Assembly: GCA_017613275.1 (NCBI GenBank)
Contig: JAGAED010000015.1
Span: forward strand, 1 to 64,000
Length of the DNA: 64,000 bases
Origin: Clostridia bacterium
Lineage (GTDB): Bacteria; Bacillota; Clostridia; TANB77; CAG-508
Direction of reading: 5' to 3'
Part shown: piece after piece, positions 1 to 64,000 of the stretch
How positions within the stretch are numbered: position 1 is the first letter of the stretch
Layout: every line of letters starts with the position of its first letter
Translations under genes and position numbers: made by a program
Notes under the pieces: generated by a model
The model's database searches: none
What the model was told of the DNA's origin: nothing
The model's input: the letters and a program-made list of their open reading frames with translations, nothing else

Positions 1-171
1 AGCTCTTTTTGCTTCTTATTTTTTTACAAAAAAATTTTTAAAAATTTACTTGTTCGGTACTATTCTTTAGGTTACAAAGAATATACCGCTTCGGTTTATT
101 TTCTCTAAAGGATATTTACTGTTTACTTTTCAATGTACTTTTTGTTTGTTCACGCGGTGTGAACAATTTGC
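1..171 (-). ncRNA. Candidate rRNA operon leader (partial, runs off the left edge)
   Basis: Minus-strand transcript region downstream of the promoter at 172-200. It opens with an inverted repeat, GTTCAC at 148-153 and GTGAAC at 159-164. It then contains ACATTGAAAAGTAAACAG, which resembles the antitermination-type leader segments upstream of 16S genes in Firmicutes. No open reading frame is visible. The 16S gene itself is not in the window, so this identification is tentative. Another stable RNA or a long 5' UTR is possible. Confidence 0.4.
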
Positions 172-200
172 ATTGTACTATATTTTTTTCTTCTTGTCAA
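172..200 (-). promoter_or_regulatory. Strong sigma-A promoter, probably of an rRNA operon
   Basis: On the minus strand TTGACA (195-200) and TACAAT (172-177) are separated by exactly 17 bp, with an A-rich spacer. Transcription would start near 165 and run leftwards out of the window. No protein gene lies between the promoter and the window edge, which suits a stable RNA. The promoter is seen directly; the rRNA assignment is inferred. Confidence 0.6.
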
Positions 201-304
201 CACTTTTTTTAATTTTTTTCAAAAAAATTAAAAATTAATTTTTTTCGCGTTTTTTTGCATTCAAAAAACATAGTATTTTAGGTGATTTTAAGTTTAAAAA
301 CTTT

Positions 305-344
305 AAACGACCTAAATCATATTTTAATACGATTCGGGTCGTTT
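305..344 (-). terminator. Hairpin downstream of the charged-tail membrane protein gene
   Basis: AAACGACCT (305-313) pairs with GGGTCGTTT (336-344), continued by AATC/GATT (315-318 with 331-334) around a 12-nt loop. It lies about 70 bases past the stop codon at 416. The following minus-strand tract is only moderately U-rich, so termination is likely but not certain. Confidence 0.4.
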
Positions 345-415
345 GTCAATAGTTTTTTTATAAAATTTTATGAAATTTTTTTCAGTTATTTTCATTTTAT
401 ATTTATTACTATATT

Positions 416-1030
416 TTACTCTGTTTTTGCTTCTTTTTTTGTCTCAGTTTTTGGTTCTTTTTTTGTATTTTTTTGTTTTGTTTCGTCTTTTTTAGGTTCT
501 TTTTTTACTTTTTCTTTTTTTTGCTCTTCTTTTACTTCAGTTTTAGCTTCTTCGTTTTTAGGTTCTTCTTTAACTTCCGCTTTTACTTCTTCAGCTTTTG
601 GTTCTTCTTTAACTTCCGCTTTTACTTCTTCAGCTTTTGGTTCTTCTTTAACTTCTGCTTTTACCTCTTCAACCTTTGCTTTTTCTTCTACTGCTTTAGC
701 TTTAACTTTTTTGTCTTTATCAGTATTTTCTTGTTTGATAACTACTGTTTTTTCTTTTTTCTTTCCTCTCATTAATCCAATAACCAATAATACAACTCCA
801 ATTATTACTGCTGATAAACAATATATTCTTAATTGACTTGGTTCTACTTTGAATTCTATCGCCATATTTAATTGTGTCATCCATGATTCTGGTGATCCCA
901 TCCAGAAATATCCAACAACTCCTGCTATTGTTGAAATTAAACCTATTAATATATTCATTGCTTTACTTGCAATTGACAAAATTAGAAGAGCTACCGCTAT
1001 AATACATACTATAATTAATGCTACGTTCAT
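416..1030 (-). CDS. Membrane protein with Lys/Glu repeat tail, function unknown
   Basis: 204 aa. I do not recognise the family. The first 90 residues hold three hydrophobic segments (about 3-21, 25-45, 68-88), so the protein is membrane-embedded. After RGKKKEK the rest is very highly charged, almost only K, E, V, A, T and P. It includes a 13-residue unit of the type EEVKAEVKEEPKA repeated about three times; the matching DNA near 560-670 repeats with a 39-base period. The tail is probably cytoplasmic or wall-facing, disordered or coiled coil. The start is supported by AAAGGGG upstream of ATG. It is a single gene between the leader region and the ABC exporter terminator. Repeat number may vary between strains. 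Confidence 0.75.
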   Translation of the reverse strand: MNVALIIVCIIAVALLILSIASKAMNILIGLISTIAGVVGYFWMGSPESWMTQLNMAIEFKVEPSQLRIYCLSAVIIGVVLLVIGLMRGKKKEKTVVIKQENTDKDKKVKAKAVEEKAKVEEVKAEVKEEPKAEEVKAEVKEEPKAEEVKAEVKEEPKNEEAKTEVKEEQKKEKVKKEPKKDETKQKNTKKEPKTETKKEAKTE

Positions 1031-1124
1031 AATTTTTATCCCCTTTCTTTTTTCTACATTTTATCATTAGAAAGAATAATTTTCAAGATTATTTTTATAT
1101 TTTTTACTTTTTACTTCAGTCATT

Positions 1125-1153
1125 AAAAAACGAAACTCCCTTAAACAAGGGAG
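1125..1153 (-). terminator. Terminator of the ABC exporter operon
   Basis: CTCCCTT (1136-1142) and AAGGGAG (1147-1153) form a 7-bp GC-rich stem with a 4-nt loop. In the minus direction it is followed by TTTCGTTTTTT. It lies 7 bases after the stop codon at 1160. Confidence 0.85.
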
Positions 1154-1159
1154 CTAAGT

Positions 1160-2983
1160 TTACATATCGATTTCATCATTGCAGTCTTCGAACTGGCTAT
1201 TGTATAAGTCTGCATAAAAACCTTCTTTGGCTAATAGTTCTTCATGCGTTCCTTGTTCTACAATATCTCCATGATTCATTACTAGTATTAAGTCTGCATT
1301 TTTTATAGTAGATAATCTGTGTGCTATTATAAAACTTGTTCTTCCTTTCATTAAGTTATCCATTGCATCTTGTATTTGTTGTTCTGTTCTTGTATCTATT
1401 GAACTTGTTGCTTCGTCTAGTATTAAAACTTTAGGATCTGCTAGTATTACTCTTGCTATTGTTAGCAATTGTTTTTGTCCTGCAGATATGTTGCTAGATT
1501 CTTCATTTAATATAGACTTATATCCTTTTGGAAGTGTTTTTATGAAATGATGAACATGAGCTGCTTTTGCTGCTCTAATTATTTCATCTTCTGTCGCATC
1601 TTCTTTTCCATATCTAATATTATCTTGGACTGTTCCACCGAATAACCATGTATCTTGTAGAACCATTCCGAACATTTTTCTTAATGCTCCTCTGTCAAAG
1701 TCTTTTATGTTGTTTCCATCAACTTTAATTTCGCCATCTAGAACATCATAAAATCTCATTAAAAGTTTTACCATTGTTGTTTTTCCTGCGCCTGTTGGTC
1801 CAACTATTGCAATTTTTTGTCCTTCTTTTATATTTGCACTGAAATCGTTTATTACAATTTTGTCCTCACTGTAACCAAATTTAACATGGTTAAATTCGAC
1901 ATTTCCTTTTATATTTGAAGTGTCTGTTATTCCGTTTAATGTTTTAGGTTCTTCTGGTTCTTCTAAAAATTCAAATATTCTTTCTGCAGCAGCTATCATT
2001 GATTGCAACATACTTGATATCTGAGCAACTTGTTCTATTGGTTGCATGAATTGCTTATTATATTGTATAAAACTTTGAATGTTTCCTACTGTTATTTTAC
2101 CTTGTATTGCAAAGTAACCACCCACAACTGCAACTCCTACATATCCTATATTTGAAACAAAGTTCAAGATTGGATGTATTAACCCTGATAGGAACTGTGC
2201 TTTCCAAGCTGATTTGTACAGTTTATTGTTTTCTTTTTCAAACTTTTCTATAGTTTTTTCTTCATTATTAAATGCTTTTACTATATTTAGCCCGCCATAT
2301 ACTTCTTCGACTTGACCATTTACTTTTGCTAAATAGTCTTGTTGCATTTTAAAGTATTTTTGTGACCTTTTGGCTACAAAGCCTACAATAAATCCTGCAA
2401 CTGGTACTATTATTAATGATATTAATGTCATTTCCCAGCTAATTGTAAACATCATAACTATTATACCTATTATTGTACAAATTGATGTTATTATTTGTGT
2501 TACGCTTTGATTTAGGTTCATGCTTAATGTATCTATATCATTCGTGATTACAGATAGAACCTCGCCGTTGTTCTTTTTATCGAAATAGTTCATTGGTAGT
2601 TTATTTATTTTTTGTGCTAATTCGTTTCTTAGATTATATGTAAGTCTTTGCACAACGCTTGTCATTGTGAAACCTTGTATTATCGAGAATACAACGCTTA
2701 CAATATATAAACTAAGTAATGTAAGTAAGATACTAGCGATTTTCCAAAAGTCTATTCCACCTATTCCTGATACTTTAAGCATAAAGCCAGAGAATATTTC
2801 TGTTGTTGCATTCCCAAGTATTTTAGGTCCTACTATTGTAAATATTGTACTTCCAATAGCAAATATGAATACTATCAATAGTCTCAATTTGTATTCCCAT
2901 AAGTAATTTCTTACGAGTTTTTTTGCTGTCTTTTTAAAGTTTTTTGCTTTAACTACTGGTTTTCCTTTCATTGGTCCTGGCAT
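1160..2983 (-). CDS. ABC exporter half-transporter, subunit with the degenerate signature
   Basis: 607 aa: an N-terminal six-helix exporter membrane domain (about 30-340) fused to an ATPase domain. Walker A is GPTGAGKTT (near 390), Walker B is VLILDEATSSID with the catalytic Glu present, and the H-loop is AHRLS. The signature reads ISAGQ instead of SGGQ. Such a deviation is typical of the canonical-Walker partner of heterodimeric exporters (BmrCD, LmrCD, TM287/288 types), because its signature completes the partner's degenerate site. The start overlaps the partner's stop as TAATG, so the two are translationally coupled, with GGAGG upstream. Substrate is unknown; drug or lipid export is usual for the family. 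Confidence 0.9.
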   Translation of the reverse strand: MPGPMKGKPVVKAKNFKKTAKKLVRNYLWEYKLRLLIVFIFAIGSTIFTIVGPKILGNATTEIFSGFMLKVSGIGGIDFWKIASILLTLLSLYIVSVVFSIIQGFTMTSVVQRLTYNLRNELAQKINKLPMNYFDKKNNGEVLSVITNDIDTLSMNLNQSVTQIITSICTIIGIIVMMFTISWEMTLISLIIVPVAGFIVGFVAKRSQKYFKMQQDYLAKVNGQVEEVYGGLNIVKAFNNEEKTIEKFEKENNKLYKSAWKAQFLSGLIHPILNFVSNIGYVGVAVVGGYFAIQGKITVGNIQSFIQYNKQFMQPIEQVAQISSMLQSMIAAAERIFEFLEEPEEPKTLNGITDTSNIKGNVEFNHVKFGYSEDKIVINDFSANIKEGQKIAIVGPTGAGKTTMVKLLMRFYDVLDGEIKVDGNNIKDFDRGALRKMFGMVLQDTWLFGGTVQDNIRYGKEDATEDEIIRAAKAAHVHHFIKTLPKGYKSILNEESSNISAGQKQLLTIARVILADPKVLILDEATSSIDTRTEQQIQDAMDNLMKGRTSFIIAHRLSTIKNADLILVMNHGDIVEQGTHEELLAKEGFYADLYNSQFEDCNDEIDM

Positions 2984-4746
2984 TATACATCACCTCCCAA
3001 TTCTTTTTCTGAAAGCTGAGATAATGCAATTTGCTTATATGTTTCGTTATCTTTCATCAATTGTTCATGTGTTCCTATTCCTACAATTTTGCCTTCATCC
3101 ATTACTATTATTTGATCTGCATTTAGTATTGTACTTATTCTTTGTGCAACGATTATTACAGTTTTGTTTTTTGTTGTTTTTGTTAGTTCTTCACGCAATT
3201 TTCTGTCCGTTTTTAAATCTAATGCTGAAAAACTATCATCAAATATATAGATTTCTGGGTCTTTGGCTATTGCTCTTGCTATTGCTAATCTTTGTCTTTG
3301 TCCACCAGATACGTTGTTTCCAGATTGAGCAATTGAAGATTCATATTTTTCTTCTTTTGCTTCTATAAATTCTTCTGCTTGAGCAATTTTTGCAGCCTCA
3401 ATCATTTTTTCATCACTCATTGAATCATTTGAATATTTAATGTTTGATTCTATTGTACCTGAAAATAGCATTCCTTTTTGTGGTACTAAGCCTATTATAT
3501 TTCTTAATTCTTTTTGAGATACATCTCTAATATCTACACCATCAACTAAGATTTGACCTTCTGTTGCATCGTAGAATCTTGGTATAAGATTTACTATTGT
3601 AGATTTTCCACTTCCTGTACTTCCTATTATTGCAGTTGTTTTACCTGGTTCTGCTGTGAAGTTTATGTCTTCTAATATTTCTGTATCTGCATCTGGATAT
3701 CTAAATGATACATTTTTGAATTCTACTAATCCTTTTTTGCTTTGATCAAATGCTTTTGTTTGTTCTTTATCTTTTATGCTTGGTTCTGTTTCTAAGACTT
3801 GCATTATTCTGTTTGCAGAAACTGCAGCTCTTGGAAGCATTATTGATAGTATTGATATAAATAAGAAACTTATTAGTATTTGCATTGTATATTGTATGAA
3901 TGCCATCATATCTCCAACTTGTAGGATTCCTTGGTCTACATTTTGACCGCCATACCAAACTATTAGAATCATTGTTGAATTCATTAAGAATGTTAATAGT
4001 GGCATCATCATTGACATTATTCTACTGATGAATGTGTCTGTTTTTCTTATGTCCATATTTGCTTTTTCAAATCTAGATTCTTCTTTTTTCTCTTTGTTGA
4101 ATGCTCTGATAACTGGTAAACCTGTTAGTATTTCTCTTGATACTAGATTTATTCTGTCAATTAGTGTTTGGAATTTTTTGAATTTTGGCATTGCGATTAT
4201 AAACAATGTTCCTATTATGAACAATATCGCAAGTATTGCTACTCCTATTATCCATGCCATTGAATTGTTGCTTTGTGTTAATACTTTTATAAATGCCCCA
4301 ACTCCCATTATAGGAGCATATACAAGCACTCTAAACATCATTGCAATTAACCCTTGGATTTGTTGTACATCGTTTGTGCTTCTTGTTATCAATGATGCTG
4401 TGCTATATTCTGTTAATTCTGAACGTGAGAAACTAAGTACTTTTTTAAATACTTTTTCTCTTAATGTTTTTCCTAGTTTTGCAGCTACTTTTGATGATAG
4501 AAATGTAATTAATATTGCTGATGTTATGCTTATTAGCACTATTCCTAACATTTCTATTCCAGTGTGTAATATATAATCTGTTCCACCACTATCATTGTTT
4601 TGTACTGCTTGTGTTATACCATTGTTTACGATTTTTGATGTATAGTCTGGTAGTGATAGGTCCATCCATGCTTGTATGCATAGTAATATTACGATTATTA
4701 GTACTGCTACCCAGGATTTTTTTAGATTTTTTAATACTTTTAGCAT
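2983..4746 (-). CDS. ABC exporter half-transporter, subunit with the degenerate ATP site
   Basis: 587 aa, exporter membrane domain followed by ATPase. Walker A GSTGSGKST (near 372) and signature VSGGQRQRL are canonical. Walker B reads IYIFDDSFSALD, with Asp where the catalytic Glu should be, and the H-loop is AQRIS, with Gln for His. These substitutions mark the non-hydrolysing site of heterodimeric exporters and fit the SAGQ signature of the next gene. First gene of a two-gene operon, with AGGAG upstream of ATG. A 133-bp inverted-repeat element (4795-4927) lies just upstream. Export direction is inferred from the type IV fold; the substrate cannot be read from sequence. Confidence 0.9.
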   Translation of the reverse strand: MLKVLKNLKKSWVAVLIIVILLCIQAWMDLSLPDYTSKIVNNGITQAVQNNDSGGTDYILHTGIEMLGIVLISITSAILITFLSSKVAAKLGKTLREKVFKKVLSFSRSELTEYSTASLITRSTNDVQQIQGLIAMMFRVLVYAPIMGVGAFIKVLTQSNNSMAWIIGVAILAILFIIGTLFIIAMPKFKKFQTLIDRINLVSREILTGLPVIRAFNKEKKEESRFEKANMDIRKTDTFISRIMSMMMPLLTFLMNSTMILIVWYGGQNVDQGILQVGDMMAFIQYTMQILISFLFISILSIMLPRAAVSANRIMQVLETEPSIKDKEQTKAFDQSKKGLVEFKNVSFRYPDADTEILEDINFTAEPGKTTAIIGSTGSGKSTIVNLIPRFYDATEGQILVDGVDIRDVSQKELRNIIGLVPQKGMLFSGTIESNIKYSNDSMSDEKMIEAAKIAQAEEFIEAKEEKYESSIAQSGNNVSGGQRQRLAIARAIAKDPEIYIFDDSFSALDLKTDRKLREELTKTTKNKTVIIVAQRISTILNADQIIVMDEGKIVGIGTHEQLMKDNETYKQIALSQLSEKELGGDV

Positions 4747-4794
4747 TTTTTCTCCTTTCTACTCATTATTATATTATTCTTTTAACATATTACA

Positions 4795-4927
4795 AGGCTC
4801 AATATTTTATTTTCTGCAACTCCCAACTGCATAAGAAACCCTAAATCAAAATGTCAAAGATATTTTAATAAGGTTTTCTATTTTGTCGGTCCACACGAAT
4901 GTTGCTTGAAAATAAAATATTGAGCCT
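4795..4927. repeat. 133-bp element with perfect 20-bp terminal inverted repeats
   Basis: Bases 4795-4814 are the exact reverse complement of 4908-4927. A further GCAAC (4816-4820) pairs with GTTGC (4901-4905). The interior has no reading frame. It sits between the lexA 3' end and the ABC exporter start. It could be a non-autonomous mobile element or a very long hairpin in a 5' UTR. Confidence 0.75.
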
Positions 4928-4970
4928 AAGGAAAAATCTCATAAACAATCAAAATAATCATATTTATTAA

Positions 4971-5621
4971 CTACATTTTTCTAAATACACCTGCAACTTT
5001 TCCCAATATTTCGCAGTTTGGTACTATGATTGGGTCCATTGTATGATTTTCTGGTTGTAATCTGATATGGTCTTTTTCTTTATAGAATGTTTTAACTGTT
5101 GCTTCTTCTCCAATTAAAGCTACTACTATTTCTCCATTATTTGCATTGCTTTGTTTTTTTACTAATATATAGTCTCCATCTAGAATTCCAGCTTCTATCA
5201 TACTTTCTCCTCTAACTGTAAGCATGAAACTTTCTGAATTTCCAACAAAGTCAATTGGAATTGGGAATGTATCTGTAATGTTTTCTACAGCTAAGATTGG
5301 TTCACCAGCTGTGATTTTTCCTATAATTGGAACATCTACTAGTTCTCTTTGTGTATAGAAGTCTTTGCTAGACATAACTTTTGATTCTCCAGCACTTCCT
5401 TTTAATAGTCTTAATGTTCTTCCTTTTTTATCTTTCTTTTTAATATATCCTTTTTCATCTAATCTTGCTAAATATCCATGTACTGTTGCTGTTGAGTTTA
5501 ATCCAACGGCTTTTCCTATTTCTCTTACTGATGGTGGGTAACCTTCTGTAAGTATTTGTTTTTCAATGAATTTTAATATTGCTTTCTCTCTTTTATTTAG
5601 TTCTTCTCTTTTTCTAGGCAT
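4971..5621 (-). CDS. lexA: LexA repressor
   Basis: 216 aa from the chosen ATG (MPRKREEL), which has AGGAG 8 nt upstream; a longer reading from 5681 would begin inside the promoter. The N-terminal winged helix (about 1-70, with [19 protein letters not shown]) binds SOS operators. The C-terminal S24 peptidase-like domain carries the Ala-Gly autocleavage site (ITAGEP), the catalytic Ser in GESM and the catalytic Lys in EATVKTF. All residues needed for RecA-stimulated self-cleavage are therefore present. It is expected to repress SOS genes, yet no GAAC-N4-GTTC box is visible at its own promoter. It is transcribed alone. Confidence 0.95.
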
Positions 5622-5652
5622 TTTTATCACTCCTATATCTATATTTTTACCC

Positions 5653-5681
5653 ATAATATCATACAAACAAAAAAATGTCAA
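5653..5681 (-). promoter_or_regulatory. lexA promoter with overlapping A/T palindrome
   Basis: TTGACA (5676-5681), 17-bp spacer, TATTAT (5653-5658) on the minus strand, giving a start near 5646. The -35 lies inside a near-perfect palindrome, AAAAAAATGT/ACATTTTTTT around CAA (5669-5691). A second inverted repeat (about 5680-5693 with 5701-5713) lies just upstream. Neither matches the usual Gram-positive LexA box. Confidence 0.7.
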
Positions 5682-5732
5682 ACATTTTTTTGAAAGTTTC
5701 TCAAAAAATGTTTTAACACTTCAGGTAACATC

Positions 5733-5759
5733 CTTGTTTTTGTGGAGTGTCCCAAAAAG
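5733..5759. repeat. Copy of the GGAGTGTCCC hairpin repeat
   Basis: TTGTTTTTGTGGAGTGTCCCAAAAA-type sequence; T-rich and A-rich arms flank the conserved apex. It lies after the terminator of the beta-CASP gene and upstream of lexA. It is one of about six copies in the window (13820, 30839, 31823, 33775, 33805). Confidence 0.6.
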
Positions 5760-5780
5760 TATCTCAAAATTAAAAAGGAA

Positions 5781-5805
5781 AAGAGGGCTTGATTCAAGCC
5801 CTCTT
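5781..5805 (-). terminator. Terminator of the beta-CASP nuclease gene
   Basis: Palindrome with AAGAGGGCTTGA (5781-5792) and its complement to 5805, followed on the minus strand by TTTTCCTTTTT. It starts 24 bases after the stop codon. Confidence 0.85.
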
Positions 5806-5828
5806 AGTACTTTTATACCTCCAGTTTC

Positions 5829-7244
5829 TTAGAAAAATTTTGTGGATAAAGACTTTGCAATTCCCCAAGGGGATATTCTGAAGAAATAGTTTCTGTCCAG
5901 AACTGCAACGCCTTTTGCATCTGTTTCATTAACTATTCTTTCCGCGAATATGTCTTTAACATTTGACTCGCCGTGGTTTACCAAAACAGCTTTAATGTCT
6001 TTGAATTCATTTAAGAAATCAATCATCTCGTCTGCCTTAGCATGTGCTGAAAATTCTGATGTGTACTTAACTTCAGCATACTTTTTAAAAAGCATTCCTG
6101 CGATTTTCACAAAATCTCCCGCAGGTTTCTCTTTGAGCATGCGTCCCAAGCTTCCTTCGAAAAGGAATCCAGTGAAATGAATTAAGGTATTGGGGTTACT
6201 AACAAACTTCTGTAAATAGAGGGGTGCAGGTCCATATGTGCCTGCCCCTGATGTTGTTACAATAATTTTTGTTTCAGATGAATTTAAAACTTTATCCCTG
6301 ATATCATCATCAACGAAGACAACATCGTAAGGAAGAAAGTCTAAGCAATCATCTCTAAGACCAAATCCATCCTTAAGATAGATATGCGTGTATTTAATGG
6401 CAAGCTTACCATCAAAATAAATGGGAATATTTCTATCGAGTTTTCCACTATCCTGCATTTCTCTTAGGATTTTAAGGATTTCCTGGCTTCTTCCCAGTGA
6501 GAATACCGGGATTATTATTGTACCTCCGCTCATAGTTTTTTGTGCGATATTATCCCTGAAGCGAGGGATTATGTCAGCACTGTCCATGTTGCCATAAGTA
6601 CTTTCCTGTACTATAGTAACAGGCAATTCCTTGACCCAGTCTGGAAGATCCGGAACATCAAAGAACATGTTCCGGTTGTTGTAGTCCCCCGTAAAGAGGA
6701 GGTTGATCGGTTCTTCATTTTCATACTGAATCTGAAGAAGTATCATTGCTGCTCCCAACAGATGACCGTTCTTAAAAAACGTAGCTTTGATGTATCTGTT
6801 TAGCCTTATGGTTTTCTCGAACTCAACACCCTCTAATAACGCCACGGTGTCCTGTACGTCCACTTCGGAATACAGTTGACGTGTGTTATTGCGCCGTGCT
6901 GTGTCCTTCAAAACCTTACAGCTGTCTGCTAATGCTAAAGGCATAAGCATTTTGGTAGCTGGGGTGCAGAAAATCTGCCCTTTGTAACCTTTCCTTACAA
7001 GTAAAGGTAATCTCCCAGTATGGTCTACGTGATTATGCGTTACCAGTACACAATCAAGCTTTTCCGGATCAAAAGGAAAATTTCTGTTGAAGCAGTCATT
7101 TTCCTTCTCCTGAAACATTCCGCAGTCGACCGCAATACGAAACGTTTCATTTGTTGGCATCTTAACAACCAAGAAATTGCATGAACCCGTTACATCGTTG
7201 TGAAGTGCCATCACATCAACATAACTCCGAAGTTTTGTACCCAT
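5829..7244 (-). CDS. Beta-CASP metallo-beta-lactamase RNA nuclease
   Basis: 471 aa. The metallo-beta-lactamase part has the zinc motif THNHVDHTG (H70, H72, D74, H75), then NGHLLGA (H161) and FTGDY (D187). The beta-CASP part has ESTYGN (E214), FSAHAKADE (H near 401) and VNHGES (H near 424), matching motifs A, B and C of the CPSF73/KseA-type RNA nucleases. It should therefore be a zinc-dependent RNA endo/exonuclease acting in the cytoplasm. There is no KH domain and no membrane segment, and it is not the RNase J type. GGGAGG precedes ATG. Composition is clearly richer in G/C than lexA or the ABC genes, and it has a private promoter and terminator, suggesting acquisition. The RNA substrate is unknown. 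Confidence 0.9.
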   Translation of the reverse strand: MGTKLRSYVDVMALHNDVTGSCNFLVVKMPTNETFRIAVDCGMFQEKENDCFNRNFPFDPEKLDCVLVTHNHVDHTGRLPLLVRKGYKGQIFCTPATKMLMPLALADSCKVLKDTARRNNTRQLYSEVDVQDTVALLEGVEFEKTIRLNRYIKATFFKNGHLLGAAMILLQIQYENEEPINLLFTGDYNNRNMFFDVPDLPDWVKELPVTIVQESTYGNMDSADIIPRFRDNIAQKTMSGGTIIIPVFSLGRSQEILKILREMQDSGKLDRNIPIYFDGKLAIKYTHIYLKDGFGLRDDCLDFLPYDVVFVDDDIRDKVLNSSETKIIVTTSGAGTYGPAPLYLQKFVSNPNTLIHFTGFLFEGSLGRMLKEKPAGDFVKIAGMLFKKYAEVKYTSEFSAHAKADEMIDFLNEFKDIKAVLVNHGESNVKDIFAERIVNETDAKGVAVLDRNYFFRISPWGIAKSLSTKFF

Positions 7245-7307
7245 GTAAAAGTACCCTCCCTTTTGTTAAAAATATTTAACAACATTTGGTAAAATATTGT
7301 TATTGTT

Positions 7308-7336
7308 ATTTTACTATCTTTATAAATTCATGTCAA
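7308..7336 (-). promoter_or_regulatory. Promoter of the beta-CASP nuclease gene
   Basis: TTGACA (7331-7336), 17-bp spacer, TAAAAT (7308-7313) on the minus strand. A start near 7300 leaves a leader of about 55 nt. Confidence 0.75.
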
Positions 7337-7347
7337 TACAAAGTAGC

Positions 7348-7374
7348 AAAAAAGCCAGTTCAACTGGCTTTTTT
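7348..7374 (-). terminator. Terminator of the Clp/FtsH-like protease gene
   Basis: Perfect arms of AAAAAAGCCAG and CTGGCTTTTTT around TTCAA. Symmetrical A and T tracts would allow termination in both directions. It lies 35 bases past the stop codon at 7409. Confidence 0.85.
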
Positions 7375-7408
7375 GTTTAATTGTAAGCATTATAAATATG
7401 CTTGCGAC

Positions 7409-9514
7409 TCAGGTTTTTTTACTTATACGACACTCCGTCTTTTTGCAGATTTTCTCGAGTTCTTGACCCATTAACATTCCTTTCTCTGTAAGAGATTCTG
7501 CTATTGTTTTAAGCTGTTTGCTTTGTTCTTTTAGAATTTTTTCAGCAAGCTGATAGCCTTCGCTGATTATTCTATCTATTTCTGTATTCAGCATTTGAGT
7601 CCTATCCTCAGATAAGTCCTTTGAGCTATTTCGCCGTGAAAATTTGTTGGACAAACCATATTCAAGCACCATTTTTCTGGCTTCTTCAGATGCTTTCCTA
7701 AGGTCATCACTGGCTCCTGATGTATCCTTTCCGGAATACATTTTTTCAGCAACTCTACCTGCAAGAGAGATAGCTATGTTATGAAGATGATCGTCATAGC
7801 TCCATTCTATGAGAGCAGGTTCATCTTCCCACACAGTAACTCCGAGATAGTTTTCAGCAGGAATTATAGAAATTGCTAATGCTTTTTTTGCAAAACTTTT
7901 CCGAGCTTTTGCCACAAGATAGTGTCCCACCTCATGGTATGCTGTTGAAAGCTTATGTTCAGGGCTCATCTTTTTGTACAGTTCAAAGTTTGCATCAAAA
8001 TTGCTCATCACAATTTCCTTCGTAACTGTCTTTTTGCCCTTAAGAGCCGCCGCTGCCATAGACCTATCAATTATATCGATAGTTCTGTCAGGGTTATTTG
8101 TTTCAAACACGAAACAGCTCGAAACATTAACAATGAATTCCACAACATTTTTTGGTATCTTAACATTGTGGTATTTCATAAGCCTATTAACCTGTTCCTT
8201 TATCATGTGATAAACATCTTCAGGTTTTGGTTCTCTGACCACTATCTTTTCGAACCGTCTTTTGAATGCTTCGTCTCTGGCGAATATTCTCTCATATTCT
8301 TCTTCGGTTGTTGCACCGATAACTGAAATGCCCTCTCTTGCAAGAATAGGCTTTAGAGCATTAGCCATATCGAGTTTGTCATCAGTGCCAGTGCTTCCGG
8401 CTCCAATAACATTGTGAATCTCATCAATGAAGAGAATCACATTTTTGACATTAGAAAGATACTCAGCAATAAGCTTAAATCTTTCTTCTGCCATGCCACG
8501 GTACATTGTACCTGCTACGATGTCGTTTACTGCCAGTGACAGTACAGTTTTGCCCTTCAGAGCATCAACGCATTTGTCATTTTCTATAAGCCAAGCAAGA
8601 TGCTCGACTATTGCAGTTTTTCCGACACCGGCCTTGCCTACAAGGATAGCATTAGATTTTTTGGCTTTCAGGAGCACTTTTGTAAGAGCCTCTGTTTCCT
8701 TTTCTCTTCCGAGAATAGGTGATTTTTCAGACTTGTCAGCCTTGAGAATTTTAACAAATGTCTGAAGTTTCTTGGGGAGCTGAATTGTCTCTTTTTTTGT
8801 TTTCTCAGTCTCCTCTGTTTCATTAGACTCGGTCTTGGCTTCAGCTTCATCCTTATACTCGTTTGATTCGTCATCTGCTTCATCTGTCATCTCTTCGAAG
8901 CTTTCAAATCTTTCGAACTCTTCAAAAGGATCTAATTCATCGGAATCCTCCATCTCATCCTGTTCATCAGGTTCCTCCTGTTCTTTCTTCGCATGTCTTT
9001 TTACATATTCACACCAAATCCTCTCATATACTAATCCTTCATAGTACCTTGCCACACTTATTGTGTCTACTCCGATACTCTTGAAGAAGTCCACTATATA
9101 GCTGCTAGACTTATAGTTGAGCATTGAAATCACAAAGGATATCTCACTTATTTCATGTAAATATGCCTGAGAATATTTGAAAATAGTCCCAATCGTTTCA
9201 TCATAAGCGAAATTAATTTTAATAACGCCATCTTTCACCTCGGCCTCTATTGTTTTTATCTCAGGTCCAGGAGCCTTTGTTGCTTCGCTAACCCACTCTT
9301 TAACTATCTTATCAATAGTTTCCCGGATTAAGCTCCACGCAAAGGTTCCCTGCGAAAGAAAATCGCTCATATAGCTTTCAGAATTAAATATGAGTGTTTT
9401 CATAATGAGAATGTCCGAGATAGAATCAACGCCTAACCGTCTAGCCTCCTTTTGTGCATCGATTACGATTTCGTAGAAATCGGTGTCAAATTTTAGCTTT
9501 GACCTGTTGTTCAT
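7409..9514 (-). CDS. Chimeric ClpC-N/AAA+ and FtsH-type M41 zinc protease
   Basis: 701 aa with an unusual domain order. Residues 1-170 look like two ClpC-type N-terminal repeats. About 175-245 is a Glu/Asp-rich disordered linker. About 250-500 is a ClpA/B/C first-type AAA+ module: GKAGVGKT (293-300), YRGMAEERFK pore region, LFIDEIH (361-367), GATTEEEY and arginine finger region RDEAFKRRFEK. From about 515 to the end is an M41 peptidase domain with YHEVGH (zinc ligands H527, H531, catalytic E528) and SGASDDL, supplying the third ligand near D604, as in FtsH. There is no membrane segment, no second Clp ATPase ring and no ClpP-docking loop. It probably works as a soluble, self-contained ATP-dependent metalloprotease. 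G/C-richer than neighbours, single-gene unit, GGAGG before ATG. Confidence 0.88.
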   Translation of the reverse strand: MNNRSKLKFDTDFYEIVIDAQKEARRLGVDSISDILIMKTLIFNSESYMSDFLSQGTFAWSLIRETIDKIVKEWVSEATKAPGPEIKTIEAEVKDGVIKINFAYDETIGTIFKYSQAYLHEISEISFVISMLNYKSSSYIVDFFKSIGVDTISVARYYEGLVYERIWCEYVKRHAKKEQEEPDEQDEMEDSDELDPFEEFERFESFEEMTDEADDESNEYKDEAEAKTESNETEETEKTKKETIQLPKKLQTFVKILKADKSEKSPILGREKETEALTKVLLKAKKSNAILVGKAGVGKTAIVEHLAWLIENDKCVDALKGKTVLSLAVNDIVAGTMYRGMAEERFKLIAEYLSNVKNVILFIDEIHNVIGAGSTGTDDKLDMANALKPILAREGISVIGATTEEEYERIFARDEAFKRRFEKIVVREPKPEDVYHMIKEQVNRLMKYHNVKIPKNVVEFIVNVSSCFVFETNNPDRTIDIIDRSMAAAALKGKKTVTKEIVMSNFDANFELYKKMSPEHKLSTAYHEVGHYLVAKARKSFAKKALAISIIPAENYLGVTVWEDEPALIEWSYDDHLHNIAISLAGRVAEKMYSGKDTSGASDDLRKASEEARKMVLEYGLSNKFSRRNSSKDLSEDRTQMLNTEIDRIISEGYQLAEKILKEQSKQLKTIAESLTEKGMLMGQELEKICKKTECRISKKT

Positions 9515-9583
9515 AAAAAAACCTCCTGTCAGTTTTTATTCAACTAAAACAAGTTGGATAAACCAGCTAATAGTTGTACTCAT

Positions 9584-9612
9584 ATTTTATCAAATCATTT
9601 ATGTAAAGTCAA
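9584..9612 (-). promoter_or_regulatory. Promoter of the chimeric protease gene
   Basis: TTGACT (9607-9612), 17-bp spacer, TAAAAT (9584-9589), minus strand. The spacer contains ACATAAA, shared with two other GC-rich single genes. The leader carries a small CAACT/AGTTG hairpin (9541-9556). Confidence 0.75.
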
Positions 9613-9628
9613 TAATTTACAATAAATA

Positions 9629-9660
9629 AAATGAGGTTGCTATTAAAAGCAACCTCATTT
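9629..9660 (-). terminator. Terminator of the RpoD-like sigma gene
   Basis: 13-bp perfect stem, AAATGAGGTTGCT (9629-9641) with AGCAACCTCATTT (9648-9660), then an A/T-rich tail. It ends 4 bases from the stop codon. Confidence 0.8.
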
Positions 9661-9663
9661 AAA

Positions 9664-10566
9664 TCATGTTCTAAAAATGTTACTATTATCGAAATCAGCG
9701 TTGATATATTCTCTAATTTTTTTCAACGCTTTTTTCTCAATTTGGCGTATTCTCTCTTTCGTGACACCTAGGCTTATTGATACCTCTTCCAATGTTTCAG
9801 AATCACCATATATCAACCCTAGCCGCCGTTTAATTACCTCACATTCCCTTTCGTTAAGAATTTCATCAAGAGCATCTATAACTGCATCATCTATTATTTC
9901 CTCCAAAATATAATCCGCACTGCCCTTAACAGATCTGTCTGGAATAGTATCTCCCAGCACAATTTCTTCGTCTTCAGAAATTGGAGTTTCTAATGAAGCA
10001 ATATCTAAAAAGTGTAATTGAATCTTTTTAATATCTTTCACAGAAAATCCTGTAAGTTCTGAGACTTCCTTGTCAGTAGGTTCTCTCTGGTTTTTAGCAA
10101 TAAACATTGCTTTAGCCTTTTTAATTTCTAGATACTTCAACTGCAAACCTACCGGCAGTCTTATGGTTCTAGAATTTTCAGCATGTGAACGAGTAATTGC
10201 CTGTTTGATCCATCTTGTTGCATAAGTTGAAAACTTGAATCCTAAAGTGTAGTCATAGTGTTCTAATGCCCGCATAAGTCCCAAATTACCATTCTGTATA
10301 ATGTCTAACAATGGTTCATTGTACAACATTGCATAAGACTTAGCAATAGGAACCACTAACTTAAGATTTGAGTTTAAAAACTTTTTCCGAGCTTCTTTTG
10401 CTTCTTTTATAGTGCCTTCTTTTATCGTTTTTGCTAGTTTTAATTCTTCTTTGGGAGTAAGAAGTGGAATTTTGCCTATCTCTTTTAGATAAGCACTGGT
10501 ACTGTCTAAATACTCAGTTTTTGAATTTTTTCTGCTTATCAAATCGATATCTCTATTTTCAGCCAT
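9664..10566 (-). CDS. RpoD-like sigma factor, group 2
   Basis: 300 aa from ATG at 10566 (MAENRD). An upstream in-frame ATG overlaps the GGAGG site and is unlikely. Region 1.2 is DSTSAYLKEIGKIPLL and region 2 includes DIIQNGNLGLMRALEHYDY and FSTYATRWIKQAITR, the core-binding and -10 recognition helices. Region 4 includes ETLEEVSISLGVTKERIRQIE, the -35 helix-turn-helix. It lacks region 1.1 and is shorter than a usual primary sigma, so it is more likely an alternative factor reading RpoD-like promoters. It lies directly upstream of the chimeric protease in the GC-richer block. It has its own promoter (TTGTAT, 17 bp, TATAAT on the minus strand just upstream) and terminator. Its regulon is unknown. 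Confidence 0.88.
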   Translation of the reverse strand: MAENRDIDLISRKNSKTEYLDSTSAYLKEIGKIPLLTPKEELKLAKTIKEGTIKEAKEARKKFLNSNLKLVVPIAKSYAMLYNEPLLDIIQNGNLGLMRALEHYDYTLGFKFSTYATRWIKQAITRSHAENSRTIRLPVGLQLKYLEIKKAKAMFIAKNQREPTDKEVSELTGFSVKDIKKIQLHFLDIASLETPISEDEEIVLGDTIPDRSVKGSADYILEEIIDDAVIDALDEILNERECEVIKRRLGLIYGDSETLEEVSISLGVTKERIRQIEKKALKKIREYINADFDNSNIFRT

Positions 10567-10656
10567 GATGTACACCTCCATATATTTATATAATAGGTTT
10601 AATGAACTTGATTTATGCTATTATATACTAATTTACATAAGAATACAAGTGCCAAT

Positions 10657-10680
10657 AAAAAAAATCCCAGATTTGGGACT
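10657..10680 (-). terminator. efp terminator
   Basis: TCCCA (10665-10669) and TGGGA (10674-10678) around a 4-nt loop, followed on the minus strand by eight T residues. Confidence 0.8.
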
Positions 10681-10692
10681 TTTCTTTATATC

Positions 10693-11259
10693 TTATACTC
10701 TTTCCATGTATTCGCATGTTCTTGTATCTATTCTTAATACATCACCAATGTTTACAAATAATGGAACTTGTAATTCCAAACCTGTTTCTAATGTTGCAGG
10801 TTTACCAGATGTTGTTGTTGTGTTTCCACTAAATCCAGGTTCTGTATATGTTACCTCTAATTCAACAAATGTAGGAGGTTCAACTGCAAATACGTTTCCT
10901 TTATATGAAAGTATTGTAACTTCTATATTTTCTTTTAAGTATTTTAAGCAGTCTCCTAATTGGTTTTCATTTAAAGGCATTTGGTCATATGTTTCATTAT
11001 CCATGAAGTAATATAGACCACCATCATTGTATAAATATTGCATAGCTTTTTTCTCTATTTCTGCTCCTGGATATTTATCTGATGGGTTAAATGTTTTTTC
11101 TAAAACTGAACCTGTTATAACATTTTTTAATTTTGTTCTAACAAAAGCTGCTCCCTTTCCTGGTTTAACGTGTTGGAATTCTACTACTCTGAATACGTTT
11201 CCATCCATTTCGAATGTTGTTCCATTTCTAAAATCTCCTGCTGAATATACTGCTGCCAT
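10693..11259 (-). CDS. efp: Elongation factor P
   Basis: 188 aa from ATG at 11259 (MAAVYS), preceded by AAAGGAG; the earlier in-frame ATG overlaps that site. It has an N-terminal KOW-like domain with [10 protein letters not shown], where the lysine of PGKG (K35) is the loop residue modified in many bacteria, followed by two OB-type domains ending in [15 protein letters not shown]. It relieves ribosome stalling at polyproline in the P/E site. It follows the Xaa-Pro peptidase gene, an arrangement also known from the yqhT-efp pair of Bacillus. No modification enzyme gene is nearby. Confidence 0.96.
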
Positions 11260-11329
11260 TTTTATTTCTCCTTTCAAATTTCAAAACTTCTTATCTATTT
11301 TACAACAAATTCTCAGAAAAATCAAGTGT

Positions 11330-12388
11330 TTAAATTATAATATAATTTTTCTCAGAGTTTGTTAGACTAATACAGCCAAATTTTGTGATTTGGACAGTAT
11401 CTTCTATTCTGACTCCAAATTTTCCTGCTATATAAATTCCTGGTTCATTTGTAACCACCATGTTTTCTTTCAATGTTGCATCTGTATTTTGATTTATGAA
11501 TGGTGGTTCATGAATTTCTAGCCCAACACCATGTCCCAAACTATGAATTAAGTCATGGTTATTTAATTTAAAATCATTAACTACCATTTTAGTTATATTT
11601 CTTATTATTGCTCCATCTTTGTATTCATTTAATGTTTGATTTTGATTCTTTAAAACTAAGTCATATATCGGTTTTATTTGTTCAGGAACTTTACCTACAA
11701 AGAAAGTTCTTGTCATATCTGAACAATAGCCATTATATTTGCATCCCATGTCTATTGTTATTATATCTTCTGGCTGAATTTTTCTATCTGTTGGTACTGC
11801 ATGTGGTTTAGATGTATTTTCACCTGATGCTACTATTGTATCAAATGATAACCCATCTGTTCTTTGTTTATAGTATTCTTCTATTTCATTTGCAATTTGT
11901 TTTTCTGTCATTCCTGGTTTTATATATGATAAAATGTATGAAAAACAATTATCTGTTATTTCGCAAGCTTTTCTAAGGTTTGACAATTCTTCTTCGTCTT
12001 TTATCATTCTTTGTTTTTCTATTATGTATTCTGTTTCTACAAAATTATTTATTTTATATTTTCTTAAATATTCTTTATATTGTGCATAAGTAACATAATG
12101 TTCTTCAAATCCCACATTTTCGCAAAACATAAAGAAATTCTCATAATCGTCTTTTGAAAGATCTCTAACATCAAATACAACAATTTCATCAAATATTGTT
12201 AAATTGTTGTGTACATATTCGATATATCTTCCATCTGTAATATAAATGTTTTCTTTTCTTGTTACCAATAGAACGCCTTCTGCGTCTAGCCCTGTAAGAT
12301 ATTTAATGTTTACAGGATTTGAGATTATTATTCCTTGCAAATCAAGGCTTGACATTTTATTTCTTAACCATTGCATTTTTGAATTCAT
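11330..12388 (-). CDS. Xaa-Pro aminopeptidase, M24B
   Basis: 352 aa. The N-terminal creatinase-like domain (1-120) is followed by a pita-bread metallopeptidase domain. Metal ligands are visible in ITIDMGCKYNGYCSDMTRT (two Asp), SLGHGVGLEIHE (His), VVTNEPGIY (Glu) and GVRIEDTV (Glu). It removes N-terminal residues preceding proline, using two metal ions, in the cytoplasm. AAAGGA precedes ATG. It is followed 70 bp later by efp, which also concerns proline-rich proteins. It probably forms one transcription unit with yqeG and the prepilin peptidase gene upstream. Confidence 0.93.
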   Translation of the reverse strand: MNSKMQWLRNKMSSLDLQGIIISNPVNIKYLTGLDAEGVLLVTRKENIYITDGRYIEYVHNNLTIFDEIVVFDVRDLSKDDYENFFMFCENVGFEEHYVTYAQYKEYLRKYKINNFVETEYIIEKQRMIKDEEELSNLRKACEITDNCFSYILSYIKPGMTEKQIANEIEEYYKQRTDGLSFDTIVASGENTSKPHAVPTDRKIQPEDIITIDMGCKYNGYCSDMTRTFFVGKVPEQIKPIYDLVLKNQNQTLNEYKDGAIIRNITKMVVNDFKLNNHDLIHSLGHGVGLEIHEPPFINQNTDATLKENMVVTNEPGIYIAGKFGVRIEDTVQITKFGCISLTNSEKNYIII

Positions 12389-12419
12389 AACTACTATTCC
12401 TTTCTATGCACAATAAAGA

Positions 12420-13172
12420 CTAACCTTTATACATTCCCAAAGTAAATATTTGAATCAATAAAGTTTTAATTGCTTCAAATGGCACAAACATACTGATAAA
12501 TGATGCCAATACTATAAATGGTCCAAATGGAATGTATTCGTCTGTTTTTCTAATTTTTGTTGCAAGTAATATAATGCTTAGAACCGCACCAATTAGGAAT
12601 GATACAAGTGTTATTATTATTATATTTGACAATCCAAAGAATAACCCTAATGCTCCCATTAGCTTAACGTCGCCAAAGCCCATTGCTTCTTTTCCATAAA
12701 AAACTCCACCAAGAAGTGTTATTATTAAGAATATTCCAGCCCCTGCCAACATTCCTAAGAACATATTTAGAGCTATTGCTACATTTGAAATTCCATATAA
12801 AAATGTGAATATTAAACCTACTTCGAATATTGTTAAGTTAAGTCTATTAGGGATTATTTGTAGTTTAAAGTCAATTGCAAATGCTGATAGTAACATTGGT
12901 GTTAATATCATGAATTTGATTAAATCTAGATTAGCTATTATTGTATCTTTTATACCAAAGAAATATAATAAGCATACATATATTGCTGCTGTTATAAGCA
13001 TTAAAATATAGTTTGGTTTGTAGTTTGTTTTCATTTCTTTAAATATATCTTTTGAAAAGACTTTTTTGTATTCTGGTAGACGTTTATTCATCCAACCAAC
13101 GAATTGTCCTACTATTAATCCTAATATAATAAAGCCTACGTAAAAGGCTATGTGTATGTCATTTAAATACAT
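12420..13172 (-). CDS. Type IV prepilin peptidase, A24 family
   Basis: 250 aa, about seven membrane helices. The two catalytic aspartates lie in FAIDFKLQIIPNRL and in GFGDVKLMGALG, as in PilD/ComC enzymes. The cytoplasmic zinc-binding Cys pairs of the longer Gram-negative type are missing, as in many Firmicutes homologues. It cleaves the leader of prepilin-like proteins before the hydrophobic helix. A candidate substrate is the pilin-like protein at 32020-33337. No pilus assembly ATPase or platform gene is in the window. GGAGA precedes ATG. Confidence 0.9.
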   Translation of the reverse strand: MYLNDIHIAFYVGFIILGLIVGQFVGWMNKRLPEYKKVFSKDIFKEMKTNYKPNYILMLITAAIYVCLLYFFGIKDTIIANLDLIKFMILTPMLLSAFAIDFKLQIIPNRLNLTIFEVGLIFTFLYGISNVAIALNMFLGMLAGAGIFLIITLLGGVFYGKEAMGFGDVKLMGALGLFFGLSNIIIITLVSFLIGAVLSIILLATKIRKTDEYIPFGPFIVLASFISMFVPFEAIKTLLIQIFTLGMYKG

Positions 13173-13214
13173 ATATGTTTCTCCTTTGTTAATATAATTT
13201 TTAACTTTGAGTTT

Positions 13215-13727
13215 TTATTGCTGAGATGCAACTTTTTGTTGTTTCTTTTTAAATCTATTTTTTATAAAGTTTTCAATTGGTCTTTTCCATGCAGTGTACC
13301 AGTATTCTTTCTTTTGAATTGGTTCTACTAGAATTGTAAACATATTACATCTATTTCCGCCTATTACATCTGTAAAGATTTGATCTCCAACAGCTGCAAT
13401 ATTTTCTGGCTTTTCTTGTAACAGATTTTGTACTTTTATAAATCCGCCTTTACATGGTTTTTTTGCTAAATTTACATATGGAATGTCTAATGCAGTTGAT
13501 ACTTTTCCAACTTTTTCTTTATCGTTTGTGTTAGATAAAATGTAAAGCTTGATTCCACATTCTTTCATTTTTTTAACCCATTTTTTTACATCTTCTGATA
13601 GTTTTTGTTCTATATTTATTAGTGTATTATCTACATCTAAAATCAATGCTTTTATTTTATTTTCCTTTAATACTTGCTCTGTTATTTCTGAAACACTTGG
13701 TAAGAGCATGTTTGGATATAATATCAT
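13215..13727 (-). CDS. yqeG: YqeG-family HAD phosphatase
   Basis: 170 aa from ATG at 13727 (MILYPNM), with GGAGG 7 nt upstream; a start 12 bases earlier would lie within that site. The HAD nucleophile motif is ILDVDNTL, motif II is YILSNTND, and the later Asp pair lies in AVGDQIFTDVIGG. This matches the YqeG class IIIA phosphatases of Firmicutes, whose physiological substrate is not firmly established. The basic C-terminus (KNRFKKKQQKV) is unusual for an enzyme and may bind RNA or membrane. It heads the yqeG, prepilin peptidase, pepP, efp series. Confidence 0.9.
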   Translation of the reverse strand: MILYPNMLLPSVSEITEQVLKENKIKALILDVDNTLINIEQKLSEDVKKWVKKMKECGIKLYILSNTNDKEKVGKVSTALDIPYVNLAKKPCKGGFIKVQNLLQEKPENIAAVGDQIFTDVIGGNRCNMFTILVEPIQKKEYWYTAWKRPIENFIKNRFKKKQQKVASQQ

Positions 13728-13819
13728 GTTTTCCTCCAAAAATAGTGTCGATTTTTTTCAATTATATATTATCAATATGTTATTATTTTGTCAATTGTTT
13801 TTTGTGCATTTTGAAACCG

Positions 13820-13860
13820 AAAACCTTGTTTTTGTGGAGTGCCCCAAAAAACAAGGTTTT
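13820..13860 (-). terminator. uvrA terminator built on the GGAGTG-CCCC hairpin repeat
   Basis: AAAACCTTGTTTTT and AAAAAACAAGGTTTT arms close over an apex GTGGAGTGCCCC. It lies 5 bases after the uvrA stop. Same family as copies at 5733, 30839, 31823, 33775 and 33805, with different outer arms but a conserved apex. Confidence 0.75.
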
Positions 13861-13865
13861 AAAAT

Positions 13866-16697
13866 TTATTTTAGATATTTTTTTAAGAATTCTCCTGTGT
13901 GACTTTCTGGTATTTTGCATATTTCTTCTGGTGTTCCTTCTGCTACTATTGTTCCTCCTGCTTCTCCACCTTCAGGTCCTAAGTCTACTATATAATCTGC
14001 TGTTTTTATTAAGTCTAAGTTGTGTTCGATTACTATTATTGTGTTTCCTGTATCTACAAGTCTTTGTAATATATCTACTAATCTGTGAACATCTGCTATG
14101 TGCAATCCTGTTGTTGGTTCGTCTAAGATGTATAGTGTTTTTCCTGTTGCCTTTTTTGATAGTTCTGTTGCAAGTTTTACTCTTTGTGCCTCTCCACCTG
14201 ACAATGTTGTTGATGGTTGTCCTAATTTTATATAGCCTAATCCAACATCATATAGTGTTTGGATTTTTGTTTTTATTCTTGGTATTTTGTCGAAAAATGT
14301 TAGTGCTTCTTCAACTGTCATATCTAATACGTCTGCTATATTTTTGCCTTTATATTTTACCTCTAAGGTTTCCCTATTATACCTTTTTCCTTTACATACT
14401 TCGCATGGTACAAATATATCTGGCAAGAAGTGCATTTCTATTTTATGAACTCCGTCTCCATTACAGCTTTCGCATCTACCACCAGCTACGTTAAAACTAA
14501 ATCTACCTTTTTGGTATCCTCTTAGTTTTGCTTCCTCTGTTTCTGCAAATAAATCTCTTATCATGTCGAATACACCAGTATATGTTGCTGGATTTGAACG
14601 AGGTGTTCTACCTATTGGTGATTGGTCGATATTAATTATTTTATCTATATTTTCTAATCCTTTAACTTCTTTACATTTTCCTGGCTTTTCGTTTGAACCG
14701 TTTATCTCTTTTGCAACTGTTTTATATAAAACTTCACTTACTAATGTTGATTTTCCTGAGCCTGAAACTCCTGTAACGCAAGTAAATACTCCAAGCGGGA
14801 ATTTTACATTTATGTTTTTTAAGTTATTTTCTGTTGCTCCTTTTATTTCTATTGCTTTTGATTTTACTGGTTTTCTTCTTTTTTTAGGTACCTCGATTTT
14901 TTTCTTTCCACTTAAATATTGACCTGTAATTGATTTTTCAACCTTCATTATTTCTTTTGCAGTTCCTTGTGCCATTACATAACCACCATGAACTCCAGCT
15001 CCTGGGCCAATATCAATTATTTGATCTGCTGCATGCATTGTGTCTTCGTCATGTTCTACTACTAATAGTGTGTTTCCTAAATCTCTGAGTTTTTTTAATG
15101 TTGCAAGTAATTTATCATTATCTCTTTGGTGTAGTCCAATGCTTGGCTCGTCTAATATATAAAGCACTCCTGTTAAACCAGAACCAATTTGAGTGGCCAA
15201 ACGAATTCTTTGAGCTTCTCCTCCTGATAATGTTCCGGCTCCTCTTGAAAGTGTAAGGTATTCAAGTCCTACATCTATTAAGAATTGAAGCCTTACATCT
15301 ATTTCTTTTAATATCATTTCTGCTATCATTGCTTTTTGTTTTGTTAGTTTTAGTTTGTTTAGATATTCTTTTATTTTGTTAATTGACATTTCGGTCAATT
15401 CATTGATGTTTTTTGTTCCGACTTTTATTGATAGTATTTCGTTTTTTAGTCTTGCACCATTACAAGTTGGGCAATGTGAATTGCTCATATACATTTCATA
15501 AAAGTCTCTCATTCCTTGAGATTTTGTTTCACTATGACGTCTATCTAATGTTGGAATAACTCCTTCGAATGGTGCTTTGAATTTTCTTGTACCTGTATAA
15601 GATGTAAATTCAAAATCAATTTCTTCATCTCCTGTTCCATACAATATTTTTTCCATAAACCATCTTGGTAAGTCTTTTATTTTTTTATCTTTTATATCTA
15701 TTCCATAATGGTTTCCAACACTTTCGAAATACATTTTAGCCATTGTGTCGCCCTTCTTCATTGTGCTTGCGCCAAATGCTTTTATTCCGTCATATAGAGT
15801 TTTGTTTTTATCTGGAACAATTAGGTCTTCGTCCATTTTCATTAAATATCCAATTCCCATACATGTTGGGCATGCTCCAAATGGATTGTTAAATGAGAAC
15901 ATTCTTGGTGAAAGCTCAGGGAAACTGAAACCGCAAGTTGGGCAAGCATAATTACAGCTATATAGCACTGGTTTTTGGCCTTGAATGTCTATTAGAACCA
16001 TGTTTTCTGCATGTTTTAGAGCAGTTTCAACAGATTCTGTTAATCTGCTTGTAATGTCTGGTTTTATTACTAACCTATCTACAACAAGTTCTATATCATG
16101 TTTTTTGTTTTTGTCTAGCTTTATTTCATCTTCGCCTAATTCATAGATTTCTCCATCGACTCTTGCTCTTACAAATCCATCTTTTTGGTAGCCTTCTAAT
16201 TGTTTTACAAATTCTCCTTTTCTTCCTCTTACAACTGGCGCTAATACTTGGATTTTTGTTCCTTCTTCTAATTCCATAATGTTATCTATTATTTGGTCTA
16301 TTGTTTGCTTTTCAATTTTTGTACCACAGTTTGGACAATATGGAACGCCAATTCTTGCATATAATAGACGAATGTAATCATATATTTCTGTAACTGTTCC
16401 GACTGTTGACCTTGGATTTTTTGAAGTTGTTTTTTGGTCAATGGAAATTGCAGGGCTTAACCCCTCAATTGATTCTACATTTGGTTTTTCCATCAACCCT
16501 AAAAACTGCCTTGCATAAGAAGATAAACTTTCTACATATCTTCTTTGGCCTTCAGCATATAAAGTATCAAATGCTAAGCTTGACTTTCCAGAACCAGAAA
16601 GTCCTGTTACTACAACAAGCTTATCTCTTGGAATTTCTATATCTATATTTTTTAGATTATGTTCTTTTGCTCCTTTTATAACGATTTTATCATTCAT
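13866..16697 (-). CDS. uvrA: Excinuclease ABC subunit A
   Basis: 943 aa, full family length. It has two ABC ATPase modules: Walker [15 protein letters not shown] near the N-terminus and [14 protein letters not shown] near 640, and two LSGGEAQR signatures. Zinc-binding cysteines occur as CPNCG, CPTCGF..CPTC and [12 protein letters not shown]. It is the damage-recognition subunit of nucleotide excision repair, loading UvrB on DNA. UvrB is not adjacent here. AAAGGA precedes ATG. No SOS operator is seen upstream. It is transcribed divergently from the small GC-rich gene at 16968. Confidence 0.98.
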
Positions 16698-16763
16698 ATA
16701 AAATTTTCCTTTCTTTTAATATAAGTATTATATAACTTTTTTGCATTTTTATCAACTAAATTA

Positions 16764-16793
16764 TTGATTTTCCTGTTTATAATATGTTATAAT
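16764..16793 (+). promoter_or_regulatory. Promoter of the 114-aa GC-rich gene
   Basis: TTGATT (16764-16769), 18-bp spacer, TATAAT (16788-16793). A start near 16800 leaves an unusually long leader of about 168 nt. Confidence 0.6.
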
Positions 16794-16802
16794 ATACTAC
16801 AA

Positions 16803-16900
16803 TCTGTGGGTGAACTATACCCCAGTTTATATTATAGAGTGAATTACGGCTTTTGTATTTCACACCCTAATTCCCATTTCCTCATATATATGTTAAACTG
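16803..16900 (+). ncRNA. Structured 5' leader, possible cis-regulatory RNA
   Basis: CCAGTTTA (16822-16829) pairs with TAAACTGG (about 16891-16898), enclosing a hairpin with GTGAATTAC and GTATTTCAC arms. A smaller GGGT/ACCC hairpin precedes it. The fold is read by eye. It matches no riboswitch I know. Confidence 0.35.
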
Positions 16901-16967
16901 GTATAAGTTTTTTCATATATATGGTTTATATATTTAAACATTTTTAAGAAATTTAGGAGGGAAAAAC

Positions 16968-17312
16968 ATGTCTAGAGAATTTTCTGCAGAGCAAAAATTG
17001 TTTAATCTTAGAAACAGGTTGGAGTTCATAAGAACATCCAATGTTCCAGCAAACAGAGAAGAAAAACGGAAACACGAATTTCTTGTTTCCAAGGCTTTTA
17101 GCTACCTTTGTGAGTTGGATGCAGTCGAAGACTATTTAGAAGCCATGTATGTCGATAGTTTCACCATCGCCAGCCACCATCAGCTGGATGCTTTGATGGC
17201 TAAACATCCGCATGTGTTCTATCACTGCGGAAGATTCATCAAAATTGTTGAAATTATCGTGGAGAGTAAGCACCACTTATTCGTGGCTCTAACGCCAGTT
17301 TCGCAGATTTAG
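16968..17312 (+). CDS. Small GC-rich gene, function unknown
   Basis: 114 aa, cytoplasmic-looking, with no signal peptide or membrane helix. It is rich in His in the second half (SHHQ, KHPHVFYHC, SKHHLF), with a predicted mainly helical N-terminal half containing many charged residues. I do not recognise a family. The start is firm: AGGAGGG sits 8 nt before ATG. It is one of the genes visibly richer in G/C than the surrounding uvrA and addA. It has its own promoter, long structured leader and a strong bidirectional terminator, so it is an independent cassette. The His pattern could bind metal, but no classical motif is present. Confidence 0.75.
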   Translation: MSREFSAEQKLFNLRNRLEFIRTSNVPANREEKRKHEFLVSKAFSYLCELDAVEDYLEAMYVDSFTIASHHQLDALMAKHPHVFYHCGRFIKIVEIIVESKHHLFVALTPVSQI

Positions 17313-17320
17313 AAGACATG

Positions 17321-17355
17321 AAAAAATCCAGGTAACATAGTTACCTGGATTTTTT
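17321..17355. terminator. Bidirectional terminator
   Basis: AAAAAATCCAGGTAA (17321-17335) and TTACCTGGATTTTTT (17341-17355) around CATAG. It serves the plus gene ending at 17312 and the minus gene ending at 17361. Confidence 0.9.
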
Positions 17356-17360
17356 ATTTC

Positions 17361-17825
17361 TTATAAAAATAATACTACTGCAAAAAATGTTGCAATCCAT
17401 ATCTCTTTTTTATTTAATTCTTTTGGTATTAGTTCTATTTCACCTTGTGGGTCTTTTTCATTTACAAGAGAAATTTTGTAAGAAGCGACATTATTTAGTT
17501 TAAAAAATGCTTCAATTGGTATTTCTTCTTTCTCATGGTCAATTTCAATGTATTTGCTTCCCATATTTACATCTCTTGCTGTAAAGAACTCTATTTTTAG
17601 GTAGTTTTCCTCTATTTTGTTGTCTTTATTGTTTATTATTCCTCTTATTCTACCATTTACTTTTGTTGCTTCTGCTTGATATATTTCAACTTGTGATAAG
17701 TTGTCTTGTTTTCTTTCAATATCTTTGTAATTTGCATTTAATCCAACAGCGATTAGCAAATTAGAAAATAACGCAAATAGCGCAATTAATGCTATATATA
17801 AAATATATTTTTTTACTTTATCCAT
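17361..17825 (-). CDS. Membrane-anchored protein, function unknown
   Basis: 154 aa. There is a hydrophobic helix at about 6-28 and a second at the extreme C-terminus (IWIATFFAVVLFL), with a charged, beta-rich loop of about 110 residues between. The loop is probably extracellular. I recognise no family. Native A/T-rich composition. AAGGAAAA lies upstream of ATG, a weaker site than the neighbours have. The gene is monocistronic, flanked by the bidirectional terminator and the terminator-delimited WG-like gene. The C-terminal helix ends without any positively charged tail. Confidence 0.7.
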   Translation of the reverse strand: MDKVKKYILYIALIALFALFSNLLIAVGLNANYKDIERKQDNLSQVEIYQAEATKVNGRIRGIINNKDNKIEENYLKIEFFTARDVNMGSKYIEIDHEKEEIPIEAFFKLNNVASYKISLVNEKDPQGEIELIPKELNKKEIWIATFFAVVLFL

Positions 17826-17908
17826 AATTATTATTTTCCTTTCTTGAATTCAACTATCTATATTATAGCAGATTTTGTCAGAATTTTCAATACTTTCAAT
17901 AAAAGAAA

Positions 17909-17937
17909 AACTGCGCAGAAATGGTTCCTACGCAGTT
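17909..17937 (-). terminator. Terminator of the WG-like gene
   Basis: AACTGCG (17909-17915) pairs with CGCAGTT (17931-17937), extended by AG/CT inside. TTTCTTTT follows on the minus strand. It starts 7 bases past the stop. Confidence 0.8.
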
Positions 17938-17944
17938 AAGGAGT

Positions 17945-18289
17945 TTACGTGATTAACCAGTGCACCAGCACTGATTTAGTTCTCATGGCGTCTTCGAAAA
18001 CCAGGACACCATGTCGACCTATTGACTCTATCCCGAGTACATCAGCCACAAACATTACACCTTTAGAATTGAATGCATAGTAATATGCATCCTTTCTAGC
18101 AATAAAGCCATATCCATCGCAAATCTGAATATAGTTATATTCAACAGGTATAACGACTTTTCTGGTGTTTTTGTCTATAACACCATAGCGGTCAGTGGGA
18201 AAGTATTCGCCATTTTCATCAATAACGTTTACATTCCGTTTGATGATTTCTGGGTCTATTTGTCGTGTTGTTGTGATTTCGATTGCCAT
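17945..18289 (-). CDS. WG-repeat-like small protein
   Basis: 114 aa. The segments YGVIDKNTRKVVIPVEYNYI and YGFIARKDAYYYAFNSKGVM resemble WG (KWG) beta repeats, where a YG/WG-V-I-D core is followed by V-I-P-x-x-Y. Two or three degenerate repeats would fit. No signal peptide is present, so it is probably cytoplasmic. Function of such repeats is unclear; binding roles are usual. GGAGGG lies upstream of ATG. The base composition is richer in G/C than addA next to it. It has a perfect consensus promoter and a private terminator, like the other island genes. Confidence 0.7.
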   Translation of the reverse strand: MAIEITTTRQIDPEIIKRNVNVIDENGEYFPTDRYGVIDKNTRKVVIPVEYNYIQICDGYGFIARKDAYYYAFNSKGVMFVADVLGIESIGRHGVLVFEDAMRTKSVLVHWLIT

Positions 18290-18324
18290 ATAAAGAACCC
18301 TCCTTAAAATTTTTTATATTTTTT

Positions 18325-18353
18325 ATTATAACATTTATGTTAATTTTTGTCAA
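18325..18353 (-). promoter_or_regulatory. Perfect consensus promoter of the WG-like gene
   Basis: TTGACA (18348-18353), exactly 17 bp, TATAAT (18325-18330) on the minus strand. The spacer contains AACATAAATGTTAT, with ACATAAA shared with promoters at 9584 and 27079. Confidence 0.85.
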
Positions 18354-18374
18354 TTTTATAATAAATGAATTATT

Positions 18375-21300
18375 CTAAATTAACAGCTCTTTTTCTAAAT
18401 AAACCGAATAAATCATCATCCTTGAAACGGGCATTTTCAATGATTTTTCCAAAGCCATTTTATATAGTTCTAATTGTTTTTTGTATTTTTCAATTAGTTT
18501 TTTCTCTTCTCCTTCAGCAACAAAATCTGTTTTATAATCTACTAGCACTAATTCATTTTGAGAATTTATGTAAAATAAGTCTATTATTCCTTGCACTAAT
18601 ACCCTGTCTTTTTCATTTTCTTTTTCGATTTCACTTGCTGGTATTTCAATGTAAAATGGCTTTTCTTTATAAATCTTTTTAGCAGTTTTAAGTTCCTGCC
18701 ATATTGAAGATTTTGTAAATTGAAGTATTTTATTTTTATTTATTGATTCCGCTTCTTTTTTGCTTATTATTCCGCTTTTTTGTAAATTATTTATCAAGTT
18801 TTGCAAAGTTTCTAGTGTGTATATAATACTTGGATCAAGCATTTGCAAGCATAAATGCATTAATGTTCCTTTTTGTGCAGGAGTAAGTTTCTTTACTTCA
18901 TCCTTATTTAAAAACTTTGGCTTTGGCAAATTTGTTTCCTTGATTTCTTCTGTATCTAAATTAAATAACTTATCTGGTGCAATTTCTTCATTTTTTTCGT
19001 CTTCTTGATATTTTCTTTTAATTTCGCTAACTGATGTTTTAGTTGCTGTAATTGTTGAAACGATGTTTTCATATTTATATTCTATATTTTCTTTTATTTT
19101 TTCTAATACCTCTTGTTGTTCTTCCAAATTATCTAGTTCAGAAATTACATCTTTTTCTTCTTTTTCCGTTTCTTCTGTATTAGCTGTGATATCTGTTTTA
19201 GGTATTATTTTTATTTCTGATAGTTTACTGAACTCATCGTTTTCATAGCTATAATTTAGTAGAATCCAATCTAAATAAGATTTACATTTTTTTAATAAAA
19301 TTGGATTAATTTTGTCTTCTTCTTTTTTATAAATATTGGTCTCATTTATCAATTTGCCTAAGGCTTTTTCATAATCTTTGCAAACGCCAGTAATTATAAG
19401 TTTTTCCTTTGCACGAGTAAGAGCAACATATAATACTCTCATTTCTTCTGAAATGTTTTCAACTTCTAGCAGGCTTTTTACTGCAGTTTTGGCATTTGTG
19501 TCATATTCTATTTGCATCTCATGATTTATATATTTCATCCCTAATCCTAATGAATTATGTATCAATATTTTATCAGTTTTGATTGATTGCATATTGAATT
19601 GCTTTCCGACGTTTGATAGGAATACAACTGGAAATTCCAAGCCTTTACTTTTATGAATACTCATAATTCTTACAACATCATCATTTTCTCCTATTAGCTT
19701 TGCAGAACCCAAATCTCCGCTTCCAACTTGCAATTTATCTATAAAGTTTATGAAATTATATAATCCTTTAAAACTTGCTGTTTCGAATTGTTTTGCTTTT
19801 TCAAATAAAGATTTTAAATTTGCTTGTCTTAATACGCCATTTGGCATTAACCCACAATAATTGTAAAAACCTGTATCTGAATAGATTTTCCAAATTAGTT
19901 CGTCTAATGCTAGATATTCTTGCTCTTTTCTCCATTGTTTTAGGCTGTTTAGAAATTTATCTATTTTATTTTTCAACTCTTCGTCTACACTTAATTTTGC
20001 CTTTAATAGACAGGTATAAAAGTTGTCGTATTTATCACTTAATCTAATTTTAACCAAATCATCATCTGTGAATTTTCCTATATTTGACCTCATTACTGTT
20101 ACCAATGGAATGTCTTGCATTGGGTTATCTATTATTTTTAAAAGTGATATTATTGTTTGTATTTCTATTGAATCCAAGTATTCTTGTGAAGTATCTGAAA
20201 ACACCGGCATTCCTAAATTTATTATTTCTTGTTCAAACACATTTGCCTTGTTTTTTGTACTCCTTAGAAGGACTGCTATGTCGCTATATTTTATATTTCT
20301 GAATGTTTTTCCTTTTCTATCATATACTTGGAATTTATTATCTACCATTTCTTTTATTTTTTTTGCTACCATTTTAGCTTCTAGTTCAATTTCTTCATAA
20401 TGCTCTTCTTCATCATTTTCAGTATTTTCTTCGTTTTCGGCTTCAATTTGTTCGTCATTTAAATTAATAAGCATTATTTCTGTTTTTAGGTCTTCTTTAC
20501 TTTCTTTATAATCTTCTGCTCCAAAATTCAAAAATTCTTCTTGGGTATAATCGACATCTCCAAGTTTTTTACTCATTATATTTTGGAATATTAAGTTTGT
20601 AAAATCCAACACATTTTTTCTACTTCTAAAGTTTTTAAATAGCTGAATTTTTGTATCTCCGTCTTCTTGGTTTGAAGTATAAGTGTCATATTTGCTTAAG
20701 AATAGTTCTGGCATGGCTTGTCTAAATTTGTAAATACTTTGTTTTACATCTCCTACCATAAATAGATTATTACCATTTGATATTGCATTCATTATATATT
20801 CTTGAACCAAATTACTATCTTGGTACTCATCTATGGCAATTTCTTGGAATTTTTCACTATACATTTTTGCAACACTAGTTTTTTGTAGTTTTCCTTCTTC
20901 GTCTTCTTTTAGCAAGATATTTAATGCAAAGTGCTCAATATCGCTAAAATCTACAATGTTTTTTATTTGTTTATTTTTACTAAACTGTTTGTCGAATTCA
21001 CATATTAAATTTTCTAGTTTCTTTAATGTTTCGTACATGTCATAAATGTCTAAATTGGCCTGTTTTGAATCACTTAATAAAATCTTTTCAACCTTTGCAT
21101 TGCACTTTTTCTTTACGCTATCTCTTACTGTTTTTATGTCTTCTTTAATAGGATTTGTTGTTTTTATTCTTGGCCATGTATCAAATATTTTTTTACTATG
21201 GAATAATTCAAATGCGTTGTCCCAAGTTCTTATGTTTGCTGAACTTTTTTCTGAAAAACCTGGTTTTTTAAGAGTATCCCAAAAAGTTTGTAAATTGTTT

Positions 21301-22070
21301 ATGTCTTGTTCTAGTATTGCTACGGCTTTTTCTAAATCTTCTATATATTCTATTTCGTCTTTTGCTTTTTGCAATATTTTTATGTCATCTATAAGTTCTT
21401 CTTCTATTTGTTCTAGTAGTATTTCCCCCCATGGTGTTTGTGAAAAATCTTCATCTAATTTATCTTTTATATTAAACATTTCTATATGTTCATGTAGCCA
21501 TTTTAAAGGATATGGCATGCTTGAAATTGTTTTGTAAATGTTGAGAATTAGCTCTTTTAGTGGAGTGTCGTCTTTATAACTTGTATATGTATTTATAAGT
21601 TTTAAAAAGTCTTGATTTTCTTCTTCATATTTTTGTTCAAAGATTTCTTCTAAAACTTCTTGCTCTAATATGTCTATCTCAGTTGTATCTGCTATTCTAA
21701 AATTAGGTGAAACATCTTGTAATTCGAAAAAATTGTTTCTAACAATTTCTAAGCAGAATGAGTCTATTGTGCATATACTTGCCTTGTTTAATAGTAATAT
21801 TTGTTTTTGCAAATTTTCGTTATCTGGCTGGCTTTCTAGCTTTTCATATATTGCATCTAAAACTCTTTGTTTCATTTCACTTGCTGCCGCATTTGTGAAT
21901 GTAACAACAAGTAATTTATCTATATCTATGTTTTGGTTTATTATTTTGTTTATTATTCTCTCTACAAGAACTGCAGTTTTTCCACTTCCCGCAGCGGCTG
22001 CAACTAGTATGTTTTTACCTTTTTCATATATTGATAGTTCTTGTTCTTTGGTCCATTTTACATCTGCCAT
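18375..22070 (-). CDS. addA: ATP-dependent helicase/nuclease subunit A
   Basis: 1231 aa from ATG at 22070 (MADVKWTKEQ), with GGAGG 8 nt upstream; the preceding in-frame ATG overlaps that site. UvrD-type helicase: AAAGSGKTAVLVERI (Walker A) near residue 30, IDEYQDSN (motif II) near 420, MSIHKSKGLEFPVVF (motif V area) and YVALTRAKEKLII (motif VI). The C-terminal RecB-family nuclease domain has GIIDLFY, VLVDYKTD and QLELYK. With AddB it would resect double-strand breaks up to a Chi site. No addB lies beside it: the upstream gene is divergent and the downstream one unrelated, unlike the common addB-addA order. Confidence 0.95.
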   Translation of the reverse strand: MADVKWTKEQELSIYEKGKNILVAAAAGSGKTAVLVERIINKIINQNIDIDKLLVVTFTNAAASEMKQRVLDAIYEKLESQPDNENLQKQILLLNKASICTIDSFCLEIVRNNFFELQDVSPNFRIADTTEIDILEQEVLEEIFEQKYEEENQDFLKLINTYTSYKDDTPLKELILNIYKTISSMPYPLKWLHEHIEMFNIKDKLDEDFSQTPWGEILLEQIEEELIDDIKILQKAKDEIEYIEDLEKAVAILEQDINNLQTFWDTLKKPGFSEKSSANIRTWDNAFELFHSKKIFDTWPRIKTTNPIKEDIKTVRDSVKKKCNAKVEKILLSDSKQANLDIYDMYETLKKLENLICEFDKQFSKNKQIKNIVDFSDIEHFALNILLKEDEEGKLQKTSVAKMYSEKFQEIAIDEYQDSNLVQEYIMNAISNGNNLFMVGDVKQSIYKFRQAMPELFLSKYDTYTSNQEDGDTKIQLFKNFRSRKNVLDFTNLIFQNIMSKKLGDVDYTQEEFLNFGAEDYKESKEDLKTEIMLINLNDEQIEAENEENTENDEEEHYEEIELEAKMVAKKIKEMVDNKFQVYDRKGKTFRNIKYSDIAVLLRSTKNKANVFEQEIINLGMPVFSDTSQEYLDSIEIQTIISLLKIIDNPMQDIPLVTVMRSNIGKFTDDDLVKIRLSDKYDNFYTCLLKAKLSVDEELKNKIDKFLNSLKQWRKEQEYLALDELIWKIYSDTGFYNYCGLMPNGVLRQANLKSLFEKAKQFETASFKGLYNFINFIDKLQVGSGDLGSAKLIGENDDVVRIMSIHKSKGLEFPVVFLSNVGKQFNMQSIKTDKILIHNSLGLGMKYINHEMQIEYDTNAKTAVKSLLEVENISEEMRVLYVALTRAKEKLIITGVCKDYEKALGKLINETNIYKKEEDKINPILLKKCKSYLDWILLNYSYENDEFSKLSEIKIIPKTDITANTEETEKEEKDVISELDNLEEQQEVLEKIKENIEYKYENIVSTITATKTSVSEIKRKYQEDEKNEEIAPDKLFNLDTEEIKETNLPKPKFLNKDEVKKLTPAQKGTLMHLCLQMLDPSIIYTLETLQNLINNLQKSGIISKKEAESINKNKILQFTKSSIWQELKTAKKIYKEKPFYIEIPASEIEKENEKDRVLVQGIIDLFYINSQNELVLVDYKTDFVAEGEEKKLIEKYKKQLELYKMALEKSLKMPVSRMMIYSVYLEKELLI

Positions 22071-22163
22071 TTTCCATTCCTCCATTGTTTAAAGTATAGC
22101 AATTTTTTTATTTCTTTTCAAGTAAATTATGGAAAGGTAATTTAAAAAATTTTAAAAATTGAC

Positions 22164-22192
22164 TGGACATTTTTGTTTTTTTAAGTTATTAT
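22164..22192 (+). promoter_or_regulatory. Promoter of the Asn/Thr-rich secreted protein gene
   Basis: TGGACA (22164-22169), 17-bp spacer, TATTAT (22187-22192). A start near 22200 is followed by AGGAGG before the ATG at 22228. Confidence 0.6.
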
Positions 22193-22227
22193 ATTTATAT
22201 AACAAAAGAATTTAGGAGGAATTAAAA

Positions 22228-22662
22228 ATGAAAAAAATTATAAAATCTTTATTAGTAATATTATTCGCAATGTTTATTACTTTTGGAGGACAAGCTTATG
22301 CAGTTAACTTGAATCTAACTGATAATGAAACAAATACAACATCAAATAATACTTCAAATACCAATTCAAATGCATCTAACACATCATCAAATACTTCAAG
22401 TACAACTAAGAACAATTCAAATACTAATTCAAACACTAACTCAAATTCAACAAATGCAAATACAAATACAAATTCAAATTCAGCTAGTTATGAAGATGAT
22501 GACCTTTTAGGTTCATTAGATTCAGATGTTACAACAACAAAGGTTAGCAGTGTAAATTCAGATTCTGAAAATATGTCATTTATACTTAATGTATTTATTA
22601 TTGTAATTGGAATTTTATTAGTATTACTTGCAGTTGCTATTTTAATTAAATTAAAAAAATAA
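22228..22662 (+). CDS. Secreted Asn/Ser/Thr-rich protein with C-terminal anchor helix
   Basis: 144 aa. A signal peptide (about 1-25, ending GGQAYA) is followed by a low-complexity Asn/Thr/Ser stretch to about residue 88. Then comes a short acidic segment (EDDDLLGSLDSD), and a C-terminal hydrophobic helix (about 117-140) ends in KLKK. The layout predicts an extracellular flexible stalk held in the membrane. No enzymatic domain is visible. AGGAGG precedes the start. It pairs with the next gene, which has the same plan, although a terminator separates them. Confidence 0.75.
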   Translation: MKKIIKSLLVILFAMFITFGGQAYAVNLNLTDNETNTTSNNTSNTNSNASNTSSNTSSTTKNNSNTNSNTNSNSTNANTNTNSNSASYEDDDLLGSLDSDVTTTKVSSVNSDSENMSFILNVFIIVIGILLVLLAVAILIKLKK

Positions 22663-22670
22663 TTTTTATT

Positions 22671-22697
22671 AAAGCGAAAAAAATATTTTTCGCTTTT
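22671..22697 (+). terminator. Terminator after the Asn/Thr-rich protein gene
   Basis: AAAGCGAAAAA and TTTTTCGCTTT arms followed by TTATTTTTT on the plus strand, 8 bases past the stop. Confidence 0.85.
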
Positions 22698-22766
22698 TAT
22701 TTTTTATGTATATTTTTCTCAAAAAGTTTTAATAATATTATTAGATTTATTTTTAGGAGGTAAATT

Positions 22767-23288
22767 ATGCATAAAAAAATTATAACAGGTATCGTTTTAG
22801 CATTAGCAATCATTTTCACATCTACTTTCTGTTTTGCAAATGATGGTGATTCTAACGTTGTAGATGGAATAAGAAATGTTATGGGTGGTGCTGAAAATGC
22901 TATGAACAATGCTGCTCAAGGTGTTGGAAATGCAGCAAAAGATGCGGGAAATGCAGTTAAAGGTGCTGCAAGTGATGCTGGTAAAACAGTAGAAAATAGT
23001 GTAAATAAAGCAGGTAATTCTATCGAGAATGGTGTTAACAATATGGAAAATGGTATGAGCGAAAATGATTACAACAATAACGATAATAACAATGATAACA
23101 ACAACAATAATAATAATGATAATGGAAATTACACTGCGACAAGAACTTCAGCTGATGATACGGTAATGGGAATGAATAGTACAGCTTGGACATGGATTGT
23201 TTTAGGTCTTGCAGCGGTTGGTATTATAGCAATAGTATGGTATTATACTTCTCAAGTTAGAAATGAAAATAATCGTAATGATGAGTAA
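22767..23288 (+). CDS. Secreted helical/Asn-rich protein with C-terminal anchor helix
   Basis: 173 aa. Signal peptide about 1-24 (ending CFA). An Ala/Gly/Asn-rich amphipathic segment of about 60 residues follows, with repeated GNA/DAGN/KAGN patterns resembling YtxH- or LEA-like helices. Next comes a run of Asn and Asp (near 100-118), then a membrane helix (about 137-160) with a charged C-terminal tail. Extracellular, membrane-anchored. No known domain is assigned. AGGAGG lies upstream of ATG. It has its own strong terminator. The Asn run is encoded by AAC/AAT repeats and could vary in length. Confidence 0.75.
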   Translation: MHKKIITGIVLALAIIFTSTFCFANDGDSNVVDGIRNVMGGAENAMNNAAQGVGNAAKDAGNAVKGAASDAGKTVENSVNKAGNSIENGVNNMENGMSENDYNNNDNNNDNNNNNNNDNGNYTATRTSADDTVMGMNSTAWTWIVLGLAAVGIIAIVWYYTSQVRNENNRNDE

Positions 23289-23335
23289 AAAATGTTCAAA
23301 TCATTCAGTAATAATCTGAATGATTTGAACATTTT
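23289..23335 (+). terminator. 20-bp stem terminator
   Basis: AAAATGTTCAAATCATTCAG (23289-23308) is perfectly complementary to 23316-23335 across a 7-nt loop. T-rich sequence follows. Confidence 0.9.
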
Positions 23336-23336
23336 C

Positions 23337-23365
23337 TTTACTTCTTTTATTTTTAATGCTATAAT
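23337..23365 (+). promoter_or_regulatory. smpB promoter
   Basis: TTTACT (23337-23342), 17 bp, extended -10 TGCTATAAT with TATAAT at 23360-23365. It abuts the preceding terminator. Confidence 0.65.
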
Positions 23366-23390
23366 TATAAAAAAATGAAGAGGTAATAAA

Positions 23391-23846
23391 ATGAATACAA
23401 AGTTAATTGCAAAAAATCCAAATGCATATCATAATTATAATATAGAAGATAAACTAGAAGCCGGAATTGAGCTTTCTGGCACAGAAATAAAGTCAATTAG
23501 AAATGGAAAAGTTAATTTAAAAGATTCTTATGCTGTAATAAAAAACGGAGAAGCATTTATAATGGGCTTACATATTAGCCCTTATGAACACGGAAATATT
23601 TTTAATAAAGATCCGCTAAGAACTAGAAAATTACTTTTAAACAAGCGCGAAATCAACAAACTTTTTGGACTAATTAAACAAAAAGGTTATAGCCTTGTTC
23701 CTGTTTCAATGTATTTTAAGGGAAGCTTAGTAAAAATAGAACTTGGAATTGGAAAAGGTAAAAAATTATACGACAAACGTGAAGAAATTGCTAAAAAAGA
23801 AGCTAATTTAAGGATTCAAAAAGAATTAAAAGCAAGAAATCAATAG
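23391..23846 (+). CDS. smpB: SsrA-binding protein
   Basis: 151 aa, usual length. The beta-barrel core is seen in [29 protein letters not shown] and HISPYEHGN, with [12 protein letters not shown] downstream. The basic C-terminal tail ([30 protein letters not shown]) folds in the ribosomal decoding site. It delivers tmRNA to stalled ribosomes in trans-translation. The tmRNA gene is not found beside it. GAGG precedes ATG. Its last four codons form one arm of a hairpin shared with the convergent DUF1540 gene. Confidence 0.97.
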
Positions 23847-23866
23847 GCCATCGCCTATTGATTTCT
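23835..23866. terminator. Bidirectional hairpin overlapping two stop codons
   Basis: AGAAATCAATAGG (23835-23847) and CCTATTGATTTCT (23854-23866) form a 13-bp stem with loop CCATCG. The arms encode the C-terminal RNQ-stop of both smpB and the convergent gene. Confidence 0.8.
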
Positions 23867-24019
23867 TTGTGTTTCATAGCTTGAGCACATTGATTCATCT
23901 GGATTTTGTGTATTTTTTCCTTGAACTGGTGAAACTAGAATTGCTTGTAAACTACACATTTGGTTTTGCTGATTATTGTATTTACAACTTTTAACATTAC
24001 AATTTATTTCTTGTTTCAT
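23855..24019 (-). CDS. DUF1540 small cysteine protein
   Basis: 54 aa, too short for many gene callers. It begins MKQEINCNVKSCKYNNQQN and has Cys at 7, 12, 22 and 45. The pattern C-x-V-x2-C-x-Y and a later C-x-L match DUF1540, a family of very small proteins common in Clostridia that probably bind a metal through four cysteines; function is unproven. GGAGG lies 8 nt before ATG. It is convergent with smpB, and the metG terminator hairpin lies upstream. Confidence 0.88.
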   Translation of the reverse strand: MKQEINCNVKSCKYNNQQNQMCSLQAILVSPVQGKNTQNPDESMCSSYETQRNQ

Positions 24020-24037
24020 AATTATTCCTCCAAAAAA

Positions 24038-24070
24038 TAAAATTATGAACAGATTTTGTTCATAATTTTA
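24038..24070 (-). terminator. metG terminator
   Basis: TAAAATTATGAAC (24038-24050) and GTTCATAATTTTA (24058-24070), 13-bp stem and 7-nt loop, followed by TTTTTTGG on the minus strand. Confidence 0.8.
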
Positions 24071-24087
24071 TTATGTGTTTTATTACA

Positions 24088-25677
24088 TTATTTTATTCTT
24101 TCAAATAATGGTTCTACATTGTCTAATTTTAATGTTTTATCAATTGTTATTTTTTCCCATTTTGAAATGTCAATGTCTAAGAATTCTTTTATTTTATTTG
24201 ATTTTTCTGGCATTATTGGTTCAAATAAATTTGCTAAGTTTGCTATAATGTTTGAACAGTTATACATTACTTTTTTGAATTCTGCCATGTCTTCTTTGAA
24301 TAATATCCATGGTTTTTTCTCATCATAGTATTTGTTACCAAATTCTACTAAGCCAATTATATCTTCTGTTGCTTTTCTGAATTCTAAGCTTTCTATATTT
24401 TTTGAAACATTTTGGTATGTTTCTTCTATTTTTTCATCTATTTCTTTGTCTATTTCAGCAACTTCTATTTCTTCTATTCCCTTGAATTTTAATGTTCTGT
24501 TTATAAAGTTTCCAAATTTATTTACTAAATCTGAGTTATGAACTAATTTAAAATCTTCGCTTGAGAAGTTTCCGTCTTTTCTTTCAGGCCCATTGCTTAT
24601 AAAGAAATATCTAATTGAATCAACATCATATTCTTCTGCTAAATCTAGTATTGTTATTCCATTTCCTTTACTTTTTGATATTTTTTCTTCGTTTATGTTC
24701 AAATATTCACAAGATACTATTGTGTCTGGTAATTTCATATTTGATTGTAATGCATCAAGTAAAGCTGGTAGAATTATTGTATGGAATGTTATATTGTCTT
24801 TTCCATGTACCATATACATTAGTTGGTTTCCGTTGTCTTTCCAGTAGTCTTCCCAGTTTAGATTGTTTTCTTCGCAATATTTCATTGTTGCTGTAAGATA
24901 TCCTAAAACTGCATCTATCCATACATACATTTTTTTGTTTTCATAACCTTCAACTGGAATATCTACACCCCACTCTAAATCTCTTGTTACAGCTCTATCT
25001 ATTAAGCCTTGTTTTAGATATTTTAGTGTTTCGTTTTGGGCATTTTTTCTCCAATTTTGATTATTTTTTTCATGATATTTTTCAACTTGTGGTTGTAATC
25101 TTGATAGTGTTAAATATAAGTTTTTATTTGTTTTTTCTATTACTTTTGTACCACATTCTTGACAGTTTGCAAGTTTGATTAGTTCTTCTATTGTTGGATT
25201 ATATCCACAATCACATTCCTCACCTTTTGCTTGATTTCCGCAGTTTGGACATGTTAAAACTAATTCTCTATCAGCTAAAAATTTATTACAATTTGGGCAA
25301 TATGGTTGTTGTTCTTCTTTTTCAACTATAAAACCATTATCATAAATCTTTTTAAATATTTCTTGAACTTTTTCTTTATGATAATCTGACTTTGTTTGTG
25401 TGTATAAGTCATAAGAAAAGTTCATTTTATTGAATGTTTTTACAAATTCTTGGTGATAATATTCTGCAATTTCTTCTGGAGTTTTTCCTTCTTTTTTTGC
25501 TCTTATTGTAATTGGTGTTCCGTGGCAATCTGTACCAGAAACATATATTACATTATCTCCTTTTTTTCTATGATATCTTGCTAAAAAGTCTGCTGGCAAT
25601 AATGATGCTAAGTGTCCTAAGTGCAATGAACTATTTGCATATGGCCATGCTCCACCTATTATAACATTTTTACTCAT
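24088..25677 (-). CDS. metG: Methionyl-tRNA synthetase
   Basis: 529 aa. The class I catalytic domain has HLGHLAS (HIGH motif) near residue 18 and KISKSKGNG (KMSKS motif) near 335. Zinc-knuckle cysteines occur in the insert (CPNCNKF, CPNCGNQ, CDCGYN, CQECG), giving the four-Cys double-knuckle form. The anticodon-binding helical domain follows. The C-terminal EMAP-like tRNA-binding domain of the longer Bacillus enzyme is absent, hence the short length. It charges tRNA-Met, including the initiator. AAAGGG lies upstream of ATG. Monocistronic. Confidence 0.97.
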   Translation of the reverse strand: MSKNVIIGGAWPYANSSLHLGHLASLLPADFLARYHRKKGDNVIYVSGTDCHGTPITIRAKKEGKTPEEIAEYYHQEFVKTFNKMNFSYDLYTQTKSDYHKEKVQEIFKKIYDNGFIVEKEEQQPYCPNCNKFLADRELVLTCPNCGNQAKGEECDCGYNPTIEELIKLANCQECGTKVIEKTNKNLYLTLSRLQPQVEKYHEKNNQNWRKNAQNETLKYLKQGLIDRAVTRDLEWGVDIPVEGYENKKMYVWIDAVLGYLTATMKYCEENNLNWEDYWKDNGNQLMYMVHGKDNITFHTIILPALLDALQSNMKLPDTIVSCEYLNINEEKISKSKGNGITILDLAEEYDVDSIRYFFISNGPERKDGNFSSEDFKLVHNSDLVNKFGNFINRTLKFKGIEEIEVAEIDKEIDEKIEETYQNVSKNIESLEFRKATEDIIGLVEFGNKYYDEKKPWILFKEDMAEFKKVMYNCSNIIANLANLFEPIMPEKSNKIKEFLDIDISKWEKITIDKTLKLDNVEPLFERIK

Positions 25678-25827
25678 TTATTGTTCATCCCTTTCAATTA
25701 TTGTTTTATTTATACTTTAATGTATATAATATATCATAATTATATAAGTTTTTCAATGTTTTTATACATTTTTTATCAAATGCCTTAAAATAGGAAAGTC
25801 GCTCCTTCCCAATTTAGAGCACCAATG

Positions 25828-25860
25828 GAAAAAGCACAGAGAATTATCTCCGTGCTTTTA
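25828..25860 (-). terminator. Terminator of the beta-lactamase-fold gene
   Basis: AAAGCACAGAGA and TCTCCGTGCTTT form a 12-bp stem with one mismatch around AATTA, with A and T tracts on both sides. It touches the stop codon region at 25864. Confidence 0.8.
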
Positions 25861-25863
25861 GGT

Positions 25864-27042
25864 TTAGTAATAACCATCCTGGGCATACCAATATGATTCA
25901 ACAGCTCCGCCTATGCTTTGGAGGACATCTATGTGTCCCATTTTATAGTCGGTGTAGTCTTCTGTGAGAACAATCAGAATATAGCGGTCGTCTATAATGG
26001 CAGCTTCACAAGTTGCAGGATATTCTGGGTTGTCTTCTGTCCACCCGGACTTTTGCATATAATTGTGCCAGTTTTGCATTCCCTGCAGAAAATACGCATA
26101 CTGCGTTCCCGTCAGGTCATCTCTCAGCACTTGAGCATACCAAGCACTACTATTTACATAGTTCCAGATTTCAATCCACTCATTTTTCCTTTGCTGAACA
26201 CTAGCTTTGCCCCATTTGGACCAGTCATTCTGGCCACCTAAGGCAGAATTCTCAACATAGAAGTCGTTTAGTGGAAATTGTTCTAACAACATATTATATG
26301 CAACATTGTCAGATACCTGTAACAGCAGTCTGACCAGGTCAGCTATAGAGTATTGAGCTCCATAGCTTGCATATAGTTGGATGTCTCCACTTCCATCGTC
26401 GCTGTGCCATGACTGGTAGGTGAGAAACGTATCCCAAATGTCAATGCCTCTTCGCTGGCACTCTTTAAGCACATATAAAGCATATGCTGCTTTAATGGTA
26501 CATGCTGAGTTTATTGGAGTTTGAGCATTATACTCGTATCCGGTTGTACCGTCTAGCTTATACAAACCCACCCCTATTGTCATATTGGGATAAGTTTTTT
26601 TCCAGTACTCTACTGTATTCAGTATAGAATCTGGAAGTTCAGTTATTGTCTCAGCAGTAAATGTGTTTTGGTTTTCATCTCCTATATCAGGTTCTTGGGT
26701 TTGTGCGTTTTCTTCAATAGGAGGTGCTTCGTTTGCCTGGGGGTCTGTTGTTACCACCTCAGGTTCAGTTTCCTGAACCTGAGTGGTTGCTGCCGTTGGG
26801 TCTGTGTTTTCCTTGTTTTGGATTACTTCGACACTGTTATTGGCTGGTTCCGCTTCAGTGAGTTCTTTTTGGTTCTCGTTACGAAGTTCATTTGTTTCTT
26901 CAGCTTTCCTTGAAATTTCAAGAAGTCCCTGTTTAAACTTCGTAGTAAACTGATACAGCGGTTCATTAAAGACACACTGCACAATAAACCAGATTACCAG
27001 AATAACTAAAGTGATTACTATGACCTTTTTCCGGTCTTTCAT
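25864..27042 (-). CDS. Membrane-anchored beta-lactamase-fold hydrolase with Cys at the nucleophile position
   Basis: 392 aa from ATG at 27042, chosen because GGAGG lies 10 nt upstream. A membrane helix (about 7-25) is followed by a Glu/Pro/Thr/Gln-rich linker to about 130, then a class A beta-lactamase-like domain on the outside. The position of the catalytic S-T-F-K motif reads C181-T-I-K184, so Cys replaces Ser. S-D-N (244-246) and KSG (331-333) are present. Cell-wall or D-Ala peptide hydrolysis would fit the fold; antibiotic resistance is not implied. Composition is G/C-richer than metG and the acyltransferase beside it. It has its own promoter and terminator. Confidence 0.85.
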   Translation of the reverse strand: MKDRKKVIVITLVILVIWFIVQCVFNEPLYQFTTKFKQGLLEISRKAEETNELRNENQKELTEAEPANNSVEVIQNKENTDPTAATTQVQETEPEVVTTDPQANEAPPIEENAQTQEPDIGDENQNTFTAETITELPDSILNTVEYWKKTYPNMTIGVGLYKLDGTTGYEYNAQTPINSACTIKAAYALYVLKECQRRGIDIWDTFLTYQSWHSDDGSGDIQLYASYGAQYSIADLVRLLLQVSDNVAYNMLLEQFPLNDFYVENSALGGQNDWSKWGKASVQQRKNEWIEIWNYVNSSAWYAQVLRDDLTGTQYAYFLQGMQNWHNYMQKSGWTEDNPEYPATCEAAIIDDRYILIVLTEDYTDYKMGHIDVLQSIGGAVESYWYAQDGYY

Positions 27043-27078
27043 AAACTGAAAGCCTCCTTTCAAAAATTTAATACTACA

Positions 27079-27107
27079 ATTATATCATAAGTTTATGTAA
27101 ATTGCAA
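27079..27107 (-). promoter_or_regulatory. Promoter of the beta-lactamase-fold gene
   Basis: TTGCAA (27102-27107), 17 bp, TATAAT (27079-27084) on the minus strand, with ACATAAA in the spacer. Confidence 0.75.
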
Positions 27108-27109
27108 TA

Positions 27110-27136
27110 AAGACCACCAATTTTTTTGGTGGTCTT
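27110..27136 (-). terminator. Terminator after the first acyltransferase gene
   Basis: AAGACCACCAA and TTGGTGGTCTT arms around TTTTT, 17 bases past the stop at 27153. The minus-strand T tract is weak, though the stem is strong. Confidence 0.65.
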
Positions 27137-27152
27137 GTTTTTTTACTTTATT

Positions 27153-28010
27153 CTATTCTTTGAATCCTGCTATATCCCAATCTTCAAATTTATAATCTAA
27201 TTTTTTACCATAGGCTTGTTCATAAGCTTTAACTTTTAATTCATAATCTTTTTGCATTAAATCTTGTTTTCTTTGTTTTAATGGTAAATTCATGTCAGGG
27301 TATAATGGTTGCATAACAAAAAGTTTAAAATCTACTTTGTTAAATCCTTCATCGTCATATTCTCCTGGTCTTTCATACATTGCTGTAAAAGTTGGTATTA
27401 TAGGCACATTATATTTAACTGCTAAATGATATGCTCCGATTTTTTCAGGTCTTGGTTTTTTATAATAATACCACATTTCTTCTTCTGGAAAAACTAAAAT
27501 CCAATGCTTTTTTTCTAAAAATTTTCTTATTGCTGGGAAAAATTTTCTTTTCATATATTCATCGCTTTTACTAAGTGGAATGGTATTGCAATAATGCATT
27601 AATATATGAAACTCTTTTAAAAATAAATTTTCTTCTTCTATTACAATATCTAATTTGCTTGTCCTATCTAGTACATTTGTTAAATGTCTTATAACTGTAC
27701 TATCTGTAGGATGGAAGTGATTTCCTGTGATAATAGCTCCACCCTCAATTTTTTGGATATTGTCTAATCCAACAATTTGTGTATTTTTGTTAAAAATTTT
27801 TGTAAATTTATTTGCTATTTTTCTTGCTGTAGCTCTTTTTGCAATGTTTTTCTTATTTTCTCTTAATGTGTCAAAATTTAGTACAATTTCTTCTCTTTCT
27901 TCATCTGTTACAATGTGGTCTCCTACCTCAACCTTGCGGTTGAACTCATTATTTTCGACACATTTTTTGATATTTTCTATTACTACTAGTCTATTTTTGT
28001 TTTTTTCCAT
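27153..28010 (-). CDS. PlsC-type acyltransferase
   Basis: 285 aa. The acyltransferase motif NHFHPTDS (H-x4-D) lies near residue 97 and the second motif VFPEEEMW near 175, as in 1-acyl-glycerol-3-phosphate acyltransferases. No clear membrane span is seen, so it is peripheral. An N-terminal extension of about 85 residues precedes the catalytic part. It is the last gene of a tight series with two GT8 glycosyltransferases (gap of 1 base), suggesting acylation of a glycolipid or polymer intermediate. The exact acceptor is unknown. AAGGA lies upstream of ATG. Confidence 0.85.
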   Translation of the reverse strand: MEKNKNRLVVIENIKKCVENNEFNRKVEVGDHIVTDEEREEIVLNFDTLRENKKNIAKRATARKIANKFTKIFNKNTQIVGLDNIQKIEGGAIITGNHFHPTDSTVIRHLTNVLDRTSKLDIVIEEENLFLKEFHILMHYCNTIPLSKSDEYMKRKFFPAIRKFLEKKHWILVFPEEEMWYYYKKPRPEKIGAYHLAVKYNVPIIPTFTAMYERPGEYDDEGFNKVDFKLFVMQPLYPDMNLPLKQRKQDLMQKDYELKVKAYEQAYGKKLDYKFEDWDIAGFKE

Positions 28011-28011
28011 T

Positions 28012-29022
28012 TTATATCAATAATCCTTCTATATTTAAAACTTCATATGCATTAAAGTCTGAATCTTCTGTAATTGCATTTGTTTCGTGTACTACATCAA
28101 TTAATTGTATATCATTTCCAATTATTTTGTTAGATAGGTTTGTTAAATTAACAACACCTTGCATATCTGCTTGCTTTTGTTCTTTTGAATAGTTTTCTAA
28201 TTCTTTTTTCAATACATCATAATAGTTAGTTTTTTTAGCATATTCCCAGAACACATCTGAATATGGAACTTCTTCATAATGCCAAGGTTTTCTCATCATA
28301 TTAAAGTGAATAATATGTAAATCTTTCACATCATAATCTTTTCCGAAATCTGGCATTTTATCCCAATTTTCTTCAATGTATTTTATTCTATCCTTGCATA
28401 ATAGGTTTAGATAATCTTGGTCCGGTGCAATAACTTCCATATTGTATTTTAGTAATAGATAAATGAATTTTTGCTCAATTTTTTCTTTTCTCATTTCTCT
28501 TAAATTCATTACCAACATGCCTGAATTTATGTATTTTTCTGGTTCTAAGCCTAATGCTACCTTTGAATATTTGCAAAATGATTCACTTTCATTTACAACC
28601 ATGTCTGTTGTAGCAATTAACATGTTATTGTCCATTTCCATTTCATATAGTTTTGCAACATCATCTAAAATGACCATGTCTGCATCTAGGTATATTGCTT
28701 TTTCGTAATATGGAAATAGATTTGGTATGAATAATCTGTAAAAGATTGCAATACTATAATAATCTCTTAGTCGTAGTTTTAGTTCTTTGTCTATTTTTTC
28801 CAATGAACTACTTACATCTTCGAAATCTATTCTTACATTTTTAGTTTCTAAAGATTTTATCTCTTTCCTATTCTCTTCATTCATACTTGATGTTAATACT
28901 ATTACTCTATAGCTTTTATCTTTGTTTGAATTTTCTTCTAATGATTTTATTGCAACTGATAAACATGATGCATAGTTATCATCACTTGAGAAGAATATTG
29001 GAATTTCCTCGTTTATTTTCAT
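28012..29022 (-). CDS. GT8-family glycosyltransferase
   Basis: 336 aa. The metal-binding DxD motif is IYLDADMVILDD near residue 108, followed by NSGMLVMNLREM and APDQDYLNLL, all typical of family 8 retaining galactosyl/glucosyltransferases. The C-terminal extension (about 280-336) has no recognised domain. It starts inside the stop of the upstream GT8 gene (4-base ATGA overlap), so the two are coupled. It uses a UDP-sugar at the cytoplasmic face. Acceptor unknown; the linked acyltransferases suggest lipid. Confidence 0.9.
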   Translation of the reverse strand: MKINEEIPIFFSSDDNYASCLSVAIKSLEENSNKDKSYRVIVLTSSMNEENRKEIKSLETKNVRIDFEDVSSSLEKIDKELKLRLRDYYSIAIFYRLFIPNLFPYYEKAIYLDADMVILDDVAKLYEMEMDNNMLIATTDMVVNESESFCKYSKVALGLEPEKYINSGMLVMNLREMRKEKIEQKFIYLLLKYNMEVIAPDQDYLNLLCKDRIKYIEENWDKMPDFGKDYDVKDLHIIHFNMMRKPWHYEEVPYSDVFWEYAKKTNYYDVLKKELENYSKEQKQADMQGVVNLTNLSNKIIGNDIQLIDVVHETNAITEDSDFNAYEVLNIEGLLI

Positions 29023-29858
29023 TTAATTTCTTCCTTTTCTTTATTTTTTATTTTTAGAAATTCTTCATATATATCGTCATAATCATGTATTTTATAAATT
29101 TCGTGTACTTTGTCTATTTCCCATGGCTTTATGTTTCTAGGTCTTATTATTGGGAAATATAGTAATTGCATGCTAAAGTGTCTTATTAATGTGTCTTCAT
29201 GCCTTTTATATTGCTCATTGTATTTGTCCTCTAAAATAAGCTTATGTTCACAACAATCATTTAATGCTGTTTGGTCTGGAAGCATCATTCTTCTTTCCAT
29301 ACACATTTTTCTGCATTTTTCAAATGAGTTTGTTTCTCTTACTTTTTTTAGATTGATTAATACAACTCCAGAATTTAGATAGTTTTTGTTTATCCATTTT
29401 CTGCCTATAAAGTCTCTTGCCATTGCAACTTCATAGTTTTCCATGTCTATATTGTAAAGTTCTGCTAAGTCTTTGTAGCAGACTATGTCTACATCTAGGT
29501 ATAAGATTTTATCTGGTAATTGTGTTAATTTGTCACTTAACAATCTTAAGAAAATGTATGGTGTGTAATGTGTTTTTTTGTTTCTGTTTTTTAACATTTC
29601 CTCTTTATATAGTTTTGTTGCATCAACCAATGTTACTTTGCTTTCGTTGTTTTTTTGTTTTATTGCATTTTCTAATATATCTATGTCTTTTTGTGTAACA
29701 GGCTTAAACACTTCGTTTTCGTCTGTTAAGTCCATTGTAATTACATATACATTTAAAGCTTCGTTTGTGTTTTTGGCAATTGATAAAAGTGTGATTAACA
29801 TTCCATCAAATACTTTGTAATTACCACATAACATTAAATTCATCATTTTTCTTACCAT
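29019..29858 (-). CDS. GT8-family glycosyltransferase
   Basis: 279 aa. DxD motif ILYLDVDIVCYKD near residue 103, NSGVVLINLKK and LPDQTALNDCC as in family 8. It is shorter than its downstream paralogue, with which it overlaps by 4 bases. A GAAGGGA site directly abuts the first ATG; the internal ATG at 29846 would give better spacing and may be the real start. It belongs to the series acyltransferase, GT8, GT8, acyltransferase. Confidence 0.9.
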   Translation of the reverse strand: MVRKMMNLMLCGNYKVFDGMLITLLSIAKNTNEALNVYVITMDLTDENEVFKPVTQKDIDILENAIKQKNNESKVTLVDATKLYKEEMLKNRNKKTHYTPYIFLRLLSDKLTQLPDKILYLDVDIVCYKDLAELYNIDMENYEVAMARDFIGRKWINKNYLNSGVVLINLKKVRETNSFEKCRKMCMERRMMLPDQTALNDCCEHKLILEDKYNEQYKRHEDTLIRHFSMQLLYFPIIRPRNIKPWEIDKVHEIYKIHDYDDIYEEFLKIKNKEKEEIK

Positions 29859-30028
29859 TCCCTTCTATTTCAAGGTTTCTAGGTTATATAATACTCGACA
29901 TTACTATTTTACCAAATTTTCACAAAAAGTTCAACATTTTGACATAAATTTCTTGAAATTGAGTTGAGACTGGATTGATGGGCATTTAAAAAAGTAGCAA
30001 AATATTGCTACTCAAGTTCTTTTTACTT

Positions 30029-30814
30029 TTATTTTTGTTTTTCATATTTTATTACTTCTATGTTGCTTTGTTTTGATCTTTCTACCATTTTGTTGTAGAC
30101 TTCATCTCGTAGTTTTTCTTGTGCTTGTTTTGGTGGTAAATCTACATTTGGATAGTATGGTCCATCTATGTATAGTTTTACTTTTGCTTTGCCTTTTTTG
30201 TTTTTTTGATATGTAGTTGTGCAGGCAAATACAGGAACATTGCTTTTTACAGGATATCTAAATGATGTTGATTTGTAGTTTCTTATTCCTGTATAATATG
30301 GCCAAACATGAGCTTCTGGATATATTGATATCGGTTTTCCTTTTTCTAAATGATAGTTTATTGCTTCTACGAATTTTTTGGTGCTTTCTTTGTCTTCTGG
30401 AAGTGGCAATGCTCCCATCATTTTATTTGCGGTTTTTAATCCTTTTATTGATACATTGTCTGCATTTGCTATTATATATGCTTTTGTAGGCTTGTTTACT
30501 ATTGAAGGTAAAAATGTGTCTAAAATTTCTTGTGTATGATTATGATACACGAAATAGCCATTTTTATTGTGTTTTCTATATTCTTTTATTTTGTCTTTTC
30601 CTTCAATTTTTAAGCCATGTTTTATTTTAGCATATAGAATCGCAGGTATATAGAAAACTAGTCTATATACAATAAATGCACCTATTTTCCAAAAAATATT
30701 CTTATGCAAATATTTATAATTTTTGTCTATTTTAACTTTTTCTATATTACCGTTGTTTTCTGCAAAGTCATCTTCTAGCTCGTTTTCGTAATATCTAACT
30801 TTTAATTCTTGCAA
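30029..30814 (-). CDS. PlsC-like acyltransferase, divergent
   Basis: 261 aa, starting at TTG with GGAGG 7 nt upstream; no Met occurs in the first 80 codons, so the rare start is necessary. The acyltransferase region shows YHNHTQEILD, where the spacing between His and Asp is five rather than four residues, and ISIYPEAHVW in place of FPEG. A hydrophobic segment (about 43-62) may associate with membrane. It is similar in plan to the gene at 27153 but clearly divergent. About 170 bases separate it from the first GT8 gene, so co-transcription is uncertain. Confidence 0.75.
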   Translation of the reverse strand: MQELKVRYYENELEDDFAENNGNIEKVKIDKNYKYLHKNIFWKIGAFIVYRLVFYIPAILYAKIKHGLKIEGKDKIKEYRKHNKNGYFVYHNHTQEILDTFLPSIVNKPTKAYIIANADNVSIKGLKTANKMMGALPLPEDKESTKKFVEAINYHLEKGKPISIYPEAHVWPYYTGIRNYKSTSFRYPVKSNVPVFACTTTYQKNKKGKAKVKLYIDGPYYPNVDLPPKQAQEKLRDEVYNKMVERSKQSNIEVIKYEKQK

Positions 30815-30838
30815 GTTAATTCCTCCAATTATTTAACC

Positions 30839-30867
30839 CTGCTTTTGGTAGGTGTCCCTAAAAACAG
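30839..30867 (-). terminator. Hairpin repeat copy after the DUF2442 gene
   Basis: CTGCTTTT and AAAACAG arms with apex GGTAGGTGTCCC, a diverged member of the GGAGTGTCCC family, 7 bases after the stop at 30874. Confidence 0.5.
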
Positions 30868-30873
30868 ATAAAT

Positions 30874-31122
30874 CTATTTAGCTTTTCCATTTTCCCATAA
30901 TTCTTCACATTCTAAATCTATTTCATCATTCCATGAAATTCCATAGCCACCATGGTCAATTTTTACCTGTTCAAAAAGTCCATCTATATTTTTAAGATTT
31001 TTAAAAACTTCCCATTTATCAAAAACCTTACTAACATCATAATATTTTATTATATCATTTTCGAATGTTACTTCTAATACAAATCTACTAACTATCTTTA
31101 CAGATTTTACTTTATGAAACAT
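30874..31122 (-). CDS. DUF2442 protein
   Basis: 82 aa. The pattern VLEVTFENDIIKYYDVSKVF, then GGYGISWNDEIDLECEELWENG, matches DUF2442. It follows a DUF4160 gene after 12 bases, a recurrent pairing in bacteria that has been suggested to be toxin-antitoxin-like; this is not demonstrated here. Cytoplasmic. GGAGG lies upstream of ATG, and a repeat-type hairpin follows the stop. Confidence 0.88.
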   Translation of the reverse strand: MFHKVKSVKIVSRFVLEVTFENDIIKYYDVSKVFDKWEVFKNLKNIDGLFEQVKIDHGGYGISWNDEIDLECEELWENGKAK

Positions 31123-31134
31123 ATTCTCTACCTC

Positions 31135-31389
31135 CTATGCCAAAGGTGGAATTTTCTTAAAATTTTGAGTATTCCATATTTTTAATACTTCGTTTCTGTT
31201 AACTTTTAACCATTCCTGAACCAGTTTTAATGCTCTTGGTGGTAAATCCCCTTCTAAAAGTTCCCCTGTTTTAATATCTATCGCTCCAATATATTCTCCA
31301 TATATGGCATGAATATGTGGTGGATTATGTTCTGCTTGTTGGAAATACATTTTAATCATAATTCCATAAAAATTTGATAATATTGGCAT
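31135..31389 (-). CDS. DUF4160 protein
   Basis: 84 aa. It begins MPILSNFYGIMIKMYFQQ and contains NPPHIHAIYGEYIGAIDIKTGEL, the family hallmark (HIHA-Y), followed by LPPRALKLVQEWLKVNR. It is the first gene of a two-gene unit with DUF2442. GGAGG lies upstream of ATG. The long AT-rich intergenic region upstream presumably holds its promoter. Role unknown. Confidence 0.9.
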   Translation of the reverse strand: MPILSNFYGIMIKMYFQQAEHNPPHIHAIYGEYIGAIDIKTGELLEGDLPPRALKLVQEWLKVNRNEVLKIWNTQNFKKIPPLA

Positions 31390-31822
31390 TTCTTCACCTC
31401 CTATTGTAACATATTTTTCAAATTTTAAAAAGACTTTTTAAATATTTTAATAAAATTACTATAACTACTATTTATATTGCAACTTTTATCTATTTAAGCA
31501 TATTTGCTATGATTAGTTTGTATATAACTAACAAACCTCCCTTCATTTGAATTTTTAATACTTTGGATTAATTTGAAATCAAGAATTTGATTAATAATTA
31601 ATTTGATTAAATAATTTGATAATAAATTAGATTAAACTAAAATTTAAAACATAAAAATAACTCTACTAACTTAAAAATAAATAACTAAACTAAAATAATT
31701 TTGTTAAAATAATTTATTATGATAAAACTAATCAGCACAAAATGCTAATAGATTGAAATTACTATATCACATTTTGTGCCAGTTGTAAATACATTTTACA
31801 TAATTTTCCAGTTTAATTTTAA

Positions 31823-31853
31823 AACCATGTTTTTTTGGAGTGTCCCAAAAAGT
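31823..31853. repeat. Copy of the GGAGTGTCCC hairpin repeat
   Basis: TTTTTTTGGAGTGTCCCAAAAA core; the 20-base core is identical to the copy at 33805-33835. No gene ends close to it, so here it is not an obvious terminator. Confidence 0.6.
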
Positions 31854-31967
31854 TTTGCTTTTGGATTTACTTCTTCGATTGTTTCTATCATTTTATTCAT
31901 ATTTTTTCCTCTTTTTTAATATTTTTAGAAATAATCCTAAAAAATAAATCTCGACATTTTTTATAAG

Positions 31968-31999
31968 CCACGCACAGGCGAACCACCGGTCTCGCCCGT
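31968..31999 (-). repeat. GC-rich palindromic intergenic repeat
   Basis: On the minus strand GCACGGGCGA pairs with TCGCCTGTGC (one G-U) around GACCGGTGGT. It is strikingly G/C-rich in an A/T-rich spacer. It resembles the GC-rich palindromes scattered in gut Firmicutes genomes; this is from general knowledge, not from a search. It lies just after the restored end of the pilin-like gene and could also act as its terminator stem. Confidence 0.5.
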
Positions 32000-32019
32000 G
32001 CTACTATACAATTATTTTA

Positions 32020-33337
32020 TTATTGTGCAGTCCATACTACATTTTCACCTGTACCAGTTTTTGTTAATGTAACAGTTGGTTCTAAGAAAACAGCAGGGCG
32101 TACGCCACGTGTATTATAGTTAGCATATCCTCTTGTACTGATGCCTATACCACCACTATAACTTATAGTCCATACTCCGCCAACCACCATTATCAGTATT
32201 TAGCCAATATCCATTACAACCATCTAATTCTGAAGGATGTGGCACAAATAAAGTATCAGTATTATCTAAAGTTGGATAACTTGCTAATCCATAAGTAGTT
32301 CCATATTTGTTATTGTAGCTTTCTATTAATTTTTCTCCTGTTACTGCACCGTATACTGTGCCTTTATCCGTTAAACTTGACCATCCTTCTGTTAAACCTG
32401 TAATCAGATAATCTGAACTATCAGCATTAACATTATATGTTGTTGTATCTACTCTTTTTAATTTTGTATTACCTAGTGCATCTTCTGGTATTTTTTCGTA
32501 TGGTAAATAATCTGCTAATATGACCCAAGTTCCAGTTGAATCCTTTGTTAAAATTCTCCAGTCTTTGTTTGTTCCTAATCCTAATATATTTGTTCCTAAA
32601 TCTACATATTGTCCTATAACTTGCTCTGGAATCACTACTGTTATTGTACATTGAGCAGTATATGTTGTTCCTGCTACGCTTGCTGTTATTATTGATGTTC
32701 CAGCGGCTACGCCTGTTACTCTTCCTGTGTTTGAGTCTACAGTTGCCACAGATGTTGTGCCACTTGTCCATGTTACATCTCCTGTTACATCTCTTCTTTT
32801 TATGCCCAAATCAACATAACTTCCTTTATCCAATGAAGTTGGTACACCAGTTATTTTTATTCCCGGTGTTAGTTCTTCAATTTCTCCCCAAGTTAAAATT
32901 CCATCTTGAATTGTGATTGTTCCTTCTACCTCAAAATCTCTTGTTGTGATTGTTATTGTGGCATCACTATTTGATGGTTGTTCTACTGAAATTGATGCTT
33001 TTCCTTGTGTTGTTCCATCATATGTTTTTACTGCATTTATTACAGCTTGGCCTACTGTTGTTGCAGCAGCTGTGCTTGTCACGCTATTTCCTACATAAGC
33101 TGTTTCATAAGCCTCTGTCTTTGCATTTACAGCTGTTATTCCTATTTGGTCTTTTGCAGTACCGATGTCATTTTTTTGCTCTGCTTCATTTGCTTTTGCA
33201 GGTGCAGAGTCACTTCCTGTTAATGCATTTATTGTGATTCCTGCCAAAATCAATAACACTATAATTGTTACGATTAAGGCTATTAAAGTAATACCTTTGT
33301 TACTACTTTTGCATTTTTTTAAGTTGAATTTTTTCAT
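32020..33337 (-). pseudogene. Pilin-like Ig/DUF6273-type protein, frameshifted near the 3' end
   Basis: The intact frame runs 33337-32156 (393 aa). The N-terminus KGITLIALIVTIIVLLILAG is a type IV prepilin-like leader and helix, with Ala where the conserved Glu5 usually sits. It is followed by a variable region, a Big2-like domain (VTWTSGTTSVATVDSNTGRV) and a C-terminal part with WVILADYLPYEK and GYWLNTDNGGW. Removing one base near 32179 continues the frame for about 50 residues to a TAA at 32020-32022. This tail contains TRGVRPAVFLEP, the usual end of DUF6273-type proteins. So either a real frameshift or a sequencing error shortens it. GGAGG precedes ATG. The likely processing enzyme is the prepilin peptidase at 12420. 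Confidence 0.8.
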
Positions 33338-33371
33338 ATTGCATTTTTCCTCCTTCTTTTGTTTTTTTGGT

Positions 33372-33425
33372 AAAACCCTCCGTCACTCCGTGACACCTTC
33401 CTTAGGTAAGGGAGGCAAGTTTTTC
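33372..33425. repeat. GC-rich palindromic repeat (MITE-like)
   Basis: AAAACCCTCC and GGGAGGCAAGTTTT ends enclose GTCAC-TCC-GTGAC. Such CCTCC-GTCACTCCGTGAC-GGAGG elements recur in gut Clostridia genomes; this is recalled, not searched. It sits about 35 bases upstream of the pilin-like start. Confidence 0.6.
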
Positions 33426-33774
33426 CTTTTAATTTTTTATATTAATTTAAGTTTTTAAAAACTTAAAACATAAATAACACAACAAAAAGATAGCATTAAA
33501 ATGCACAATTATAGTGCAAATTAATACTATCTTTATTTATTTTATCGTTTAATTTTACATAAACCTCGTTGAATGATCTAATGCAACCTAAAAACGCTTC
33601 GCTTTTATTTATTAAAGTGTAGTTCTCTCTCTCTCTACAGCGCCAATAGTTACATCATTTATCATGTTTGTACCTTCTTTCTCTTTGGTTTGTTTACTAT
33701 TTTAGTTTATCAAATGTAATTAAATTTTACAATGGTTTTAATAAAAGTGTAATATAATTGTAATATTTCAGTTA

Positions 33775-33799
33775 ACTTTTTGAAAGTGTCCCAAAAAGT
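33775..33799. repeat. Copy of the hairpin repeat, variant apex
   Basis: AACTTTTTGAAAGTGTCCCA followed by AAAAGT: arms ACTTTTTG and CCAAAAAGT, with the GTGTCCC half of the apex conserved. Confidence 0.55.
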
Positions 33800-33804
33800 C
33801 TAAA

Positions 33805-33835
33805 ACATGTTTTTTTGGAGTGTCCCAAAAAACAT
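33805..33835 (-). terminator. Hairpin repeat acting as terminator of the flippase-like gene
   Basis: CATGTTTTTTTGG and CCAAAAAACATG arms around AGTGTC, 13 bases after the stop at 33849. Two hairpins of the family lie in tandem here (33775 and 33805). Confidence 0.6.
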
Positions 33836-33848
33836 GGGGGCCAAAAAG

Positions 33849-34991
33849 TTATTTTACAAATTCAGTTTCTTTTCTATTCATTGCTATAAATACAATTACG
33901 CCTATTATTATTGGTACATAGAATGTGTATAGTCTCCAGAATAGTATTGCTAGGTTTAGGCCTGTTGCAAATATTGTTCTGTAAAATAGTGCAAAGCCAC
34001 CTTCTGCTCCTAAGCCTGAACCTGGTGTTGGTATAAATGACATTACTAATAGTAAGATTGCTTGTACTAATACTACTTGTATATATGTTGTTCCGCTATT
34101 TCCAAATGCTTGGTATATCATGAATGGTATTGAGAAGTATGCAAGTAGTTGTATTAGTTGTATTGCAAACATTTTTAGTAAGGTTTTCTTTTGACCTTTC
34201 ATTTTATTGAATTGTTCACTATAATTTGATATACTTCCATCTATTCTTGTGATTGTTGCATCAAAATCTTTTACTATTTTTCTTTTTCCGATTTTTATTT
34301 TAGAGCCTAGTTTTATAAATGGTTTAGCAATTTTTAGAATTATATTTTTATTTATTCCTGCTGTTAAAATAAATACTGTTGCTATTAGATTCATTACAAA
34401 TCCTAGAACTACAAGCCATATATAGTTTCCAAATGTATTATTGAAAAATTCTAAGTTTGTAAACATTAGTATTAATACCCATGCAAATAGTCCTATTTGA
34501 TATACTACAAATTTCATCATTAGAACTGATAGTGTGTCACTTGCTCTTAGGCCATGTTTTTTTAGAATGTATGCAATAAATGGTTGTCCACCAGAGCTAA
34601 ATGGTGTGATATTGTTAAATAATCTTCCTATTATGTTTGTTTGTAATGATAGTTTGTATTTATGTTTTGGATACATTTTTTTAAGTGGAATATGCATGAT
34701 TAGAGCTTCTGAAAACCATTCTACAGCTAAGCATGCAAGTCCTGCTACAATCCATCCATAATTTGCATTTTTTAATATTTCTAGGATGTTTTCTATTCCA
34801 TCTTCATTTATCATGTATACTATTAATCCAACAAATACTGCAAATATGAATAGAAAGTTTATTATTTTTGATTTTGTGCTTTTTTGTTTAACTTGGTTTA
34901 GTTCTTTTAACTCTTGTTTTAATCTTTCTTTCCTAATTTGCCTAATTCTTTTCCCTCTAGCAATTACTTCAGCTGATTTTCTTTTAAACAA
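33849..34991 (-). CDS. YbhN/LPG-synthase-type integral membrane protein
   Basis: 380 aa. It starts at TTG with GGAGG 8 nt upstream. The charged cytoplasmic N-terminus (about 45 residues) is followed by 7-8 membrane helices. The motifs TPFSSGGQPFIAYILKKHG and PTPGSGLGAEGGF match the lysylphosphatidylglycerol-synthase transmembrane family (flippase-like). The catalytic lysyl-transferase domain of MprF is missing, so a lipid-flipping or lipid-linked sugar role is more likely. A 197-bp inverted-repeat element lies immediately upstream. The adjacent acyl-CoA ligase suggests a lipid context. Confidence 0.88.
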   Translation of the reverse strand: MFKRKSAEVIARGKRIRQIRKERLKQELKELNQVKQKSTKSKIINFLFIFAVFVGLIVYMINEDGIENILEILKNANYGWIVAGLACLAVEWFSEALIMHIPLKKMYPKHKYKLSLQTNIIGRLFNNITPFSSGGQPFIAYILKKHGLRASDTLSVLMMKFVVYQIGLFAWVLILMFTNLEFFNNTFGNYIWLVVLGFVMNLIATVFILTAGINKNIILKIAKPFIKLGSKIKIGKRKIVKDFDATITRIDGSISNYSEQFNKMKGQKKTLLKMFAIQLIQLLAYFSIPFMIYQAFGNSGTTYIQVVLVQAILLLVMSFIPTPGSGLGAEGGFALFYRTIFATGLNLAILFWRLYTFYVPIIIGVIVFIAMNRKETEFVK

Positions 34992-35009
34992 TTTAATAAC
35001 CTCCTTATT

Positions 35010-35206
35010 AGTAAAATATATTGATTTTTAACCCTTGTCGTCGCAACCTTCAATCTTAAAATTACCACAAACTGACAATTTCTAATAGCTCGTCGCTCAC
35101 TATAATAAATTGTATGTTTGTGCTAATTCTGCTGAGGGTTGCTCCAGTTCGCACTCACTTCGTTCGTTTGGCGCTTTCGCGGGTTTTAAAATCAATATAT
35201 TTTACT
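35010..35206. repeat. 197-bp element with 25/26-bp terminal inverted repeats
   Basis: Bases 35010-35034 match the reverse complement of 35181-35206 except for one small indel. The interior is richer in G/C (GTCGTCGCAACC, CGCTTTCGCGGG) and non-coding. It begins 5 bases upstream of the GGAGG of the flippase-like gene, filling the whole intergenic space. MITE-like by structure. Confidence 0.75.
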
Positions 35207-35218
35207 CATATGCATAAA

Positions 35219-37117
35219 TTAAATCTGAAGTAATTTACCTTCTTTTATTTCTACAAATCTCTTAATTTTCTTTGTTGTAGTTTTTATAAATTCTCCATCT
35301 CTTAATTCTAATGCTTTGATAGCCTTATATGATGTAACTTTTTTGTTTACTTGTTTAATTTTATCCCAGATTATATCATATATTTCTTTTGTAGATTTTT
35401 CACCATATAATTCTTTTATTTTATCATAGTTTGGAATTACTCTACATGTTACTATTAGTTCTTTTTCTCCTTCAACTTCTTTTCCATAAACCATACATTC
35501 TAGTATTTCCTGTACTGGTGAAAGTAGTAACTCTAGTTCTTCTGGATAAATATTTTTACCATTTTGTGTAACTATTACATTTTTTATTCTACCAGTTATA
35601 TAAATAAAGTCATCTTTATCTACATATCCAATATCTCCTGAATGGAACCATCTTCTACCTTCTTCATCATATTCAATTACTTCGTCTGTTGCCTCTTTAT
35701 CTTCATAATAGCCCATCATTAGAGTATTTGTAGAAAGTAGGATTTCTCCTTCTCCTTTTTCGTCTGGGTTATCTACTTTTACCTTTCCATTTATAATTAT
35801 TTTTCCTGCAGATCCTATTTTGTTTTCATAATCTGGTGTAACAGCTGATATTGGTGATGTTTCTGTTAATCCATATCCTTGTATAAATAGTAATCCTAAA
35901 TCTGTATACCATTTTCCAACTTTTTTGTCTATTGGAGCTGCTGCTGAAACTACCAATCTTAGGTTTCCGCCTAGACCTTCGTATATTTCTTTGAATACTT
36001 TTTTCTTTATGTCTATTCCAAAGCCTTTTAGTAGGTTTGTTATTTGCATCATTGATGCTACTAGTTTTTCTTTTCCACTTTTCTTGATGTTTTTCATTAT
36101 GTTTCTATATAGGTTTTCTAATAATATTGGAACTGCTAGCATGAATGTTGGCTTTGTTTCTTTTAAGTTTTCTGATATATATCTTAAACCTTGGCATACT
36201 GCTATTGAAGCACCTACTGCGAATGGTTCGATAAATCCTATACTTGATTCGTAAGTGTGATGTAAAGGCAATACTGAGAAAAATCTGTCTTCATCAGTTA
36301 TTATTACATAAGCAGATACAGCATTTACATTGTTTGCAAGTTGTCTGTTATTTGCCATTACTCCTTTGCTGTTTGCTGTTGTACCTGAAGTGAAAAATAG
36401 AGCTTTGAATTCTTCTGGATCTATTTTTATTTTTAGGAAAGAATCATCTCCATTTTTTATCATTTCTTTTCCTTCATTTATTACAGTTTTTATTCCTACA
36501 GTGTCTCCCTCTAGTTTTGCATCACTTTTCATTTCTATAAAGTATTTTACTGTTGGAACTTTTCCTTTTATTTCTTGTATTCTTTCTTTTATGTGTGGAG
36601 AGTATATTACAACAGCTGCTCTTGATCTATTTACAACATTTTCTATTTCGTTTGTTGGTAGTTCTTTATCAACTGGCACAGCAATACCAGCACCTATTAG
36701 TGCTGTCATGTATGATACATACCAATAATATTGGTTTTCTCCAATTATTACTATTCTTTCATCTTTTAAATTGTATTTGTTTGTTAGAGCTGTTCCAAAT
36801 GCTTCTACATCGTCTCCAAATTCTCTAAATGTGTATTCTCTAAATTTAGCATCTTTTGGATTTTCTTTGTCTAATATGAATTCTTTGTTTGCAAAGTGTT
36901 TCATTGTATGTAGATATATTTCTTTGATTGTTTTATAGTTTGTTTCTTTATAGTGTTCTCCTTTTTTTAGTTTTGGTCTATTATCTAACTTTGGTAATAC
37001 TTCTTGATATTCCTCGTTTAATTCTTCGATTTCTCCTAAATCGTCCATTGTTATTTTGTCAAATTGCATTTCTGGTATTTCTTTGAATTGGTCATTTAGT
37101 TGGTTCTTTTCACTCAT
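35219..37117 (-). CDS. Long-chain acyl-CoA synthetase-like AMP-binding enzyme
   Basis: 632 aa from ATG at 37117 (MSEKNQ); an in-frame GTG 9 bases earlier lies too close to the AGGAG site. The adenylation motif is LFFTSGTTANSKGVM near 240, then GYGLTETSPIS, the Asp motif GDIGYVDKDDFIYITGR and a C-terminal lysine region KTTTKKIKRF. An N-terminal extension of about 55 acidic residues precedes the domain. It activates a fatty or other carboxylic acid with ATP and joins it to CoA, or to ACP. Chain length cannot be read. Monocistronic. Confidence 0.9.
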   Translation of the reverse strand: MSEKNQLNDQFKEIPEMQFDKITMDDLGEIEELNEEYQEVLPKLDNRPKLKKGEHYKETNYKTIKEIYLHTMKHFANKEFILDKENPKDAKFREYTFREFGDDVEAFGTALTNKYNLKDERIVIIGENQYYWYVSYMTALIGAGIAVPVDKELPTNEIENVVNRSRAAVVIYSPHIKERIQEIKGKVPTVKYFIEMKSDAKLEGDTVGIKTVINEGKEMIKNGDDSFLKIKIDPEEFKALFFTSGTTANSKGVMANNRQLANNVNAVSAYVIITDEDRFFSVLPLHHTYESSIGFIEPFAVGASIAVCQGLRYISENLKETKPTFMLAVPILLENLYRNIMKNIKKSGKEKLVASMMQITNLLKGFGIDIKKKVFKEIYEGLGGNLRLVVSAAAPIDKKVGKWYTDLGLLFIQGYGLTETSPISAVTPDYENKIGSAGKIIINGKVKVDNPDEKGEGEILLSTNTLMMGYYEDKEATDEVIEYDEEGRRWFHSGDIGYVDKDDFIYITGRIKNVIVTQNGKNIYPEELELLLSPVQEILECMVYGKEVEGEKELIVTCRVIPNYDKIKELYGEKSTKEIYDIIWDKIKQVNKKVTSYKAIKALELRDGEFIKTTTKKIKRFVEIKEGKLLQI

Positions 37118-37190
37118 CTCAAACACTCTCCTATTTGTTTTTTTACATTATAATTCAAAATTGTTTTATTGTAAAGTATTTTATAAAACG

Positions 37191-37225
37191 AAAAAACCTT
37201 TAATCTTATTGATTAAAGGTTTTTT
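37191..37225 (-). terminator. Terminator of the dockerin protein gene
   Basis: AAAAAACCTTTAATC (37191-37205) and GATTAAAGGTTTTTT (37211-37225) around TTATT, with T/A tracts on both sides. Confidence 0.9.
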
Positions 37226-37235
37226 TCTTTTTTAC

Positions 37236-37907
37236 TTATATGTCTTTTAGATCTTTTACTAATTTAGTTAGGTCTGTAACATTTATTTTTCCGTCTCCAT
37301 TATAATCTGCTTGAACTTTGTAAAACTCATATTTAAATGTCCTATAGCCTTTTAAAAATGCTGTTAAAATTATACGGTCTGTAACATTTACTTTTCCATC
37401 CAAGTTAATATCACCTTTTTTAGTTTCAGCTGGGAAATATTTTACTTGTCCTTTTGCTTTTCCACTAATTAATAGTAAATCTTCTTTATCAACTTTTCCG
37501 TTTTTGTCAACGTCAGCTATTTTAAGCATTTCATCTGATAATTGTCTTTTACCAGCTATATGAGCAGCTACTTTAATTACATCTGTTATGTTTATTTTTT
37601 CATCACCATTCATATCTCCTAGTTTTATGCCACCTTTTACAATTTGTGCAATAAGGTCACGATCTTTAGTTGTTACTGAGCCATCTCCATCATAATCTGC
37701 TCTTGCAAGCATTGTTTTGTCTAAGTTAATCTTCTTTACTAAATAAGCACTTATTTTTGTTACGTCTGTTATGTTTATTTTTCCGTCTCCGTTGATATCT
37801 CCTTTTATTATTTCATCATTTGCTGCGTATGTGTTTGTTGATATAAGTGTTATACCTAATACTGCTACTAGCATTGTCATTGCTAAAATTTTTCTTGCTT
37901 TAATCAT
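37236..37907 (-). CDS. Secreted protein with three type I dockerin modules
   Basis: 223 aa from ATG at 37907 (MIKARKIL), with AAGGAG 10 nt upstream. Signal peptide about 1-29 (ending TYA). The rest is only dockerin: three modules of two calcium loops each (GDINGDGKINITDV..DYDGDGSVTTKD; GDMNGDEKINITDV..DVDKNGKVDKED; GDINLDGKVNVTD..DYNGDGKINVTD). There is no catalytic domain. Dockerins normally bind cohesins of a scaffoldin, and none is in the window, so it may bridge partners, bind calcium, or act in adhesion. Monocistronic. Confidence 0.92.
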   Translation of the reverse strand: MIKARKILAMTMLVAVLGITLISTNTYAANDEIIKGDINGDGKINITDVTKISAYLVKKINLDKTMLARADYDGDGSVTTKDRDLIAQIVKGGIKLGDMNGDEKINITDVIKVAAHIAGKRQLSDEMLKIADVDKNGKVDKEDLLLISGKAKGQVKYFPAETKKGDINLDGKVNVTDRIILTAFLKGYRTFKYEFYKVQADYNGDGKINVTDLTKLVKDLKDI

Positions 37908-38049
37908 TATAAAATCACTCCTTTTATTATTTTTTATAATTTTCATTTAAAAATACATACTTTTACGCATCTATATTATATCACATTTGAGAGTTTATTG
38001 CAAGACTTTATGTAAATTTGTTGAGTGGATTTTTTTCACTATAATAAAA

Positions 38050-38766
38050 CTATATTTTTAATTTTATTATTGCATGAAGTATTGATTCATCCTCACTTTT
38101 TAAAACTGCATAATGGCATCCATTTTCTATAGAATATAAACATTTTATTCTACTATTATCTTTTATTTCTTTTTTATACATTACTTCAACTTCTTTTGCA
38201 TTTCTCATTATTTCGAATGGTATTACTTGTATTGCAAAATCTATATAATTCAAGTTGTGTACATGTCCGTTTATGTCTATCATGTCTCTTGTTACTTGGG
38301 TTTCACAGCTTTCTATATATTTTTCTGGTTCTGTTAGTTTTTCGATTTTTTCTTCAAATACTGATTTTTCTTCTACCGTATATGCTTTTTGAACTTCTTC
38401 ATCTATTCTGCATATTGCTAGTTTTTGTGTGTCCACTAATGCCCATTTTGATGTTGCTATTGCAACCTTTTCTCCTTTTTCGTCATATACTTCGAAATCA
38501 CGAAATGCATAGATTTTTTCTATGTTTTTTGACCATGTTTTTATTTTTAGAGTTTCAGCATAGTGCGGTCTTCTTATAAATTTTAGTTTCCAATTTAGCA
38601 ATACCCAACTTTTATGTTTTTCAGGAATATCTAACAATCCATATCCTGCGATATTTGAGTGGATTCCTCCAATATCTTCCAAAAAGCTAAACATTGATTT
38701 TATTTTTAAATTGTTTTGAAAATCTATATCTCTTAATCCTATAAAAAATTCGTGTTCTACAAACAT
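38050..38766 (-). CDS. Acyl-ACP thioesterase
   Basis: 238 aa, two fused hot-dog domains. The first has WVLLNWKLKFIRRPHYAETLKIKTW and RDFEVYDEKGEKVAIATSKWALVD. The second has TRDMIDINGHVHNLNYIDFA, corresponding to the Asp/Asn-His catalytic region of plant FatA/FatB-like bacterial enzymes. It releases free fatty acids from acyl carrier protein. Together with the acyl-CoA ligase nearby it may recycle fatty acids. AGGAG lies upstream of ATG. It may be the second gene after carD, though a terminator hairpin intervenes. Confidence 0.92.
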   Translation of the reverse strand: MFVEHEFFIGLRDIDFQNNLKIKSMFSFLEDIGGIHSNIAGYGLLDIPEKHKSWVLLNWKLKFIRRPHYAETLKIKTWSKNIEKIYAFRDFEVYDEKGEKVAIATSKWALVDTQKLAICRIDEEVQKAYTVEEKSVFEEKIEKLTEPEKYIESCETQVTRDMIDINGHVHNLNYIDFAIQVIPFEIMRNAKEVEVMYKKEIKDNSRIKCLYSIENGCHYAVLKSEDESILHAIIKLKI

Positions 38767-38810
38767 TTTTATTTCTCCTAACTTTTGTCCTTTTATTATT
38801 ACTACATAAT

Positions 38811-38842
38811 AAAACCAAATTATTTTTTAATAATTTGGTTTT
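38811..38842 (-). terminator. Terminator after carD
   Basis: AAAACCAAATTATT (38811-38824) and AATAATTTGGTTTT (38829-38842). T-rich flanks on both strands. Confidence 0.8.
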
Positions 38843-38852
38843 GTTTTTCTTA

Positions 38853-39419
38853 TTATAAATTATCTGTTCCTGTTCCTTCAAATGGAATAAATTTTTGAAC
38901 AACGCTTTGTTTTACTACATCTTCTGTTCTAAATAGATTGAATGATGTGTTTATTTTGTTTTCTATTAGTCTTTCTACTTCGTCTTGGCTTGAATGTTCT
39001 GCTAATACTAATTCACTAACTAATATTTGTTTTGCATTGTTTAGCATTTTCTTTTCCCCTGTTGATAGTCCTTTTTCTTTTTGTTTGAAACTTAGGTTTC
39101 TTACTATATCGGCTATTTCGTAGATGTCTCCGCTTTTCATTTTTTCCATATTGTCTCTATATCTTTTATTCCAATTTTTTTCCATATCTGTTTCGTCTTG
39201 TTCTAATATGCCAAATACCTTGTCAGCCGATTCTTTATCTATAATATTTCTTACACCTACTTCGTCTGCTTTTGCTGTTGGTACCATAACTTTTACTTCT
39301 CCAGGCATTTTAAGTATGTAGTAAGCTTGTTTTTCCCCTAATATATCTTTTTCTTCAATTGCATCTATAACCCCTGCTCCGTGCATTGGATATACAATTT
39401 TATCTCCTACATTAAACAT
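38853..39419 (-). CDS. CarD/CdnL-family transcription regulator
   Basis: 188 aa from ATG at 39419 (MFNVGDKIVYPMHG), with GGAGA 9 nt upstream; a longer reading adds 17 residues without a better site. The N-terminal RNA polymerase-interacting Tudor-like domain has FNVGDKIVYPMHGAGVI. The helical C-terminal domain (KRYRDNMEKMKSGDIYEIADIVRNL) contacts promoter DNA near the -10. The family stabilises open complexes, often at rRNA promoters. The last 40 residues are not part of the core family. Confidence 0.92.
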   Translation of the reverse strand: MFNVGDKIVYPMHGAGVIDAIEEKDILGEKQAYYILKMPGEVKVMVPTAKADEVGVRNIIDKESADKVFGILEQDETDMEKNWNKRYRDNMEKMKSGDIYEIADIVRNLSFKQKEKGLSTGEKKMLNNAKQILVSELVLAEHSSQDEVERLIENKINTSFNLFRTEDVVKQSVVQKFIPFEGTGTDNL

Positions 39420-39547
39420 GTATGTCAATCTCCTTTCAAGTTTTATTTGGCTAAATTTGTAATTTTGCAAAAAAATTATAATAAAGTTATGTCAATACTT
39501 ATAACTTTATTTGATTTTTTAACCATTATTATTATATCATAAAAAAT

Positions 39548-39570
39548 GGTAAAAGTCAAAGACTTTTACC
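39548..39570 (-). terminator. dut terminator
   Basis: GGTAAAAGTC and GACTTTTACC with a 3-nt loop, followed on the minus strand by ATTTTTTA. Confidence 0.8.
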
Positions 39571-39647
39571 AAATTTTTTTCATGATTTTCCATAAAATCC
39601 TTATATATCCAGTGTTACACGGTTTGTGATTTTTTTGTGAAGAAATT

Positions 39648-40103
39648 TTATTTATTTGTTGATCCAAATCCTCCAACTCTTTCTCCTTCAGCCATATCAT
39701 CGTCTGTTACTAGGTATTTTTGGAATATTGCTTGTCCTATTGCTTCACCTTTTTTTATTGTTATATCTTCATCTTTTATATTGTAGAATGCAAACATTAT
39801 GTGTCCATCATTATCTGGATTTCCATAGTAATCTTTATCTACAACACCAACGCTATTTGCTAATATTAGTCCTTTTTTCTTTGGGTTTGAGCTTCTATTA
39901 TATAGTAATAGCATTTCATCATCTTGCATGTATGCTTTTAGTCCTGTTTTTATTAGTGTTGGATTTGTTCCTTTTTTAAAGCTTGGTATTGTTACGTCCT
40001 CAGCTGCTTCTATATCATACCCTGCTGAATATTTTGTTTTTCTTATTGGTAGGTTTATACCTGCGTTTTCAAATCCTTTTGCTATTTCGAATCCTCTTTT
40101 CAT
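39648..40103 (-). CDS. dut: dUTP diphosphatase
   Basis: 151 aa. All five trimeric dUTPase motifs are present: AGYDIEA, NRSS, GVVDKDYYGNPDNDG, GQAIFQKY and GGFGST. It hydrolyses dUTP to dUMP, preventing uracil in DNA and feeding thymidylate synthesis. The insertion YYGNPDNDGHIMF resembles dUTPases of Gram-positive phages, so a phage origin is possible. No other phage gene is near and its composition is native. AAAGGA lies upstream of ATG. Confidence 0.95.
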   Translation of the reverse strand: MKRGFEIAKGFENAGINLPIRKTKYSAGYDIEAAEDVTIPSFKKGTNPTLIKTGLKAYMQDDEMLLLYNRSSNPKKKGLILANSVGVVDKDYYGNPDNDGHIMFAFYNIKDEDITIKKGEAIGQAIFQKYLVTDDDMAEGERVGGFGSTNK

Positions 40104-40155
40104 TTTATCACTTTTCCTTTCTTGTTTTTACTTTTGTTATTTTTTCATAATACAA

Positions 40156-40186
40156 AAAAATTGTCAATATCTATTTGACAATTTTT
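40156..40186 (-). terminator. rimO terminator overlapping the stop codon
   Basis: AAAAATTGTCAA and TTGACAATTTTT arms (40156-40167, 40175-40186). One arm encodes the last residues of RimO. Confidence 0.8.
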
Positions 40187-41535
40187 CCAATTAAATCATA
40201 GTTATTTACATTTTCTATTTTGCAATTTACAAATTTGTTTATATATTCATTTGGTGCATCTTTTGAAGGATTTTCAATATAAATTATTCCATCAATTTCT
40301 GGCACATCATTTTTTGTTCTTCCTATTAAGTATTTACCATCAAATGATATGTCTTCTATAAGAGTTTCTATTGTTTCTCCTATTTTTTCTTCTAATTTTT
40401 GTTTTGATATTTTCTGTTGTTTTGCCATTAATTTATTGTATCTTGCTTTTTTAGTGTTGCCATGTATTTGGTTTGGCATTTTTGCTGCTGGTGTTCCTTC
40501 TTCTTTTGAATATGTAAAAGCTCCTAGTTTGTCAAATTGGGCAATTTCTACGAATTCTAGTAATTCGTCAAATTGCTCTTTTGTTTCTCCTGGGAAACCA
40601 ACTATTATACTTGTTCTTAATATTGCTTTTGGCATTTCTTTTCTTATTGTTTTTATTAGTTTTTGAATGTTCTCTTTGCTTGTTTTTCTATTCATTCTTT
40701 TTAGTAAATCATTTGATATGTGTTGTATTGGTATATCGAAATATTTTATTATTTTAGGATTATTCTTTACTTCTTGTATTAGTTCTGTTGTTATTCCTTC
40801 TGGATATGAGTATAAAAATCTTATCCATTTTATTCCTTTTATTTCACTTATTTTATGTAATATTTCTGCTAGTTTTGTTTTACCATATAAGTCTACACCA
40901 TATTTTGTTGTATCTTGTGCTATTACTATTATTTCTTCATAACCTTGTTCTGCAAGTATTTGAGCTTCCTTTAGGATGTCTTCCATTGGTCTGCTTATAA
41001 ATGCTCCTCTAATATATGGAATAGCACAATATGTACAGTTATTGCTACAACCTTCTCCAATCTTTAAGTATGCATATTTTTTACCTGTTGTAACTACTCT
41101 TTCTATGAAGCTTTCTGGATCAACCATTGGTATTGGTTTTAGACTATTTGCCTTTCTTGTAAGTTTTGATGGTTTTACTTCTTTTTCTTTTAAAAGTTCT
41201 TCAATTTTCTCCCAAAAGCTTGTGTATTCATCTATTCTTATAAATAGGTCAACTTCAGGAAGTAACTTGATTAGGTCATTATAATATCTTTGAACTAAAC
41301 ACCCCATGGCTATAAGGTATTTACATTTTTGTTTTTTGTATTCAGCCATTTCTAAAATTGTATTTATTGCCTCTTCTTTGGCACTTTCGATAAATCCACA
41401 TGTATTTATTACAATTATTTCTGCCTCGCTTGGATCGTTTACAATTTTGAAATTATTATTTTTGAATTCTCCTATTGCTACTTCTGTGTCTATTAAGTTC
41501 TTACTGCAACCTAGTGAGATGAATCCTACATTCAT
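40171..41535 (-). CDS. rimO: Ribosomal protein S12 methylthiotransferase
   Basis: 454 aa. The N-terminal methylthiotransferase domain has cysteines in LGCSKN, INTCGF and AMGCLVQR for one 4Fe-4S cluster. The radical SAM domain has CSNNCTYCAIPYIRG for the second. A C-terminal TRAM domain ends the protein. LGCSKN and PYIRG favour RimO over MiaB. It adds a methylthio group to an Asp of S12. It is the third gene of pth, rng, rimO with gaps of about 20 bases, a translation/RNA operon. Confidence 0.95.
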   Translation of the reverse strand: MNVGFISLGCSKNLIDTEVAIGEFKNNNFKIVNDPSEAEIIVINTCGFIESAKEEAINTILEMAEYKKQKCKYLIAMGCLVQRYYNDLIKLLPEVDLFIRIDEYTSFWEKIEELLKEKEVKPSKLTRKANSLKPIPMVDPESFIERVVTTGKKYAYLKIGEGCSNNCTYCAIPYIRGAFISRPMEDILKEAQILAEQGYEEIIVIAQDTTKYGVDLYGKTKLAEILHKISEIKGIKWIRFLYSYPEGITTELIQEVKNNPKIIKYFDIPIQHISNDLLKRMNRKTSKENIQKLIKTIRKEMPKAILRTSIIVGFPGETKEQFDELLEFVEIAQFDKLGAFTYSKEEGTPAAKMPNQIHGNTKKARYNKLMAKQQKISKQKLEEKIGETIETLIEDISFDGKYLIGRTKNDVPEIDGIIYIENPSKDAPNEYINKFVNCKIENVNNYDLIGKIVK

Positions 41536-41558
41536 TTATAATTCAATTCCTTTCTAAT

Positions 41559-42761
41559 TTAGTCTTTGTGACTACAAATATGTTTACGAGTCATTTCCAT
41601 AAGATTTAGTTTTGTAAATCCTTCAACTTGTGTTTTGGCTCTATCTTCTTTTAGTATTTCTTCTAATGTTTCTTTTATTTTTTCTTTGTCCCCTTTTCTG
41701 AACATGTCTATATAGTCTATTATTATTATTCCGCCAATGTCTCTTAATCTTATTTGTTTTGCTATTTCGTGTGTTGCTTGTTCATTAACTTTGAAAATTA
41801 TGTCATTTAGGTTTTTGCCTTCTGTATATTTTCCTGTGTTTACATCAATTGCTGTTAAGGCTTCTGTTGGGTCTATTGTAATAAATCCACCACATTTTAG
41901 CCATATTTTTCTTTTTTCTATTTTTTCTACTTGACTATTTAGTTCGTATGTATTTTCTAGTTTTTTTGTAGGCATCAATTTAAATTCAACATTTTTTAGT
42001 TCTTTATCTTCTGCAATAAAGTTTTTCACATCATCTATTTCTTTTTTGTCGTTTGATATTATTGTTTCAATATCTCTTGAAGGCAAGTCTATTAGCATTT
42101 TTTGTAAGATGCTTGGACTTTTATATAATAGTTTTGGTTTTCTCTCTGCAGAGCTTTGGAATTCTTGTTTTATTTTGTTCCATTGTTGTTTTACTCTGTT
42201 TATATCGTCTATTATTTCTTGTTCTTTTCCTATGGCTGAAGTTCTTATTACTGCTCCATTTCCAGTTCCTAAATTGTCTTTTACTATTTTTAAAAGTCTT
42301 TCTTGTTCTTGTTTGTTTATTATTTTTTGTGATATTGTTATTATATCTGTATTAGGCATGAATACTATGTATTTGCTTGGAATTGTTATATGAGTACTTA
42401 TTCTTGCTCCTTTTAGTTCGTTACTGTCTTTTCTTACTTGTACTAGTATTCTTTGATTTGGTTTTATTATTTTTCTAATATCTATTTTTTCTTGCTCTGC
42501 TATTTTTTCTTTGTTTTCTGTTTTTTTCTCATCTAATTGAGGTATTATGTCTTTAGCCTGTATATAGCTATTTTTTTCGGTACCAATATCGACAAATGCA
42601 GCATTCATTCCTACTAATATGTCTTTTACAATACCTACAAAAATGTTTCCTTCATTTCTATTTTCAATATTTTTGCTATTATAATATTCTATAAGTTTAC
42701 CATCATCTGTTAGTAAAATTTGTTTCTCATCTTCTTTTTTATTTATAAATAATTCTAGCAT
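41559..42761 (-). CDS. rng: Ribonuclease E/G, short form
   Basis: 400 aa. An S1-like domain (GNIFVGIVKDILVGMNAAFVDIG) lies near the N-terminus. The catalytic core has both metal-binding Asp motifs, AIDVNTGKY and GGIIIIDYIDMF. The protein ends LNLMEMTRKHICSHKD. Typical RNase G continues with a CPxCxG zinc-link and a small domain of about 70 residues, which are absent. The DNA after the stop shows no continuation, because rimO begins 23 bases later. It should still carry the catalytic residues, but oligomerisation may differ. It processes rRNA and mRNA 5' ends. Confidence 0.92.
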   Translation of the reverse strand: MLELFINKKEDEKQILLTDDGKLIEYYNSKNIENRNEGNIFVGIVKDILVGMNAAFVDIGTEKNSYIQAKDIIPQLDEKKTENKEKIAEQEKIDIRKIIKPNQRILVQVRKDSNELKGARISTHITIPSKYIVFMPNTDIITISQKIINKQEQERLLKIVKDNLGTGNGAVIRTSAIGKEQEIIDDINRVKQQWNKIKQEFQSSAERKPKLLYKSPSILQKMLIDLPSRDIETIISNDKKEIDDVKNFIAEDKELKNVEFKLMPTKKLENTYELNSQVEKIEKRKIWLKCGGFITIDPTEALTAIDVNTGKYTEGKNLNDIIFKVNEQATHEIAKQIRLRDIGGIIIIDYIDMFRKGDKEKIKETLEEILKEDRAKTQVEGFTKLNLMEMTRKHICSHKD

Positions 42762-42778
42762 CCTTTTTCCTCTTTCTT

Positions 42779-43342
42779 TTATTTTGAGTTGAATTTATTC
42801 ATTGCTTTATCTAAGCCTTCTTTTATTATCGTTTTTACTGCTTCTCCTGCTTTTTCAATTCCAGGCTCTAAGAGTTCTTTTTCTTCTTTTTTTATTTTTG
42901 ATATGACATATTCTATCATTTCTTTTTTGTTTTCCGGACTTCCTATTCCTACACGAATCCTTGGTATCTTTTCTGTTCCCATCATTTGAATTACTGACTG
43001 CATCCCTTTGTGTGAACCGCCACTTCCAAGTTTTCTGATTTTTATTTGGCCTTTTTCAATGTCTATATCATCAAATATTACTACTACATTTTCTGGCTCA
43101 ATTTTAAAGAAATCTACAAATTTTCTTACAGCATGTCCACTTAGGTTCATATATGTTTGTGGCTTTAATAGTATTACTTTTTCTCCTTCTATTTCGCCTT
43201 TTCCATATAATCCTTCAAATTTTGTTTTGGCAACTTCTATATTGTAGTTTTTTGATATTTTATTAATTACATCAAATCCCATGTTATGCCTTGTGTTTGC
43301 ATATTCTTCTTCTGGGTTTCCTAAACCTACTATTAGATACAT
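42779..43342 (-). CDS. pth: Peptidyl-tRNA hydrolase
   Basis: 187 aa. The family signature residues are TRHNMGFDVI (catalytic His), TYMNLSG, FDDIDIEKGQIKIRKLGSGGSHKGM (Asp and substrate groove) and RIRVGIG. It releases peptides from prematurely dropped peptidyl-tRNA. First gene of pth, rng, rimO. AAGGA lies upstream of ATG. Confidence 0.97.
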   Translation of the reverse strand: MYLIVGLGNPEEEYANTRHNMGFDVINKISKNYNIEVAKTKFEGLYGKGEIEGEKVILLKPQTYMNLSGHAVRKFVDFFKIEPENVVVIFDDIDIEKGQIKIRKLGSGGSHKGMQSVIQMMGTEKIPRIRVGIGSPENKKEMIEYVISKIKKEEKELLEPGIEKAGEAVKTIIKEGLDKAMNKFNSK

Positions 43343-43415
43343 ATTTTTTCTTCCTTTTCTTTTTATACTTTTCTATTTTACATTGTTTTAAGGATTTTTT
43401 CAAGTATATATGCAC

Positions 43416-43444
43416 AAAAAAACACTTTTTGCAAAGTGTTTTTT
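43416..43444 (-). terminator. spoVG terminator
   Basis: AAAACACTTT and AAAGTGTTTT around TTGC, flanked by long A and T tracts, about 45 bases past the spoVG stop. Confidence 0.8.
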
Positions 43445-43487
43445 ATTTTATTCGATATTATTGTTTATTATTATAAACTTTTCTATC

Positions 43488-43760
43488 TTATTCTGCTGAT
43501 TCTTCTGTTTCTGGAGCTTCATAAGCTTCTAAGATAGCTTTTTGAATTTTCTCTCTTGTCTCAGCATTGATTGGATGAGCTATATCCTTGAATTCTCCGT
43601 TTGGAGTTTTTCTGCTTGGCATAGCTATAAATAATCCATTTTGGCTTTCGATAACTTTGATATCGTGTACTGCGAATTCGTTATCGAATGTTACAGAAGC
43701 AACAGCTTTCATTCTGTTTTCTGAATTTACTTTTCTTAAACGTACGTCTGTGATTTGCAT
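43488..43760 (-). CDS. spoVG: SpoVG regulator
   Basis: 90 aa. It begins [20 protein letters not shown] and has [20 protein letters not shown], the conserved core; the family is about 85-100 residues long. SpoVG binds RNA/DNA and affects sporulation septation, capsule and other traits. Its presence fits Firmicutes but does not prove sporulation. AAGGAGTG lies upstream of ATG. Transcribed divergently from murC. Confidence 0.96.
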
Positions 43761-43924
43761 TTTGGTGCACTCCTTCCTTATGTTTTATAATATTTTGTAC
43801 ATATTTTTTTAATCTTATGTACAATTATTATATTCTTCATTTTTTTACATTTTCCTTCTTTTTTTTGTGATTTTTTTGATTATTTTTTTGATTAAAATTC
43901 AATATAGAAAAATACAAAAAATGC

Positions 43925-43953
43925 TTGAATTTTTAACTAGAAAAATGTATAAT
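43925..43953 (+). promoter_or_regulatory. murC promoter
   Basis: TTGAAT (43925-43930), 17 bp, TATAAT (43948-43953). A start near 43960 leaves a 43-nt leader. Confidence 0.75.
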
Positions 43954-44002
43954 CTATGAAGTTTCTAAATATATTAGTAAATAGAAAGGGATGTTTATAA
44001 AA

Positions 44003-45382
44003 ATGCCAAATATTGATAATATAAAAAAATATAATAAAATACATATGATTGGAATTGGTGGAGTAAGCATGAGTGGGATTGCTGCTATTTTAAAGAACTT
44101 CGGATTCCAAATTACAGGTTCTGATATGGCTGATTCAGATGCAATTACTGAACTTAAACAAAAAGGAATTAAGGTTACAATTGGTCATAATTTAGAAGAT
44201 GTTGCAAATGCTGATGCAGTAGTTTATACTGCTGCTGTTAAACAAGATGACCCAGAATTATTAGAAGCTAAAAGATTGAATATTGAAACAATTGAAAGAG
44301 CAGATTTTCTTGGTGCTTTAACAAGATGTTATAAAGATACTATTTGTATTTCTGGTACACATGGTAAAACTACTACTACTTCTATGATTTCTTTATGTTT
44401 TGTAGAAGCATTAAAAGATCCAAGTATTCAAGTTGGTGCATTTTTAAAAGCTTTGAATGGTAATTATAAAGTTGGAAATAGTGAACATTTTATTATCGAA
44501 GCATGCGAATATGTAGAAAGCTTTTTAAAATTTAGTCCAAAAGCTGAAATTATTCTTAATATTGATAATGACCATCTTGATTATTTTAAAAATTTAGAAA
44601 ATATTAAGAAAGCTTTTGTTAAATATGTTCACCTTTTACCAGATGATGGAATTTTAGTTTTAAATGGTGATGATAGAAATTGCTTAGATTTAGTAAATGA
44701 AACAAAAGCAAAATCTATCACATATGGTATTACTAATAAAAACACAGATTTCTTTGCTGTTAATATTGTTTTTGATAATGATGGTTTTGCAGAATTTGAT
44801 GTTTATAATAAAGATAGTTTTTATGATAGAATTAAGCTTCATGTTCCTGGAATGCATAATGTTTTAAATGCATTAGCTTGTATTTCTTTATGTGATGCTT
44901 ATGGAATTGGTAAAGAGCCTATTAAAAATGCTTTATTAAAATTTACAGGTGCTGATAGAAGATTTGAATTTAAAGGTAAGGTAAATGGTGCAAGTGTTTA
45001 TGATGATTATGGTCATCACCCTACTGAAATCATTGCTACTGCGAAGTCTTTAATGAATAAGAAGTACACTAAATCATGGGTTGTTTTCCAACCTCACACA
45101 TATAGTAGAACTAAAAATTTATTGGATGATTTTGCTAAGGCTTTATTAAATTTTGATAATATTATTCTTTTAGATATTTATGCTGCTAGAGAAAAAAATA
45201 CTTATGGCATTTCTTCTAAAGATTTGGCTGATAGAATCATTTCTCTTGGAAAAGATGCTAAGTATATTCCAGATTTTGACGAATGTGTAAATTATTTAAG
45301 GGATAACGTAAAAGAAGGCGATATTGTTATGACTTTAGGTGCTGGTACTGTTACTAAAATTGGGCCAATGCTAGTAAATTAG
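44003..45382 (+). CDS. murC: UDP-N-acetylmuramate--L-alanine ligase
   Basis: 459 aa from ATG at 44003; the ATG at 43991 directly touches the AAAGGG site and is less likely. MIGIGGVSMSGIA is the N-terminal UDP-binding motif, SGTHGKTTTTSM the ATP loop, then EACEY, NIDNDHLDYF and YDDYGHHPTEI. It adds L-Ala to UDP-MurNAc in the cytoplasm, the first peptide step of peptidoglycan. It is monocistronic on the plus strand, isolated from other mur genes. Confidence 0.97.
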   Translation: MPNIDNIKKYNKIHMIGIGGVSMSGIAAILKNFGFQITGSDMADSDAITELKQKGIKVTIGHNLEDVANADAVVYTAAVKQDDPELLEAKRLNIETIERADFLGALTRCYKDTICISGTHGKTTTTSMISLCFVEALKDPSIQVGAFLKALNGNYKVGNSEHFIIEACEYVESFLKFSPKAEIILNIDNDHLDYFKNLENIKKAFVKYVHLLPDDGILVLNGDDRNCLDLVNETKAKSITYGITNKNTDFFAVNIVFDNDGFAEFDVYNKDSFYDRIKLHVPGMHNVLNALACISLCDAYGIGKEPIKNALLKFTGADRRFEFKGKVNGASVYDDYGHHPTEIIATAKSLMNKKYTKSWVVFQPHTYSRTKNLLDDFAKALLNFDNIILLDIYAAREKNTYGISSKDLADRIISLGKDAKYIPDFDECVNYLRDNVKEGDIVMTLGAGTVTKIGPMLVN

Positions 45383-45388
45383 AGGTTT

Positions 45389-45418
45389 TAAAAAGAAGTT
45401 GCAAAGCAACTTCTTTTT
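45389..45418. terminator. Bidirectional terminator between murC and a GT2 gene
   Basis: AAAAAGAAGTTGC and GCAACTTCTTTTT around AAA; it touches the stop codons of both convergent genes. Confidence 0.9.
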
Positions 45419-46352
45419 AGTTTATGTTTATTTTTTTATCTATAATATATTCTGGTCTTTGTTTTGTTTCATCATATATTCTTGCTATATATTCTGATAT
45501 TATCCATATTGAAAGTAATTGTATTCCTCCCAAAAACGTTATTGTAACCATTATTGATGTCCATCCTGGTGCTAATTGATTTAAGTTGAATGCGTATGAT
45601 ATTAAAGAATAGATTAATATTCCAATCGAAATTATTATTGCAAGAACGCCAATTCCTCCAACTATTTTTAGTGGTTTTGTTGAAAAACTTATTATTCCAT
45701 CAGATGCTAGTTTCATCATTTTCCTAAATGGATATTTTGTTTTTCCTGCCTTTCTTTCTTGTCTTTCATATTCAAATGCATACTGTTTAAAACCTACCCA
45801 GCTAAATAATCCTCTTAAAAATTTGTTATGTTCTGGCATTTGGTTTATAACATCTATTACTTTTCTATCTACTAATCTAAAATCGCCTGTATCTTTTGGT
45901 ATTTCTACATCTGAAAGTGCATTTAGTGTTTTATAAAACATTTTTGCACTTAATATTTTGAATGCAGATTCTCCTTTTCTTTTTTTCCTTTTACCATATA
46001 TTACTTCGTTTCCCTGTTCCCATAATTCTATCATTTGAGGAATTAGTTCTGGTGGGTCTTGAAGATCCGCATCTATTATTACTACTGCATCTCCAGTTAC
46101 ATATTTTATTCCGGCTGTTACTGCTGCTTGGTGGCCAAAGTTTCTTGAAAATGATATTATTTTTAGTCTTTTTTCTATTTTTGATATTTCTTCTAATATT
46201 TCTAGTGTTTTGTCTTTACTTCCGTCATTTACAAATATCACTTCAAATTCATAATTTGTTGTGTTTTGAATAAGAATGGCTAATCTTTGTATTAAATTCT
46301 TTAGAACCGCTTCTTCATTGTATACAGGAATTACTATGCTTATTTTTTTCAT
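45417..46352 (-). CDS. GT2 polyprenyl-phosphate glycosyltransferase (GtrB/DPM-like)
   Basis: 311 aa from ATG at 46352; the codon before is TTG, and AGGGGGG lies upstream. GT-A domain with VIPVYNEE and IIDADLQDPPE (DxD region), and KDTGDFRLVDRKV as in the dolichol-phosphate-mannose/GtrB group. Two C-terminal membrane helices (about 235-260 and 270-292). It likely transfers a sugar to undecaprenyl phosphate for wall polymer decoration. It stands alone between murC and the cadherin-like protein. Confidence 0.9.
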   Translation of the reverse strand: MKKISIVIPVYNEEAVLKNLIQRLAILIQNTTNYEFEVIFVNDGSKDKTLEILEEISKIEKRLKIISFSRNFGHQAAVTAGIKYVTGDAVVIIDADLQDPPELIPQMIELWEQGNEVIYGKRKKRKGESAFKILSAKMFYKTLNALSDVEIPKDTGDFRLVDRKVIDVINQMPEHNKFLRGLFSWVGFKQYAFEYERQERKAGKTKYPFRKMMKLASDGIISFSTKPLKIVGGIGVLAIIISIGILIYSLISYAFNLNQLAPGWTSIMVTITFLGGIQLLSIWIISEYIARIYDETKQRPEYIIDKKININ

Positions 46353-46400
46353 CAAAATCCCCCCTTGGCAAACAAATTAATACCGTTTCTTCTTCTTTTT

Positions 46401-47204
46401 CTAGAAATGTTTTCCTCTTGTATTTGGTTTACTTCTCATACGTTTTATTTCGTCTAAATTTAACACTTTTGTAGCTTGTGAATCATCATTAAACTCATTT
46501 GTTTCCATTGATTGTTTATATGGTTCATCAAAATTATTTTGTTCAATATCTTCATATTTTTCTTGTCTTTTATTTTTCTTTTCTGGCTTATAGTCATCTA
46601 TTATAATAAATACTATTAATAATATTGTAACTATTGCAAGTGATATTCCAACTATGTACCAACCTGTTTCTGTATGTGGTTCACTATATCTTGTAATGTC
46701 TGATTGTTCTTTCTTTCCGGTTGTTTCAGTCGTTTCATTGTTTTGAATTTCTTCTGTTGTTTCTTCCTCTACAGGATTTTTTGATGGATCTCCTAATCTT
46801 CTAACATTTATATAATAGTTTTTTGTTGTTTTTCCATCTGAAGCTGTGACTGTTATTGTTACTTTGTTTTCTCCAATTTTTAGTTTTTTATCTCCTGTAA
46901 CCTTGTATGTTGCTTTGCTATCCTGTGTTTTAGCATATACTTCTACTTCTGTTACGTCTTCTGGTATTGTTACTTCATAGCTTGTTTCGTCTGGTTTGAA
47001 TCCTGTAAAATCATATTTTTTTGTTCCAAGATTTGATAAATTTGCATTTGATGTTCCTGCTACACTTGTGCTCGTTATATTTGTCGAAGTATTGCTTGTA
47101 TTTGTATTGCTTGTTGTATTATTTACTGCATGTACTGATGTTGGTACTGCGAACATTGCAGCTATTATGATTATTGATATTGTTTTTAGTATTTGTTTTT
47201 TCAT
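46401..47204 (-). CDS. Secreted cadherin-like beta-sandwich protein with membrane anchor
   Basis: 267 aa. Signal peptide about 1-26. A Thr/Asn/Ser stretch is followed by one cadherin-like beta-sandwich domain (about 57-140; YDFTGFKPDETSYEVTIPED through NKVTITVTASDGKTTKNYYINV). An acidic linker, a membrane helix (about 184-205) and a charged cytoplasmic tail of about 60 residues follow. It has the same plan as the gene at 56016. Probably a surface-exposed structural or adhesion protein. AGGAG lies upstream of ATG. Confidence 0.85.
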   Translation of the reverse strand: MKKQILKTISIIIIAAMFAVPTSVHAVNNTTSNTNTSNTSTNITSTSVAGTSNANLSNLGTKKYDFTGFKPDETSYEVTIPEDVTEVEVYAKTQDSKATYKVTGDKKLKIGENKVTITVTASDGKTTKNYYINVRRLGDPSKNPVEEETTEEIQNNETTETTGKKEQSDITRYSEPHTETGWYIVGISLAIVTILLIVFIIIDDYKPEKKNKRQEKYEDIEQNNFDEPYKQSMETNEFNDDSQATKVLNLDEIKRMRSKPNTRGKHF

Positions 47205-47277
47205 TTTATTTTGTTCTCCTAATGGTATAATTTAAACATTGAAAGTATATCATTTATGGGTATTTTCGTCAATAATA

Positions 47278-47322
47278 AAAAGATATTTTACAAAATTGTA
47301 ATATTTTTGTAAAATATCTTTT
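47278..47322 (-). terminator. Terminator of the sigma/anti-sigma locus
   Basis: 18-bp arms: AAAGATATTTTACAAAA (to 47295) pairs with TTTTGTAAAATATCTTT (47305-47322). It lies 8 bases after the stop at 47330. Confidence 0.8.
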
Positions 47323-47329
47323 AAATTAA

Positions 47330-49441
47330 TTATCTTAATCCTTTAGATTTTACAGAACTTAAAACATTTCCCATAAATTTATATATTTCAGTTCCACATC
47401 CACTATTTGTTGTAAATTCAAATTCAACTGTTTCAAATTGTCCATTTCCAACTCTTCCATATTCTCTTACAAATCCATTTTGTGTTAATCTTGATGATTC
47501 TCTAACCGGATACCAATCTGTCCAACCATTATTATCTGTGCTTTTTACCATTCTGTCTTCATCATTACTTAACCATTTATTTGCAGCATCACTTCCAGGA
47601 TACATATTGTCAGAAATTGTAACATCAAATTTAATTGTAACCGGAACTTTTTCTGCTTTATCTTCTGATAATCCCCAATCTATAGTGTTATTTCTATTTA
47701 GCATCCATCCTTCATAGTATTGAGTTTTGTATCTTTCATAACTATAATTTTTTCCCATTGCAAATGTATATGGCATTTTTATATTCCATATGCCACTACC
47801 CTCGCCATAAGAGAATTGAGTCCATTTTTCGGGATTTGTTAATTTATCTTTTATTTCATCAGATAAGTTATTAATATCTTCATTATTTGCTATATTTGTT
47901 GTTGAAGAATTATCTTTCTCATTTATTCCATATCCTGAATTCTTTACAAAATTATAATCTGTAGTAAATACATAATTCTTGCAATCTTCACACCATAATG
48001 TATATGCTCCACCTTCTAATATAAACCATTTTCCAAAATTATGAGGCACTCTACGTTCTTCTCCACATACTATACATTTTTCTATATGAGTTCCATCAAG
48101 TGATGTATGTCCATATTGATCTGCTCTTGACCCTGAATTTTCTACTACGCTATAATAATGTTTATCATGATTATTGTCTAATTCATCAATATTGTCGTCT
48201 TCTTTTGCATCAGTGTCAACTTTATTATTGACTTCAGTTCCACTTTCCAAGCTTACAATTTCATATTTTGAAAATTTGTTGTCTTCTTTTCTTTTTAATT
48301 TTATTGTTGTTTCATATTGTGGTAAGTCTTCCAAATTTTCATCGTTTGCACCTACTAATGTATATACATATTTTATTGTATATATGTCATTTTCATAGCT
48401 TGCATCTTCGATTTTTAGGCATTTTCCATGTTTATAATCCGCCATATCTGTTGTTGAAAAATATTGTTCTTCTTCGTTTTCAATAGAATCCATCCAACTA
48501 ACATTGCTCATTAATTGATAATTAGAAATTCCTTTTAAAACTTCAACTTCTTGTCCTTTTGAAGTTTTAATTGTCTCAAATTTAGCTTTATCTCCATATA
48601 TTTCCTTTATTATTTGATTTTCTATTTCCATTCTAGTATTATTATTTAATGCTTCCCTATAATCCTCATATGAAACAATCCCATATCCTTCATATTCTCC
48701 ACCTACGTCTATTAGGGTTTCTGCCATTGATAGTAAAACGTCACTTTCATTAGTTCCATTATTCAATTCTGAGAATAAGCTTAAATATTTTTTCAATTCG
48801 ATTTGTGATATTTTTTCAAAGTCTTTTTCGCCTCTTACTGTTATTTCTCTTGTTTCTAAGTTTATTTCTAGTGTTCTTAATTCTTTATCTTTTGAATCGC
48901 TGATTTTTAATACTATTGTATCACTTTCTTTTACTTCATAAGATAATTCAATTATATCGTCATAATAAATATATTCTGTCTCTTCTGGTTTTTGACCTGT
49001 TGTATTTATTTTTGTAGTTGTTGATTTTCCATCATTACTATTTGTTATTGTTTCATATTTTAATGGTAATGGTTCTGCATCTTGTGATTTTACTGATAGA
49101 AATATTTTTGTTTTTCCATCTTTTATTTCTAATCTGTTTGCTTGGATTTTTAGTCCTTCTGCTAAGTCTATTGATTTATATGACAATGTTATGTCTTTGT
49201 CTGAGAATATTTCTTGATTTCCAGCAGGGTTTCCTGTTGTTATTAAATTTTTAATCATAAAGAATACGTTTCCATATCCATTTGTTGATGCATATACTTG
49301 TAATCCTAAGAATAGTACTACTATTGTACTTAGTGTAATTACAGCTACTTTTGCCTTTTTCTTTTTTGTTTCTGTGCCTGTTTCTTGTTTTTTTGGTTTT
49401 TGAACTGATGGTTCTGGTTTTTTATTAAAATTTTCTTCCAT
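47330..49441 (-). CDS. Large membrane-anchored extracellular protein, paralogue of the anti-sigma factor
   Basis: 703 aa. A cytoplasmic Lys/Pro/Glu-rich N-terminus (about 1-30) and a single membrane helix (about 31-50) end in STNGYGNVFFMIKN. A long extracellular region follows. The segment after the helix (EIFSDKDITLSYKSIDL) matches the anti-sigma factor at 50715, so these are paralogues. Around 450-500 a four-Cys pattern, CIVCG..CEDC, suggests a zinc knuckle. The C-terminal 150 residues include NGWTDWYPV and a beta-rich end. No enzyme motif is seen. It is the last gene of the ECF locus. A sensing or wall-binding role is inferred from its neighbours. Confidence 0.8.
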   Translation of the reverse strand: MEENFNKKPEPSVQKPKKQETGTETKKKKAKVAVITLSTIVVLFLGLQVYASTNGYGNVFFMIKNLITTGNPAGNQEIFSDKDITLSYKSIDLAEGLKIQANRLEIKDGKTKIFLSVKSQDAEPLPLKYETITNSNDGKSTTTKINTTGQKPEETEYIYYDDIIELSYEVKESDTIVLKISDSKDKELRTLEINLETREITVRGEKDFEKISQIELKKYLSLFSELNNGTNESDVLLSMAETLIDVGGEYEGYGIVSYEDYREALNNNTRMEIENQIIKEIYGDKAKFETIKTSKGQEVEVLKGISNYQLMSNVSWMDSIENEEEQYFSTTDMADYKHGKCLKIEDASYENDIYTIKYVYTLVGANDENLEDLPQYETTIKLKRKEDNKFSKYEIVSLESGTEVNNKVDTDAKEDDNIDELDNNHDKHYYSVVENSGSRADQYGHTSLDGTHIEKCIVCGEERRVPHNFGKWFILEGGAYTLWCEDCKNYVFTTDYNFVKNSGYGINEKDNSSTTNIANNEDINNLSDEIKDKLTNPEKWTQFSYGEGSGIWNIKMPYTFAMGKNYSYERYKTQYYEGWMLNRNNTIDWGLSEDKAEKVPVTIKFDVTISDNMYPGSDAANKWLSNDEDRMVKSTDNNGWTDWYPVRESSRLTQNGFVREYGRVGNGQFETVEFEFTTNSGCGTEIYKFMGNVLSSVKSKGLR

Positions 49442-49633
49442 AATTTTCTCCTCCTATTTTTAGCTATAAAATTAATAAATTTATTATTTTTTAACTTTTA
49501 CATTTATTAGACTGCGTCGAAAATCATTTGGTTCATTTTTTATTAAAAAAATATAATTTTTTCAATTATATTTTATATTGTTGCATAATTACAATATGAG
49601 TTTAATTCCTTAAGATTTTTCTATATTATATTT

Positions 49634-50695
49634 TTACCAACCTGTACCCGAAAAAACTATTTCTCCATTTCTTACACATATATAAGCAGTTTTGTTTTTA
49701 ATCCATTCTCCTGAAATTTCGCCATTTCCTGAAATCCATCCAGTATTATTAATATCCTTTGGTTTTACAGAATAAGTAACTTCCGCTAAAGTATCTGTAT
49801 TTTTAAAGTATTCTGTGTAATCATTTTCTACAATTTCTTTTTTATCTTTATCTGATAGAATTGTAACATCTTCAACCATATAATCTAATAATTTTTCTAT
49901 ATTATTTTGATTATCTTTTTTTAATTTATTAGAAAATAGTATTTTTACATCATCTTTCATTACTTCTTCTGCATAATTGTCTGGTTCTAGTTGGGAATTT
50001 TCTGTATTTCCTTCATCATATAATCCAACCCATCTTGTAAATCTTGTACTTCCTGTATAACTATCATATGTTCCTAGTATTCCACCTTCTGAATCTTTAG
50101 ATACCATTACTGCTACATCAAAACTTTTGTCTTTATTATTATTATCTATATAATATATTGTGCATTTGTATAATGCTGATTGTTTATCTTTTCCTAAATG
50201 AGTAAATTCTGATTTAACATCTTTTATTTTCTTTATATTGTAACTGTTATTCCACATATCTGTATATGTATAGTATCCATCATTTTGAGTAGTTTTTAAT
50301 ATTTCTTCTCCTGTTTTTATAATCGCTGCTTTACCATTTTGTGGATTTGTTAAGTCGTTATCATATTGTATATTTGTATTTTTTTCAAAGAAATCTAAAT
50401 CTTTATCATTATTATTGTTTGTTTTAGAAGTATTATCTTCCTCTTTTATTTCTTCTTTGAATACTTAATCTTCTCCTGTTGCAGTTTTAGTTGTTGTCCA
50501 ATCTCTTATCATAAAGAATACGTTTCCATATCCATTTGTTGCAGCATATATTTGCATTCCTAGTAATAATACAATAACTGTACTTAGTGTTATTACCACT
50601 ATTTTGGCCTTGTTTCTCTTTGTTTTTAAACTTGGTTCTTGTTTTTTTGGTTCTTGCATTGGTGGTTGTTGGTTATTATTAAGATTTTCTTCCAT
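49634..50695 (-). pseudogene. Anti-sigma-like membrane protein interrupted by an in-frame stop
   Basis: One frame runs from 50695 to 49634 with a single TAA at 50465-50467. The first part (76 aa) has the cytoplasmic tail, membrane helix and ATNGYGNVFFMIRD motif shared with both neighbours. After the TAA, 276 codons stay open in the same frame (VFKEEIKEEDN onward to FSGTGW). Aligning with the paralogue at 47330, the stop falls where Glu stands, so GAA to TAA is the simplest change. The Met at 50257 has no ribosome site, so the second part is not a separate gene. The lesion looks recent because the rest is intact. Readthrough is possible but unsupported. Confidence 0.85.
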
Positions 50696-50714
50696 AATTT
50701 TTACCCCCCATTTA

Positions 50715-51713
50715 TTAAAAAATTTCTTCTTTTTCTATTTTTATTTTTATAAAACCTTGATCTTTTGCTGTGAATTCAATTGTATTTGTGTATATTGTTG
50801 TTTCTTCTACTTTGTCTTTTTCAAATTCTTCATCTGTTGGCATCATGTATAAGTATTTTGCTACGTATTTACCATTGCTATAGAAAATATCGTATGTATC
50901 TAGTATTATTATTTGTTTGTCTTTCAATTCTTTTGATGTGTATAGTTTTTCTGTTTCTTGTTTTAAGAATTTGTTTAATTCTATTTGAGATATTTTCTTT
51001 ACTACTTGATTTTCTGTTCTTGCTTCTATTGTCTTTTTAGCTAAATCCATTGTTATAGTTTTTAATAATATTTTGTTTTTGTTATATACTTCAATTTTTA
51101 TTATGTTTGTTGTATCTTTGTAATTTTTTAAATTTAATACCTCTGTATATATTTTTTCATTTTCCTTTTTTGAACTTTCTTGATTATACATTTCTTGGTT
51201 TTCATCATTGTATATTTTGTAATTCAATGGTGAATCAGTATTGTCTTTTAGTTCTTTAACTAATAGATATAGTTTTGCTTTGTTGTCCTTTATTTGCAAT
51301 TCGTTTATTTGAAGTTCTATTTCATCTGTTATTTGAATTGGCTTGTACGAAACCACTATATCTCTATCTGAGAATATTTCTTCACCTCCCTTTTCTTCTT
51401 TTGTAACTAAATCTTTTATTAGAAAAAATATGTTGTCATATCCTTGGGTTCTTGCATATACGTTTGATGCAACAACTACTAGCACTAAACTTGCTGCAAC
51501 TGTCATAAGTTTTTTAAATTTCATAAAGTAACTTGGCCTGTTATATTCTTTATGCTCTTTATATTGTTGATATTGCTGTGTTTGTGGTTCTTGTTGATAT
51601 ACTTCATCTTTTTGAACTTTTTCTATAAAGTTATCAAATGTTTTATTTGCTTTATTTGAAATTGTTTTATCTTTTGTGATGAATTGCTTAATTCTGATAT
51701 CTTCATTATCCAT
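50715..51713 (-). CDS. Membrane anti-sigma factor of the ECF sigma
   Basis: 332 aa from ATG at 51713, which lies inside the last codons of the sigma gene (ATGGATAA overlap), so translation is coupled. A GTG 9 bases earlier is an alternative start. The cytoplasmic N-terminus (about 65 residues) would hold the sigma-binding part. A membrane helix (about 66-85) leads into an ARTQGYDNIFFLIKDLV segment and an extracellular region with EIFSDRDIVVSYKPIQ. It resembles the DUF4179-type anti-sigma proteins of Firmicutes in plan; no HxxxCxxC zinc motif is present. It is expected to hold the ECF factor inactive until an envelope signal arrives. Confidence 0.85.
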   Translation of the reverse strand: MDNEDIRIKQFITKDKTISNKANKTFDNFIEKVQKDEVYQQEPQTQQYQQYKEHKEYNRPSYFMKFKKLMTVAASLVLVVVASNVYARTQGYDNIFFLIKDLVTKEEKGGEEIFSDRDIVVSYKPIQITDEIELQINELQIKDNKAKLYLLVKELKDNTDSPLNYKIYNDENQEMYNQESSKKENEKIYTEVLNLKNYKDTTNIIKIEVYNKNKILLKTITMDLAKKTIEARTENQVVKKISQIELNKFLKQETEKLYTSKELKDKQIIILDTYDIFYSNGKYVAKYLYMMPTDEEFEKDKVEETTIYTNTIEFTAKDQGFIKIKIEKEEIF

Positions 51714-52209
51714 TGAATTCACCTTCTTCCTTTTTTATTATTTTTCCTATTTGTTCTCTTGCTCGTGCTAACCTTGATTTTACTGTACCTTGTGGAATCC
51801 CTAAAATATTTGATATTTCTGTAACTGATAATTCATCATAATAATATAGAACTACTATATCTTTTAAATCTTTATCAATTTGTTTTAGTACCCACTCCAG
51901 ACTATTTTCTATTTCATAATTATCTTCTGTTCCCGTGGTATTTTCAGTTATTGAATCATCTATATATGCTATTTTTTTGTTTTTATTTATGATGTCATAG
52001 CATTTGTTTATTAGAATTCTAATTACCCATGTTGAAAAATAGGCTTTTTCTTTTAAATTTTCATAATTCTTATAAGCACTGTATAAAGTATCTTGTATTG
52101 CATCATTGGCATCATCTTCATTTTTCAAGATTGCAATCGCTGTTTTATACATTTTTAGCCTGTTTTGATTTATATTGCTTATAAATTCTTCCTTATCTTC
52201 TTCTCTCAT
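51706..52209 (-). CDS. ECF-type RNA polymerase sigma factor
   Basis: 167 aa. Region 2 has NEDDANDAIQDTLYSAYKNYENLKEKAYFSTWVIRIL and region 4 has DIVVLYYYDELSVTEISNILGIPQGTVKSRLARAREQIGK. The gap between them is short and variable, as usual for ECF factors. First gene of the locus; the anti-sigma gene overlaps its end. GGAGA lies upstream of ATG. Such loci are normally self-activated. The target is likely an envelope stress regulon including the two large membrane paralogues downstream. Confidence 0.93.
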   Translation of the reverse strand: MREEDKEEFISNINQNRLKMYKTAIAILKNEDDANDAIQDTLYSAYKNYENLKEKAYFSTWVIRILINKCYDIINKNKKIAYIDDSITENTTGTEDNYEIENSLEWVLKQIDKDLKDIVVLYYYDELSVTEISNILGIPQGTVKSRLARAREQIGKIIKKEEGEFNG

Positions 52210-52321
52210 TTTTCTCTCTTCTCCATTATTAGACTTTTGTTTTGTTCTTTTGGTTCATTTTTCCCCATTATAATTTATATTTTATTATAACTACATTTTT
52301 TTGTAAACATTTTTTACGCAA

Positions 52322-52354
52322 AAAAAATGTTACAAAATTATTGTAACATTTTTT
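52322..52354 (-). terminator. Terminator of the rml operon
   Basis: AAAAAATGTTACAA and TTGTAACATTTTTT around AATTA, 6 bases past the rmlB stop. Confidence 0.85.
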
Positions 52355-52359
52355 CCAAA

Positions 52360-53328
52360 TTATTTTAACCATTCTGGATTTGCAAGATACCAATCAATTG
52401 TCTTGATTATTCCATCTTCAAATTTTGTTTCTGGATACCATCCTAATTCATTTTTTATCTTAGTAGGATCTATTGCATATCTGTAATCATGTCCTTTTCT
52501 GTCTTCTACGTGTTCAATTAGGTCTTCTGATTTTCCTAAATGCTTTAATATTAATTTAACTATTTCTATATTTCTTTTTTCGTTGTGTCCACCTATGTTG
52601 TATCTTTCTCCTGAAACTCCATTATGGAATACCATATCTATTGCTTTGCAGTGGTCTTCTACATATAACCAATCTCTTATGTTTAGACCTTCTCCATATA
52701 CTGGAAGTTTTTGGTCATTTAATGCTAGTTTGATCATGTGTGGTATTAGTTTTTCATTGTGTTGATATGGTCCATAGTTGTTTGAACAGTTTGTAACATT
52801 TATGTTCATTTTATATGTTTCTTTGTATGCTAGTGCAATTAGGTCTGAACTTGCTTTTGATGATGAATATGGACTACTTGGTTTGATTGGAGATTTTTCT
52901 GTGAAGTATCCTTCTTCTCCTAATGATCCATATACTTCGTCTGTTGAAATGTGTACGAATTTGTTTGGACTTCCTTCTCCCCATTTTTGTTTTGCTGTTT
53001 CTAGCAATGTGTGTGTTCCTATTACGTTTGTTTGTGTGAATACAAATGGTGTTTTGATACTATTGTCAACATGTGATTCTGCTGCAAAGTGTATTACTCC
53101 ATTTATATCGTATTTGTCAAATATTTCTTTCATTTTTTCGAAATCGCATATGTCTGCTTGTTCGAATTTTATTTTGTCTATTACTTTGTTTAGGTTGTTC
53201 ATGTTTCCAGCATATGTTAGTTTGTCTACTACTACTATGTTGTAGTCTGGATGTTTGTTTACAAAGTATTCTGCAAAGTTTGCTCCTATGAATCCTGCTG
53301 CTCCTGTTACCATTATATTTTTGCTCAT
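52360..53328 (-). CDS. rmlB: dTDP-glucose 4,6-dehydratase
   Basis: 322 aa. Rossmann motif GAAGFIGANF near the N-terminus, HISTDEVYG (catalytic Thr-Asp-Glu), PYSSSKASSD (Tyr-x3-Lys), NNYGPYQHNEKLIP and the C-terminal substrate region. It dehydrates dTDP-glucose to the 4-keto-6-deoxy sugar, step 2 of dTDP-L-rhamnose synthesis. It is last in rmlD, rmlA, rmlC, rmlB, but a 124-bp inverted-repeat element separates it from rmlC. Confidence 0.96.
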   Translation of the reverse strand: MSKNIMVTGAAGFIGANFAEYFVNKHPDYNIVVVDKLTYAGNMNNLNKVIDKIKFEQADICDFEKMKEIFDKYDINGVIHFAAESHVDNSIKTPFVFTQTNVIGTHTLLETAKQKWGEGSPNKFVHISTDEVYGSLGEEGYFTEKSPIKPSSPYSSSKASSDLIALAYKETYKMNINVTNCSNNYGPYQHNEKLIPHMIKLALNDQKLPVYGEGLNIRDWLYVEDHCKAIDMVFHNGVSGERYNIGGHNEKRNIEIVKLILKHLGKSEDLIEHVEDRKGHDYRYAIDPTKIKNELGWYPETKFEDGIIKTIDWYLANPEWLK

Positions 53329-53363
53329 TTAAATTTCCTTCTTTCTTTTTTATTTAACCGCCC

Positions 53364-53487
53364 CAGAAATTAGAAATATATATTTTTCCGTTATCCCCAT
53401 TCTAAATTTTCTTACGAAAGCATAGCTTTCGAGAAAATTTGAACGGTCCCCACAATTTCACTGCAAAATATATATTTCTAATTTCTG
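53364..53487. repeat. 124-bp element with perfect 23-bp terminal inverted repeats
   Basis: Bases 53364-53386 are the exact reverse complement of 53465-53487. Nested inside are CCGTT/AACGG and AAATTTTCT/AGAAAATTT arms with CGAAAGC/GCTTTCG at the centre, so almost the whole element can fold as one hairpin. It is non-coding and lies between rmlC and rmlB. Confidence 0.8.
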
Positions 53488-53526
53488 AAGCTTCTCTATA
53501 AATTTGTAATTCTTAAAAAAATATTA

Positions 53527-54108
53527 TTATTTTAAATTTTTGAATAAATCAGTCTCTTTTAATTCGCTAAGTGAAGGCCATAATGCGTCTTTTTCTGATG
53601 TTAATAAATCTTCTGGTTTTAGGTCTCCCATTGGCCATTCTATTGCTACTTCTGGATCGTTCCATTTTAGTCCGCCTTCTGCAGAATGGTTATATAAATC
53701 GTCACATTTGTATGTGAATTCTGCTTCGTCTGATAATACTAAGAATCCATGTGCAAATCCTTTTGGTATCATAAACATTTTCTTGTTTTCTTCTGAAAGT
53801 ATTACACCTTCCCATTTTCCATATGTTTTGCTTCCTGGTCTTAAGTCTACCGCTACATCAAATACTTCACCTTTTATAACTCTAACTAGTTTTGCTTGTG
53901 TGTTTTCTTTTTGGAAATGTAGTCCTCTTAATACTCCTTTTTTAGATTTTGATTGATTGTCTTGTACAAAGTCATAGTTTAATCCAATTTCTTCAAATTC
54001 TGCTTTGCTGTATGTTTCCATGAAGTATCCTCTGTTGTCTCCAAATACTGTTGGTTCTATTATGCATACTCCATCTATTGATGTATCTATTCTTTTAAAT
54101 TTTCCCAT
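53527..54108 (-). CDS. rmlC: dTDP-4-dehydrorhamnose 3,5-epimerase
   Basis: 193 aa cupin. RGLHFQKENTQAKLVRVIKGEVFDVAVDLRPGSKTYGKW holds the catalytic His and the core strands, and MIPKGFAHGF holds the second conserved His. It epimerises C3 and C5 of the 4-keto sugar, step 3 of dTDP-rhamnose synthesis. GAAGGGAAG lies upstream of ATG; 21 bases after rmlA. Confidence 0.96.
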   Translation of the reverse strand: MGKFKRIDTSIDGVCIIEPTVFGDNRGYFMETYSKAEFEEIGLNYDFVQDNQSKSKKGVLRGLHFQKENTQAKLVRVIKGEVFDVAVDLRPGSKTYGKWEGVILSEENKKMFMIPKGFAHGFLVLSDEAEFTYKCDDLYNHSAEGGLKWNDPEVAIEWPMGDLKPEDLLTSEKDALWPSLSELKETDLFKNLK

Positions 54109-54129
54109 TTTTCTTCTTCCCTTCGTTTT

Positions 54130-55020
54130 TTACTCTTCTCCAAATGCATTTGTTGCTAAATCTTTTAGGTATCTACCATAGTCTGTTTTCATGTATTTTT
54201 TAGAAAGTTCTAATAATTCATCTGAAGTAATCCATCCATTTTTATATGCGATTTCTTCTGGGCAGCATACTTGCATTCCTTGTCTTTTTTCTATTGTTTG
54301 AACAAAGCTTGCTGTTTCTATTAATGCATCGTGTGTTCCTGTGTCAAACCATGTCATTCCTCTTCCAAGTTTTTCTACTGTTAGTTTACCTTTTTTCATG
54401 TATTCATCATTTACTGATGTTATTTCTAACTCTCCTCTTGCTGATGGTTTTATTGTTTTTGCTATTTCTATTACGTCATTTGTATAGAAATATAATCCTG
54501 GTACTGCATAGTTTGATTTTGGTTCTGCTGGTTTTTCTTCTATTGAGATTGCTTTTCCAGATTTATCTATTTCAACAACTCCATAAGCTCTTGGATCTTT
54601 TACATAGTAACCAAATATTGTTGATTCGTTTTCTCTTTCATTTGCTCTTCTTAATATTTCTGGTAAGTGTGAACCATAGAACATGTTGTCTCCTAATATC
54701 ATTACAACATTGTCGTCACCAATAAATTCTTCACCTATTATAAATGCTTCTGCAAGTCCATTTGGTTTTTCTTGAATTTTGTATTCAAAACTCATTCCCC
54801 ATTGTGAACCATCACCAAGTAATTCTTGGAACACTGTTATATCTCTTGGTGTTGAGATTATTAATACTTCTTTTACTCCTGCTTCCATTAATACTGATAA
54901 TGGATAGTATATCATTGGTTTGTCATATACTGGCATTATTTGTTTTGATATTGCTATTGTTAGTGGGTATAGTCTTGTTCCGCTTCCACCTGCTAATATT
55001 ATTCCTTTTCTATTTTTCAT
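54130..55020 (-). CDS. rmlA: Glucose-1-phosphate thymidylyltransferase
   Basis: 296 aa. [11 protein letters not shown] (nucleotide loop), [23 protein letters not shown] and [19 protein letters not shown] (Glu and Lys of the active site). It makes dTDP-glucose from dTTP and glucose-1-phosphate, step 1. It is usually feedback-inhibited by dTDP-rhamnose. GGAGGAG lies upstream of ATG. Second gene of the operon. Confidence 0.96.
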
Positions 55021-55035
55021 TTTTTACTCCTCCTA

Positions 55036-55917
55036 TTATCCTTCTTCATTTAATTCTTTTTTTGCTTCTTCTAAATATCTTTTTAATCCGTCTTTCCATT
55101 CTGGAACATTGATTCCGGCTTCTTTTAATTTGTTTTTTGACATTTGTGAATTAAATGGTCTTTTTGCTTGAGTAATTTTCATCATTTCTATATATTCATC
55201 TGTTGTAACAGGATTTACTTTGCATTCTATTCCTTGTTCTGCAAGTATTTCTTTTGTAAAGTCATACCATGTTGTGTATCCTTCGTTTGTTGCATTGTAT
55301 ATTCCATAAGGTATTTTTTTAGATACTGCTTGGTATACTATTTCTGATAAGTCTTTTGCATATGTTGGGCTTCCGTGTTGGTCTGCTACTACGTTTATTT
55401 CGTCTCTTGTTGAACCTAATTTTGTCATTGTTTTTACAAAATTGTTTCCTCCAATTCCGTATAACCATGCTGTTCTAAATATGTAGTATTCGTCCATATT
55501 TTTTTCTATTCCTTGTTCTCCATGTAGTTTTGTTATTCCATATGCTGTTACTGGTTTTTTTTCATCATCTTCTTTATAGTCTTTATCTAAATCTAGATTT
55601 CCACCAAATACATAGTCTGTTGAGATATGTACTAATTTTGCTCCTGCTTCTTTAGCTGCTATTGCTAAGTTTGTTGGTCCATCTCCATTTATTTTTTCAG
55701 CTAGTTCTTGGCATTCTTCTGCTTTATCTACTGCTGTGAATGCAGCACAGTTTATTATTAGTTCTGGCTGTTTTTCTTTGATAAAGTTTATTACTCCTTC
55801 TTTGTTTGTTATGTCTAATTCTGCTACGTCTGTAAGAATTAGCTCGTTTCCTTCTGCAAATTTTTCTCTTATTTCTTTTGCAAGCATTCCATTTGCTCCG
55901 GTTATTAGTATTTTCAT
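55036..55917 (-). CDS. rmlD: dTDP-4-dehydrorhamnose reductase
   Basis: 293 aa from ATG at 55917, with GGAGG 8 nt upstream; an ATG 15 bases earlier overlaps that site. The NAD(P) loop is ITGANGMLAKEI, with HISTDYVFGG and YGITKLHGEQ (Tyr-x3-Lys). It performs the last reduction to dTDP-L-rhamnose. First gene of the rml operon; a strong terminator lies upstream of the promoter region. Confidence 0.96.
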   Translation of the reverse strand: MKILITGANGMLAKEIREKFAEGNELILTDVAELDITNKEGVINFIKEKQPELIINCAAFTAVDKAEECQELAEKINGDGPTNLAIAAKEAGAKLVHISTDYVFGGNLDLDKDYKEDDEKKPVTAYGITKLHGEQGIEKNMDEYYIFRTAWLYGIGGNNFVKTMTKLGSTRDEINVVADQHGSPTYAKDLSEIVYQAVSKKIPYGIYNATNEGYTTWYDFTKEILAEQGIECKVNPVTTDEYIEMMKITQAKRPFNSQMSKNKLKEAGINVPEWKDGLKRYLEEAKKELNEEG

Positions 55918-55976
55918 ATTTCTTACCTCCATTTTTTAAGTTTTTCAACTTACGTGCCTATCATATCACTAAACTA

Positions 55977-56007
55977 AAAAAAGTACAAGGGTTTCTTGTA
56001 CTTTTTT
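55977..56007 (-). terminator. Terminator of the wall enzyme/cadherin-like unit
   Basis: AAAAAAGTACAAG and CTTGTACTTTTTT around GGTTT, 9 bases past the stop at 56016. Confidence 0.85.
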
Positions 56008-56015
56008 GTGTCATT

Positions 56016-56648
56016 TTAGTGTTTTCTTCTTTTTCTTTTTTTATTATTTTTTCTAGATAACAATACTAATGCAGCTAAAACAAATGCAGCAACTCCTAGT
56101 ATTATATACATCATAGAATTTGAAGTTTTATCTTCAATTTTTTCTTCTTGTTTATTTTCAGTGTCTGTTGTTATAGCACCAATTGTTTCAGTTTCTACCT
56201 CATTTTCTATTTTTTTGTCTTGAGCTTCTTTTAGCTTGATAATATATGTTCTAACTGTTCCATTTTCAGCAGTAACATCAACTCTATATTCATTTTTATT
56301 TTCTTCCACTTTTACAGTATCAATGCCAGTTATTGTTGCTTTTTCGTTACTGGCTATAGCTTTAATATTAATTTCTTTTTTGTTAATTTCTTCTTTTATT
56401 GTATATTCTAAAGTTTGTTTATCGAAATCTGGTGTCAATGTATATCCCTCAACTTGTAAACTTGTTAAGAAATTATCTGATGACTTTACCTCTGTAATAT
56501 TATGCTCTTTTTCTTGTTCTTTTATTTGTTCTTGAGCTTGTTGATCTGATTGTTCATCTGTAAGATCTGCCCAACCAGCAAATACCAAGTTTGCATTTAA
56601 AACAAACACTAATGCAATAATAATTAAACTTAAAATTCTTTTTTTCAT
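56016..56648 (-). CDS. Secreted cadherin-like beta-sandwich protein with membrane anchor
   Basis: 210 aa. Signal peptide about 1-24 (ending LVFA). A Gln/Glu-rich stretch leads to one cadherin-like beta-sandwich domain (about 58-145; FLTSLQVEGYTLTPDFDKQTLEYTI style), then an acidic linker, a membrane helix (about 180-200) and the basic tail NNKKRKRRKH. It follows the wall enzyme gene after 15 bases, so both are probably co-expressed at the surface. Sister of the protein at 46401. Confidence 0.85.
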   Translation of the reverse strand: MKKRILSLIIIALVFVLNANLVFAGWADLTDEQSDQQAQEQIKEQEKEHNITEVKSSDNFLTSLQVEGYTLTPDFDKQTLEYTIKEEINKKEINIKAIASNEKATITGIDTVKVEENKNEYRVDVTAENGTVRTYIIKLKEAQDKKIENEVETETIGAITTDTENKQEEKIEDKTSNSMMYIILGVAAFVLAALVLLSRKNNKKRKRRKH

Positions 56649-56663
56649 TTTATCCTCTTTTCA

Positions 56664-59192
56664 TTATCTACTTAAATATTTTGATGGCATAAATGCTTGT
56701 CTTCCGTCTGGAAGAAGTATTCTTACCCAATTATAACCGTCTATGTTATTGTAAGTTCCCTCATTTATTACTGTTAACCATGTTCCATCTGCTAAAGCAG
56801 TAATTCTATCTGTTTTTGTACTTGGTCCAACTCTGATATAACATCCGCTTCCATCAGCTGTTTTTACGTAAGCTGCATAACTACAATTTGTAACATCTGC
56901 TACTTGCTGTAAATATGTTCCAGACATATAACCGATTGTTCCGTCATTTAGCATAACTTTTTGCCAATTAGAATTTACTCCTCTTTGAAGAGATAGTACT
57001 ATTTCACCATTAGGTACCAATTTTATAACACTAGAATTGGTAGAAGCCTCACTTCTTAGATTTAACCCACCATCGGCTGTTACTTTAAAATTCATTGCCG
57101 AAGTTTCTATATTGTTAGATGGCATTGCATAGTTTGAGCTATTCATATTTTCATAAACTGGTATAACAAATGTAAATGATGAATTTACTTTTCCTGTATT
57201 TGCATACATGCTTCTTAATGTTTTGGCTTCACTATATGCTGCCATTAGGTTTTGCATGTATTGATGTGAGTATAATGACGAACCATTTGTAGTATCTATA
57301 TCAAACTTATTTTGATATAAAGTATTTTGATAGTTCTCTAACCAGTTCTTTTTACAGAACCCTATTCCGCCTTCAATTGCTTTTTGCATTGAGTCCCAAC
57401 CATACGATTTAGCTGTTGCTAATGCATTTGAATATATAGCATCATATCCATTTCCAGATGCGCCAATATTGAATGGGTTAAAATACGTTTTTCCGTCTCC
57501 TCCATCCATTCCAGTCCCTATTGTAGTCCCTTTTGAACCTTGTTCTTGTATTAGCCTTGCTATTATGTAATATGGATTTACATTGGTGTTTTTACATGCA
57601 TTATTTATGTCGTTTGAATAATTCTGCAAAAATGTTCCACTTACTTTACTTTGAATTCCATCTAGTGAAACAGAATCTGAAGAATATTCATTTAAATCCA
57701 AAAATTGGAATACATTATTGTCATCTAGAAAGTTTCTAGGATCCATATAATATGCAACTGCTTTTTCAGATGCACAATACCATCCACTATCATATAATTT
57801 AGTTCCACATACACTGCATACCCACTCACCGCCATAGTTTGTAGGCACTAGATTTCTAGAGTGCAATGAACATTCTCCTCTAATTACCTCATCGAATGTT
57901 AAACCTGTATATAGTATTTCAAAATTCCAGTTTGGATGAACATTCATTAGTTGTTGTATTTTTTCTTTGTATCCTGGATATTTTGATGTATCTATATTTA
58001 TTTCGCCCTTTACTTTTAAACTTATTTTTACATTTACTATATTTCCATATATATCTTGAATTGGCGTTGTATAGTTTTGGTCAGAATCAAACGTTTTAGT
58101 ATATTTTAATTTGTTATCACTCAAGGTCCATGATGGTTTTGTATGTGCTAACTCTTGATTTGATGTCATTGTAACAGTAACTGTTCCGTTAGAGTTTTTG
58201 CTGTAACTAACCTCAATTTTAGGCGGAATTTGAGTAATACTAATTTCAACATTTACCATATTCCCATATACATCTTGTACAGGTGTTGTATATTTTTGGT
58301 TTTTATCAAAGTTTTTTGAATATGTGTATTTGTCACCACTTAGATTCCATGTTGGTTTTGTATGCTCTAATTGAGAATTAGATTTTAATATTACAGTGAC
58401 CATATCACTATTTGTATTATATTTATAATCAACCTTTATTTGTGGTGTTAGTTTAGTAACTTCAATCCTAACATCCTCAGTTGTGCCATAAATATCTTGC
58501 ACTGGCGTTGTATATATTTGGTTCGCATCAATTACTTTTGTATATTTCAATGCATCGCTACTTAATTTCCATGTTGATTTTGTATCCTTTAACTTAATAT
58601 TTGATTGTATTGTTACTGTTGCAGTATTATTATTATACACACAATCAACTGTAAGATTCAATTTGGGCTTAGTAACTTCAATTTTAACATAAATTACTTC
58701 TCCATTAATCGTTTCAACTGGTGTTGTATATGGAGTGGTTTTTGAATCTAGTGTTTTGGTGTATGTTAACTTATCTTCACTTAAATTCCATGTTGATTTT
58801 GTATCTTTTAATTTTGTATTTGATTTTATTATTCCTTTTATTGTGCCATTATCATTAAATTGGGGTTCAAATGATATTTTTGTTTTTTCAATATTGTTAA
58901 TATTAATTTCAGCATTTACAACATTTCCATAAATATCTTGCACTGGTGTTGTGTATGTTTGGTTTTGAGAAAATACTTTAGAATACGTATATTTATCCGA
59001 ACTTAGTTCCCATGTTGATTTGGTATTAGCAAGCGGATTATTAGAATGAATTATCGCTGTAACCATATTATTATCTATTTTGTATTCCATAGTTATAATA
59101 AGATTGTTTTTATCATCAGCATATGATTTTAAACTAAAAATAGAAATAAAAAATAATATTATCAGTAGTATATATATTTTTTTATTTTTCAT
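56664..59192 (-). CDS. Cell-wall glucosaminidase-like protein with five N-terminal repeats and two SH3 domains
   Basis: 842 aa from ATG at 59192 (MKNKKIYI), with GAGGTG 7 nt upstream. Signal peptide about 1-25. Five repeats of about 75 residues follow, each with a TKxTWxLSxDKxxYTK core and a YTTPVQDIYGN end. Then comes a glucosaminidase-type domain (VNPYYIIARLIQEQG, NPFNIGASGNGYDAI; GH73-like), interrupted near its start by a CSVCG Cys pair. Two bacterial SH3 domains end the protein (LNLRSEASTNSSVIKLV; CYIRVGPSTKTDRI). It would cut peptidoglycan glycan strands outside the cell. It shares a unit with the cadherin-like gene. Confidence 0.9.
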   Translation of the reverse strand: MKNKKIYILLIILFFISIFSLKSYADDKNNLIITMEYKIDNNMVTAIIHSNNPLANTKSTWELSSDKYTYSKVFSQNQTYTTPVQDIYGNVVNAEININNIEKTKISFEPQFNDNGTIKGIIKSNTKLKDTKSTWNLSEDKLTYTKTLDSKTTPYTTPVETINGEVIYVKIEVTKPKLNLTVDCVYNNNTATVTIQSNIKLKDTKSTWKLSSDALKYTKVIDANQIYTTPVQDIYGTTEDVRIEVTKLTPQIKVDYKYNTNSDMVTVILKSNSQLEHTKPTWNLSGDKYTYSKNFDKNQKYTTPVQDVYGNMVNVEISITQIPPKIEVSYSKNSNGTVTVTMTSNQELAHTKPSWTLSDNKLKYTKTFDSDQNYTTPIQDIYGNIVNVKISLKVKGEINIDTSKYPGYKEKIQQLMNVHPNWNFEILYTGLTFDEVIRGECSLHSRNLVPTNYGGEWVCSVCGTKLYDSGWYCASEKAVAYYMDPRNFLDDNNVFQFLDLNEYSSDSVSLDGIQSKVSGTFLQNYSNDINNACKNTNVNPYYIIARLIQEQGSKGTTIGTGMDGGDGKTYFNPFNIGASGNGYDAIYSNALATAKSYGWDSMQKAIEGGIGFCKKNWLENYQNTLYQNKFDIDTTNGSSLYSHQYMQNLMAAYSEAKTLRSMYANTGKVNSSFTFVIPVYENMNSSNYAMPSNNIETSAMNFKVTADGGLNLRSEASTNSSVIKLVPNGEIVLSLQRGVNSNWQKVMLNDGTIGYMSGTYLQQVADVTNCSYAAYVKTADGSGCYIRVGPSTKTDRITALADGTWLTVINEGTYNNIDGYNWVRILLPDGRQAFMPSKYLSR

Positions 59193-59290
59193 ATGTTTGC
59201 ACCTCTTTCGACATATTTCAACATAATACATCATTTATTCCATTTAATTATACACATAAGTGTGTTATTTTTCAATATTTTTTTAAAAAT

Positions 59291-59334
59291 ATCAAAATAT
59301 TTCCAATAAGCTATTTTATTGGAAATATTTTGAT
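59291..59334 (-). terminator. Terminator of the polysaccharide cluster
   Basis: 19-bp perfect arms (59291-59309 and 59316-59334) around a 6-nt loop. Weakly T-rich sequence follows on the minus strand, 12 bases past the GT8 stop. Confidence 0.75.
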
Positions 59335-59346
59335 GAATTATTATAT

Positions 59347-60330
59347 TTATTTTTTATTATTTTTTGCTCTTTTCTTTATGAATGCTGGTATTAATGCATT
59401 TATTATTTTATATCTTAAACCTGGAAATGGCTTTGTGACAAAATTAAATATGTCCCAACATATAAAATATAGCCTCCATCCTTTTTCCATTCCTTGATTT
59501 TCCCATGGTGTTTTATTTAAATAATATAAATAATCCTTTTTATATTTGTGATGATTCCCTATTCTCCATGGTCTTTCTTCTCCAAGGTAATGAATTATTG
59601 TTGGATTATTTACTGCGTCTTTATATGTATCTTTTCCAATATACTCCGCTGGTTTCATTAATTTAGCTAAAAATCTATATGGATATTGATAAAAAATATT
59701 AAAAAAATTATACTTTGGAGATAGCGTATATATTCTATCAACCAATGCACCATTTATTGCATCTTGATCATTTGCAAATAACTTTCCATTATTTTTTTTA
59801 TAATAATCTAAAATTATTTTTCCTGCATTTATTTCTTTCCATTTTTTTAGATTCACTAATAATACACCGGCATTATAATAATTTTTATACTCTAGTTCCA
59901 AATTTATTCTTCTTTGCTTATCTACAGTAGGTTCAATGCTTGCAGCTAATATATTATCTCCAAGATTTGTATTCCATAATTCGCTTAATGAATTTCTAAC
60001 TATTGTATCTCCATCTAGGTATATAACTCTTTCCACTTCTTCTGGTAAAAATTTATCCAAAACTAATCTTGCTAAAACTATAGAATTCCATCCTGTTGTG
60101 TCAAATTCGAAATCAAAATACTGCTTAATATCTCCCAATTCTTTTATTATTACATCTCTGTTATACTTTTTACCAAATTCAACTAATTTTCTCTTATTAT
60201 CATCTGTTATTTCTTTTGATATAAGGTAAAATGTTATTTCTTTTTCTTCTTTATTATTTTCACATACAGAACAAATCCCTGCTGCCACTTGAGGTACAAA
60301 TTTATCATTCAAAGTATACAATATATTCAT
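59347..60330 (-). CDS. GT8-family glycosyltransferase
   Basis: 327 aa. IYLDGDTIVRNS carries the metal-binding DxD near residue 103, NAGVLLVNLKKW and FANDQDAING follow, and HYLGEERPW near the end supplies the usual third motif. The C-terminus is basic and hydrophobic (KKRAKNNKK end) and may touch the membrane. Last gene of the polymer cluster, overlapping the flippase gene by one base. Likely substrate UDP-glucose or UDP-galactose. Confidence 0.9.
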   Translation of the reverse strand: MNILYTLNDKFVPQVAAGICSVCENNKEEKEITFYLISKEITDDNKRKLVEFGKKYNRDVIIKELGDIKQYFDFEFDTTGWNSIVLARLVLDKFLPEEVERVIYLDGDTIVRNSLSELWNTNLGDNILAASIEPTVDKQRRINLELEYKNYYNAGVLLVNLKKWKEINAGKIILDYYKKNNGKLFANDQDAINGALVDRIYTLSPKYNFFNIFYQYPYRFLAKLMKPAEYIGKDTYKDAVNNPTIIHYLGEERPWRIGNHHKYKKDYLYYLNKTPWENQGMEKGWRLYFICWDIFNFVTKPFPGLRYKIINALIPAFIKKRAKNNKK

Positions 60331-61583
60331 TATTTTTCTTCCTTTCCATTATATTTTTTATTACTTTTATTAATCGCAACCATTGCAACAATATAGAATA
60401 CTATAAAGTATACAATCATTGTAATTATATAAGCCCATACTGCTCCATTGAAACCAAAATTTGTGACTAGTATTTGTGATAATATCCATTCAAATATTGA
60501 TATTAACCCATAAACAACAAATTGCACAAAATTGTATCTCATTGTTATTAAAATAGGTGATAATATTCCAGCCATTGTATAAAATGTTGCAGCAATTAAG
60601 ATGATAGTTAATGGCATTGTATATTGTGATAAATCTAAACTATATATCAATCCTAAAACTGGAGTTCCCAATAGATATCCTAAACCGGTACATAATATTC
60701 CAACAGCAAAAATAATTAAAATAATTTTATAAATTAATCTCTTTATTTTTAAATATTGTCCTGTTTTATGTAATTCAAATATTTTATTTAAGTATGGATG
60801 TATTAAGAACTGTGATAATAATCCCATTACAGTTGCTGGCATTATTATTATACCAAATATTGCTTGTATGTCATCTGTTAATACCCCATCTATCGCATAT
60901 TTTTGAGCATTAACCATATATACGCCTAAAAAGGAAATAACAAATGGGAAAAATCCATTTTTAAAAATACTAATTACATTCTTTTTAGAAACTTTCTCTT
61001 CTTTTGTCACAAATGATTTCACTTGCCTCAAATCATAAAAAACAATTGTTAATAAATATACAAAAACAACAGATAAACAAGCAATAATCATATTCTTGGT
61101 AACTAAGTCTATTATAATAAACAAAAGAATGCTTACTAATGATTTAATAAATCCTGATTTACCAGCTTTATCCAAAAAATTATTTTTTTGTAATATACCA
61201 TACATAACTTCACTAAATGCTTCTAATGCTTTATAAATAGTTAGTATTATAAATATAGAAGCTTTATATAAATCATATTGCCTTATTAGTACGAAAGGAA
61301 TAATTAAAAAAATAGCTATAATACAAGATATTAACCTATTTACTATATAATCCTTATTTGTTATACTTGTATCATTTTCTGTTACCTGATAAATTCTTCC
61401 TGCATATATTCCAATCATATACAATATACATGCTGTTGAAAATGCTAAAGTAAAAATCCCCCCATTCTCAACACCATTTATTCTTGTAACTATTATTAAA
61501 AAAAACAATGAATTAAATGAACTAAAACCTGTTCCAATTATATTCCAAATAAAATTTTTTCTAAATTGTTTAGTTTGTTCCAT
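60330..61583 (-). CDS. Wzx-type polysaccharide flippase
   Basis: 417 aa, about 12 hydrophobic helices. The N-terminus FIWNIIGTGFSSFNSLFFLIIVTRI is typical of the MOP-superfamily oligosaccharide flippases. It moves undecaprenyl-linked oligosaccharides across the membrane. Its position between two glycosyltransferase genes supports this. AAGGAG lies upstream of ATG. Confidence 0.9.
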   Translation of the reverse strand: MEQTKQFRKNFIWNIIGTGFSSFNSLFFLIIVTRINGVENGGIFTLAFSTACILYMIGIYAGRIYQVTENDTSITNKDYIVNRLISCIIAIFLIIPFVLIRQYDLYKASIFIILTIYKALEAFSEVMYGILQKNNFLDKAGKSGFIKSLVSILLFIIIDLVTKNMIIACLSVVFVYLLTIVFYDLRQVKSFVTKEEKVSKKNVISIFKNGFFPFVISFLGVYMVNAQKYAIDGVLTDDIQAIFGIIIMPATVMGLLSQFLIHPYLNKIFELHKTGQYLKIKRLIYKIILIIFAVGILCTGLGYLLGTPVLGLIYSLDLSQYTMPLTIILIAATFYTMAGILSPILITMRYNFVQFVVYGLISIFEWILSQILVTNFGFNGAVWAYIITMIVYFIVFYIVAMVAINKSNKKYNGKEEK

Positions 61584-61592
61584 TATTTCTCC

Positions 61593-62381
61593 TTACATTT
61601 CATTAGTTTTTACAGCTTTTTTATAAAATTTCATTATAAATTTTGCAATTGGTCCTGGCCAATATCTTTTTAACATTAATAAATCTTCTTCTAATCTAAT
61701 ATTATTTTCAATTAAATTAGACGTCTCTGATTCTTCATGTATTCTATGACACATAAGTTCCTTATGTATATATAAGAAATTTGCTTTATATTTTGCCATT
61801 TTATCCCATGTATCCCAGTCCAAATCGCATTTTAGTTCTGTTTTATATGGATTTTCACCTGTTATTTTTTTATTTACTGTAACGCTTGGACAACATATAG
61901 GACTTCCTAAAGACAAGGTTCTTCTTTTAATAAATTTAGATTTTTTAAAAAATCTTAAAGGGAAAAGTAATATTTTCTTTATCTTTAAGTTTTTAGTTAA
62001 TGGTATTTCTTCTCCATTTTTTATTTCTCTATAATCTGTAAAAGCAATTACAAAATCTTTTCCTTTTTCCAAATAATTTACTATTTCCTCTAAATAGTTT
62101 GGTTTATAGATATCATCTTGATGTGCAACTGTTACATAATCTGTTTTTACATTACTGATACCAAAATTCCAATCTTGGCCAATTCCTCTCTCTCCGGTAT
62201 TTATGTATAGTTCAATTTCATATTTTTGTGCTAATCCTTTTATATAATCATTTGGAGTTGAGGTTGACATTATAATATTACTAGTTACAGTTTGATTTTT
62301 GAGTGATTTTATACATTCTTCTAGATATTTAGATTCCTTATATGCTGTTACAACAAATGTATGATTTTTGTATTCTTTCAT
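61593..62381 (-). CDS. GT2-family glycosyltransferase
   Basis: 262 aa. GT-A fold: FVVTAYKESKYLEECIKSLKNQ at the N-terminus, VAHQDDIYKP as the DxD-type motif, and CDLDWDTWDKMAKYK further on. No membrane helix. It adds a sugar to the growing lipid-linked oligosaccharide; rhamnose from the rml pathway is a plausible donor but not shown. AAGGAAAA lies upstream of ATG. Confidence 0.9.
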   Translation of the reverse strand: MKEYKNHTFVVTAYKESKYLEECIKSLKNQTVTSNIIMSTSTPNDYIKGLAQKYEIELYINTGERGIGQDWNFGISNVKTDYVTVAHQDDIYKPNYLEEIVNYLEKGKDFVIAFTDYREIKNGEEIPLTKNLKIKKILLFPLRFFKKSKFIKRRTLSLGSPICCPSVTVNKKITGENPYKTELKCDLDWDTWDKMAKYKANFLYIHKELMCHRIHEESETSNLIENNIRLEEDLLMLKRYWPGPIAKFIMKFYKKAVKTNEM

Positions 62382-62399
62382 AATTATTATTTTCCTTTT

Positions 62400-62762
62400 T
62401 TATTCTTTTTTATTATTTTTTTCTAATTCTTCTACTCTTTTTTTCAATATTGATATTTCTTGTATTAGTGTTATATTTTTATTTTGTTCCTTTGTAATAA
62501 GTTTTGTTAAATCAAAGATCAAATATAAAACAATAAATATAGCAAAACTAAAAATCATATTTATTGGTAATTCGAATCCTAAAAACTTAGAAACATTATC
62601 TACAAAATTAGGAACTAATAATGCAATTATCAATATTATTCCAGTTATGCACCAAAATATTAAATAGTTGATTCTCATATTTTTTTTCTTAACAGATTTT
62701 AAAATAATAAAAATATACATTAACAAAATAACTATTAAAGCAATTTTTAATGAATTATGCAT
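62400..62762 (-). CDS. DUF2304 membrane protein
   Basis: 120 aa, three membrane helices (about 5-22, 32-50, 66-88) followed by a coiled-coil tail (IQEISILKKRVEELEKNNKKE). The family is usually found beside DPM-like GT2 enzymes, as here (one-base overlap). It may anchor the glycosyltransferase or help with polyprenyl-sugar use; no activity is proven. Confidence 0.88.
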   Translation of the reverse strand: MHNSLKIALIVILLMYIFIILKSVKKKNMRINYLIFWCITGIILIIALLVPNFVDNVSKFLGFELPINMIFSFAIFIVLYLIFDLTKLITKEQNKNITLIQEISILKKRVEELEKNNKKE

Positions 62763-63490
62763 TATTTCTTCCTCCTTTTTCTTCTAAAACTAATACTATC
62801 TATAATTATTGCTAATACAACTTTTACCATATAATCTACAGTTTTTCCAAATCTTATAGATGAAACTCCGCCAGCTCTTTCGTTCATACTTACAGGAACT
62901 TCCATTATTCTATTTTTATTTACTAATAGCTGAACAGTTGACTCTGGTTCAGGATATTCTGTTGGATATTCTTTAGCAAACTTTTCTATTACAAGTTTAT
63001 TTGCTGCTCTAAATCCAGAAGTAGGGTCTGTTATTTTTTTTCCACAAAACAGCCTTATAAAAAACGATATTATATTAGATCCAAGTCTTCTCATAAATGT
63101 AGATTGGAACTTGCTTTCAGTTTTATCTAGATATCTAGTTCCTATTACCATATCTGCTTGTCCATCAATTATAGGTTTGCAAATTTTTTCTACATAGTTT
63201 ACATCATGTTGACCATCACCATCAAATTGTATAGCTATATCATATCCATTTTCATAGGCATATTTATATCCTGTTTGAACCGCTCCACCTATTCCAAGAT
63301 TTTTTATTAAGTTAACATGGTTCAATTTGTTTTCTCTTAGTATTTTCAATGTATTGTCTGTTGACCCATCATTAATAACAACATATTCGATGTTTTTATT
63401 ATTATTTTTATTGTATTGATCTATATTAATACATGTATTTAATATATTTTCTTCTTCATTATATGCTGGTATTATTAGCAAAATTTTCAT
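62762..63490 (-). CDS. GT2 polyprenyl-phosphate sugar synthase (DPM1-like)
   Basis: 242 aa. LLIIPAYNEEENI at the N-terminus, FDGDGQHD as the metal motif, and GTRYLDKTESKFQSTFMRRLGSN and DPTSGFRAANK as in dolichol-phosphate-mannose synthase-like enzymes. No C-terminal membrane helices are present, so DUF2304 next door may supply the anchor. AGGAG lies upstream of ATG. Confidence 0.92.
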   Translation of the reverse strand: MKILLIIPAYNEEENILNTCINIDQYNKNNNKNIEYVVINDGSTDNTLKILRENKLNHVNLIKNLGIGGAVQTGYKYAYENGYDIAIQFDGDGQHDVNYVEKICKPIIDGQADMVIGTRYLDKTESKFQSTFMRRLGSNIISFFIRLFCGKKITDPTSGFRAANKLVIEKFAKEYPTEYPEPESTVQLLVNKNRIMEVPVSMNERAGGVSSIRFGKTVDYMVKVVLAIIIDSISFRRKRRKK

Positions 63491-63506
63491 TTTATTTCTC
63501 CTTTTA

Positions 63507-64000
63507 TTACTTATTAAAAAACTGATATATTGAATATAATGCTGGTATATTTAACAAAAATAATATTATAGGCAATTTATATTGTATATTTTTTATTTTT
63601 ATATAGTTTTCTTTTTTACATAAGCACAACAACGCCAAAAATAATATTGGTATAAAATATCTTCCTTGTACTCCCTGAACTACATTAGTTCCAACTCCAG
63701 TCCAGGTTATATACATACCTGTAAGAATAAGAAGTGCTATTCCTCCTGAAATTGTTATTCCCCATATTTTTTGCTTAGTATTAAATTCATATCTATTATT
63801 TTCAACAAAGCATGATGCAATTAATACTAGTACATATATACCTATAACATATTTAGGAACATATATACATAACCATCCTAATACTCCTCCGACCATTTGA
63901 TTAATATATGTTGTTCCTGTTGTTTTTAATGTATATGCCATAGTCTTAACATATTCACCTGGATTATTTACTATAAATTTTATCTGTTCTCCACTATTAA
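63507..64000 (-). CDS. DUF2142 membrane protein, C-terminal part (runs off the right edge)
   Basis: The frame stays open from 64000, so the start is outside; the Met at 63941 is internal. The visible 163 residues begin SGEQIKFIVNNPGEYVKT, typical of DUF2142. They continue with four or five hydrophobic helices and the hallmark TGVGTNVVQGVQGRYFIP. DUF2142 proteins are large polytopic membrane proteins of polysaccharide clusters and may be GT-C-like glycosyltransferases. It is the first visible gene of the cluster that continues through GT2 and DUF2304. Confidence 0.88.
   Translation of the reverse strand, partial: NSGEQIKFIVNNPGEYVKTMAYTLKTTGTTYINQMVGGVLGWLCIYVPKYVIGIYVLVLIASCFVENNRYEFNTKQKIWGITISGGIALLILTGMYITWTGVGTNVVQGVQGRYFIPILFLALLCLCKKENYIKIKNIQYKLPIILFLLNIPALYSIYQFFNK

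Follow-up and report, generated by a model that had tools for sequence, protein, structure and literature searches.

A natural fusion of an Hsp100 front half with an M41 peptidase domain in Clostridia: a probable soluble ATP-dependent metalloprotease

The ATP-dependent proteases of bacteria are regarded as few in kind, with those of the M41 type taken to be membrane-bound. A 64,000-nucleotide stretch of DNA from a Clostridia bacterium (contig JAGAED010000015.1; the window hereafter) raises the question of what kind of machine is encoded when an M41 domain follows the front half of an Hsp100 unfoldase. The hybrid gene occupies positions 7409..9514 of the window, with 701 codons read from an ATG at 9514 to a stop at 7409; a preliminary description made from the sequence alone had placed it correctly without stating the strand, which is the minus strand. 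The plus strand opposite the gene carries stops throughout. The ATG is preceded by the Shine-Dalgarno sequence AGGAGG and by a candidate promoter of the gene's own (9584..9612, minus strand; TTGACT-17-TAAAAT with a TG extension), which rests on a consensus match only. Terminator-like hairpins on the same strand separate the gene from an upstream sigma-70-type factor gene (9629..9660) and follow it directly on the 3' side (7347..7375), and these hairpins together with the promoter-like site suggest that it is a single-gene transcription unit. Further 3' on the same strand lie first a gene for an MBL beta-CASP RNase-like protein and next that for LexA, identified by its sequence. CtsR is encoded in the genome, and no CtsR box was found above chance in the window, nor any at the hybrid gene.

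The protein begins with an Hsp100-type N-domain at residues 5-180 (8975..9502, minus strand), in which a short insert separates two helical repeats. The Pfam Clp_N model matches neither the window protein nor any of the 33 family members, so that the identity of this domain is settled by its predicted fold. AlphaFold2 models the domain alone with a pLDDT of 90.6, the fold matches listed by Foldseek and VIA are all Hsp100 N-domains or homologous ones (Hsp104, ClpC, ClpB, ClpA, ClpV, ClpT1 and SMAX1, with Z up to 14.6), and profile-profile comparison with Clp N-domains (hhalign) gives Prob 96.7. The preliminary description had named two ClpC-like N-terminal repeats and proposed a Clp_N search as the check; the Hsp100 fold is borne out by the structure matches even though the Pfam search fails, whereas a preference for ClpC over ClpA, ClpB or Hsp104 is not demonstrable. 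The acidic linker that it also mentioned is present as a disordered segment at residues 183-246 (8777..8968, minus strand), of whose 64 residues 21 are E and 9 are D, and differs in length among family members.

The linker leads into an AAA+ module at residues 247-510 (7985..8776, minus strand), which Pfam, NCBIfam, structure superposition and motifs identify as Hsp100 D1-type. Pfam recognises AAA at residues 290-425 and AAA_lid_9 at 432-499, and the NCBIfam ClpA model matches residues 215-507 at 3e-70. The whole-protein NCBIfam models all remain below cut-off, with 237 of 993 bits for ClpA and 102 of 600 for FtsH_fam (TIGR01241). The nearest solved sequences are the D1 modules of ClpA, ClpC and ClpB, at about 1e-45 to 1e-49, and the module superposes on ClpB NBD1 over 186 residues at 2.4 A and 42% identity. 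The first-ring type once read as ClpA/B is thus supported as to D1, but it has to be widened to Hsp100 D1 generally, without the M-domain insert. The motifs are a Walker A at residues 293-300, the pore-1 loop AGTMYRG at 334-340, a Walker B at D364-E365, sensor T402 and the arginine fingers RRF at 419-421. The alignment keeps the P-loop GxxxxGK[TS] in 33/33 members, the Walker B DE and RRF in 31/33 and the pore-1 aromatic (Y or F) in 29/33, the exceptions in these motifs being the second copies at L081 and L089 together with L104 and L105. There is no D2 module, the M41 domain following directly after the D1 lid, and the window protein contains no [ILMVP]GF tripeptide anywhere that could stand for the ClpP-docking [IL]GF loop. 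A 39-bit PADLOC match to AriA, confined to the AAA-containing part, was judged generic to AAA and gives no ground for a defence-system identity.

Three paralogues of 502-537 aa lack the N-domain (L089:11994-13604, L105:7101-8708 and L035:8096-9601). In them the pore loop, Walker B and RRF have disappeared and the P-loop and an intact M41 HExxH are kept, so that the importance of ATP use may differ among members; possibly, they are ATPase-dead partner subunits. An intact hybrid copy is also present at the L089 locus and in genome G018.

The C-terminal part, residues 516-689 (7448..7969, minus strand), is a complete Peptidase M41 domain (Pfam 2e-30), carrying H527-E528-x2-H531 and the substrate-strand motif AISIIPAENYLGV. 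None of the 33 aligned members departs from the zinc ligands H527, H531 and D604 or from the catalytic E528, and this makes D604 the conserved candidate for the third ligand, as had been supposed from the sequence. Among zinc peptidases the assignment is clear, with 106.5 bits to M41 (cut-off 29.9) and no other zinc-peptidase family among the matches listed. The absence of a membrane anchor, another early claim, also withstands examination: Pfam finds no FtsH_ext domain in the window protein, and Kyte-Doolittle averaging over 19 residues detects no membrane helix in any of the 33 members, the window protein peaking at a mean of 1.09 and no member exceeding 1.61. Among the FtsH proteins compared, 38 of 43 reach 2.07-3.24 within their first 200 residues, and the remaining five are probably reads with a late start.

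With the 33 family sequences, AlphaFold2 models the full protein at a pLDDT of 80.8, and 413 residues of the AAA-M41 half can be superposed on a single E. coli FtsH protomer model (4.7 A, Z 22.9). Taken with the superposition on ClpB NBD1, the predicted protomer looks FtsH-like in layout and Hsp100 in its motor. We consider it probable that the hybrid is a soluble ATP-dependent metalloprotease derived from one ancient fusion of an Hsp100 front half to M41. There are no biochemical data, and the hexamer, the ATPase and protease activities, adaptor binding and the choice of substrates by the N-domain are inferences. The protein would probably assemble as a homohexamer, whose N-domains on their flexible acidic linkers would capture substrates or adaptors; the D1-type ring would unfold the chain and thread it via the pore-1 tyrosine directly into the M41 ring joined to it, for cleavage at six zinc sites. 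The Hsp100 ring would thereby assume the hexamer-holding role of the FtsH membrane helices. An engineered precedent is known, since the AAA-M41 core of human YME1L is monomeric without its anchor and becomes an active protease when a soluble hexameric coiled coil replaces that anchor (PMC5095350). The resulting hexYME1L resembles the hybrid in having an AAA-M41 core with the anchor replaced by another hexamer-holding element, and differs in that it combines an artificial coiled coil with an FtsH-family AAA, while the hybrid has an Hsp100 half swapped in naturally. In ClpA, the D1 ring, of the classic AAA clade, takes part in substrate recognition and is an auxiliary, weaker motor, the principal one being D2 (PMC9663308), so a machine with D1 only may unfold weakly.

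A narrower function could be served by the same anatomy, the difference lying in the range of substrates: the ring might dismantle one specific partner and M41 clip it, for instance to control the beta-CASP RNase, in which case proteolysis would be regulatory and narrow. This is possible, if on the unlikely side. The RNase-like gene that adjoins the hybrid gene (5829..7244, minus strand; 471 aa; Pfam Beta-Casp and RMMBL) is unlikely to form an operon with it in the window, since between them come a terminator-like hairpin and a promoter-like site belonging to the RNase-like gene (7336-7308, minus strand). An accessory beta-CASP gene is found at most two genes from the hybrid gene in 12 copies, two of which are duplicates of loci under another identifier. 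The pair occurs in roughly four settings (LexA/sigma, prfB-lysC-rho, a PAPS-reductase/ParB cassette and one other), and the RNase tree shows four or more changes of adjacency state on branches with good support. A dedicated remodeller would also suit a motor as weak as D1 is in ClpA (PMC9663308) and the rapid change of the N-domain, which would fit recognition of a particular partner. The dN values of N-domain and AAA are 0.40/0.09, 0.63/0.16, 0.50/0.05 and 0.18/0.11 in four pairs, a fifth being too close to tell, so that the N-domain evolves 1.6-9 times faster; by inference, this is what one would expect of a domain that recognises substrates or adaptors and faces shifting demands, and it also speaks for the soluble ATP-dependent protease. 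Against a dedicated partnership, most hybrid loci have no such RNase gene nearby, and the frequency of this RNase type is similar whether genomes lack the hybrid (19/38) or carry it (27/42). Co-occurrence is thus not clearly enriched, only the adjacency being striking, and the two are not obligate partners; a functional link remains possible.

Several other features of these loci can be described. Besides the accessory type of about 475 aa near the hybrid, a beta-CASP-type relative of about 550 aa is present in most genomes sampled from the order, exemplified by G000:C11:104847-106199, with similar copies in most related genomes. A truncated hybrid of 312 aa, consisting of the AAA lid region and an intact M41, is encoded at L079:7800-8735 on the plus strand, in a locus that has LexA and ABC-transporter genes in common with the window and in which a PIN-PhoH gene adjoins the truncated hybrid; PIN-PhoH genes flank hybrids at L100 and L107 too. 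An IbrA/IbrB-like cassette of a PAPS-reductase/DUF3440 gene, a small gene and a ParB-N gene adjoins hybrid and RNase genes at L084:2599-4808 and is also found at L090, L100, L105 and L136, which suggests a hotspot of accessory genes.

It could also be argued that the protein is a conventional FtsH variant without its former anchor, functioning in mixed rings together with resident FtsH, of which the genome encodes two ordinary membrane copies. The M41 domains are indeed homologous: like FtsH, m-AAA and i-AAA, the hybrid places an M41 with HExxH and an Asp ligand C-terminal to one classic-clade AAA, in a similar arrangement as far as the model goes. However, its AAA is of the Hsp100 D1 type with AAA_lid_9, whereas FtsH, including the genome's own copies, has AAA_lid_3 (Pfam). 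The hybrid furthermore lacks the membrane helices and FtsH_ext and carries an Hsp100 N-domain. In the M41 tree the 33 hybrids form one deep clade apart from 43 FtsH, and in the AAA tree, which includes 21 Clp D1 modules and that of E. coli ClpA, likewise one clade, each with 100% SH-aLRT; the roots of both trees were not inferred. By inference, the two AAA types are unlikely to contact each other in one ring, and an FtsH variant is accordingly a very improbable explanation. As neither part is nested within local FtsH or ClpC, the fusion looks old on these phylogenies and, as far as seen, has a single origin. The divergent-AAA members (the second copy at L089, L105, L104 and L110) have long branches in the AAA tree and are of unsure placement.

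The preliminary description had suggested a survey of genomes for the same domain order. Of 385 genomes sampled from the order, 41 carry the hybrid and represent 13 genera and three families, counting matches below 1e-90 that reach the M41 end and including one broken and one truncated copy; five more distant short forms in the order sample fall outside the 41. An alignment-based scan of genome contigs yielded 36 loci, 34 of them of the family, while a single-sequence scan of the same contigs gave no match. All 34 are titled as Clostridia-type MAGs, many from the guts of goat, sheep, deer, rabbit and mouse. No case appeared outside the order in the overlapping samples of the class (about 373 genomes not belonging to the order) and the phylum (397 besides the window's genome). 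The gene is patchy, being absent from most genomes of the order, which was counted against the reading as a soluble protease. The window protein has an orthologue at 76% identity and dozens of further members, which excludes chance or artefact; against its closest orthologue dN is 0.20 and dS 2.6 (saturated), and dN so far below dS indicates strong purifying selection. An assembly chimera, a frameshift fusion or a decaying gene, for which one could cite the draft assembly in 17 contigs and a copy with four internal stops in the relative G088, is already refuted by this selection, by the single clade in both trees and by the recurrence of this architecture across numerous independent assemblies, in more than 40 genomes and at 34 named loci.

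The other two of the 36 loci, L111 and L112, encode different proteins. L111:5532-8603 (plus strand, Clostridiales bacterium SIG397) is another kind of hybrid, of 1023 aa, in which a degenerate Hsp100 D2/torsin-like AAA and a middle region precede an FtsH-type AAA with M41 (HEVGHY); no Clp N-domain was seen in it, and a relative 28% identical, an open frame of 1171 aa, is found in G715 (L183). With regard to a viral or phage origin, no relative was found in IMG/VR viral contigs; matches in annotated phages do not exceed 45% identity, those that bear an annotation being ClpA-like or FtsH genes, and PHROGs matches are partial.

The hybrid adds to the usual proteases of the cell and does not replace them, since the same genome encodes ClpP and, besides FtsH, two ClpC/ClpE-like Clp ATPases with N-terminal zinc-finger-like starts; MecA is encoded as well, and a search for McsB gave no match in any control genome, so that it carries no weight. 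It shares with ClpA, ClpC and ClpE the N-domain fold, a D1 module with pore-1 loop and RRF, and solubility, and it differs from them in having no D2 ring, M-domain or IGF-type ClpP loop and in its covalently attached zinc M41, where theirs is the separate serine protease ClpP. Lon likewise holds AAA+ and protease in one soluble chain, with an unrelated N-domain, a different AAA clade and a Ser-Lys protease. Each part is known and the combination is not: in line with the first impression from the sequence, no characterised example of an Hsp100 N-domain-D1-M41 architecture was found in the open-access literature. None of the three conditions that the preliminary description gave for its refutation therefore applies, the M41 score and the N-domain fold having disposed of the other two.

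This natural hybrid indicates that motor and protease modules are recombinable across families. It offers a test of two points, namely whether the D1 ring of an Hsp100 suffices by itself for unfolding substrates and delivering them, and whether M41 is functional in the cytosol once a different ring keeps the hexamer together. It could also provide a soluble M41 protease suited to structural work. A more far-reaching proposal, which we regard as doubtful at present, is that of a further soluble self-compartmentalised bacterial AAA+ protease with an Hsp100 D1-type ring as sole motor, its own recognition domain and a functional pairing with a beta-CASP RNase. If true, it would be an addition beside ClpXP/ClpAP/ClpCP, HslUV, Lon and the Mpa-proteasome, and the RNase pairing would link protein and RNA turnover.
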